DNA of 31,214 nt from positions 1 to 31,214 of the IMG/VR virus record IMGVR_UViG_3300032892_000006. One strand, 5' to 3'. The position numbers and the translations under genes are program-made. The notes under the pieces were generated by a model. The model searched no databases and was not told the origin of the DNA. It worked only from the letters and a program-made list of their open reading frames with translations. The first letter of the stretch is position 1; each line of letters opens with the position of its first letter. The stretch is from a virus. Positions 1 to 31,214 of the stretch are shown here, piece after piece.

Positions 1-2
1 CC

Positions 3-200
3 GGTCTCGTGCTCGCGGCTCAGTTCCCAACGACCGACGCCAACGGTGTGGCCATTCAGGAATTCGCGACTGACCTCGGTACCGTCGCAACCCTTTCGAC
101 GGCTGCTGTCGGCGTGTTCGTTACGCATGGCAACGCGACGCCGGGCACCAAGACCGCAGCCCAGACCTGGAACGCCACCGTCACCATCACCTGGACATAG
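3..200 (+). CDS. C-terminal part of a virion-associated protein (5' end outside window)
   Basis: The frame is open to the left edge of the window, so this is the tail of a longer gene; the GTG at 9 need not be the start. The visible 66 residues are rich in Ala, Thr and Val and end in a beta-strand-like run (TWNATVTITWT), as is common in decoration, tail or head-fibre proteins. The next gene begins 14 bases downstream after an AGGAG ribosome site, so the genes form one plus-strand unit. No family is recognised; the structural role is inferred from composition and from the neighbouring genes. Confidence 0.6.
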   Translation, partial: GLVLAAQFPTTDANGVAIQEFATDLGTVATLSTAAVGVFVTHGNATPGTKTAAQTWNATVTITWT

Positions 201-214
201 GAGCAGGAGCAACA

Positions 215-502
215 ATGGCAACTTTGACAGGTGCTAACATCGCGAGGGTGTACAGCAATGATGCGTCCGACCGTACCTGCCTATACCGCGTATCCAATGT
301 GACATATCAGGACACGGTAGACCTAGGTCCAGGCGGAGTTGCCACCGACTTCCAGGTGGTAAAGATGGCAGCATTCGTAGCGACTACCGCGAACCAGGTG
401 TACAACATACCGTGCGCGGTCAGCAACGGGACGGTTGTACAGATTCCTGCCGGCTTGAACAATGATGCCGGATACCTCCTGGTCTGGGGAGACACGGACT
501 AA
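215..502 (+). CDS. Hypothetical phage structural protein, 95 aa
   Basis: The ATG at 215 follows AGGAGCAGGAG with good spacing. The protein is small, acidic to neutral, without membrane segments or Cys motifs, and looks beta-rich (YRVSNVTYQDTVDL, then FQVVKMAAFVATT). Its stop codon overlaps the next start by one base (TAATG), so the two are probably translationally coupled. Position inside a plus-strand block of virion-type proteins suggests a minor tail or decoration role; no specific family is recognised. Confidence 0.65.
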   Translation: MATLTGANIARVYSNDASDRTCLYRVSNVTYQDTVDLGPGGVATDFQVVKMAAFVATTANQVYNIPCAVSNGTVVQIPAGLNNDAGYLLVWGDTD

Positions 503-1089
503 TGGCTCAGCAAAACTGGGTGAACCTGCTTAACTACGGGGTACCCTGGCAGACAACCCAGGGTACCCAGCTGGCTACGTCTGCCACAACCGCGACGATT
601 AGCCCACAGGCAGCCGGTCCGCAGGACTTCGTCTTGCCGGCGCAGGCGAATGGCCTTCAGTGGTATCCCGGTATGGCGCTGAAGATTGACGCGCGCGGTA
701 CGTACGGCTCGGCTGGCTCAGCCTCCAACCTGACCGTGTGGCTGGCGGTTGGTGTCTCGGGCACGCTCGCGACCGCGCTGTGCACCACGGCCGCCTTCGC
801 GCTCGGTACCGGCACGCTGAGCCCGATGTCCTGGGAGCTAAGCTGCAAGCTGGCCTGTACTGCCCTTGGCTCAACGGGCAATACGCTCGTGTCTGAAGGC
901 AAGTGGATAGGTGGCACTGTGGTGTCGCCGACCGTGGCAGCGTCTGGTGCTGGTGTATGGCCGATGCCCTGGCTTGCCACTGCCTTCAATACCTACACTG
1001 CCGCGACGGCGATCGGCCTCCGGGCAAGCCTTTCGACCGCATACGGGAACATTCAGTGCGACCAGTTTGAGATATACCAGGTATGCTGA
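502..1089 (+). CDS. Hypothetical phage structural protein, 195 aa
   Basis: This begins at the ATG overlapping the previous stop (TAATG). The composition is rich in Ala, Thr, Gly and Ser, with alternating hydrophobic stretches such as LTVWLAVGVSGTLATAL and a Trp-containing segment WYPGMALKIDARG, typical of beta-sandwich tail or spike proteins. Two Cys lie in the middle (SCKLACTAL) and two more near the end (around residues 187 and 195). No catalytic motif is visible. It is probably a virion protein (receptor-binding or decoration), based on position before a very large repeat protein. Confidence 0.65.
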   Translation: MAQQNWVNLLNYGVPWQTTQGTQLATSATTATISPQAAGPQDFVLPAQANGLQWYPGMALKIDARGTYGSAGSASNLTVWLAVGVSGTLATALCTTAAFALGTGTLSPMSWELSCKLACTALGSTGNTLVSEGKWIGGTVVSPTVAASGAGVWPMPWLATAFNTYTAATAIGLRASLSTAYGNIQCDQFEIYQVC

Positions 1090-1185
1090 ATGCCTCCGTC
1101 CGGGACCGGGCCGGAACCGGAACTGGGCTCGGTACCGGGACACATTGATGCGGGCGGCGGTGACTGGTGGCCATTGTATCCCTAG
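1090..1185 (+). CDS. Possible 31-aa Pro/Gly-rich peptide
   Basis: An ATG immediately follows the TGA of the preceding gene (TGAATG) and opens a 31-codon frame, rich in Pro, Gly and Glu in its first half and ending in DWWPLYP. It overlaps the first 19 bases of the next gene. Translational coupling would explain why the next gene, which starts at GTG 1167 with only a weak ribosome site, can be expressed. There is no strong ribosome site of its own, so it may be only a coupling leader or chance. Confidence 0.3.
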   Translation: MPPSGTGPEPELGSVPGHIDAGGGDWWPLYP

Positions 1186-4100
1186 GAACACCTGCCGTAG
1201 CTCATGGCACAAGTGGTTCGGTAACAGGCACATGGCCAAATGGCACCCCAGGTAATGGCGACTTCGTTCTTGCGGCTGTTAGTTCGGGAGCTTCAACAAG
1301 TACGACGCCCATAGTTGAGGGTTCCGGTACTTGGAACCTACTCTGTATTTCGTGCTCGTCTACGCAGCCATGCTCTCAGGTAGCGTGGTTCTACAAGGTA
1401 GCAGGCGCTAGCGAGTCTGCACCTAGCTTTACCAGCACTCAATCCGGTACCGCTGGTGGTATGAGTGCTATACTCTTTGACTTCACGGGCGTAAACACCA
1501 GCGACCCTATTGATGTAATGGGGTTCAACGCCAATTTCTCGGCGGGTTCCGTTACAGGCTTGTCGGTGGTCACCAGCGGCAATGTTGCGTCATCGGGCGA
1601 ATATGCTCTATTCGCATCTTGCCATGAACGTGCCGCAGGTACCAATACTTGGACTGCCCCAACAAACTTTACGAACGTAGCCAACGACGGTGCAACCTCT
1701 ACTCGATCACACCTAGCTGTTGACTACTATTCCAATCCACCCAATGGTTCAACGCTTACCGCGTCAGGTTGGTCCTGGACTACTCACTCGTCTGCCTGGT
1801 ACTGCGCAGCTCTTATTGTTCTGAATCCGTCGGGCTCTGCATCTTCAACCTATGTTTATGCAGCACCCGGTGCTGGAGCATCATTCAGCGGCGACAGCGG
1901 TATTGCTCTTTCGGTAAAGGTTCTTACCGGTGGTATTGAGGCGGGCGGAAACAGCCTTGGCACCCAAGGCACTGCAATTGCAGAATCGCCCTTTACGCCA
2001 ACTTATAGCAATTCGTATCTTGTCTATGGCGCGGTGAACTACACGACCGATACGGCTTTCACAGCCCTCAGCAACACGACTCTTGACTTCAACTATCTGA
2101 ATACCGTTGTTCAGCAGCAATATGCGGGTGGTTATTTCAACGGTACCACTTCTGCGGGTGTGCAGATATCTGATATCGGTGTTTCAGCACCTTCGGGTGA
2201 TGCTTGTGCGTGGTGTATTTACGAAGTACAACCTTCGGGCGGCAGTAAGCCAGCGCTAGACGCTTCAACCCCCACAATTCAAGAAAACCCCAATACGGTT
2301 TGCGCGGTTACCCCGCGTTTTAGCCCGCCATCGGGATCTGTTCTTGTTGCAACAATTGTGGGTGATACCACAACAGCCGTCTCCAGTGTTACCGTTCAAG
2401 ACAACAACGGTCTGACGTGGACTAAGCGGGCTCTTGGTCAAGCGGCAGCCGATGGTTATGCGGCAATTTACACCGCTACTTATACAGGTCCGGCCATTGT
2501 TGGTCCGATTAACCCAATTCCGATTCCGCCTGGCTTCATGTCGCCAATGGCATGGCAAGACCGGGCCGGTCCGTACCAGTCGACAATAGACATTGAGTCT
2601 CTGACGCTCACCGACGCAGGCATAGGTACCGACACGCTCGGTATATCCTTGGGTGCTGCGCCGGTTGATGTGCCGCTTACAGATTCTGGTACTGGCACCG
2701 ATGCCCTAGGCATCACCGGCAAGGTTGCGCTCGGTGAGACTGGCGCCGGAGCAGTTAATCTGTTCGTGCCCGCGTTTGCTGTTGCCGGGGCCGGTACGGT
2801 GACGCTCACATCGACAGCCTCTATCTCGCTGTCGGTTACTGGGGCCGGTACGGTTTCGCTGTTCGTGCCCGCGTTTACTGTCTCGGGAACCGGGACTGCC
2901 GCCCTAGGCATAAAGTCGTCTGTTCCGCTGGCTGAGACTGGCACAGGCACAGTTAAGCTGTTCGTACCGGCCTTTGCGGTTACTGGGGCTGGCTCTGTCG
3001 TACTTACCACGACGGCCTCCATAGCTCTGTCGGTAACGGGTGCTGGTGCCGTATCGCTATTCATCCCTGCATTTGCCGTTGGCGGAGCAGGCAGTGATTC
3101 GCTCGGAATAAAGTCTTCGGTACCGCTGGCGATTGCCGGTTCAGGCACAACTGCTCTGTTCGTTCCTGCGTTTGCTGTTGCAGGAACAGGCACGGTCACC
3201 CTTACTACAACGGCCTCTATTGCGCTAGCTGTTACGGGCGTTGGCGCTGTTACGCTGTTCGTTCCGGCGTTCGCTGTCAGCGGAGCAGGCACGGTAACGC
3301 TCGGCATCGCCTCGTCCGTGTCGTTTACTGGTACAGGGGTCGGTAGCGACACGCTCGCAGTAAGCATTCTGACTATTGTGCCGGTAGCACTGTCGGTTAC
3401 CGGCTCCGGAACCACAGCGCTGTTTGTCCCTGCGTTCCTGGTTACGGGTGCTGGTACGGTTGCGCTCAGTGCGCCGGGCTTCCTGGTTACCGGCTCGGGC
3501 ACGGTCACGCTTACTTGTACGCTGGCCGGGCTGGCTGTCTCGCTACCAGACACCGGAGCCGGGACACCGGCGTTGTACGTGTCGCCCGCGCTCACGGTCT
3601 CCGGGGCCGGGACCGACGCGCTAGGCACGGTCGCCGGCGTGGCCGTGAGCGACACAGGGGCCGGAACGGCGACGTACTGGCCCGGTACTAGGCTCACGGC
3701 CTCCGGGGCCGGTAGCGACGCGCTCCTTGTCGCGCGGGCCGCACCGCTCGCGGAGGCCGGTAGCGGCCTAGACACGCTCGGCGTCCAGATATCTGTGGCG
3801 GTACCGCTGACCGACGCCGGGCACGGTCTAGCCACGCTCGTAATCACAGCCTTCACGGTCATCGGGCTGCCAGAGGCCGGATCCGGGACCGATGCGCTAC
3901 TTGTGTCGCCTGGGCTCGCGGTCTCCGGGCAAGGTAGCGACACGCTCCGTATTACCGCGCGCCTAGCCGTCAGCGAGACGGGGCACGGCCTAGCCACACT
4001 CAGCCTAACCCAGCCGACCGGCCTGGCCGAGGTAGGCTCCGGTAGCGACTCGCTAACAGTTGGCCTTACGGTGCCGCTGGGCGAGATCGGAGCCGGGACC

Positions 4101-4394
4101 GATGAGATTGGGTTTGTGTTCGTTGGTGGTGGCGGAGGCGGCTGGGGTCCTATCCCGGCCGAATTCAAGACCACCGGGCAAGGTGACGATACATTCTCTG
4201 TTCCTGGATTCCCTGGCCAGGTAACAATCACAAACAGGGTAGCAAATCCTGTAACGATTGGGCAACAGGCCGGACAGGTATCAGTTCAGAATGTGCCGGC
4301 TCCAGGACCCAGAGTATTCTTGACCCAGCTAGCCGGGGCAGTAACAATATCGAATCGTCCAGCGGATCAAGTACAGGTGGAGAATTGGTCGTGA
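1167..4394 (+). CDS. Giant repeat-containing virion protein (tail fibre or spike candidate), 1075 aa
   Basis: The start is GTG at 1167; an in-frame stop lies just upstream at 1161, so the start cannot be much earlier. Residues 1 to about 350 contain Gly/Ser/Thr-rich beta-sandwich-like segments typical of phage spike or lectin-like domains. Residues about 475-985 are about 30 imperfect repeats of ~17 residues built on a GxG(T/S) core, often in forms such as VTGAGTVSLFVPAF and ETGTGTVKLFVPAF. A poly-Gly hinge (around 990) leads to a C-terminal part with three similar NRVANPVTI-type strands. The regular repeat suggests an extended fibre or beta-solenoid. Catalytic motifs are not seen. A host-binding fibre is the best guess from position after virion genes and before membrane/lysis genes. 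Confidence 0.75.
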   Translation: MAIVSLGTPAVAHGTSGSVTGTWPNGTPGNGDFVLAAVSSGASTSTTPIVEGSGTWNLLCISCSSTQPCSQVAWFYKVAGASESAPSFTSTQSGTAGGMSAILFDFTGVNTSDPIDVMGFNANFSAGSVTGLSVVTSGNVASSGEYALFASCHERAAGTNTWTAPTNFTNVANDGATSTRSHLAVDYYSNPPNGSTLTASGWSWTTHSSAWYCAALIVLNPSGSASSTYVYAAPGAGASFSGDSGIALSVKVLTGGIEAGGNSLGTQGTAIAESPFTPTYSNSYLVYGAVNYTTDTAFTALSNTTLDFNYLNTVVQQQYAGGYFNGTTSAGVQISDIGVSAPSGDACAWCIYEVQPSGGSKPALDASTPTIQENPNTVCAVTPRFSPPSGSVLVATIVGDTTTAVSSVTVQDNNGLTWTKRALGQAAADGYAAIYTATYTGPAIVGPINPIPIPPGFMSPMAWQDRAGPYQSTIDIESLTLTDAGIGTDTLGISLGAAPVDVPLTDSGTGTDALGITGKVALGETGAGAVNLFVPAFAVAGAGTVTLTSTASISLSVTGAGTVSLFVPAFTVSGTGTAALGIKSSVPLAETGTGTVKLFVPAFAVTGAGSVVLTTTASIALSVTGAGAVSLFIPAFAVGGAGSDSLGIKSSVPLAIAGSGTTALFVPAFAVAGTGTVTLTTTASIALAVTGVGAVTLFVPAFAVSGAGTVTLGIASSVSFTGTGVGSDTLAVSILTIVPVALSVTGSGTTALFVPAFLVTGAGTVALSAPGFLVTGSGTVTLTCTLAGLAVSLPDTGAGTPALYVSPALTVSGAGTDALGTVAGVAVSDTGAGTATYWPGTRLTASGAGSDALLVARAAPLAEAGSGLDTLGVQISVAVPLTDAGHGLATLVITAFTVIGLPEAGSGTDALLVSPGLAVSGQGSDTLRITARLAVSETGHGLATLSLTQPTGLAEVGSGSDSLTVGLTVPLGEIGAGTDEIGFVFVGGGGGGWGPIPAEFKTTGQGDDTFSVPGFPGQVTITNRVANPVTIGQQAGQVSVQNVPAPGPRVFLTQLAGAVTISNRPADQVQVENWS
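2586..4190 (+). repeat. Coding tandem repeats, ~17-residue GxG(T/S) units
   Basis: About 30 degenerate copies of a ~51-base unit lie inside the giant structural gene. In the first half, units alternate between forms ending LFVPAF and forms ending LTTTASI or LGIKSS, so the higher-order period is two or more units. In the second half (from about 3540) the DNA becomes richer in GC and the units change to forms such as DTGAGTPALYV and EAGSGTDALLV, suggesting two rounds of repeat expansion. Confidence 0.75.
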
Positions 4395-4678
4395 ACGTTT
4401 ACGTAAGTGGAACTCGTGTGCGCTCTGAAGCCCAATTTGTGGATGCCAGCGGGGCAGCCGCAGATCCGGATGTAACTACATTCACGTACCGGCCTGGAAC
4501 TGATGCACCTACTACGGTGGCACCAACGAAAGACTCAACAGGAGTGTACCATTACGACATTGACACCTCCGGGTTTGCCGGGCCCGACCTCCTGCTGTAT
4601 GCCTGCCAGTGGGAAGGTACTGGCGCAGTACAGGTTATCGGAGACGACTACTTTCAGGTGAAGCCACCTGCCTTGTAG
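4391..4678 (+). CDS. Small structural protein, 95 aa
   Basis: The chosen start is GTG 4391, which overlaps the previous stop (GTGA) and sits about 8 bases after GGTGGAG; an in-frame TTG at 4385 is possible but too close to that ribosome site. The sequence has an Ig-like or beta-sandwich look: VYVSGTRVRSEAQFVDASG, then VYHYDIDTS and a C-terminal WEGTGAVQVIGDDYFQVK. Such small beta proteins commonly follow fibre genes in actinophages. The precise role is not recognised. Confidence 0.65.
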   Translation: MNVYVSGTRVRSEAQFVDASGAAADPDVTTFTYRPGTDAPTTVAPTKDSTGVYHYDIDTSGFAGPDLLLYACQWEGTGAVQVIGDDYFQVKPPAL

Positions 4679-4685
4679 GAGTACG

Positions 4686-5066
4686 ATGTGTAGGACCTTA
4701 AAACGGTACGGTAGGCGGTTGTTATACCGGGCCGGACGCCGGGGAATCGCCCTGGCAATATTCACGGCAACATTCGCGACATATGGGATAGGTCTGGTGC
4801 TCGGCTACAAGCCAACTGTACTACAGGCATTGCACCTACGGATATGGATCTTTGGATGGATGTGGATTGCGGTAGCGATGATCTGCTTTACAGGGATATT
4901 CGCCACCAACGATAAATGGCACTTCGCGCTTGCAGTCTTTGCTATGGCAGGATGGGCCCTGCTGCTGGTCATTTACTGGCAGGGCGCATACGGCTGGGCG
5001 TCTGCCGTGTCGTGGATGACTCCGTGTTTGCTTGCCGTGCTGATTTCAAGCTGGCCTGAATTTTAG
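4686..5066 (+). CDS. Multi-pass membrane protein, 126 aa (paralogue of 5078-5545)
   Basis: The ATG follows AGGAG. A basic N-terminus (CRTLKRYGRRLLYRAGRR) is followed by about four hydrophobic segments: residues 20-40, 52-72, 80-98 and 106-122. The end (WMTPCLLAVLISSWPEF) aligns with the end of the next protein (YSGIAAGIFMISAWPDP), and the HFALAV segment aligns with its QFALAV segment, so the two genes are a tandem duplication. Location next to lysis genes makes a holin-like or membrane-remodelling role possible, but this is positional inference. Confidence 0.7.
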   Translation: MCRTLKRYGRRLLYRAGRRGIALAIFTATFATYGIGLVLGYKPTVLQALHLRIWIFGWMWIAVAMICFTGIFATNDKWHFALAVFAMAGWALLLVIYWQGAYGWASAVSWMTPCLLAVLISSWPEF

Positions 5067-5077
5067 ATAGGTGGACG

Positions 5078-5545
5078 ATGAGACTGCACCGGATATTCCG
5101 CTGGGCGCAGCTCCGCGCGCGATTCCGGTCAACATTCTTGTTCATCATAGGTATCACCGAGCTGCCATACGGCATTGCGTTGTGGCTCGGGTCCGTAGCG
5201 AAACAGCCGCTACATTGGTGGCCCGGTTATGCCAGTGAGGTCCTTGGCCTGCCGCTTACCTTCTGGGCATGGGCATGGATGATTGTAGGAACATTTCTAC
5301 TTGCTACATGCTGGCTGCACAATGACCGTCTACAATTCGCACTTGCTGTGGCGCTGAATGTGGCCTGGGCCGGGGCAGTCATACAGCACGCAATAACTGG
5401 GCCGAGTGAGTCCGGGGCATGGGGACCGGCTTCTATCTACTCAGGGATCGCAGCTGGAATTTTTATGATCTCTGCATGGCCTGATCCTGTACCTCCGCCG
5501 AACGGCCCACTCGGGCCGTTCAAGGAGGAGGAGGAGGAGGAGTGA
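5078..5545 (+). CDS. Multi-pass membrane protein with Pro-rich and poly-Glu tail, 155 aa
   Basis: The ATG at 5078 lies 11 bases after the preceding gene. Four hydrophobic segments follow a basic amphipathic N-terminus, matching the layout of the upstream paralogue, but a cytoplasm-like C-terminal tail is added: PVPPPNGPLGPFK then six Glu. The Glu codons (GAG repeats) double as a repeated Shine-Dalgarno sequence for the next gene, whose GTG overlaps this stop. Function is unknown; holin or superinfection-exclusion roles are possible from the membrane topology. Confidence 0.7.
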   Translation: MRLHRIFRWAQLRARFRSTFLFIIGITELPYGIALWLGSVAKQPLHWWPGYASEVLGLPLTFWAWAWMIVGTFLLATCWLHNDRLQFALAVALNVAWAGAVIQHAITGPSESGAWGPASIYSGIAAGIFMISAWPDPVPPPNGPLGPFKEEEEEE

Positions 5546-5889
5546 GCGCGCCATGGGAGCCGATTCTAATTGGCGCAACTAGCCTACTGGTATCGGGGAT
5601 GTCATTCATCTATGCCTCACGTGCCCAGCTGGAGAACCGTAGGGCAGAGGAGGCACGTACCAGCAAGCAACTAGATGCAGCTAGGCAGGCAGTTGATGCC
5701 GCCGCATACGAAAGAGCCAAGAATTTGTATGAAGCAGCGATCGCGAATATGGAGCGGCAGAATGCGAGCCTACGCGATGAGGTAGAACAGCTTAGCAGGG
5801 AGAACGCCGAGCTACGTCGCAAGGTAGCTGTCCTGGAGCACAGGCTAGATCAGCTGGAGGCAATCCAAGAACAGAAACGAGAAGGATAG
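5542..5889 (+). CDS. Membrane-anchored coiled-coil protein, 115 aa
   Basis: The start is GTG 5542 overlapping the previous stop (GTGA), preceded by an exceptional GGAGGAGGAGGAGGAG stretch. Residues 8-26 (ILIGATSLLVSGMSFIYAS) form one membrane segment. Residues 30-112 are an uninterrupted charged helix with heptad pattern (LRDEVEQLSRENAELRRKVAVLEHRL), a clear coiled coil. One-pass membrane plus long coiled coil at the end of the structural block and beside lysin genes resembles small actinophage lysis accessory proteins. It could equally be a membrane scaffold; the sequence does not decide. Confidence 0.7.
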   Translation: MSAPWEPILIGATSLLVSGMSFIYASRAQLENRRAEEARTSKQLDAARQAVDAAAYERAKNLYEAAIANMERQNASLRDEVEQLSRENAELRRKVAVLEHRLDQLEAIQEQKREG

Positions 5890-5934
5890 CTACGTCGCGG
5901 GCCTGGAGTTATACTTGGGCTGGAGCTACAGTTA

Positions 5935-6044
5935 ATGCCTGCCGGAAGGAGGCGAGGACTTATGCGGCGCTGTCAGTAATGGCGCCTGTTGAAGCGCCTG
6001 TTGTCTGTCTTGCGCGTGTTGGTGCCGGGCCTGGGGCTGGCTAG
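5935..6044 (+). other. Two overlapping mini-ORFs with a strong ribosome site
   Basis: An ATG at 5935 opens a 14-codon Arg-rich frame (MPAGRRRGLMRRCQ). Within it, GGAAGGAGGCGAG precedes an in-frame ATG at 5962. Its stop (TAA 5977-5979) overlaps the ATG of a second frame of 21 residues that ends at TAG 6042-6044, inside the loop of the 6022-6063 hairpin. The ribosome site is as strong as those of real genes in this window, but the peptides are so short that coding is unproven. Confidence 0.25.
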
Positions 6045-6063
6045 CTCCTCCTAGGCCCGGCAC
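6022..6063. terminator. Bidirectional terminator between convergent units
   Basis: GTGCCGGGCCT (6022-6032) pairs perfectly with AGGCCCGGCAC (6053-6063), and the stem extends inward by four more pairs including two G-U. On the plus strand it is followed by TTTGCTATCT. It lies 133 bases past the last plus-strand gene and 5 bases past the stop of the minus-strand lysin, exactly where both transcripts should end. Confidence 0.75.
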
Positions 6064-6067
6064 TTTG

Positions 6068-6514
6068 CTATCTAAGAGTATAGAAAGCAGTAGGATGCCA
6101 GCCCGCGCTCCAGTGGTGATAACCGACCTGGGTTCCGGATTCAAGCGCGCCGAATGTTGTTCCTGGCCAGGCATACAGCTCGACATGGCCGGTTCCGAAG
6201 AATGCCAGATCGCCGGCATGCGGTGTTGTAGTGGGCGTCAGAACCGGACTCGCGAGCATGGCATAAGTGTCACGGCCAATGTCGACTCCCTGGTGTAGGT
6301 ATGCCTCATAGACCAGCCCGGAGCAGTCATAGCCTGGGCCTGTGCCTCCGTACAGATACCAGGCTCCTTGCTGGCTCAGCGCCCAGTCATAAGCGCCAGT
6401 GACGACGCTAGCGCTGTGCTCGGCTGCGTATGCCTCGCCCGGAGCCGGCCAGGAGGAGAACCCCAGCACCAGCAGTCCGGCGAACAGCATGCCGATTACG
6501 AACTTCTTCATCAT
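6068..6514 (-). CDS. Secreted NlpC/P60-type peptidoglycan hydrolase, 148 aa
   Basis: Likely a peptidoglycan endopeptidase. The NlpC/P60 core is visible: YLYGGTGPGYDCSGLVYEAY contains the nucleophile Cys (C64) and GHVELYAW supplies the His (H110). Residues 1-30 form a Sec signal peptide (basic MMKK, hydrophobic core, AYA-A cleavage site). The start is the ATG at 6514, which overlaps the stop of the upstream lysin gene (ATGA); a further upstream in-frame ATG at 6541 would give an unlikely N-terminus before the signal. It is a minimal catalytic domain with no binding domain, which the partner lysin's LysM may supply. Confidence 0.85.
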   Translation of the reverse strand: MMKKFVIGMLFAGLLVLGFSSWPAPGEAYAAEHSASVVTGAYDWALSQQGAWYLYGGTGPGYDCSGLVYEAYLHQGVDIGRDTYAMLASPVLTPTTTPHAGDLAFFGTGHVELYAWPGTTFGALESGTQVGYHHWSAGWHPTAFYTLR

Positions 6515-7197
6515 ACCCCGCAATCTGGTGCAGTAGTCCATGGCTCCCAGTTCGTACCGCCATGGCTTAGCCAGACCGCAGCCCGCGCGTTACCAAGTGG
6601 GTCGTAGGTCGCGTCTCCGTTGACCGGATTGATTTGCCAGTATCCCTCTTCCCCGACGGAGCCAGTAGCGTACTGATTCCCGCCAGATTCGTGCTCGGCT
6701 ATGCATGCGGCGGTGGGTGCCGCCATAGCGCTGCCACCTGCCGATTCCCACAGTGCCTCCAGACCTGAGTAGCTAAGGCTGCCTCCTAGCCCAGAGTGCG
6801 GGACCATTGCCGCTCCTACTTCCTTGTAATGGCGGGGTGGAGGAGGGGCTGGATCCGTCGCGGTAAACGGCTGGGCAGGATCAGCAGTGGATGGGATGGT
6901 GAGTACCTGTCCTACTAAGATCAGGTTCGGATTGCTGATCTTGCCACGATTCGCGTTGTAGATTGTAGACCACGAGAATGCATTGCCGTAATACCTACCG
7001 GCGAGTGCGCTCAGGGTATCGCCCGGAGCTACGACATGAAACGTGCTTATTGTAGCGGCCGTGAATGTGGCCTGGGTGGTTGCCTCTAAGCTGACCGTCT
7101 GTGCTACCTGTGCTGAACTTGCATCTGCATCAGGTGCCATGAATGTAAATACTACCGAGACTGCCCCCAGAATTGCCCCCGGAATTGCATGGTGCAT
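6511..7197 (-). CDS. LysM and lytic-transglycosylase lysin, 228 aa
   Basis: A predicted signal sequence or anchor occupies residues 1-27. A LysM peptidoglycan-binding domain follows at about 53-102 (YHVV-type start FHVVAPGDTLSALAGRYYG, ending NLILVGQVLTIP). After a Pro-rich linker (PAPPPPR) comes a lysozyme-like/transglycosylase domain at about 143-222: CIAEHESGGN with the catalytic Glu of the ESG motif (E170), then GYWQINPVNGDATYDPLGNARAAVWLS and GTNWEPWTT, as in Rpf/SLT-type actinobacterial enzymes. The ATG at 7197 follows AAAGGAAAGG. It is coupled to the NlpC/P60 gene by a 4-base overlap. It cleaves glycan strands of the host wall, presumably for lysis. Confidence 0.88.
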   Translation of the reverse strand: MHHAIPGAILGAVSVVFTFMAPDADASSAQVAQTVSLEATTQATFTAATISTFHVVAPGDTLSALAGRYYGNAFSWSTIYNANRGKISNPNLILVGQVLTIPSTADPAQPFTATDPAPPPPRHYKEVGAAMVPHSGLGGSLSYSGLEALWESAGGSAMAAPTAACIAEHESGGNQYATGSVGEEGYWQINPVNGDATYDPLGNARAAVWLSHGGTNWEPWTTAPDCGV

Positions 7198-7480
7198 TAG
7201 CCTTTCCTTTGTGCGGAGAATCTGCCGAAAAGGCAGCAGGCAATTTGCCTTCCGGGTGACGCTACTAGTGCATGGGCATCGGGCTAAACCACCGCAAAGG
7301 TTACCATTCCGTTACCTAACGGCTACCTTCGGCCGGGGATCCGCCGACTCCGTGTCCGCCGGCAAGGTCCGCGCACGCCACCGAGGCTGTCGAGGCGTCG
7401 CTGAACCGGGGTCCCCGGTATAAGGGCCTAGGGCTAGCGGCCTCGACCATTGTAGCGATTCTTGCGGAAGAGAAGAGCAG

Positions 7481-7523
7481 AAGGGGAGGCAGCGTAGCGA
7501 GCCCTGAAACGCTGCCTCCCCTT
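7481..7523 (-). terminator. 15-bp perfect stem-loop
   Basis: AAGGGGAGGCAGCGT (7481-7495) pairs perfectly with ACGCTGCCTCCCCTT (7509-7523) around a 13-base loop. On the minus strand the stem is followed by CTGCTCTTCTCTTCC, pyrimidine-rich but not a clean U-run. It could be a terminator, an RNA stabiliser or the end of a small RNA. Confidence 0.5.
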
Positions 7524-7671
7524 GCCGGTATCGCCCGGTCTGGCGCTCTGCGGCTCGTCGGGTGGGGCCTTATTCGACGCAGAGATTAGGCGCCAGCGTC
7601 ACCGTTCCTGCGCCAGGGACGAGTATAGCGGCGCACGACGACGGAAGCGGGGTATTCGAGAAAAGCGGAAG

Positions 7672-7699
7672 GGACGGCCTGCATGCAAACAGGCCGCCC
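7672..7699 (-). other. Stem-loop in the noncoding region
   Basis: CGGCCTG (7675-7681) pairs with CAGGCCG (7690-7696), extended by two outer G-C pairs across one mismatch; loop of 8. On the minus strand it is followed by TTCCGCTTTTC, so it may act as a second terminator or as part of a structured RNA. Confidence 0.4.
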
Positions 7700-7713
7700 C
7701 CAGCTGAAGAACA

Positions 7714-7734
7714 GAGAATACATCTGGTATTCTC
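7714..7734 (-). other. 8-bp stem-loop in the noncoding region
   Basis: GAGAATAC (7714-7721) pairs with GTATTCTC (7727-7734) around a 5-base loop. It lies between two other hairpins; minus-strand sequence after it is TGTTCTTC. Confidence 0.4.
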
Positions 7735-7765
7735 CCTCCAGCCTCTAATATATATCGATGGAAAA

Positions 7766-7806
7766 GGCAGAGAGGCAGGACCCTGGAGGACAACTACCTC
7801 TCTGCC
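7766..7806 (-). terminator. Rho-independent terminator of the leftward replication unit
   Basis: GGCAGAGAGG (7766-7775) pairs perfectly with CCTCTCTGCC (7797-7806); on the minus strand the stem is followed directly by TTTTCC. It lies 45 bases after the stop of the last minus-strand gene of the replication block, the expected place for its terminator. Confidence 0.65.
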
Positions 7807-7850
7807 CCGGAAGGAGAACGACGTCGGCCGCAAGGACCCTCCAGCGTTAA

Positions 7851-8057
7851 CTATACCTGCGGTGGCCCGATGTAGGGGCAGCGACACCGCAGTGTGTAAC
7901 TAACTGTGCTTTGCGCTCTGCCGAACTTGGCTGCTATTGCTCGCTGTGTCCATCCCTGACTAGCAAGCTGCTGCATTTCACGGGCCTCGTCATCACTCAC
8001 TCGTGAGAGCGGATGCGCCTCGCCACGTGGGAATTTGTATCCTCTTCCGTCAGTCAT
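7851..8057 (-). CDS. Small helix-turn-helix protein, 68 aa
   Basis: Residues about 24-52 read as an HTH: MQQLASQGWTQRAIAAKFGRA followed by QSTVSYTL, with the typical spacing of resolvase/sigma-4-like motifs (helix, AAKFG turn, STVSYTL recognition helix). This suggests a DNA-binding regulator. The ATG at 8057 overlaps the previous gene by 8 bases, and the gene is the last of the leftward replication block, followed by a terminator. Its target is unknown; the palindrome-rich noncoding region next to it is one candidate. Confidence 0.7.
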   Translation of the reverse strand: MTDGRGYKFPRGEAHPLSRVSDDEAREMQQLASQGWTQRAIAAKFGRAQSTVSYTLRCRCPYIGPPQV

Positions 8058-8277
8058 CAGCGTGCTCGTGCCCCAGATCGGTACGGAGCAGGTGAAGCTG
8101 CCGGTGGAACTTTCGGTAGCAAAGCATGACGTAAGCAGACATCACTCTCGGCTCCAGCCTACTTAGTCCACCAAGAGACTCAAAGTGCCGCAGGTTCATG
8201 TGCTTAGCAAATGTCTCGTCGTCCATGTTTCCTGCGGAAGGAACAACGACAATCGTACCCTCCATCATATTGGTCAT
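8050..8277 (-). CDS. Hypothetical protein, 75 aa
   Basis: The ATG at 8277 is preceded by AAGGGG at suitable spacing. The middle (ETFAKHMNLRHFESLGGL) and the basic helix (YVMLCYRKFHRQLHLLR) look like a compact helical protein. There are no membrane segments or metal motifs. The 3' end overlaps the HTH gene by 8 bases, suggesting a shared transcript. Family not recognised. Confidence 0.6.
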   Translation of the reverse strand: MTNMMEGTIVVVPSAGNMDDETFAKHMNLRHFESLGGLSRLEPRVMSAYVMLCYRKFHRQLHLLRTDLGHEHADD

Positions 8278-8330
8278 ACCTACCCCTTAATTCATGCCAA
8301 TATCTACAACTAGGTGTATTTCTTTCTGCC

Positions 8331-9077
8331 TTACGGCAGCCACGGAGCCTTTCCAAGAAAAATTGCCAAGGCACGTTCTCTTGAGAGTGTTCCGTTATTC
8401 ATCTGCCTGTACACCCTAGCCATCGCTAGACAGCCCTTACGCTGCCAGCATTGCTGTACGCCTACACGGTGCTTGTACCGTGCCATCAGCTGGTTCATGC
8501 CTGGCAGGTTTTCGTCTGAGATCTCAGGCCACACATCATGCCAGGCGATATCCCAGCGAGTGCCCCGTGGCCACTTTATGGTGTAGGCGTCGTCCTGGTG
8601 AATTGCAATTCTGTCGTCCGGGATCAGAGGTCCGACGAGCCCAATGACATCCGGGTCTTTCTCTACGACGTCAATGTGACCGATCCCTGAAAACTGAAGT
8701 GCTCCGTGGACAACAAGACCTAGCCCGAGACCATTGACCAGTATTCGTTTATCCTTTTGTGCTTCTGATCTGTGTAGCTGACGGAAGAATGGATAGTGCT
8801 CTGCGATCTCGGCTCGCGTATCGCTCATCCACAATTTCTTCTCCGGTCCGTCATCTCCCTGGACCGTCTCGACTAGCCTGCGGAATACACCAGAGCCGGT
8901 ATCGCGTTCCATCCCTTCAAGCTGTATTCTTTCGGCCCTTGTGTTGTTTGGGATCCTGAATGTCTCGATGGCCATCCGGCCGTAAACGGCAGCCGGGTAG
9001 TCTACTTGAAACTGGCGCCAGGAATTGTCAGCGTCTAGAATTCTGATGGCTTCTGCTACTGTTATGTACCCACCCAT
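8331..9077 (-). CDS. Class I SAM-dependent methyltransferase-like protein, 248 aa
   Basis: The core resembles the spermidine-synthase-like methyltransferase fold: RILVNGLGLGLVVHGAL (motif I, Gly-rich SAM loop), IDVVEKDPDVIGLV (motif II acidic residue), then RIAIHQDDAYT and WDIAWHDVWP (motifs III-IV). No cytosine- or adenine-specific catalytic motif (PC or DPPY) is visible, so the substrate is unknown. The start at ATG 9077 is preferred; a TTG at 9107 overlapping the polymerase stop would add 10 residues but has no ribosome site. It directly follows the polymerase gene. Confidence 0.7.
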   Translation of the reverse strand: MGGYITVAEAIRILDADNSWRQFQVDYPAAVYGRMAIETFRIPNNTRAERIQLEGMERDTGSGVFRRLVETVQGDDGPEKKLWMSDTRAEIAEHYPFFRQLHRSEAQKDKRILVNGLGLGLVVHGALQFSGIGHIDVVEKDPDVIGLVGPLIPDDRIAIHQDDAYTIKWPRGTRWDIAWHDVWPEISDENLPGMNQLMARYKHRVGVQQCWQRKGCLAMARVYRQMNNGTLSRERALAIFLGKAPWLP

Positions 9078-9093
9078 GTCGCCAGCCTGCTCT

Positions 9094-11349
9094 CTAATCT
9101 GGGTCAATGACGAACAGCCGGTCTACCATTACCGGCGTACCGAAGCCAGCGATGCGGTTGCCAATAGCAACAACAACGTCGTGGTTCGTCGCGATTGACT
9201 CAATTGTACGCTTCAGCTTGGGCATGGTAAAGCGATTGATGCGGAGGTACACTTCTTCGTCTGTTGTGTCGTAGCAACGTAGCGAGCAGTACTCGAGCAG
9301 GTCTGGACGCTTCAGCGTCTTGAGGATATCCTCGGCCTCTTCTCCGGTTCGCGAGCGCCGGTTCTCTACTGCGTCCTGGTAGTTACGCTCCCTGACGATG
9401 CCGGCGTAGATGACTCGCGGGCCTTTACCATAGTTAGCGCGGGCATTAGCTCCGTAGGTCTCTTCAACGTACTCGGCCGCTACCTCGGCACCGTTGTGCG
9501 TAGGGGTGGGGATCATGCGCTGCTTAGCCACCCAGCTGAGCGCGCGGCGCATACGGGCCTCGGTAGCCTTCAGCCCAAAAGGATCGTGCGCAGTCGCGAA
9601 TGTCTCCATGCGCTCGCAAGTCTTCGGGCCGATGCCAGGGATGGCCTGGAGGTGTCCCCAGTTGACAATGGTGCCGGGCGGAATAGCGGCCATGTACTCG
9701 TCAATGTTAACGGCTGTCTTGTCACCTATGCCCGGTATCTGCGCCCAGCCCGCCACGAGGCCCAGATTCGGAACCGATGTCCAGGTCCTCTTCGAGTAGG
9801 CCAGCTTCGGCGGACTCACGGAGATGCCGTGCGATAATGCATCCCGCATGAGCTTGTATTGCTGTTCCTTGTCCGTTGCCTTCGCGAGCGAGGCAGCGTA
9901 GAACGGCAGGGGATGGTGCGTCTTCAGCCATGCAGTCCAGAAAGCCAACATTGAGTAACTGATAGCATGTGCAATGTTGAAAGAATACGTTCCAGAGGTT
10001 ACTAGTCGTTTCCATATCTTATCCGCCAGTTCCGGCTTGATGTTGTGAAGCTGTGCTGCCCCGTCCTGAAATTGAGTGTAGCTCATCTGAAAGGCAGCCT
10101 CGCCTAGCTTCTTGGATATAATGCGCCGGATCTGGCCTACGGAGAACCAGTCAAACCCGCCGATCTCTTTCAGAATTCTGAGGATTTGTTCTTGGTAGAT
10201 GATCTGGCCATAAGTATCACTCGTGACTTGATCCACCAGAGGATGAAGTCGTTCAGGTTTCGCACGACCGTGTCGTACTCCGACATATGCAGCAGTCTGC
10301 CCTGAGAAGAGAGGACCTGGTCGGCTGAGCGCATTGATGTCGGCGATGTGACCGAAGTGATCTGGACAGACATCTCTATTGACCAGTCTGGTAGCGCGAC
10401 CCTCAAACTGGAAGACTCCAGTGACGTCTCCTCTTCTAAATGCATCAATCGTCTCCTTGTCCGTATCGGGAATAGCATATAGGTCTTCAAGAACAAGGCC
10501 AGCCATCTCGAGGCACCGTGCAATCATGCCCATTGTCGAAAGGCCAAGGAAGTCCAGCTTCAGTGCGTCAATGTATTCAACGTCATATTTGTCAATACTT
10601 AGCACCCGTGTTCCATTGCGCTCGTAAACTGCGCATATGTCCGTCAGCGGACTGTTGGCAACGATGAGTCCGGCCGCGTGAACGGACATACCACGCACGT
10701 TCCCTTCCAGCCGAGTCGCCTTCCACAGATCAGGAAATTGGTCAAATATGGCTTTGGCATTAGGGAACATTGCGGCTGTGTCTTCGAGAGAAGTATCAAA
10801 GCGTGAGTCTCCACCGGAGCGCTCGATGATGAGATTGCTGATGGCTTCTTTTGCTGAGAACGGAACTCCATAAACTCGCGCAACATCGACAAGAGAATTC
10901 TTACCACGATAACGAACAAAATTGCCGATATGTCCCACACAATCAGCTCCATACTTAGATGCCAGATAGTTGTAGACATCCTCGCGCCTCTCGTCGCTAC
11001 AGTCAACATCGATGTCCGGTGGGTCGGCCCTAGAAACGTCTAGGAAGCGCTCAAACAGCATCATGGGGTACTTATATGGGTCGATCTCCGTAATCCTCAG
11101 GAGCCACGCTACAACGCTGGCAGCGGTGCTTCCCCGGCCAGGCCCGAACGGGATACCGGCGTCCTTGCCCCAGCGCAGGGCGTCCGAGGTGAATAGGAAG
11201 AAGTCAGCCAGCTCCTTGTCCAGGATCAGCTTCATTTCGTACTTGACGCGGTCGGCATACCAGTCCTGCTGCTCCTGTGGCCTGGCCCCTACGCGCCGGT
11301 ACTTCCAGCCAAACCGGAGCCAGGCCCACAACAGCTCTTCGGCAGTCAC
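9094..11349 (-). CDS. dnaE: DNA polymerase III alpha-type polymerase core (PHP domain encoded separately), 751 aa
   Basis: Replicative C-family polymerase. Visible motifs: GPGRGSTAASVVAW (67-82); PDIDVDCSDERRED with catalytic Asp pair (D112, D114); third catalytic Asp in DALKLDFLGLST (D266); fingers/thumb segments NALSRPGPL and DTYGQIIYQEQIL; tandem helix-hairpin-helix motifs IPGIGDKTA (538) and IPGIGPKTCER (570); a C-terminal OB-like region (about 655-751). The usual N-terminal PHP domain is absent and lies in a separate gene at 12457-13383. The start is GTG 11349 overlapping the exonuclease stop (GTGA), so polymerase and exonuclease are translationally coupled. It is shorter than cellular DnaE even after adding the PHP protein, and no clear clamp-binding peptide was identified. 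Confidence 0.9.
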   Translation of the reverse strand: MTAEELLWAWLRFGWKYRRVGARPQEQQDWYADRVKYEMKLILDKELADFFLFTSDALRWGKDAGIPFGPGRGSTAASVVAWLLRITEIDPYKYPMMLFERFLDVSRADPPDIDVDCSDERREDVYNYLASKYGADCVGHIGNFVRYRGKNSLVDVARVYGVPFSAKEAISNLIIERSGGDSRFDTSLEDTAAMFPNAKAIFDQFPDLWKATRLEGNVRGMSVHAAGLIVANSPLTDICAVYERNGTRVLSIDKYDVEYIDALKLDFLGLSTMGMIARCLEMAGLVLEDLYAIPDTDKETIDAFRRGDVTGVFQFEGRATRLVNRDVCPDHFGHIADINALSRPGPLFSGQTAAYVGVRHGRAKPERLHPLVDQVTSDTYGQIIYQEQILRILKEIGGFDWFSVGQIRRIISKKLGEAAFQMSYTQFQDGAAQLHNIKPELADKIWKRLVTSGTYSFNIAHAISYSMLAFWTAWLKTHHPLPFYAASLAKATDKEQQYKLMRDALSHGISVSPPKLAYSKRTWTSVPNLGLVAGWAQIPGIGDKTAVNIDEYMAAIPPGTIVNWGHLQAIPGIGPKTCERMETFATAHDPFGLKATEARMRRALSWVAKQRMIPTPTHNGAEVAAEYVEETYGANARANYGKGPRVIYAGIVRERNYQDAVENRRSRTGEEAEDILKTLKRPDLLEYCSLRCYDTTDEEVYLRINRFTMPKLKRTIESIATNHDVVVAIGNRIAGFGTPVMVDRLFVIDPD

Positions 11350-11882
11350 GGCAGCACCGCATCATAGCCAGCGCGCGCCATCTCCGCGTCGCCCATCCCG
11401 GTGTGAAGGGCAAATTGCTCTGTGTCGATCCCGATCTTTGCGAACAACTCTCTGGAATTCCATGGCGGCTTCAGGCCGAGCTTGCCAGCGATCAGCGTCT
11501 CGACATCCACTAGGTGGTAGTTGTTAGTGAGGCACCAGCCATGCCGTCGTGCCCAGTACGACAGCATCCGGACATCAAAGTCGATCACGTTGCCGACGAT
11601 GATTGCACGATCAAACAGCTGCGCAATCTTGGCTGCGACCATCTGTGGATCCGCCCACTCCCTGGGCAGGCGCTTATAGAACCTGCCAACTCCGAGCGCG
11701 ATTGGGTCAGCCTTCTCCAGGTCCGGCTTGATGAACCACTGATACGGCCTGTCCAGGTAGGAGCCGAGCCATGGGTCACGGACAATCATCCCGATGTCCC
11801 ATGGCTCGTGGCCCATCCACTCGTACAGGCCAGTGGTCTCCAGGTCAAGGAATATCGTGCGCCTCGGACTATCATCGCTTAT
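11346..11882 (-). CDS. DnaQ-like DEDDh 3'-5' exonuclease with apparent non-canonical ATA (or ATC) start, ~178 aa
   Basis: Proofreading exonuclease of the DEDDh class. Exo I is FLDLETTGL (D13, E15), Exo II lies in GNVIDFDVRML (D103), Exo III is HTGMGDAEMA (H160, D165). Exo I lies upstream of the first ATG in this frame (11816), so the gene must start earlier, yet between the in-frame TAA upstream and 11816 there is no ATG, GTG or TTG. A perfect GGAGGT at 11893-11888 is followed after 5 bases by ATA (11882-11880); an ATC lies one codon before it. The protein is coupled to the polymerase by a GTGA overlap, so it is presumably its proofreading subunit. A sequencing indel just upstream is the alternative explanation. 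Confidence 0.85.
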   Translation of the reverse strand: MSDDSPRRTIFLDLETTGLYEWMGHEPWDIGMIVRDPWLGSYLDRPYQWFIKPDLEKADPIALGVGRFYKRLPREWADPQMVAAKIAQLFDRAIIVGNVIDFDVRMLSYWARRHGWCLTNNYHLVDVETLIAGKLGLKPPWNSRELFAKIGIDTEQFALHTGMGDAEMARAGYDAVLP

Positions 11883-11906
11883 GATGCACCTCCAGTTTTC
11901 TTACCG

Positions 11907-12236
11907 CTACATATCCTGTACGCTGTTGAGGAGGCCGCACTTGGTGCACCGAACATAGCCGGAGTCCTGGCCCTTGGCGCTGTATGTATGGGAAATGAGG
12001 CATCGCCTGCCCAATACCTTGCGGTCCCTTCCGCACCGGGTACAGACTTGCTTCTGCTCGCCATACTTCTTCTTACCGCTGTTCTTCCAGTCGTGCGAGA
12101 ACCAGCAGGCTGCCTTACTTACCTTCTTATTCCGCACAGCACCACACGAACACTTCTGCTGCTGAACTCCGCCGTGCATCTGCCTTCCGTAGTTCTTCCA
12201 TTTGTGAATGTGGTTACGGGTGCTTGAGGCCATCAT
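11907..12236 (-). CDS. Triple Cys/His zinc-binding repeat protein, 109 aa
   Basis: Three repeats of about 30-36 residues share the form H-x-W/Y...G...C-x(1-2)-C-G: HKWKNYGRQMHG...CSCGAVRNKK, then HDWKNSGKKKYG...CTRCGRDRKV, then HTYSAKGQDSG...CTKCGLLNSV. Each supplies His and Cys for a zinc site. The protein is very basic, as expected for nucleic-acid binding. The start is ATG 12236, overlapping the previous stop (ATGA). It sits between the PHP and exonuclease genes inside the split polymerase operon, so a replisome accessory role is plausible, though a mobile zinc-finger insertion is the alternative. Confidence 0.7.
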   Translation of the reverse strand: MMASSTRNHIHKWKNYGRQMHGGVQQQKCSCGAVRNKKVSKAACWFSHDWKNSGKKKYGEQKQVCTRCGRDRKVLGRRCLISHTYSAKGQDSGYVRCTKCGLLNSVQDM

Positions 12237-12466
12237 GTACTCCCATTCGTCTGCTTGGCACCGCATATGTAGTTGCCAAGTCCAGTCTCAGTCCATTCTA
12301 CTGGAGTCCGGCCGGCAAGCGCTACGTCGATCAGCGGGCAATCTTCAGAGTGGTGAATACATCCACGACACGTATTCCATTGCCAGATTTCGAATTGGCT
12401 TCCATTGCAGAAAGCTGGAGGGGAACCGGCAGCCTTATTCCAGAGGTCCTCGAAGCTCATCGCCAT
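12233..12466 (-). CDS. Small Cys-rich protein, 77 aa
   Basis: The start is ATG 12466 (a second in-frame ATG at 12460 overlaps the PHP stop as ATGA). Five Cys and two adjacent His are seen: FCNGSQFEIWQWNTCRGCIHHSEDC and a late YICGAK, compatible with a single metal site. The N-terminus MAMSFEDLWNKAAG is helical. It lies between the PHP protein and the triple-zinc protein, overlapping both, so it belongs to the polymerase operon. No family recognised. Confidence 0.6.
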   Translation of the reverse strand: MAMSFEDLWNKAAGSPPAFCNGSQFEIWQWNTCRGCIHHSEDCPLIDVALAGRTPVEWTETGLGNYICGAKQTNGST

Positions 12467-13383
12467 GGTTGTAGATCCTGTTCTGAGATAGGGTAGCGGA
12501 GCCGGTCTGCCTTGGGAAGCGTCACGTTGCATCGGCTGGCTACCATGACGCTGTTAGCGATAGCCTCGCGTGCAGCCTGTAGGGACAGCCCGGTACGGAC
12601 TAGCCGGAGCTTTAGGTCATCGTCGCTCTCCGGCAGAGTCAAGGGGACCTCATAGTTCCACTCGCGCATGGCGTCGTCGACACTGTGCTTGCCCCTGTGG
12701 ACGGAGTGTAGCACGGCCTGCATCTCTCCGTCCTCGGGCCTCGGGTAATGAACGTCGCACGTCACGACGAGACCAACACCAGCTACCTTAGCCATCCGTT
12801 CATATGCCGGGTTCATCGCGCACGTCCGCTCCAGCTCATAGAACGGCTGGACTTCTATGAAGTAGTCGTCTCCGAAGATGCCGGCGAACCGTTCGATGAC
12901 GAGCATTGCTCGCATGTAACCTTCGGCAGCGTCGGCTGGCTCTGGGATTCCCTTTCCTCCAAGTAGCTCGCAAGCGAGCAGAGAGCCTGAGCAGCCGCTG
13001 AGTACAATGATGCCTTCGCTGTTAACCAGCAGGCTACTGCCTGACACAGTGGGGTGGTAATAGTAGTCAAGGTATGACTGGGTGACGATTTGGTTAAGGT
13101 TTCGGTAGCCATTACTGTCCTTCGCGAGAATGGTCAGATGGTTCTTAAATTGCTGACGGTTGTCGCCTACCGATCCGCAGTAAGCCTCCAGGCCAAATAT
13201 GGGCTTGATGCCGGCCGCGTTTGCAGCCTTCTCAAGCTGGAAATGGCTCGATACACCTCCGTGCTCGGTTAGCGCGATGGCCGAGTACCCCAGCTCCTTC
13301 GCTCGCTCGACATGCTGAGCTGGGGTACCAAATCCATCCCCGAACGAGAACGTGGAATGGTGATGCAGATTAACAAACTCCAT
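12457..13383 (-). CDS. PHP-domain protein, N-terminal part of a split DNA polymerase III alpha, 308 aa
   Basis: This matches the PHP domain and its linker at the start of bacterial DnaE: EFVNLHHHSTFSFGDGFGTP (metal-binding H7 and H9), IALTEHGGV, KPIFGLEAY, NHLTILAKDSNGYRNLNQIVT, GIIVLSGCSGSLL, YFIEVQPF, VVTCDVHYPRPEDGEMQAVLHSV. The last block and EVPLTLPES...A are normally followed by the polymerase palm, which here is in another gene (9094-11349). TEHG replaces the usual TDHG, and the first His of HLHxH is Asn. It may be structural or retain metal-dependent exonuclease activity. The start overlaps a tiny gene by 14 bases. Assembly with the polymerase core as separate chains is inferred. Confidence 0.88.
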   Translation of the reverse strand: MEFVNLHHHSTFSFGDGFGTPAQHVERAKELGYSAIALTEHGGVSSHFQLEKAANAAGIKPIFGLEAYCGSVGDNRQQFKNHLTILAKDSNGYRNLNQIVTQSYLDYYYHPTVSGSSLLVNSEGIIVLSGCSGSLLACELLGGKGIPEPADAAEGYMRAMLVIERFAGIFGDDYFIEVQPFYELERTCAMNPAYERMAKVAGVGLVVTCDVHYPRPEDGEMQAVLHSVHRGKHSVDDAMREWNYEVPLTLPESDDDLKLRLVRTGLSLQAAREAIANSVMVASRCNVTLPKADRLRYPISEQDLQPWR

Positions 13384-13513
13384 TCCTGTCCTCCTTGCGC
13401 CACCTGGCTACTGCTCGTTCGGCCTTGCCGATGTAGACATCTGGATCAAGCTCCTTCATTACGCGGAGCCATTCCTCGTCTGTCCATTCAGCAACCGGGA
13501 TCTGATCCGTCAT
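13370..13513 (-). CDS. Tiny acidic protein, 47 aa
   Basis: The ATG at 13513 follows GGAGGCGAG at ideal distance. The 47 residues are charged and helical with Trp in EWTDEEWLRVMKEL, followed by DPDVYIGKAERAVARWRKEDRN. Its 3' end overlaps the PHP gene start by 14 bases and its 5' end overlaps the DUF3310 gene, as expected for a compact phage operon. No known family; coding is supported by the strong ribosome site and reading-frame overlaps. Confidence 0.6.
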   Translation of the reverse strand: MTDQIPVAEWTDEEWLRVMKELDPDVYIGKAERAVARWRKEDRNGVC

Positions 13514-13784
13514 CTGGCTCGCCTCCATTGCCGGAGCTGTGTCTGCCTGTTTGCCTGTCGGTGTTTTCCCGCCTCCCTATTTCGCGGTTGATATACCAGC
13601 GGGCCTTGTGTAGGTCTTCGAGTGCATCGCCCTTCAATCCTGCCCGCCATAGGTACTTGATAGCAGCACCTATGTTGTAGACAAAGTGCTCGACTATGAC
13701 GATACACTCCACACCGCTCGGATGCTGAGTATAGTGCGGCGGGTGATTCACCAGATCCGTTCCGGTCGTCTTCCCGAAAGTCAT
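13488..13784 (-). CDS. DUF3310 protein, 98 aa
   Basis: The core VNHPPHYTQHPSGVECIVIVEHFVYNIGAAIKYLWRAGLKGD, broken here only for naming, then LEDLHKARWYINREI is the DUF3310 pattern found in many phages. A member of this group in T7 (gp1.7) affects nucleotide phosphorylation, so a nucleotide-metabolism role is possible but not shown here. The start is ATG 13784, which overlaps the stop of the preceding tiny gene (ATGA); an ATG at 13817 is in frame but less likely. The C-terminal 25 residues are a hydrophilic tail (TDRQTGRHSSGNGGEPDDG). Confidence 0.8.
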   Translation of the reverse strand: MTFGKTTGTDLVNHPPHYTQHPSGVECIVIVEHFVYNIGAAIKYLWRAGLKGDALEDLHKARWYINREIGRRENTDRQTGRHSSGNGGEPDDGSDPGC

Positions 13785-13945
13785 CGATCCGCTTCCCCCT
13801 GCTCTCCTGCCGGGCATTCATCGCCATGGTTGTAGGCTGCGACGCTGATATCATCTAGATTACGGAATGGGCCTAGCTTTAGACCGCATTCAGGACATAT
13901 AACGACAACCTCTTGCGGGATGAGTAGCCATTCATGTTCATTCAC
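13781..13945 (-). CDS. Tiny Cys-containing protein, 54 aa
   Basis: The frame opens at GTG 13945 after AGGCGAG and closes at TGA 13783-13781, overlapping the DUF3310 ATG by four bases. The sequence is EHEWLLIPQEVVVICPECGLK, then GPFRNLDDISVAAYNHGDECPAG; CPECG and the later Cys and His give a possible metal knuckle. No known family; support comes from the overlaps at its 3' end and the ribosome site. Confidence 0.5.
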   Translation of the reverse strand: MNEHEWLLIPQEVVVICPECGLKLGPFRNLDDISVAAYNHGDECPAGEQGEADR

Positions 13946-13954
13946 CAGGCTCGC

Positions 13955-14131
13955 CTATTTCTGCTGATTCCAGGAACGTCGTGCAGATCGAGGATTTACT
14001 GGCAGTTCGTCGTCTTCGTCTTCATGACATGTCTCGCATACCCACCCGTCAACGGAATGGAACACCTCGTCGACCCCGGCTTCAATCGGGTTTCCGCATC
14101 CGTCACAGTCCGAATCGAATCTGGCTATCAT
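13955..14131 (-). CDS. Small zinc-ribbon protein, 58 aa
   Basis: The ATG at 14131 overlaps the stop of the preceding gene (ATGA). The sequence contains a clean zinc ribbon: CDGCGNPIEAGVDEVFH, followed by WVCETCHEDEDDE, giving two CxxC pairs (residues 9/12 and 32/35) separated by 19 residues. The C-terminus is basic (RSARRSWNQQK). Such small ribbons are frequent in actinophage replication blocks. The partner is unknown. Confidence 0.65.
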   Translation of the reverse strand: MIARFDSDCDGCGNPIEAGVDEVFHSVDGWVCETCHEDEDDELPVNPRSARRSWNQQK

Positions 14132-14490
14132 GGTCCATCACCAGGCTCGCCCCAGTCTCCCCAGCGTTCCTTGTCGGCCCGGAGGTAGAATCCGATGTAG
14201 TTGATGAGGTCGATGCCGCTATCGTCATGCCGCTTGCCGTGGATCCAGGCGCGCTCCCACAACCGCATGAACTTCTTGCGACAATCGGCCAGCGCGCCGA
14301 GCCGTCCGGCCGTACGCCAGGTACCTCCCTCAGGATCCCAGCCGCGCTCGCACATAATCGTCAGGCACAGCCTGAACACCTCGTCCAGCTGGCAGATGGC
14401 GTCGGGCGTGGGATCAAGGCCAATGGCCTCAAGGTACGACGCAGCCGCGTCATGGCCTTTGTCGTTGGCGAGGGACAGGTCGTTATTCAT
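14128..14490 (-). CDS. Hypothetical protein resembling DUF1599-like nucleotide-related domain, 120 aa
   Basis: Helical protein with the C-terminal pattern RKKFMRLWERAW...DDSGIDLINYIGFYLRADKERW, which recalls the KF-x-RL...D-x-L-x-D-x-x-NY pattern of DUF1599 (nucleotide modification associated domain 1). The N-terminal half (YLEAIGLDPTPDAICQLDEVFRLCLTIM) is also helical. The ATG at 14490 follows GGAGG and overlaps the thyX stop (ATGA). Neighbours (ThyX, DUF3310, MazG-like) support a nucleotide-pool role, but the family assignment is tentative. Confidence 0.55.
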   Translation of the reverse strand: MNNDLSLANDKGHDAAASYLEAIGLDPTPDAICQLDEVFRLCLTIMCERGWDPEGGTWRTAGRLGALADCRKKFMRLWERAWIHGKRHDDSGIDLINYIGFYLRADKERWGDWGEPGDGP

Positions 14491-15458
14491 CGGGGCCTCC
14501 TTGCGGCGCTGGCATGTAGTGGCTCTCTGGGGTCGATGTCGGACCAGTAAGCCGGACCCTCACCCTTTTCATGGTGTGCCTCGACCCGATCACGGATGAT
14601 GCACCAGCGGTCGGTGGGCGCCATGAACTCGCATTTTCCGGTCGAAAAGCATACCGGCTTGAACAGCTTGCAGATGGCGATCTGCTGCCAGGACTCGATT
14701 GCCGGACCGTAGGCGCGGATAGCATCGAGCATCAACTGCCAAACCAGCTTCCATTCGTACTGCGCCTGGGAGCACAGACGAACGCCAGCTTGCTCGGCTA
14801 GGTTGCGTAGGTTGGTCTTGTAGTGGACGCGCGTCGCAATGTTCGTCGGCAACAGCCCGCGCGCATCCTCGGCCGGTATGCCGGCATTGATCAGGGCATT
14901 GTAGCTGTCAGCAACGTGCCTAACTGCTCCTTCCCAGATAACGCGCTGCGGTGCATCGTCTTTGAGGCTGGCGATGCTCGGAGGTGTGACTACCTCAAGC
15001 ACAGCGTTCTCCTTGACGGCGAACCGTAGGCTTTCTTGCACGTAGACAGCTGTCCGCTGGCGGACTAGCTGGTGCGTGAATGCCCGGCTGACACCCTCGA
15101 TCAGGAAATGCAGGTCGATAAACTCCAACGGTGCCTGTAGCTTGTTCTTCGTCGCGGAGTCCAGCCATTCCAGAGCTGTCAGGACGTCAATGTTCTCTGG
15201 GTTGTGAACCGGGCGACCCTGGTACATCTCGCTGGCGGCCGCCATTACCTGAAGCGGCCGAGGAGTCATGTGAACAAGCGTGACCTTTGGCTCAACCGGT
15301 GCTCCGGACGCAAGGGGCACAGCAGTGAACATTGCCTCGTCGGCATACTTGACTACTGTCGTGCCCCATTTGCCTCCTGGCCCTTCATCCTCCGGGAATC
15401 TCTGGCGTCCCGGAGCGTCTGGGTCTTCGCGATACAGATCGCTGTCGATGTCTGTCAT
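14487..15458 (-). CDS. thyX: Flavin-dependent thymidylate synthase ThyX, 323 aa
   Basis: It makes dTMP from dUMP using FAD, NADPH and methylene-tetrahydrofolate. Key segments: LVHMTPRPLQVMAAAS, FIDLHFLIEGVSRAFTHQL, then the ThyX signature in the form RQRTAVYVQESLR (residues 133-145), where RHR of the cellular enzyme is RQR, followed by PPSIA, LPTNIATRVHYKTNLRNLAE and FKPVCFSTGKCEF near the end. The start is ATG 15458, overlapping the stop of the preceding flavoprotein gene (ATGA); the in-frame ATG at 15596 would extend deep into that gene. It is longer than typical ThyX (about 220-250), with extra N- and C-terminal segments. Confidence 0.88.
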   Translation of the reverse strand: MTDIDSDLYREDPDAPGRQRFPEDEGPGGKWGTTVVKYADEAMFTAVPLASGAPVEPKVTLVHMTPRPLQVMAAASEMYQGRPVHNPENIDVLTALEWLDSATKNKLQAPLEFIDLHFLIEGVSRAFTHQLVRQRTAVYVQESLRFAVKENAVLEVVTPPSIASLKDDAPQRVIWEGAVRHVADSYNALINAGIPAEDARGLLPTNIATRVHYKTNLRNLAEQAGVRLCSQAQYEWKLVWQLMLDAIRAYGPAIESWQQIAICKLFKPVCFSTGKCEFMAPTDRWCIIRDRVEAHHEKGEGPAYWSDIDPREPLHASAARRPR

Positions 15459-16246
15459 TGAATGCCGTCCCAATCTGTCTGGTGGATCATGGAGTAAAGG
15501 GCTGTCCTGGTATCGTAGTACGCATGGTCGATCCAGGTCTCGTTGTGCCATTTGCCGAACCGGCCGGTACGCAGCACCCGTGGATGACAATTGCACGTTG
15601 TGCTGAGCGGCTTACGGATGGTCACGTCCGGGGTGCGCGGTGCCTCATCGGGCTTGTACTCGGTCACCTCGTGCCCGAATATCTCGGACGACCTAACCCA
15701 GGGAATGTCCGGCCTGGCATTGTATATCACGGTATTGGCAGGCTGGCGCGGATAGCTGGTGTGGAAGAACAGTGCGATAGGCACAGCCTTGAAATCATGT
15801 GTCCATCGCGAGAGGCAGAGGCTTGGCAGCGGTGCGGTATTGACGACCAGGTCAGCCTCTGCCGTAAGCGGTTCCACATCGATCGGTAGAAGCTCGCGGT
15901 CCTCAATCAGGTCGCTGTACATCTTCCACATTTTGTTGTAGGCATCCTGAAGAGACCAGGTGTGGAATCCTGGCTCTAGGACGTCGCCGTTGATTGCGAT
16001 GTTGACGTCTCCGTACAGCTTCAGCCGGTAGTCAAGAACGCTACCGCCGATCACGAGCTGGCGTACGTATCCGTTCGGCTGTGTGGTATTGATGCCAGGG
16101 ATCGGCCGGTGCAGCATTACCGGCCCACGTTGCGGACTTTGCTTCTTCGGTGCGATAATCCGGACATCGGCCTCCAGGCCGGCAGCCGCGTGTGCGGCCG
16201 CCAGCCCGGCAGGTCCACATCCGATTACGACCACTTTCGGGTCCAT
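15455..16246 (-). CDS. FAD/NAD(P)-binding oxidoreductase-like protein, 263 aa
   Basis: The N-terminus is a dinucleotide-binding Rossmann motif: VVVIGCGPAGLAAAHAAAG (GxGxxG at about 9-14) ending in an acidic-to-basic strand DVRIIAPKK. A second nucleotide-binding strand is seen in ADLVVNTAPLPSL. The C-terminal GRFGKWHNETWIDHAYYDTRTAL resembles the closing segment of FAD-dependent mutases or monooxygenases. The substrate cannot be read from the sequence. The gene is coupled to thyX by ATGA and to the MazG-like gene by TAATG; a role in supplying reduced flavin to ThyX is a hypothesis only. Confidence 0.75.
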   Translation of the reverse strand: MDPKVVVIGCGPAGLAAAHAAAGLEADVRIIAPKKQSPQRGPVMLHRPIPGINTTQPNGYVRQLVIGGSVLDYRLKLYGDVNIAINGDVLEPGFHTWSLQDAYNKMWKMYSDLIEDRELLPIDVEPLTAEADLVVNTAPLPSLCLSRWTHDFKAVPIALFFHTSYPRQPANTVIYNARPDIPWVRSSEIFGHEVTEYKPDEAPRTPDVTIRKPLSTTCNCHPRVLRTGRFGKWHNETWIDHAYYDTRTALYSMIHQTDWDGIQ

Positions 16247-16527
16247 TAGATGTGCTTCCCTTCGACCCAGGTCGCTGCCATTGCTGCTAGCTGGATCAGG
16301 TCTTGCTCGAGTTTGTATTCGTCGACTGGCTGATTTCCGACGTCGGCTTCGTTCAGGCTGCCTGCTATCTTGCCTACCTTTTCCATCAGGAGCCGCAGGC
16401 GACGTTCGTCTCGGCCATAGAGAATTGACTTTATCCCCAACCGCGAATGTGCCTGGTACGATTCTTTCTGTATGGCGTTGACAGTACTGTTACTCAGGAA
16501 TACCGGCGGTACTTCTGTGGCTGTCAT
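16246..16527 (-). CDS. MazG-like protein with degenerate active-site motif, 93 aa
   Basis: A paralogue of the gene at 20885-21160: both share the order VNAIQKESYQAHSR / MDAIQAEAFRAHSR, YGRDERRLRLL / YGSDDRRFRIL and LIQLAAMAATWVEG / LIQVAAMAATWIEG. MazG-type pyrophosphohydrolases need an ExxE helix; the sister protein has EEVGE but this copy has EKVGK, and the later Glu of the second motif is Asp (EQDLIQL). This copy may therefore be inactive or altered. The ATG at 16527 overlaps the previous stop (ATGA). Confidence 0.7.
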   Translation of the reverse strand: MTATEVPPVFLSNSTVNAIQKESYQAHSRLGIKSILYGRDERRLRLLMEKVGKIAGSLNEADVGNQPVDEYKLEQDLIQLAAMAATWVEGKHI

Positions 16528-16757
16528 GCGATATTGGCCTCCCAGTGGAAACCTCCTGCCAGGTCTTTATCCATAAGACCGGCTCTGTATCCGGCATCGT
16601 ATGCTCTGTTGATCAGCAAGATTACGAATTCTACATTTTTCGCCGGCATCGTTGCCATGTCCGCTACATCATCATGCTGCTGTTCGGCAAGCTGTATTTC
16701 TGCCTGCTCTGCTGCGCGAATTAGTGAACGGTACATCTCGGTCACGGTGCTAGGCAC
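16524..16757 (-). CDS. Hypothetical helical protein, 77 aa
   Basis: The start GTG 16757 is chosen because AGGGGAG lies about 8 bases upstream; a longer in-frame start at 16814 would include that ribosome site in the coding region. The protein is helical: VTEMYRSLIRAAEQAEIQLAEQ, then MPAKNVEFVILLINRAYDAGYRAGLMD. The second segment is moderately hydrophobic but interrupted by charge, so a soluble protein is likelier than a membrane one. It overlaps the MazG-like gene and so may act with it. Confidence 0.55.
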   Translation of the reverse strand: MPSTVTEMYRSLIRAAEQAEIQLAEQQHDDVADMATMPAKNVEFVILLINRAYDAGYRAGLMDKDLAGGFHWEANIA

Positions 16758-16894
16758 TTGACTTCTCCCCTGGTCTTCCCCGAATGAATGGTGCTTAACT
16801 AAGCGTCGCCACAACGCCGGATGGTAGTCGTTCGTTTATTGACACGGTATTCCCTGGATGTCTTGCTGGACCTGACGGAACTCTCTGGCCAGAT

Positions 16895-17680
16895 CTAGAA
16901 AGGAGGCTCCTCCTCATCGACCTCCGCAGCCGTACGCCGACCACGGCTCGCTGGCTTGGTCGTGGCCGCTGGCTTGGTCGTCTTCGTGGCTGAGGCCGAG
17001 CTAGCCGCGCGAGCGGAACGAGCCTTGGCGGTAGGCTTGGCCGACTCGGCCGCGCGCTTAGCTGGCTTACTAGTGGCGCGCCGACGAGGCGGAGCCGGCT
17101 CCTCCTCTTGCTCTTCCTCGACTGCGACCTCTTCCTCTTCCAGGTCTTCTGGCTCCGGCTCGTCCTCTGGCTCCTCGCCTTCATCGTCATAGAGCCAGGT
17201 ACCGATACGGGCCTGCCATTCACCTTGGTACCGCTCGCGGTCGGTTATGACGAGAGACCACGCCGCGTCGCTGTCCTCGCCAAGAGTCCACGCACCGATC
17301 TTCGTGATGGGCGCGCCGACGTTGTCGTCCTCGTCAGCGATGATGGTCTTGGTCTTGACGTCGCGAAGTGAGAATCCGAACCTGTCAAGGAATGGCTTCC
17401 ACTTCCACTTCGAGCTGGTGGTGAGCGCGTAGTTCTCCCAGAATGGGCAGCCGTCGAATTCCTTCTTGTCGCCTTCGTTCTCGGCGGCGACATACAGAAT
17501 CTTGATCATCGCCTGCCCAGCCTTGGTCTCGGTCCACCAGGCCTTCCTCACGTAGCCGTTCAGGGTTGTGCTCTTTGGCGGGATCTCTCCGGTGTAGGTA
17601 AGCTGGGCGTCCTCTTCGTATGGAGCATTCTCCAGCTCGTCAAAGTCGATGTCGTATTCGTCAGTCTTCAACTTCGGCAT
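16895..17680 (-). CDS. SSB-like single-strand DNA-binding protein candidate, 261 aa
   Basis: Residues about 25-165 form a beta-rich domain with many aromatic residues (LTYTGEIPPKSTTLNGYVRKAWW, FWENYALTTSSKWKWKPFLDRFGF, YQGEWQARIGTWLY). Residues 167-190 are acidic, 195-250 are Ala/Lys/Arg-rich and disordered, and the last residues are VDEEEPPF, closely resembling the acidic PF-ending tail that bacterial SSB uses to recruit partners (DDDIPF in E. coli). It lies next to a RecA-like ATPase and a Cas4-like nuclease, the usual setting of phage recombination SSBs such as DUF669-type proteins. The exact family is not certain. Confidence 0.65.
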   Translation of the reverse strand: MPKLKTDEYDIDFDELENAPYEEDAQLTYTGEIPPKSTTLNGYVRKAWWTETKAGQAMIKILYVAAENEGDKKEFDGCPFWENYALTTSSKWKWKPFLDRFGFSLRDVKTKTIIADEDDNVGAPITKIGAWTLGEDSDAAWSLVITDRERYQGEWQARIGTWLYDDEGEEPEDEPEPEDLEEEEVAVEEEQEEEPAPPRRRATSKPAKRAAESAKPTAKARSARAASSASATKTTKPAATTKPASRGRRTAAEVDEEEPPF

Positions 17681-17879
17681 GTCTCTCTTCCTCTCTGCCG
17701 TCGAAGTGAACGTGGTCTAGCTTGTCGTGGTTGATTTCATGATCTCTGGCGTGCTGTTCGCGTGTCCGGAGATGCATCGTCCTTCCGTGTCTTTTCTGGC
17801 AATGCTGGACGAATAGCTGAGTTAGCCAGACATTCGGGTTGTCTACGACTTCTTTATGTGGCCTTTTCCTAGGAGGCAT
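17661..17879 (-). CDS. Small His-rich basic protein, 72 aa
   Basis: The ATG at 17879 overlaps the preceding ATPase gene by 11 bases, and the 3' end overlaps the SSB-like gene by 20 bases. The N-terminus is basic (MPPRKRPHKE), followed by WLTQLFVQHCQKRHGRTMHLRTREQHARDHEIN, again broken only here for reading, and a His-rich end. The many His with one Cys could bind a metal. The ribosome site is weak; coding is supported mainly by operon position. Confidence 0.5.
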   Translation of the reverse strand: MPPRKRPHKEVVDNPNVWLTQLFVQHCQKRHGRTMHLRTREQHARDHEINHDKLDHVHFDGREEERHAEVED

Positions 17880-18702
17880 AACTGTTGTCCAATGAGTCGT
17901 AGATCATGCCGATGAAATCCGACATTGCCGTATAATCGCCTTCCTCTACATCTTGCCACCGTCCGAGCGCGTTGTAACGATCCTTTGCGAAGTACGGTGG
18001 GAATGGCTGCGCTAGTGCGCGACGGATCCTGTTTTCGGTCCGGCTCTTCTGTTCCGTTACTGCATAGTATAGCGCGACTGAGAACTGGCTGGAAACGTAG
18101 TCGCTAATAGTGTATCCCTTGCCCGTTAGGTGCGGGATAACCAGGTCGTCGCCGTTCTCGTTCTCTGTCATCATCGCCGTTGTGATGAATATCGTATTGT
18201 AATGCGCATCAATGATCCGGTCACAGAAGCGCTTGAATCCATTCTGCCATTTCTGGTGATCCTGGATGGCAGGGATGTCGAGATCTCGCATGGCGTTCTG
18301 CTCGTTGATCATCCGGAGAATCCAGCGGATGTACAGGACCTGCATCTTTGTGCCAGAGTCCACGACTAGCCAGTCTTCCGGTGACAGTTCATTGTCGGCC
18401 TTGTTTAGCCCGGCAACTACGTGCTCCCAGTCAGGCGCTCGCATTACTTGGGCCTTACTTCCAGCGCGCTTAGCTGCCACGACTCCGGTCTCTGTGCTTA
18501 GGAACACGGTCCGGTAGTCGCGCGCTGCCCCTCCGGCGAGCACTGTCTTGCCATGGCCGGCCGGACCGTACAAAAGAATGTTGATCGACTCATCGAAATC
18601 AGACAGATCTTCAATCTCGATCTCGACGTCGGCCTCTCTGATAGTAGCGGGTGCCTCCCTTGCTGACTTGGCTGAAGTCCTACGTGCTCCGCGTGGTGGC
18701 AT
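17869..18702 (-). CDS. RecA-like/Sak4-type AAA ATPase (AAA_24 class), 277 aa
   Basis: A recombination ATPase. Walker A is GPAGHGKT (46-53), Walker B is WLVVDS (111-116); TETGVVAAKR, QKWQNGFKRFCDRI and FITTAM (motif with sensor Thr) match the phage Sak4 pattern of single-strand annealing proteins. The basic N-terminus (PPRGARRTSAKSAREA) precedes the core. The start is ATG 18702, overlapping the nuclease stop (TAATG) after GGAGG. With the Cas4-like nuclease upstream and SSB-like protein downstream it forms a three-gene recombination set. Confidence 0.82.
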   Translation of the reverse strand: MPPRGARRTSAKSAREAPATIREADVEIEIEDLSDFDESINILLYGPAGHGKTVLAGGAARDYRTVFLSTETGVVAAKRAGSKAQVMRAPDWEHVVAGLNKADNELSPEDWLVVDSGTKMQVLYIRWILRMINEQNAMRDLDIPAIQDHQKWQNGFKRFCDRIIDAHYNTIFITTAMMTENENGDDLVIPHLTGKGYTISDYVSSQFSVALYYAVTEQKSRTENRIRRALAQPFPPYFAKDRYNALGRWQDVEEGDYTAMSDFIGMIYDSLDNSYAS

Positions 18703-19694
18703 TACATTCCTCCTGATGTGCTCTTGTAATCGTCGGCGTATGGGTCCTGCTGTGTGTAGTTGCTCTGGGCCATAGCTTTCCAGGCATTTCCTCCACGCTC
18801 GTGTAGCAGGCACATGTCCCAGAACGGACAGCGAGGGCAATCACGAGTTGGGGTCTTAGTCACCGGGATGGTACCGTCGCGCATGGCATTCATGACAGCT
18901 ACGTCGTCGGCCAGTCGGCGCATCTGCACAGCCCGTTCCCTGGGGCTGCGCTCAATCGGCTCAGGCCGGACGAACAGCGGTGGCGGCTGCCGCTTAGACA
19001 CGGAGCCGTCCTTGTTGAGTTTCAGCCCTGCTTCGTCTACCGGCCGGTCATCAGGCCTAGCCTTACGGAGGAAATTGTACTGAATGCCGGCGATCTCCTC
19101 GCCTGGCTTCAGAATGCCCTGACTACGGAGAACCGTGCCAGCCACGGCCCAGTAGGCTCCGGCCTGCTCGTCAAGCTCGAGATAGGCAGTTGCTACCTGG
19201 CTGGCGGTCTTGTGCTCAAGCAGGTAAATCTGGCCATCGGCCTCGTCTCGGAACACGCCATCCCAGCGCGAGCGGAAGTGTGCTATCGGCTTGCCATCAC
19301 GAACAACTTTGACGCCAAATTCGCGTTCAGTTGCGAGTATGTTCCAGTCATGATCCTGGCCGTAATGCTCAACATAAGCTTCAAGCATTGCGATCCCGAG
19401 ATCTTTGGCGTCCTCCCAGACAGGGGCATCATACGTTTCGTCAAGATATGTCTTTGCGTACGCAATTTCGTCGCCAGCCCATTCCCGGAACGTCTTGGCT
19501 GGGTGCTGTCCGCGCCGGAGACCTGGCTGGTACCAATTGGCCAGTGCTTCGTGAATGCCGAGACCGAACCAGAGCGCGTCGGCCTGGCCTCCTCCCTTTG
19601 GCACCAGGCCCATTCTGTACTTCCACCACCAGAACTGTGCGCACCGTTTCGCGGCCGAGCGTTCACTTGTGTGTATGATTGGTAGACCAGACAT
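18702..19694 (-). CDS. Cas4/RecB-like PD-(D/E)XK nuclease with Fe-S Cys set, 330 aa
   Basis: An exonuclease of the PD-(D/E)XK superfamily. RSRWDGVFRD holds the catalytic Asp (D145), IYLLEHKTA the E160-x-K162 pair, GIHEAL an upstream His (H48), and ELDEQAGAYW the following QxxxY motif. C18 with C286, C289 and C295 (CPRCPFWDMC) has the spacing of the four-Cys Fe-S cluster of Cas4/AddB nucleases. The ATG at 19694 follows AAGGCGAG. It probably resects DNA for the adjacent annealing ATPase; no cas genes or CRISPR arrays are nearby, so it is not part of a CRISPR system. Confidence 0.85.
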   Translation of the reverse strand: MSGLPIIHTSERSAAKRCAQFWWWKYRMGLVPKGGGQADALWFGLGIHEALANWYQPGLRRGQHPAKTFREWAGDEIAYAKTYLDETYDAPVWEDAKDLGIAMLEAYVEHYGQDHDWNILATEREFGVKVVRDGKPIAHFRSRWDGVFRDEADGQIYLLEHKTASQVATAYLELDEQAGAYWAVAGTVLRSQGILKPGEEIAGIQYNFLRKARPDDRPVDEAGLKLNKDGSVSKRQPPPLFVRPEPIERSPRERAVQMRRLADDVAVMNAMRDGTIPVTKTPTRDCPRCPFWDMCLLHERGGNAWKAMAQSNYTQQDPYADDYKSTSGGM

Positions 19695-19890
19695 GCTCGC
19701 CTTCTTTCTATGGATCCCTCATGGCCCTGCCCGGACATCCCATGTCATCATGGCGGCCTAAGCGGAGTATGGCGCTCCTCCCGGGCAGGACAATCAGGAA
19801 GTCAAAGATGGACCTGCCCCTGGCTCCATGATTGTAGGAACCGGGGGCAGGCTGCTTAGCCAGCCTTGTTCTTCTGCCGCTCTCCATTCA
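19695..19890 (-). promoter_or_regulatory. 196-base intergenic leader with alternating CCTGCCC / GGGCAGG arms
   Basis: No gene is seen. Four arms alternate: CCTGCCCGG (19726-19734), CCGGGCAGG (19781-19789), CCTGCCCC (19813-19820), GGGGCAGG (19844-19851). Arms 1+2 and 3+4 can pair (the latter as an 8+6-bp hairpin), but 2+3 can pair instead. This mutually exclusive geometry resembles an attenuator or switch on the minus-strand transcript before the Cas4-like gene. No ligand-binding class is recognised. Confidence 0.4.
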
Positions 19891-20607
19891 TCAATATGGG
19901 GCCTCGGCCGTCTGGGCTGGGCGACCGCGTCGTGCGGTCTTCTTGGTCGTGGTAGGAGCAGGGGTGGTCTCAGCCTTCGCCGCACGCCCGCGCCGCACGG
20001 GCTTGGCCTCGGCTTCCTCTTCGTCGGCGTCTCCGTTCCCGGATGCTCGTGCTGCCTGTCGCTCGGCGCGCCGCTCCTTGTTCATGTCGGACTTCTGAAA
20101 TTCCATCCGCAGGGTCCCGCCGAGTCGGACGCCATTCCGGAATGCGTCGTTCTCCTTCTGGGTCGGGAACGCCTCTCCTTCGTAGACCTCCTCGACGATC
20201 CAGTCGGCAAAGTCGACCATGGTAGGCGTCGGGGCCTTGTCGGCGTAGACGGTGTAGTCCTTATCCTCTTCCTCGTCGGTTTCCGGCTCTTGTGCGGCCG
20301 CTTGTGCTCTTGGCATGATAGCCTCGCTTTCCTTCTTGGGCAACGTTGTTCGTGGCGGACCAGTTATAGAATGAGTATAGTGGGTGACTGTTCTAGGCGC
20401 TACTTTTGCACGCCTATTCCCGGTATGTTCCTCGATTGAATAGGTGAATTCCGGGGTCCGGCCAAGACAGACGATCCGGATATACCCATCGGGTACCGGC
20501 TCAGCGTTCTCACCGAATTCCGCAGCTATCTGAAGCAAGCGCCTAGCGCGATCTCGTGAGTAGCCGTACTTGTCTTGTAGCTGCTGCCAGGCTTCCTGTG
20601 TCTTCAT
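19891..20607 (-). CDS. Two-part protein: N-terminal helical domain, C-terminal domain with disordered tail, 238 aa
   Basis: The start is ATG 20607, overlapping the previous stop by one base. Residues 1-97 (KTQEAWQQLQDKYGYSRDRARRLLQ... IRIVCLGRTPEFTYSIEEH) look like one small domain. A second ATG at 20316 (codon 98), preceded by GGAAAGCGAGG, begins a second domain: MVDFADWIVEEVYEGEAFPTQKEN, then NGVRLGGTLRMEFQ. The last 60 residues are Ala/Lys/Arg/Glu-rich and disordered, similar in composition to the tail of the SSB-like protein. It may be two genes joined by loss of a stop, or one gene with an internal start. Function not recognised. Confidence 0.6.
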   Translation of the reverse strand: MKTQEAWQQLQDKYGYSRDRARRLLQIAAEFGENAEPVPDGYIRIVCLGRTPEFTYSIEEHTGNRRAKVAPRTVTHYTHSITGPPRTTLPKKESEAIMPRAQAAAQEPETDEEEDKDYTVYADKAPTPTMVDFADWIVEEVYEGEAFPTQKENDAFRNGVRLGGTLRMEFQKSDMNKERRAERQAARASGNGDADEEEAEAKPVRRGRAAKAETTPAPTTTKKTARRGRPAQTAEAPY

Positions 20608-20801
20608 CACTCGCCTGCCATAAGGGCTAGCGGCCTGATCTCGATGTAGAAGCCGGGAGCGGACGTGGCATACTTGTCTTCCAGTTGCCGCCTGAGTACC
20701 TTGGCTGAATACTTGCTGCTGCAATATTTGGAGAACACGTACCGGCCGTTCTCGCGCCGGACGATGACTTCGTACTGGAACGGCTTGCTCGTCTTCATCA
20801 T
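20607..20801 (-). CDS. Hypothetical protein, 64 aa
   Basis: The start is ATG 20801 (or the adjacent ATG 20798). The sequence looks like a small alpha-beta domain: PFQYEVIVRRENGRYVFSKYC, SAKVLRRQLEDKYATSAPG and FYIEIRPLAL. Its stop overlaps the next ATG by one base (TGATG), indicating coupling. A longer frame in another phase covers the same DNA but reads as low-complexity. No family recognised. Confidence 0.6.
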   Translation of the reverse strand: MMKTSKPFQYEVIVRRENGRYVFSKYCSSKYSAKVLRRQLEDKYATSAPGFYIEIRPLALMAGE

Positions 20802-20884
20802 TCACCAGCTGTCGGTAATCCTGTCCGATGTATTGCGCGTAAGCGGGCGGAATTGCCTCGTTCAATTCGTCGCGGCGCATCCAG
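20802..20884 (-). pseudogene. Possible remnant of a DNA cytosine methyltransferase C-terminus
   Basis: In the frame containing ATG 20880, the translation reads WMRRDELNEAIPPAYAQYIG, the form that closes many actinophage cytosine-C5 methyltransferases (EAIPPAYT..IG). No methyltransferase body is present upstream (a MazG-like gene ends there), and the frame runs on into the coding sequence of another gene in a different phase. It may be a relic of a deleted gene or an independent tiny gene. Confidence 0.35.
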
Positions 20885-21160
20885 CTAATGTATTTCCCCC
20901 TCGATCCAGGTTGCGGCCATCGCGGCCACCTGAATCAGCTCGATCTCCAGCTTGTCACGATCGACTGGCCGTCTTTCAATCTCCGCGTCGTTTAGCTCCC
21001 TTGCTATTTCGCCTACCTCTTCTGCCAAGATCCTGAACCGGCGATCATCGCTGCCATAAAACATTGAATACTCGACGTGCCGGGAATGCGCCCGGAATGC
21101 CTCGGCCTGAATGGCATCCATGGTTAGCTTGCTGATTAGCAGCTTGGGTACGGTTGACAT
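20885..21160 (-). CDS. MazG-like nucleotide pyrophosphohydrolase candidate, 91 aa
   Basis: The ATG at 21160 is chosen because GGAGAGG lies 5 bases upstream; an ATG at 21172 precedes that site. The helix EEVGEIARELND carries the ExxE metal motif of MazG-type enzymes, followed by LEIELIQVAAMAATW, where the usual ExxD reads ExxQ. It is a single short module, as in phage MazG-like proteins that hydrolyse NTPs or (p)ppGpp; the substrate here is unknown. The paralogue at 16246-16527 has lost the ExxE motif. Confidence 0.7.
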   Translation of the reverse strand: MSTVPKLLISKLTMDAIQAEAFRAHSRHVEYSMFYGSDDRRFRILAEEVGEIARELNDAEIERRPVDRDKLEIELIQVAAMAATWIEGEIH

Positions 21161-21208
21161 TATCCTCTCCACATTCTTTGGACTTTTCCTGCCGGTAGAT
21201 TCTCTTGA

Positions 21209-23092
21209 TCATTGCGCGTCCCCAATCACGCGGCTTATCTCCTTGGGGTCAGCATTCAATATGGTCTGCCGTTGCTCCTCGCTCATCCCGGCGATCCAGG
21301 TGTCAACCGTTCCGACGCTGGCGAGCCGGTAGACCGTAACCTGGTGCACACGGCTGACGCGGTGAATCCGAGCCTCAACTTGCCTGGCCTCGTCCGAAGT
21401 CCACGGCATGTCAAGAAATACCATCTCGTCGGCCGTGTCGAGCGTAATCGACTCACCACCGGCCGAGCTGTTCAGGCAGATAACCTGCACCTCATCATCG
21501 GGATCCGCAAACCGGGCCACGAGGTCGGTCCGTGCCTGATCCTTTGTCGCGCCGGTCAGCGTCAGCACCTTGAAGCCTTCCTTGCGGAGCACCTCGGCCG
21601 CCAGCTCAACCATCTTGCTGAACGAGGAGGCAACCACGACACGCGCGCCGGTATCCTCGCGCTCCTGCATGAATTCGGCCAGCCAGTCAAGCTTGCTGGA
21701 CGGTAGGGTCGGAATCACCTCCTGCGCGTCGCCGAGGCTGCCGTAGGCATCAGCAAATTGCCGCAGCCTAGTGATCTCCGCCAGTACCCCAGTGGCGAGG
21801 ATACGGCCATTAGCAAGCGTCGCCGAGGCGTCAAGAGCCATCTGCCGGTATGCCTTGGCTTGCTGCGGATCCATGTCGATCTGAACGTACTTGGGGCTGC
21901 TTTCGTCGCCGGAGTCGATAGGCGTACCGGCATATGCGATTGGAGGCAGGTCAGGAGCCGCTGTCGTCTTGTCGCGCTTCAGGTAGTATGGGCGCAGCAT
22001 AGCGTCCCAGGCAGCTTCGTCTACTGGCCGGGGCGACTTTTCTCCGCCACCGACCACCTTGCCATACACGCCTCTTTCGACGCCAAAGTGCGTCTCGGCC
22101 CAGCGCCAGTAGCTGCCGAAAACATCCGGCCGGCACCAGTTCAGCGTGCCCCAGCCCTTAGTCAGCTTAGAACGGAATGGCGTGCCACTCAGCGCGATGG
22201 CTAGGCCATCCGGCTTGAGCTGCTTCCGCAGACAATACGCTCCATAGCGGGCTTGCGTGATCCGCTTAGACTGGTAATTGGCTGTGCTGGCGAGTAGGTT
22301 ATGCGACTCGTCGAACACAATCGCATCCCAGGTCATACCGAACAGAGACGGCCAGTTGTACTCGGCACTATAGCTGTGACGGCATCCGCTCGTCTGGCAC
22401 ATATCGCCTAGGCCGTTCGGGCAGACCACGACGCGCTTTGCCCGGACCATCTCGATGTTGATGATGAGCATCCTGCGCGGTGCGTCCGAAGCCGCGAATT
22501 CCTCTATCACGCGCTGGCGTTCCTTGGGGCTGCCCTGGGCCACGTACGGCTCGATCGTCGGGCACCACCGCAGCGTCTCGCGCTCCCATACGGTGCGGGT
22601 AGCGGTACGCCGGCAGGCCACGAGAATCGTGCGGGCATTGTTCTGGAGCAGCGCGCCGAGCGTCTGGAGCGTCTTGCCTAGGCCCGGATCGTCACCAAGG
22701 ATGCACTGCTTCGCCTCGGCCATGAAGGCAGTACCATTCAGCTGATATGGACGGTTCCGCATAGCAGCGAACAGGTCGGGTGCTTCCTCGGCAACCTTTT
22801 CAAGCCAGGATTCCTCTTCACCCGTATATCCGTGCCGCAAATTCTCGAGCCGGAGAGCCTTGTCAATCTCGCCCTTCGCCCAGGCAGCCAGCGCGGTGGA
22901 AACCTTGAGGTCGCTGCCGAACACGCGACGCAAGAACCGGCAGGTGTCCATCGTGAGCGGCAGGCGCCATTCCTTGTGTGTGGCGTTCCAGCGGGCACCC
23001 GGTACCGTCCTGACTTTGTCAACCATGCTGCGATCGAACGGAAAGCGAACCAGAATCCGCTTGCCGTCTGTGTGGCTAATTACGGTAGTCAT
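21209..23092 (-). CDS. HARP-domain SNF2-type DNA helicase/translocase, 627 aa
   Basis: Superfamily 2 ATPase. An N-terminal HARP-like region (ILVRFPFDRSMVDKVRTVPGARW...EWRLP, residues 12-46) recalls fork-remodelling SMARCAL1-type proteins. Motif I is DDPGLGKT (134-141), motif II is DESH (261-264), motif III lies in LSGTPFRS, and motifs V-VI are LNSSAGGESITLDTADEMVF and QVEARIHRVSRVHQVTVYRL. Between I and II there is a Cys/His cluster (C224, C232, C237, H239) that may bind zinc. The ATG at 23092 overlaps the previous stop (TGATG). It probably remodels forks or anneals strands during phage replication. Confidence 0.87.
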   Translation of the reverse strand: MTTVISHTDGKRILVRFPFDRSMVDKVRTVPGARWNATHKEWRLPLTMDTCRFLRRVFGSDLKVSTALAAWAKGEIDKALRLENLRHGYTGEEESWLEKVAEEAPDLFAAMRNRPYQLNGTAFMAEAKQCILGDDPGLGKTLQTLGALLQNNARTILVACRRTATRTVWERETLRWCPTIEPYVAQGSPKERQRVIEEFAASDAPRRMLIINIEMVRAKRVVVCPNGLGDMCQTSGCRHSYSAEYNWPSLFGMTWDAIVFDESHNLLASTANYQSKRITQARYGAYCLRKQLKPDGLAIALSGTPFRSKLTKGWGTLNWCRPDVFGSYWRWAETHFGVERGVYGKVVGGGEKSPRPVDEAAWDAMLRPYYLKRDKTTAAPDLPPIAYAGTPIDSGDESSPKYVQIDMDPQQAKAYRQMALDASATLANGRILATGVLAEITRLRQFADAYGSLGDAQEVIPTLPSSKLDWLAEFMQEREDTGARVVVASSFSKMVELAAEVLRKEGFKVLTLTGATKDQARTDLVARFADPDDEVQVICLNSSAGGESITLDTADEMVFLDMPWTSDEARQVEARIHRVSRVHQVTVYRLASVGTVDTWIAGMSEEQRQTILNADPKEISRVIGDAQ

Positions 23093-23307
23093 CAGTAGTC
23101 ACCCTTTCCGGCGCCAAAGCGTGGGACGTCCGGGAACTCCCCGAGGTACTTGTACTGCAATGGCTCCTCCAGGTACTGTGCCCAGCCGCGCGCCATGACG
23201 GCCAGCTCAAGCGTATACCAGTACAGCGGATACTTGGACCGCAGCGCTCCGCGAACAAAACGAGCGTTCTCCTCGGCCCGAATCTTCTGTGTCTCTTGAT
23301 TGTCCAT
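23092..23307 (-). CDS. Hypothetical protein, 71 aa
   Basis: The ATG at 23307 follows GGTGGAGGCGAG. The protein is helical: NQETQKIRAEENARFVRGAL, then WYTLELAVMARGWAQYLEEPLQYKYLGEFPDVPRF, broken only here for reading. It is coupled to the helicase gene by a one-base overlap and is the first gene after a promoter-like motif (23328-23360), so helicase expression probably starts here. No family recognised. Confidence 0.65.
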   Translation of the reverse strand: MDNQETQKIRAEENARFVRGALRSKYPLYWYTLELAVMARGWAQYLEEPLQYKYLGEFPDVPRFGAGKGDY

Positions 23308-23327
23308 TGGGTCTCGCCTCCACCTAC

Positions 23328-23360
23328 AGTGTACCGTAACACCACTGGTGCTCGCTACCC
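23328..23360 (-). promoter_or_regulatory. Promoter-like bipartite motif, copy 1
   Basis: Minus strand: GGGTAGCG (23360-23353), 17 bases, then GGTACACT followed by GTAGG (23335-23323). The same two blocks occur at 25230-25261 with a 16-base spacer. TACACT fits a -10 hexamer, 21 bases before the ATG at 23307. The upstream block is unlike TTGACA, so the sigma factor or activator is unknown. Confidence 0.5.
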
Positions 23361-24059
23361 GCTCGCAGTATCTGACGGTACCGAGATCGATGAGCTAGGA
23401 GCTGGCGTAGGTGCTGGCGGAGCAGACGTAGGCGCTGGCGAAACTAGCTGAGTTGGCGCAGGTGTAGGCGGAGCAGACATAGGCGGAGCAGACGTAGGCG
23501 CTGGCTTCGGAATCGGCTGGCCAACCGGGGGCATACTGGTGACCGGAGCTGGCGGCAAGGAGACGCTAGTTGCCGGAGCTGGCACAGGAGGGACCGTACC
23601 GCTTGTGGGTGGCTGCGGAGAGGCCGGGACCGGGACCGGGACCGAGCTTGGCGATGGTTGCAGGCCTGGTGCCGGCTGCGATCCAGGCGATGGCTCAGGC
23701 CCGCTCGTCACGGTAGCGGGAGGGTAAGTAGCCACCGGGCCGGCGGTCGACGCTGAGGCGCTTGCATTCGGACGAAGAATGACAGGCGGTTGAGTCGGCC
23801 GAGCGAGCACTAGCGGAGGGACGCCGGGTAGCGGCTGCGAGCTAGGCGTAGGCGTCGGGACTGCGGCCGCTACCGGCGTCGGCGTCGGCGTCGGAGCCGG
23901 TGATGCATGAATGTGTACGATTGCTGGCGGCAGCACCTGCACCCTTAGCTGCTGAGCATGTAGGTATATGCCCCCGCACACCGCGACGGACATTATTAGC
24001 AGCCCGGTTCCGGTACGCCCAGGATGCTGATGTAGCATTTCATCGCGGATCCAGTGCAC
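23355..24059 (-). CDS. Membrane-anchored Pro/Ala/Ser/Thr-rich protein, 234 aa
   Basis: The start is GTG 24059, placed 5 bases after AGAGG; an ATG at 24038 is the alternative. A single hydrophobic segment (residues 19-35, GLLIMSVAVCGGIYL) is followed by about 190 residues dominated by Pro, Ala, Ser, Thr and Val, including a PTPTPTP run and repeated PAPTSAPP units. This gives a one-pass protein with a long extended domain, probably outside the membrane. Function is unknown; such proteins can span the cell wall. It follows a Cys-containing gene by one base. Confidence 0.65.
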   Translation of the reverse strand: MHWIRDEMLHQHPGRTGTGLLIMSVAVCGGIYLHAQQLRVQVLPPAIVHIHASPAPTPTPTPVAAAVPTPTPSSQPLPGVPPLVLARPTQPPVILRPNASASASTAGPVATYPPATVTSGPEPSPGSQPAPGLQPSPSSVPVPVPASPQPPTSGTVPPVPAPATSVSLPPAPVTSMPPVGQPIPKPAPTSAPPMSAPPTPAPTQLVSPAPTSAPPAPTPAPSSSISVPSDTASG

Positions 24060-24060
24060 C

Positions 24061-24444
24061 TTACCTCTTCCGGAGACGTCTTACATTTACATTCACCTGC
24101 ATTTCCTCGGCGCGCCGGGCGATCAGCTCTATCTCAACCATGGCTCGCCTGTCCCTGTAGTCGATGTTAGACGATCCAGGCGGGGCAGCGTAGCCGGGAG
24201 GATATACGATAGCGGGCCAGACCCCATCGTCGATGTATCCGTTACGGCTGAGCCGGACCAGATGCGCTCCGCAGAACTCGCAGTCTGTCTCTATCTGGTA
24301 GACTCCCTGGCGCTCGGTCGGCACTATTTGCGTGTGCCTTACATCAGTGATACCGTACCAGCGATGCTTCCGGCCATACCGGCATTCGAGAGCCAGCGTG
24401 TCTGTCTTCTCTACAAATTTACGGAATGCCTCGGGTGTGGTCAC
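24061..24444 (-). CDS. Cys-containing hypothetical protein, 127 aa
   Basis: The start is GTG 24444, which has AGAGGA 4 bases upstream; an ATG five codons earlier lacks a ribosome site. An early Cys and His segment (LECRYGRKHRWYG) and CEFCGAHLVRL at about residue 60 could form a single zinc site (C, H, CxxC). The end is basic (VNVNVRRLRKR). This layout is common in small actinophage proteins of unknown function, possibly nucleic-acid binding. Confidence 0.6.
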   Translation of the reverse strand: MTTPEAFRKFVEKTDTLALECRYGRKHRWYGITDVRHTQIVPTERQGVYQIETDCEFCGAHLVRLSRNGYIDDGVWPAIVYPPGYAAPPGSSNIDYRDRRAMVEIELIARRAEEMQVNVNVRRLRKR

Positions 24445-24461
24445 GATTCCTCTTTCCATGC

Positions 24462-24490
24462 GGAAAGGCCGCCACTAGGACGGCCCTTCC
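24462..24490 (-). terminator. Intergenic stem-loop
   Basis: On the minus strand GGAAGGGCCG (24490-24481) pairs with CGGCCTTTCC (24471-24462), using one G-U pair, around a 9-base loop. No U-run follows, so it is a weak terminator or an RNA-processing or stabilising hairpin between two genes. Confidence 0.4.
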
Positions 24491-24500
24491 TTGGTTGCTG

Positions 24501-25193
24501 TTAGTTGAGCTTTGCGGCGTCGGCCTCGAGCAGTTCCCTGGCCTCGCGCACTGTCAGGTGGGCGGAGCCTTCGCCTTCAACGTGGAATGGACTTTGGCTG
24601 CGGCAGTCCGGCCCGATGCCGAGCGCGCGGGAGGTCTCATCGGTGAGGTGCCGGTTGCAACGGTAGCAACGACCGAGCTGCTGGCCATAGAGCTGGCTGG
24701 CGCTGGCTGGTCCCGCCGCACGAATGGCGTCAAGCGCTGCCTTTTTGGCCGACACGACCTTGACCGGGACGTCCGGCCGACCACCGATCACACGCTTGAT
24801 GAAGGTGTATCCTGCCCACTGACCTTCGGTCGGCCGGTCAACGCGCCAGAAGTCAAGATCGTTGTGGCCGGTAGGGCTGGCGGTCGCGTAGTGACCGGCC
24901 GGGATGTCGGAGTAGCGGTCGGACACTTGCTTTGGCGCGGTCTTCTTGTGAAGGTGCTCTCCGGTGTTGCAGAACACGTGCCACTTGCCGTCAATCTTGG
25001 TGATGTGGCCCGTTTCGGCCTCGACCCACCGGCCGCACATCGTGCACTTGCCGGCGAAACGGTTCGGCCGCTGGCCATCAGTCCTGGTCTCAACGCCGCT
25101 TGCGTAGTGTGTCTTGGCGTCGCTCGCGTAGCAGACCTTGACTTCGGCTACGGTCTCGTGGCTCTGGCGGCAGCTTCCGCATCGAATACTCAT
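24501..25193 (-). CDS. DUF6011-type zinc-binding protein, 230 aa
   Basis: The start is ATG 25193 after GAAGGCGAG. Three Cys clusters are visible: CGSCRQSHETVAEVKVCY (start), CTMCGRWVEAETGHI...WHVFCNTGEH (middle) and CYRCNRHLTDETSRALGIG then PDC (near 200), the last being the DUF6011 pattern. The centre includes FWRVDRPTEGQWAGYTFIKRV, found with DUF6011 in actinophage proteins. A zinc-dependent nucleic-acid or protein binding role is likely; activity is unknown. It is the first gene after a promoter-like motif and a terminator, so it begins a transcription unit. Confidence 0.7.
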   Translation of the reverse strand: MSIRCGSCRQSHETVAEVKVCYASDAKTHYASGVETRTDGQRPNRFAGKCTMCGRWVEAETGHITKIDGKWHVFCNTGEHLHKKTAPKQVSDRYSDIPAGHYATASPTGHNDLDFWRVDRPTEGQWAGYTFIKRVIGGRPDVPVKVVSAKKAALDAIRAAGPASASQLYGQQLGRCYRCNRHLTDETSRALGIGPDCRSQSPFHVEGEGSAHLTVREARELLEADAAKLN

Positions 25194-25229
25194 CTGGGCT
25201 CGCCTTCCTCGGTCTGGGGTTCTACCTAC

Positions 25230-25261
25230 AGTATACCTGTAGCCGAGGACACACGCTACCC
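25230..25261 (-). promoter_or_regulatory. Promoter-like bipartite motif, copy 2, with inverted repeat
   Basis: Minus strand: GGGTAGCG (25261-25254), 16 bases, then GGTATACT and GTAGG (25237-25225). TATACT fits a -10 box, 37 bases before the ATG at 25193. Overlapping it, CTACAG (25226-25231) and CTGTAG (25237-25242) form a 6-5-6 inverted repeat, a possible operator. Confidence 0.55.
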
Positions 25262-25277
25262 CATTGACCGAAAAATA

Positions 25278-25312
25278 CAGCAGCCCTGTGCGGGCGGGAC
25301 ACAGGGCTGCTG
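25278..25312 (-). terminator. Strong rho-independent terminator of the conjugation-like unit
   Basis: CAGCAGCCCTGTG (25278-25290) pairs perfectly with CACAGGGCTGCTG (25300-25312), 13 bp with a 9-base loop; on the minus strand it is followed by TATTTTTC. It lies 21 bases after the stop at 25333 and before the next promoter, so it closes the 25333-28725 unit. Confidence 0.85.
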
Positions 25313-25332
25313 GCACAGTGGCTAGCTGGTTG

Positions 25333-25557
25333 CTAGCTATAACGATACAGTAAGACTACGGCTACCGTGATGTAAGCCAGCCACCCTACGTTGGCCGCTA
25401 GGCGTAGGGTGGCACCTTGAGCCGCGTGCCGGCGTTCATGACGAGTCACCGGGACCTTGGTCCTTGGCCGTACTAGGCGTAGCACGCGGCGATGAAGGTT
25501 GTGGCTGCGCAACAGATGCCAGGTCGGAAGCAGCAAAGCACAGGCGGCCATCCACAT
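25333..25557 (-). CDS. Small membrane protein, 74 aa
   Basis: A hydrophobic N-terminal segment (residues 2-16, WMAACALLLPTWHLL), a very basic centre (RRVLRLVRPRTKVPVTRHERRHAA) and a C-terminal membrane segment (residues 57-72, VGWLAYITVAVVLLYRY) suggest two membrane contacts around a cytoplasmic basic loop. The ATG is 2 bases after the previous stop. It is the last gene before the terminator in the TraB-like/DUF2637 unit, comparable in position and size to small Spd proteins of Streptomyces plasmids; this is positional inference. Confidence 0.6.
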   Translation of the reverse strand: MWMAACALLLPTWHLLRSHNLHRRVLRLVRPRTKVPVTRHERRHAAQGATLRLAANVGWLAYITVAVVLLYRYS

Positions 25558-25558
25558 A

Positions 25559-25945
25559 TTACTTGACCTTGGCCTTCAGCGTCTTGCCGTCCGGGCTGAA
25601 CGCCAGCTCAACAGCATCCTCGGAAAGCCAGTCAGCCTCAGCCGTAATGGCGTCAGCGTCCTTAACCTTGGCCGGGACCGAGGCCGGAGCTGCCCCAACC
25701 GCAACAACGGTAGCCGGGATCTCGCGTGGCTTCGCCCGGTGCCAGCGAACATACAACATCGCCAGCTTGGTCATGCCAAAGAGGAACGCCAGGGCGAATA
25801 TTGTGCAAGTCGCTATCACCAGCGTCTCAACGATGACCTTGTGGTAGATCCACACTGTGACGATAATACCGGCTAGCAGGAATACCCCAACACCGGCAGG
25901 GCTGCATTGTGCCATACTTACACTCCTGATCATTCGGGTCCTCAT
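25559..25945 (-). CDS. Two-pass membrane protein beside the TraB-like gene, 128 aa
   Basis: Membrane segments at about residues 18-33 (GVGVFLLAGIIVTVWIY) and 40-64 (ETLVIATCTIFALAFLFGM) precede a hydrophilic domain of 60 residues (ATVVAVGAAPASVPAKVKDADAI). The start is ATG 25945, overlapping the TraB-like stop (ATGA) after AAGGAAAGG; an ATG at 25915 with AGGAGTG upstream is also possible. The coupling to the TraB-like ATPase suggests a partner in the same membrane complex. No specific family. Confidence 0.65.
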   Translation of the reverse strand: MRTRMIRSVSMAQCSPAGVGVFLLAGIIVTVWIYHKVIVETLVIATCTIFALAFLFGMTKLAMLYVRWHRAKPREIPATVVAVGAAPASVPAKVKDADAITAEADWLSEDAVELAFSPDGKTLKAKVK

Positions 25946-27639
25946 ACTGCCTTTCCTTTCCTGTTCTCCATGGCATAGTCGCGGAGGTACTGTGGATCGT
26001 CATAGAATCCCTGTACCCATGTTCGCTCCCTGCCATGCACCATGCAGATTTTGCCTGGCCCAGTCATGATTGGTTCGTATGGCGGGCCTATGGTTCTTTC
26101 CCATTGTGGCTTCAGGTAGCCTGCCATGCCAAACACTCCGAATGTCATCTTCAGTGACTCTCCGCCGAGTGCCCTGTCAGTGACATCCTGGAACATCATC
26201 TCACCACGAATTTTAGCCTGGCGACCAAGCCTAAGCAAAGGGCCTATACACTCTGCCCATATTACAGGCTGCGCTGGGTCGCCTGACTTCTTGATATGCC
26301 TGTTGTAATAAGACTTCAGGAATCCTGCCAGGTCGTTGCCTTCGTCAACGAGCATCCATATGTTGTTGAATTCCGTGATCTTGGCACGCTTCTCGCGAAC
26401 GGCTGTATAACGGTCACGCATGATTCCTTCAACTGTGTAGAACATATCCCAGATCTTGCCCATCTCGGACTGCGGATTATCGAACACATGGACTCCGCGA
26501 ATACCTCGGACATGCTCAAAGCTGATCTGCTTCGTGTCGACACAGTAGATATCGGCCTCGGGATCGTTGTAGCATATCTGGGCAGTTTTTGCCAGGAAGC
26601 CAGAGCTTTTGCCAGTGCCGCTGCCGGCGCCACGGCAATGCCAAGGAGTCTCACCGTTGTGGTCGGCATAGTAGACACCTTTGTCCTCCTTGATGCCAAC
26701 GGCAAATGTGCCCGGCTTGGCCATCTGAATTTCGTCAAGGTGGTCCCGGAACAACGCCATGCTCGGCAGACCGCTCATAATCGGGAACCAGCTCACCGTA
26801 CGTGGATTGGTCGTCGTGCTCCAGGAGAACCGGATCTTGCCTTCCGTGTGGCTGGAAATGATCTCCTCAACATTACTGCGCGACTTAGTCAGCGCAGCGT
26901 AGTTGTCCGGCAGCCGCATGATACCCTGGGATTGAGTCAGACTGAGCAGCGTCATCATCTCAGCAGCCGAGCACCCTGTTTCATAGGCCAGCAACCTTGC
27001 GACAGTAGAGACCGGCACATCCGATGCCAGCTGCGGCTCAGTTGAGACAACGGGTTTCGCCGTGGTACTTACCGTCGTGCTGTCGCGCCGGAATACCTCC
27101 TTGGCGCGCTTGGTGACGGTATCTGCCCGGCTGAAACTCGGGCTTTTGCTCTTGATGCTAATGCCATTGCTGTACTGGGCCTGCTTCTTCCGAACGACAA
27201 GGAGCACAAGAACGCAGAAGCCGACAATCAAAGCAACAGTCACCGATATGACTGTTTTGCGCGGATCAATCGCCATGCCGCAAATTACACCAAGGAACAC
27301 CGAAACATAAAGGTTGTTCCGCAATGCTCGGTACGGACGCTTGCTCGGGCTGAAATAGACAGCTATTCCCTCCGGAGTCGTCCGAGACGTGTCCATGCTG
27401 ACGCGTTTCATCCTCTTCTCATCACCGTACGTCTTGCGAGGATCAATATGAAGCCCGGTGTGAAGCTGCCACATTACGCGGTGAAGATGGCTCGGCCGGC
27501 CAGCGTGGCGCCATCCCAGCAGTTCTCGCACATATCCATCGAGAATGGTGCAAAGCGCAAAGGCAGTGTATCCGAGATAGACGATGCCGAAGACGATGCC
27601 TGCTGGCAGGTGAAGTGCCCGCAATACGAAGGCGGTCAT
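25942..27639 (-). CDS. TraB/FtsK-like membrane DNA-translocase ATPase, 565 aa
   Basis: Resembles the septal DNA translocator of actinobacterial conjugative plasmids (TraB/TraSA) and FtsK/SpoIIIE. Three membrane segments lie at about 12-32, 110-124 and 130-149. The ATPase has Walker A GAGSGTGKSS (337-346) and Walker B IWMLVDEGND (427-436), with DIYCVDTKQISFEHVRG and QAKIRGEMMFQDVTDRALGG as further FtsK-type motifs. The C-terminal winged-helix DNA-reading domain of TraB/FtsK is not evident: the protein ends about 45 residues after the last ATPase motif. The start is ATG 27639, 7 bases after AAAGG. Neighbours are a DUF2637-Lsr2 fusion and small membrane proteins. Confidence 0.8.
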   Translation of the reverse strand: MTAFVLRALHLPAGIVFGIVYLGYTAFALCTILDGYVRELLGWRHAGRPSHLHRVMWQLHTGLHIDPRKTYGDEKRMKRVSMDTSRTTPEGIAVYFSPSKRPYRALRNNLYVSVFLGVICGMAIDPRKTVISVTVALIVGFCVLVLLVVRKKQAQYSNGISIKSKSPSFSRADTVTKRAKEVFRRDSTTVSTTAKPVVSTEPQLASDVPVSTVARLLAYETGCSAAEMMTLLSLTQSQGIMRLPDNYAALTKSRSNVEEIISSHTEGKIRFSWSTTTNPRTVSWFPIMSGLPSMALFRDHLDEIQMAKPGTFAVGIKEDKGVYYADHNGETPWHCRGAGSGTGKSSGFLAKTAQICYNDPEADIYCVDTKQISFEHVRGIRGVHVFDNPQSEMGKIWDMFYTVEGIMRDRYTAVREKRAKITEFNNIWMLVDEGNDLAGFLKSYYNRHIKKSGDPAQPVIWAECIGPLLRLGRQAKIRGEMMFQDVTDRALGGESLKMTFGVFGMAGYLKPQWERTIGPPYEPIMTGPGKICMVHGRERTWVQGFYDDPQYLRDYAMENRKGKAV

Positions 27640-27667
27640 GATTGAACCTTTCGTGCTAGGTAAAGAG

Positions 27668-27744
27668 CATTGGCCGGGCATTGGCTCGGCATTGGCCGGG
27701 CATTGGCCGGGCGTTCGGCATTGACATTGGCCGCAGGCATTGGC
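27668..27744. repeat. Intergenic CATTGGC repeat array
   Basis: Exact CATTGGC copies start at 27668, 27679, 27690 and 27701 with an 11-base period, and again at 27725 and 27738; a variant CATTGAC is at 27719. The array fills the gap between the DUF2637-Lsr2 gene and the TraB-like gene. The same heptamer occurs nine times in the upstream gene, so the array may have grown from coding repeats, or may be a protein-binding locus. Confidence 0.75.
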
Positions 27745-28725
27745 TCAGCCTCCGCTAGCGTTTGAGTCACGGTTTGCCTCGTAATACGCCTCAATCGCCT
27801 CAACCGGCATGCGGCCGTGCGTGCCTAGGTCGGGCCAGCCATGCTCCTTGGCCCAGGTACGTATCTCCTTGGGGCTCGCATTACCGAATAGCCGGACGAC
27901 ATTGGGTCGGCCGGCGTCCGCATTGGCCCCATTGGCCGGACGCTGGACGTTTGGCTCGGCATTGGCATTGGCTTTGGCCCCATTGGCATTGGCTGCTTCG
28001 GCATTGGCCGGGGCCGACGTCCCATTGGCCGGGGCCGGTGCCCCATTGGCCGGGGCATTAGGCGCGCTCAGCGGTGGGCTAGCGGCCTTGATCGGACGCC
28101 TAGCGCCATTGCCGGCGACGGCCGGAACGGCATCGGAGGCATTGAGAAGATCCGCAATGCCCGCAGGCACCCACTTGCCGCTACGGTTCTTGCGAGGGAA
28201 CCAGCCATGCGTCAGGGCTAGGGCGATGAACCGCGCGCCAACAATACCTCGCAAGCCGTCAAGCGTGACGAGCGGGAACAGCAGCCATGCCGACAGGCCC
28301 CATTTCGGCAGTGGCGCGGGATACCTCTTGCCCTGGCGTGCTCGGGCCTTCTGGCGCTCTTTCTGCGTCGCCAGGCTGTGAGCCACGACTGCTCCGATCG
28401 GCAGGATAGCCCAGAACAGCCAGGCACCATTCATCTCGTGCCCGATCTTTGCGTGCAGGCTGTTGATGTAAGCGGAGATACCCGCGAATGTGAGGACAAT
28501 GGTCCTAGCCCAGTAGTCGCTGCGCTCGTCCTTGACTGCCTGAATTGAGTAGATACCGGCAAGTAGGGCCACGCCATCAAAGCACGCAGAGGAGCAGACC
28601 GCGACATACAAGGGGACACCCATATGCCGAGCAACAGAGAACAGCGACCAGCCACTCACATACAGGGAAGCGCAAAGAATCACGATCCACAGGGATCGAC
28701 GAGGGAAAGCCTTAAGATAACCCAT
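27745..28725 (-). CDS. DUF2637 (Spd-like) membrane protein fused to an Lsr2-like DNA-binding domain, 326 aa
   Basis: Residues 10-160 match the DUF2637 pattern of Streptomyces plasmid spread proteins: four membrane segments at about 11-31, 40-62, 74-90 and 101-118, with SLFSVARHMGVPLYVAV, CFDGVALLAGIYS and AYINSLHA. Residues 200-275 are an Ala/Asn/Pro-rich linker with ANANA-type repeats. Residues 283-318 (SPKEIRTWAKEHGW..., GRMPVEAIEAYYEAN) match the C-terminal DNA-binding domain of Lsr2, the actinobacterial nucleoid silencer. This predicts a membrane protein with a cytoplasmic DNA-binding tail. The start is ATG 28725 after GGTAGGAG. It directly precedes the TraB-like gene, so a DNA-tethering role in transfer is suggested, not shown. 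Confidence 0.8.
   Translation of the reverse strand: MGYLKAFPRRSLWIVILCASLYVSGWSLFSVARHMGVPLYVAVCSSACFDGVALLAGIYSIQAVKDERSDYWARTIVLTFAGISAYINSLHAKIGHEMNGAWLFWAILPIGAVVAHSLATQKERQKARARQGKRYPAPLPKWGLSAWLLFPLVTLDGLRGIVGARFIALALTHGWFPRKNRSGKWVPAGIADLLNASDAVPAVAGNGARRPIKAASPPLSAPNAPANGAPAPANGTSAPANAEAANANGAKANANAEPNVQRPANGANADAGRPNVVRLFGNASPKEIRTWAKEHGWPDLGTHGRMPVEAIEAYYEANRDSNASGG
27921..28050. repeat. Coding CATTGGC repeats in the DUF2637-Lsr2 gene
   Basis: Nine exact CATTGGC copies (starting at 27921, 27930, 27960, 27966, 27981, 27987, 28002, 28023, 28044) encode the Ala-Asn repeats of the linker (GCC AAT on the minus strand). Phase is kept here, unlike in the 11-base-period array downstream. 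Confidence 0.7.
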
Positions 28726-28760
28726 AGCTCGGCTCCTACCTTGTTTAGGCGTCGGGTCAA

Positions 28761-28801
28761 GGTCCCAAGCCGGTGCCCCCAAAGCAATCCGGCCTGGGAC
28801 C
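28761..28801 (-). terminator. Hairpin between the regulator and the DUF2637-Lsr2 gene
   Basis: GGTCCCA (28761-28767) pairs with TGGGACC (28795-28801), and the stem continues for five more pairs past one mismatch (GCCGG/CCGGC). It lies in the 114-base gap after the HTH gene. No long U-run follows, so it could be a partial terminator or attenuator controlling readthrough into the membrane/TraB genes. Confidence 0.45.
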
Positions 28802-28839
28802 GCTTAGCTGCCTAAGATACCTCCTTTTTGGCGTATTGG

Positions 28840-29373
28840 CTAACCACTCTGCCTAGCAAGCAGTAATTGCACCTTTTTGGCCATATCTGCTAGCACTTCC
28901 CTGTCTTCGGGAGTCAGCAGCTGACAGTAGGCCCGATGCTCTATCAGGCCATCAATTACGCTGGCAGCAGACCGGATGATGGAGTGGATGCTGTGGTCGT
29001 CCTGCGTGTCTTCGCGCGGCTTACGGTTGCCGACTAGGCGCTTCTCATCATCGTCTTCTTCCTCCTCCACCTGTCTCTGTTCCTCTGCCTTCTTCGGATT
29101 CCTAATTTCGTCCGACTGGTATAGTTTGCCGAAGTCTTGCAGCTGCTCGAATGAGTCGAATACATAACCACGTACAATTCCCCAGCAGCGTGACGCCCAG
29201 CACACATGCGTCTGGCTACGGCCTATAGCATCAGCAACTACCTGCTGCGTCTTGCCTGACTGAAGTTCCATCCATATCAGCGAAGCTGCCTCCCAGCGTT
29301 CTGCCGATGTTGCCTTCTCGCGCTGTCCGGCCGTTCGCTCCAGCTCTATGATCCGTGCTATCCTGCTGTCCAT
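28840..29373 (-). CDS. Helix-turn-helix regulator of the conjugation-like unit (candidate), 177 aa
   Basis: Residues about 37-60 form an HTH: LQSGKTQQVVADAIGRSQTHV, with the pattern seen in small phage and plasmid regulators. An acidic, charged linker (KKAEEQRQVEEEEDDDEKR, about 94-112) follows, then a C-terminal helical domain (IHSIIRSAASVIDGLIEHRAYCQLL) that may dimerise. The ATG at 29373 follows GGAGG, and an 18-bp perfect palindrome lies just upstream (29384-29401) in the divergent gap, so autoregulation is likely. KorA-like control of the TraB-like genes is inference from position. Confidence 0.7.
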   Translation of the reverse strand: MDSRIARIIELERTAGQREKATSAERWEAASLIWMELQSGKTQQVVADAIGRSQTHVCWASRCWGIVRGYVFDSFEQLQDFGKLYQSDEIRNPKKAEEQRQVEEEEDDDEKRLVGNRKPREDTQDDHSIHSIIRSAASVIDGLIEHRAYCQLLTPEDREVLADMAKKVQLLLARQSG

Positions 29374-29383
29374 TCCCGCCTCC

Positions 29384-29401
29384 GTTATTACTAGTAATAA
29401 C
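29384..29401. promoter_or_regulatory. 18-bp perfect palindrome, operator candidate
   Basis: GTTATTACTAGTAATAAC is its own reverse complement. It sits in the 51-base divergent gap between the HTH gene and the nuclease gene, 10 bases upstream of the HTH start codon. It is AT-rich against the surrounding sequence, as is typical for a dimeric repressor site, and it would block promoters in both directions. Confidence 0.7.
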
Positions 29402-29414
29402 TTAGGATACCGTA

Positions 29415-29420
29415 CAATTA
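29415..29420 (+). promoter_or_regulatory. Possible -10 box (TACAAT) for the nuclease gene
   Basis: TACAAT lies just 4 bases before the ATG at 29425, and no good ribosome site is seen, so transcription from it would give a leaderless or nearly leaderless mRNA, common in actinobacteria. The palindrome at 29384-29401 would overlap its -35 region. Confidence 0.4.
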
Positions 29421-29424
29421 CAGC

Positions 29425-29970
29425 ATGATACAGGCGATAGAAACAGATTATGCCGGATACCGATTCCGCTCGCGACTAGAGGCGCGCTGGGCTGTGTTCT
29501 TTGACACGATAGGTCTGGATTGGAGGTATGAGCCAGAAGGATTCCGCGTCGATACGCCAACCGGCAAGATCAAGTACCTGCCGGACTTCTGGCTCGGAAG
29601 TGGGCACTGGGGCGAAGTCAAGGGATACCTAGACCTGGCCTCGCTGAATCGCCTGTACTCTCTGGCTGTCGGCATGTCCAACTGCGGTAAGGGCTGCGAC
29701 ATGGTCGTGTTCGGTGATGTACCGCGCGCCAATAGCTCACTGTGGCCAGCTCAGCTACACACGCACAGCATAGGGCAGCTGTGGGCTGTGCCCTGGGACA
29801 TTGCTGTGGGCTGCCCGCTACGGACTCGGCCTCGCGTGGCAGTCACCGTTGATGAAGCAACTGCTGGACATCTTACGGACGGTTTCCCTTTCGGGGTGCC
29901 CGACTGGGCCTACGAAGGGCTGTCCGCTGCGCGGCGTGCCCGGTTTGAGTGGGGCGAGCATGGCCGCTAG
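29425..29970 (+). CDS. PD-(D/E)XK nuclease-like protein, 181 aa
   Basis: The sequence YRFRSRLEARWAVFFDTIG, then WRYEPEGF, IKYLPDFWL and WGEVKGYLDL matches the compact PD-(D/E)XK nucleases found in many actinophages: E in SRLEARWA, D in LPDF and E-x-K in EVKG (about residues 18, 53 and 64-66). It may cut DNA or resolve junctions; the substrate is unknown. It is the only plus-strand gene in the right half, divergent from the HTH regulator and under the same palindrome. The C-terminal half (from about 90) is less conserved-looking. Confidence 0.75.
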   Translation: MIQAIETDYAGYRFRSRLEARWAVFFDTIGLDWRYEPEGFRVDTPTGKIKYLPDFWLGSGHWGEVKGYLDLASLNRLYSLAVGMSNCGKGCDMVVFGDVPRANSSLWPAQLHTHSIGQLWAVPWDIAVGCPLRTRPRVAVTVDEATAGHLTDGFPFGVPDWAYEGLSAARRARFEWGEHGR

Positions 29971-30098
29971 CAATAATATATCAGGAATCCAAGGCTCATG
30001 GCGCAGGACGCTATACAGACCCAGATAGTAATCCGGAGGAACAGGTCATCGGCATACACTATCCGGAAATCACGCCATATTTCCGTGAACCACTTCAT
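29967..30098 (-). CDS. Tiny membrane protein, 43 aa
   Basis: The ATG at 30098 overlaps the stop of the preceding gene (ATGA), and the stop at 29969-29967 overlaps the end of the convergent nuclease gene. The N-terminal part is amphipathic (KWFTEIWRDFRIVYADDLFL) and residues 21-42 (RITIWVCIASCAMSLGFLIYY) form one membrane segment. No known family; coding is supported by the coupled start. Confidence 0.55.
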   Translation of the reverse strand: MKWFTEIWRDFRIVYADDLFLRITIWVCIASCAMSLGFLIYYC

Positions 30099-30358
30099 GG
30101 CCGAGTCCGTCCGCTAGCGGCATGTCGCGCTGGATACCGTGCTGCTGTGGCTGTACGGGCCTGTAGGGCTGGAGCGGTGAGGTTCCTGGCTATTAGCACC
30201 AGCCCGAGGATTCCTGCCAGGCAGACCAGTACAGCCACGAGCAACAGTACCGACATGCTGATGGTGGCTCCGCCTACGTTAGCGCTGACATGCGCATGGG
30301 CCATCCAGACCACGAATACCAGTCCGGCCAGGATTGCCTTCAGGTTGATGCGTTTCAT
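30095..30358 (-). CDS. Two-pass membrane protein, 87 aa
   Basis: The ATG at 30358 follows AGGAGGCGAG. Membrane segments at about 5-24 (INLKAILAGLVFVVWMAHAH) and 33-58 (ISMSVLLLVAVLVCLAGILGLVLIA) are followed by a basic tail (ARTATAARYPARHAASGRTRP). It is coupled to a further tiny membrane protein. Function unknown; small tandem membrane proteins at this place could form part of an envelope complex. Confidence 0.65.
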   Translation of the reverse strand: MKRINLKAILAGLVFVVWMAHAHVSANVGGATISMSVLLLVAVLVCLAGILGLVLIARNLTAPALQARTATAARYPARHAASGRTRP

Positions 30359-30387
30359 TGTTCTCTCGCCTCCTGTCGATAGGTAGA

Positions 30388-30418
30388 GCCTAGCGGATAA
30401 ACTGCAGTTCCGCTAGGC
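30388..30418 (-). terminator. 9-bp perfect stem-loop
   Basis: GCCTAGCGG (30388-30396) pairs with CCGCTAGGC (30410-30418) around a 13-base loop, in the 83-base gap between two minus-strand genes. There is no clear U-run on the minus strand, so termination may be partial. Confidence 0.5.
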
Positions 30419-30441
30419 CCTTGCTGTTCTCCTCAGGATTG

Positions 30442-30729
30442 CTATCCGATGTAACCGTTGCGCCGCAGCCAGGTCAGGTCGTCAGGCTCGCTGTACGCCG
30501 CGTGCTCGATCGCCTCGATGGCCAGGTTAGGATCGCTCAGAAACTTGTCGCCGTCGTCGTCATCGACATTGGCCTGGTGAACAGCCAGGACCTTGCGGAC
30601 TAGAGTCAGGGCCTCGCTGTCCGTCTTGCCTGGCACATGGGCATATGGGCAGTCGAACAGGTCGTGAATCTGGCAGTAGCGCTCTAGCATCGCCTTGTCA
30701 TCGGCCGCGTTGTCGTGCGCGTCATTCAT
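30442..30729 (-). CDS. Acidic hypothetical protein, 95 aa
   Basis: The start is ATG 30729, overlapping the stop of a tiny membrane gene (ATGA); an in-frame ATG at 30744 is less likely. The protein is acidic with two Cys and a His near residue 22-30 (YCQIHDLFDCPYAH) that could bind a metal, then a helical part (SEALTLVRKVLAVHQANVDDDD) and a C-terminal DDLTWLRRNGYIG. Family not recognised. Confidence 0.6.
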   Translation of the reverse strand: MNDAHDNAADDKAMLERYCQIHDLFDCPYAHVPGKTDSEALTLVRKVLAVHQANVDDDDGDKFLSDPNLAIEAIEHAAYSEPDDLTWLRRNGYIG

Positions 30730-30884
30730 GACCGGTTTCTCCATCCATTACGGAATCCGATGCCGAATATCGCGAAGCAACCGCAAAGAACTGCTGGGGT
30801 CCCTACCGCAAAGTTGCCATAGAGCATCAGGACGATGCCTAGCATAATCCCCACGCTAGCGAAGAGCATTGTCAGTCGTTCCAT
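30726..30884 (-). CDS. Tiny two-pass membrane protein, 52 aa
   Basis: The ATG at 30884 follows AAGGAGG at ideal distance. Two hydrophobic segments (residues 4-22, LTMLFASVGIMLGIVLMLY, and 27-43, VGTPAVLCGCFAIFGIGF) are followed by a basic end (RNGWRNRS). It begins a transcription unit: a TATACT sequence lies about 30 bases upstream of its start. No family recognised. Confidence 0.6.
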   Translation of the reverse strand: MERLTMLFASVGIMLGIVLMLYGNFAVGTPAVLCGCFAIFGIGFRNGWRNRS

Positions 30885-30910
30885 TTCGGCCTCCTTCGTT
30901 CGTCCTGTAG

Positions 30911-30920
30911 ACAGTATACC
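30911..30920 (-). promoter_or_regulatory. GGTATACTGT promoter-like motif, copy 3
   Basis: The minus strand reads GGTATACTGT, the same -10-like block as at 25230 and, with one change, at 23328. The GGGTAGCG upstream block of the other two is absent. It lies about 27 bases before the ATG at 30884, whose ribosome site is strong. Confidence 0.4.
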
Positions 30921-31050
30921 TCGAACTGCAAACTGAGGAAAGGAGCTTTGCGGCAGATTTGTACATGCGAGCGTAGTGGCCGCTGCCGGCAGGCCATACG
31001 TTTACACCACCGTAGTGCCGCTCGCCAGCCAGCGTCGCCTACACGACCAG

Positions 31051-31080
31051 GAGGCCCGGCTCCCGTAGGAACCGGGCCTC
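31051..31080. terminator. GC-rich stem-loop (9 bp plus 3 bp)
   Basis: GAGGCCCGG (31051-31059) pairs with CCGGGCCTC (31072-31080), with three more pairs past one mismatch and a 4-base loop. It lies 13 bases past the stop of the rightmost minus-strand frame and probably ends that transcript. Confidence 0.55.
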
Positions 31081-31093
31081 GTGCTGCGGGCCA

Positions 31094-31210
31094 TCAGATC
31101 TTACGCCACAGCCGGTTGTAGTAACGGCCGACGTGTCGGGTGACATGGCGCCGAATGAGGCGCTTAGCCAATACGTCCGGCCCGCGCTCGGCAGCCTCAA
31201 CGTCACCCAT
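31094..31210 (-). CDS. Small basic protein or C-terminal part of a gene cut by the window edge
   Basis: From ATG 31210 the frame gives 38 residues: GDVEAAERGPDVLAKRLIRR, then a very basic, aromatic end HVTRHVGRYYNRLWRKI. The frame remains open to the window edge, so the real start may lie outside. The RR/HR-rich helix suggests nucleic-acid or membrane-surface contact. A GC-rich stem-loop follows the stop. Confidence 0.4.
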   Translation of the reverse strand: MGDVEAAERGPDVLAKRLIRRHVTRHVGRYYNRLWRKI

Positions 31211-31214
31211 CGTG

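Follow-up and report, generated by a model that had tools for sequence, protein, structure and literature searches.

The window analysed here is the whole of a 31,214-base IMG/VR virus record (IMGVR_UViG_3300032892_000006). It encodes a DnaE-like polymerase (PHROG match phrog_11165, 1e-257), an SNF2 helicase, a Sak4-like protein, an exonuclease, an endolysin and tail-related genes. Situated among the replication genes is a cassette that reads as one minus-strand unit, from 29401 to 25278, in the order palindrome, HTH gene, DUF2637 gene, ATPase gene, two genes for small membrane proteins and terminator. A first-pass annotation had singled out this unit, and its coordinates proved correct. The features are as follows.

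about 29384..29401, no strand: 18-bp perfect palindrome GTTATTACTAGTAATAAC, probable operator (shuffle test; palindromes at the same place in L018, L020 and L022)
28840..29373, minus: HTH regulator, 177 aa (homologues ahead of DUF2637 in relatives)
27745..28782, minus: DUF2637 Spd-like membrane protein with a C-terminal Lsr2-type DNA-binding domain (PF10935, PF23359, model, alignment)
25942..27639, minus: membrane-anchored FtsK/TcpA-fold dsDNA translocase of pRL2-11 type, 565 aa (family Pfam matches, fold, profile comparison, tree, motifs)
25559..25945, minus: small membrane protein, 2 TM, 128 aa (homologue at the same position in nearly all relatives)
25333..25557, minus: small membrane protein, 1 TM, 74 aa (only L002 and L023 have comparable short 1-TM ORFs downstream)
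25278..25312, minus: intrinsic terminator ending the unit (14-bp stem and TATTTTT tail)
29425..29970, plus: divergent endonuclease, PHROG 21138, Phage_endo_I-like (close homologues, over 50%, only in cassette-bearing genomes)

The palindrome sits directly upstream of the GGAGG and ATG of the HTH gene, and a palindrome as long as 18 bp arose in none of 2000 shuffles. When related loci were tested in the same way, L018, L020 and L022 were found to carry other palindromes, with a CTAG core, at the position equivalent to GTTATTACTAGTAATAAC; no palindrome was found there in L019, L026 or L002. The palindrome is probably the operator of the cassette. HTH homologues precede DUF2637 in L018, L019, L020, L022, L023, L025 and L026, and also in G020 and G022; in G001 no HTH gene was detected. 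At the other end of the unit, the terminator is the best in the region. Thus the regulator with its own palindrome, the two further small membrane proteins and the strong terminator that had been proposed from the sequence are all present, although comparison with the relatives indicates that the 1-TM protein is an optional member of the cassette.

Searched as a single protein, the ATPase of the window gave no match in Pfam, PHROGs or the phage collection. Its family is recognisable through alignment-based scans: nine of ten members match the FtsK_SpoIIIE Pfam family, the best at 6.9e-6. The ATG start at 27639 is backed by the alignment, the ORF itself extending to 27681. The protein carries a Walker A motif (GSGTGKS), a Walker B motif (WMLVDEGN) and an invariant GR and Q. 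It had been credited with three membrane segments, which holds for most relatives and agrees with the three long N-terminal helices of an AlphaFold2 model, but the window protein itself shows two clear hydrophobic segments. The model, of moderate confidence overall (pLDDT 72; about 70-90 in the motor part), superposes on the FtsK motor with a Z score of 25.6 over 325 residues at 4.1 A and on the conjugation coupling protein TcpA with a Z score of 25.1; TcpA is also its best Foldseek match (7.6e-14). Taken together, model and motifs show the defining features of FtsK/SpoIIIE-type proteins, a RecA-like motor fold of FtsK type and the two Walker motifs.

The relatives of the ATPase recovered by tblastn are plasmid proteins. 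Among the 77 records, 49 are from Streptomyces, including pRL2-11 of the linear plasmid pRL2, and some of the plasmid relatives lie in non-mycelial genera (Cutibacterium, Microbacterium and others). Profile comparison linked the phage ATPases to the ATPase of a NEAU-sy36 plasmid (L004) at E 5e-26 and a probability of 99.7%. In a maximum-likelihood tree, rooted by midpoint only, the phage ATPases form a branch of their own (support 100/100) that is nested with the translocases of plasmids, and TraB stands apart on a long branch. The earlier description of the protein as TraB/FtsK-like must therefore be divided: the FtsK fold stands, and membership of the TraB/Tra (pIJ101) family is ruled out by the separation in the tree and by a profile comparison (hhalign) that reached only 4e-4 and a probability of 36%. 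Plasmid translocases recognise DNA through a C-terminal winged helix. The plasmid homologues, like those of contigs G011-G013, run on past the motor into a MerR-like winged-helix region, whereas all ten phage ATPases end after the motor. Because this domain is absent, we place the ATPase, on sequence grounds, in a divergent phage lineage of pRL2-11-type translocases and do not call it a full member. We found no experimental paper in the literature on pRL2-11-type ATPases.

The second main component had been called a DUF2637/Spd-like membrane protein, and it matches PF10935 (7e-7) and the Lsr2 DNA-binding family PF23359 (2e-6), both above the Pfam cut-offs. Nine homologues can be aligned across the membrane part. 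In the model, four long membrane helices are followed by an extended disordered linker and a compact helical domain at the C-terminus (pLDDT about 85 in the helices and 63 for the whole protein). Most homologues have an Lsr2-like tail, but in L023 and L025 it resembles a zinc finger. Being a multi-span membrane protein encoded in one unit with a translocase, the window protein has the arrangement expected of an Spd protein. In pRL2, too, a DUF2637 gene lies immediately ahead of the ATPase gene; a DUF2637 gene adjoining the ATPase is a pRL2-11-type trait that is present in the window and in its relatives. In phages, DUF2637 homologues amounted to 90 records, every one of them (90/90) from a Streptomyces phage.

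We then examined how the cassette is distributed among related phages. Pattern scans of IMG/VR recovered further contigs whose ATPases are 43-54% identical to that of the window. The genes follow one another in conserved order (endonuclease, HTH, DUF2637, ATPase, small membrane protein), apart from G001, which is without the HTH gene, and contig ends. This block order is kept in at least ten distinct related phage contigs, far beyond chance at such identities, which bears out the view of the cassette as a single unit. The ratio dN/dS between close pairs is about 0.05-0.33, indicating that the cassette is under purifying selection. The wider phage lineage was recovered by scanning with the exonuclease, and most of the 50 exonuclease loci do not reach across the place of the cassette. 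Among the fully fetched genomes, the cassette is present in G001 and in G005, G009, G020 and G022, the last four of which have terminal direct repeats. In five others (G014, G015, G016, G018 and G019) the HTH, DUF2637, ATPase and small-protein genes are all absent, and the polymerase, exonuclease, SNF2 and DUF6011 genes are kept; G014 and G016 have terminal repeats, and G015, G018 and G019, which do not, may be incomplete. Several virion-region proteins of the cassette-less genomes are 74-81% identical to those of G005. With the window included, the cassette genes occur together in 6/6 genomes as against 0/5 (Fisher p 0.002, the genomes not being independent). Since these relatives keep polymerase, nuclease and virion genes without the whole block, the cassette is a removable accessory unit of a soil phage group and not part of the core replication or packaging set. 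The polymerases of G014 and G016 are closer to that of G005 (71%) than are those of G020 and G022 (66-67%), and in the ATPase tree G005 falls together with G020 and G022; this pattern fits vertical inheritance with loss of the cassette. GC content is 0.58-0.64 in cassette-bearing genomes and 0.55-0.59 in those without (p 0.009, the genomes again not independent), which at most hints that their hosts differ.

Our preferred reading, held tentatively and as close to an even call, is that the cassette is an accessory machine for translocating double-stranded DNA. It would have its origin in transfer genes of Streptomyces-type plasmids of actinobacteria and would carry phage DNA across the septa of a mycelial host; only the relatives point to a host of that kind. 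TraB carries double-stranded DNA across mycelial membranes, between hyphae, and Spd proteins function in intramycelial spread (PMC12857230). Because TraB and Spd act in this way (PMC12857230), we infer a membrane ring motor that works at septa with a DNA-holding membrane partner. The ATPase would probably form a hexameric ring with a pore, anchored by its N-terminal helices, and pump double-stranded DNA. The DUF2637 protein would be its four-helix partner, with a flexible Lsr2-type tail (a zinc finger in some relatives) that keeps DNA at the membrane and perhaps compensates for the DNA-recognition domain missing from the phage ATPase. Since the winged helix is missing, any choice of cargo would fall to this tail or would reflect the large amount of phage DNA present in an infected cell. 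A shift of DNA recognition to the DUF2637 tail in phages only had also been considered but was toned down, because the DUF2637 proteins of plasmids and phage-plasmids, judged by eye, likewise end in HTH-like stretches. The small membrane proteins may fill out the septal complex, and the HTH protein may control the unit through its own palindrome. In an infected mycelial host, the machine would drive DNA of the phage, or of the host, across the septal walls into adjacent compartments, with the result that infection would travel inside the filament without virion release. A more general proposal, that virulent phages of mycelial actinobacteria pump replicating double-stranded DNA through septa by a captured plasmid conjugation machine, as a virion-free route gained or lost with host type, is conceivable but rather doubtful.

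Other explanations were weighed against septal transfer. An FtsK-like motor might instead work within the infected cell, in genome pull-in after injection, in membrane anchoring or segregation of replicating genomes, or in concatemer resolution. The position of the cassette among replication genes and the missing DNA-recognition domain of the ATPase are in keeping with such a role, and the authors describing phage Geonosis suggested that its FtsK-like protein acts in replication (PMC11536984). However, complete relatives that do without the block still possess the polymerase, exonuclease, helicase and virion genes found beside it elsewhere, so entry, replication and packaging as such do not require the cassette. 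A DUF2637 partner is moreover associated with plasmids, and we think this explanation unlikely. That the ATPase is a virion or packaging enzyme would be a natural guess for a DNA motor in a phage, and the first-pass annotation had named a firm placement with such enzymes as the outcome that would overturn it. Profile comparison gave no such placement: against the relatives' own terminase only the Walker motif matches, and the ATPase has plasmid relatives and is dispensable, being absent from the cassette-less genomes. We rejected this candidate in practice and give it almost no credence. Besides terminase, the relatives encode portal, capsid, protease and tape measure, and the affinities of the ATPase are with plasmid translocases; the claim of a plasmid-transfer-type translocase with a DUF2637 partner in a genuine phage was thus upheld.

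A complex for superinfection exclusion or against plasmids or host defence, whose motor expels, blocks or processes other DNA, could also show an accessory distribution, include membrane proteins and be linked to an endonuclease, as the cassette is to PHROG 21138 in the genomes that carry it. Pfam and PHROG scans gave no likeness to known defence modules, however, and the closest relatives of the ATPase are plasmid translocases, which makes this explanation improbable. It had also been suggested that the virus is a phage-plasmid; such an element would conjugate as a plasmid by means of the cassette, and the Streptomyces plasmid-phage pZL12 reportedly combines phage and transfer functions. Transfer genes of plasmid type, circular assemblies of relatives and a primase-polymerase/AAA protein in G001 and G009 agree with this suggestion, as does the closest plasmid DUF2637 match, which lies on a circular Streptomyces replicon carrying phage head genes. 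The terminal repeats, however, are equally compatible with circular permutation. No tyrosine integrase, serine recombinase or ParA (one family, PF13614) was found in the cassette-bearing lineage, complete genomes included, and a pattern scan of 84,980 species genomes with the phage ATPases, which reaches close relatives only, recovered none. The phage-plasmid suggestion was not supported and now seems quite improbable; these results favour non-integrating phages, which may yet persist extrachromosomally. Temperate phages also seem to use motors of this kind with a winged helix, since G011 and G012 combine a distant winged-helix-bearing ATPase with portal genes and an integrase (serine in G011, tyrosine in G012).

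Septal transfer would bear on how phages spread within multicellular, septate bacteria, which is little understood, and the existence of related genomes with and without the cassette offers a direct test of the role of a plasmid-type DNA pump. In the open literature that we searched, no paper was found in which a phage is proposed to use septal transfer of the plasmid type; one paper (PMC10117723) mentions that FtsK-like genes of actinophages might modulate development.

Among known systems, the pRL2-11-type translocases (of pRL2, NC_007927, and of plasmids of NEAU-sy36 and NBC_00239) are like the window ATPase in their FtsK-type motor (20-31% identity over about 300 residues) and in the invariant Walker and GR motifs, and pRL2 shares the DUF2637 gene directly upstream. 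The phage ATPase differs in having its own N-terminal membrane region and forming a separate branch, as well as in the missing winged helix. The pIJ101 system of TraB/Tra and Spd offers a similar gene set (FtsK-fold motor, membrane Spd partners and regulator), but its motor is of a distinct sequence family and the phage ATPase lacks the winged helix. TcpA of pCW3 and FtsK motor domains are the best solved-structure matches, at about 14-17% identity; TcpA works within a larger conjugation machine, and no such machine was seen in the window. Plasmid-transfer-type motors are shared by cultivated Streptomyces phages. Full-length homologues of the pIJ101 transfer protein (TraB) occur in YDN12, TP1604, Xkcd426, Geonosis and other Woodruffvirus-type phages (43-46% identity) and in Kradal and Satis (33%), and the S. 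coelicolor phage Dagobah has a pRL2-11-type core homologue (36-38%) consisting of the 309-aa motor core only. The gene order of the window is found in none of these cultivated phages, and the Woodruffvirus homologues, unlike the window ATPase, have no annotated DUF2637 neighbour. The TraB homologues are annotated merely as FtsK-like translocases or as hypothetical; they can be re-read as likely transfer proteins, testable now in laboratory strains. The Woodruffvirus-type homologues show repeated, independent recruitment of plasmid-type motors by Streptomyces phages.

G005 carries the same replication half and the same cassette as the related phage genomes G001 and G009, whereas its virion half has almost no similarity to theirs, a case of large-scale module exchange. 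Two contigs, G011 (locus L012, with a serine integrase) and G012 (locus L013, with a tyrosine integrase), each combine portal genes and the integrase with a distant pRL2-11-type ATPase that has a winged helix. In G011 a DUF2637 gene is also present; this contig has virion genes in common with G001 and G009, though not the replication half.

Two other features of the window stand out:
9094-13383, DnaE-like polymerase in two-gene form (genes 12457-13383 and 9094-11349)
23355-24059, low-complexity protein rich in proline and alanine, whose N-terminus contains a hydrophobic segment

An exonuclease-subunit gene sits between the two polymerase parts; relatives likewise encode the polymerase as two genes. 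No family match was obtained for the protein at 23355-24059.

The 34-kb circular element unnamed2 of Streptomyces sp. NBC_01335 (NZ_CP108372, locus L048) encodes a DUF2637 protein 38% identical to that of the window. The element also carries terminase, portal, protease and capsid genes; this annotated plasmid is probably a phage-plasmid. A membrane protein resembling the window's DUF2637 protein is also encoded by gene 15 of Mulchroom (locus L006), a satellite of a Streptomyces phage.

TraB homologues were found in two cultivated Woodruffvirus-type Streptomyces phages:
KP876465 54424-56484, YDN12 (locus L043)
KU530220 62457-64475, Xkcd426 (locus L044)

They match the plasmid transfer protein pIJ101 Tra at 43-46% over about 80% coverage; their sole annotation is "FtsK-like DNA translocase". 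In Gilgamesh (locus L047), an FtsK-like translocase gene (gene 10) overlaps a small membrane protein gene (gene 9), a layout resembling the window's arrangement of ATPase and small membrane protein.
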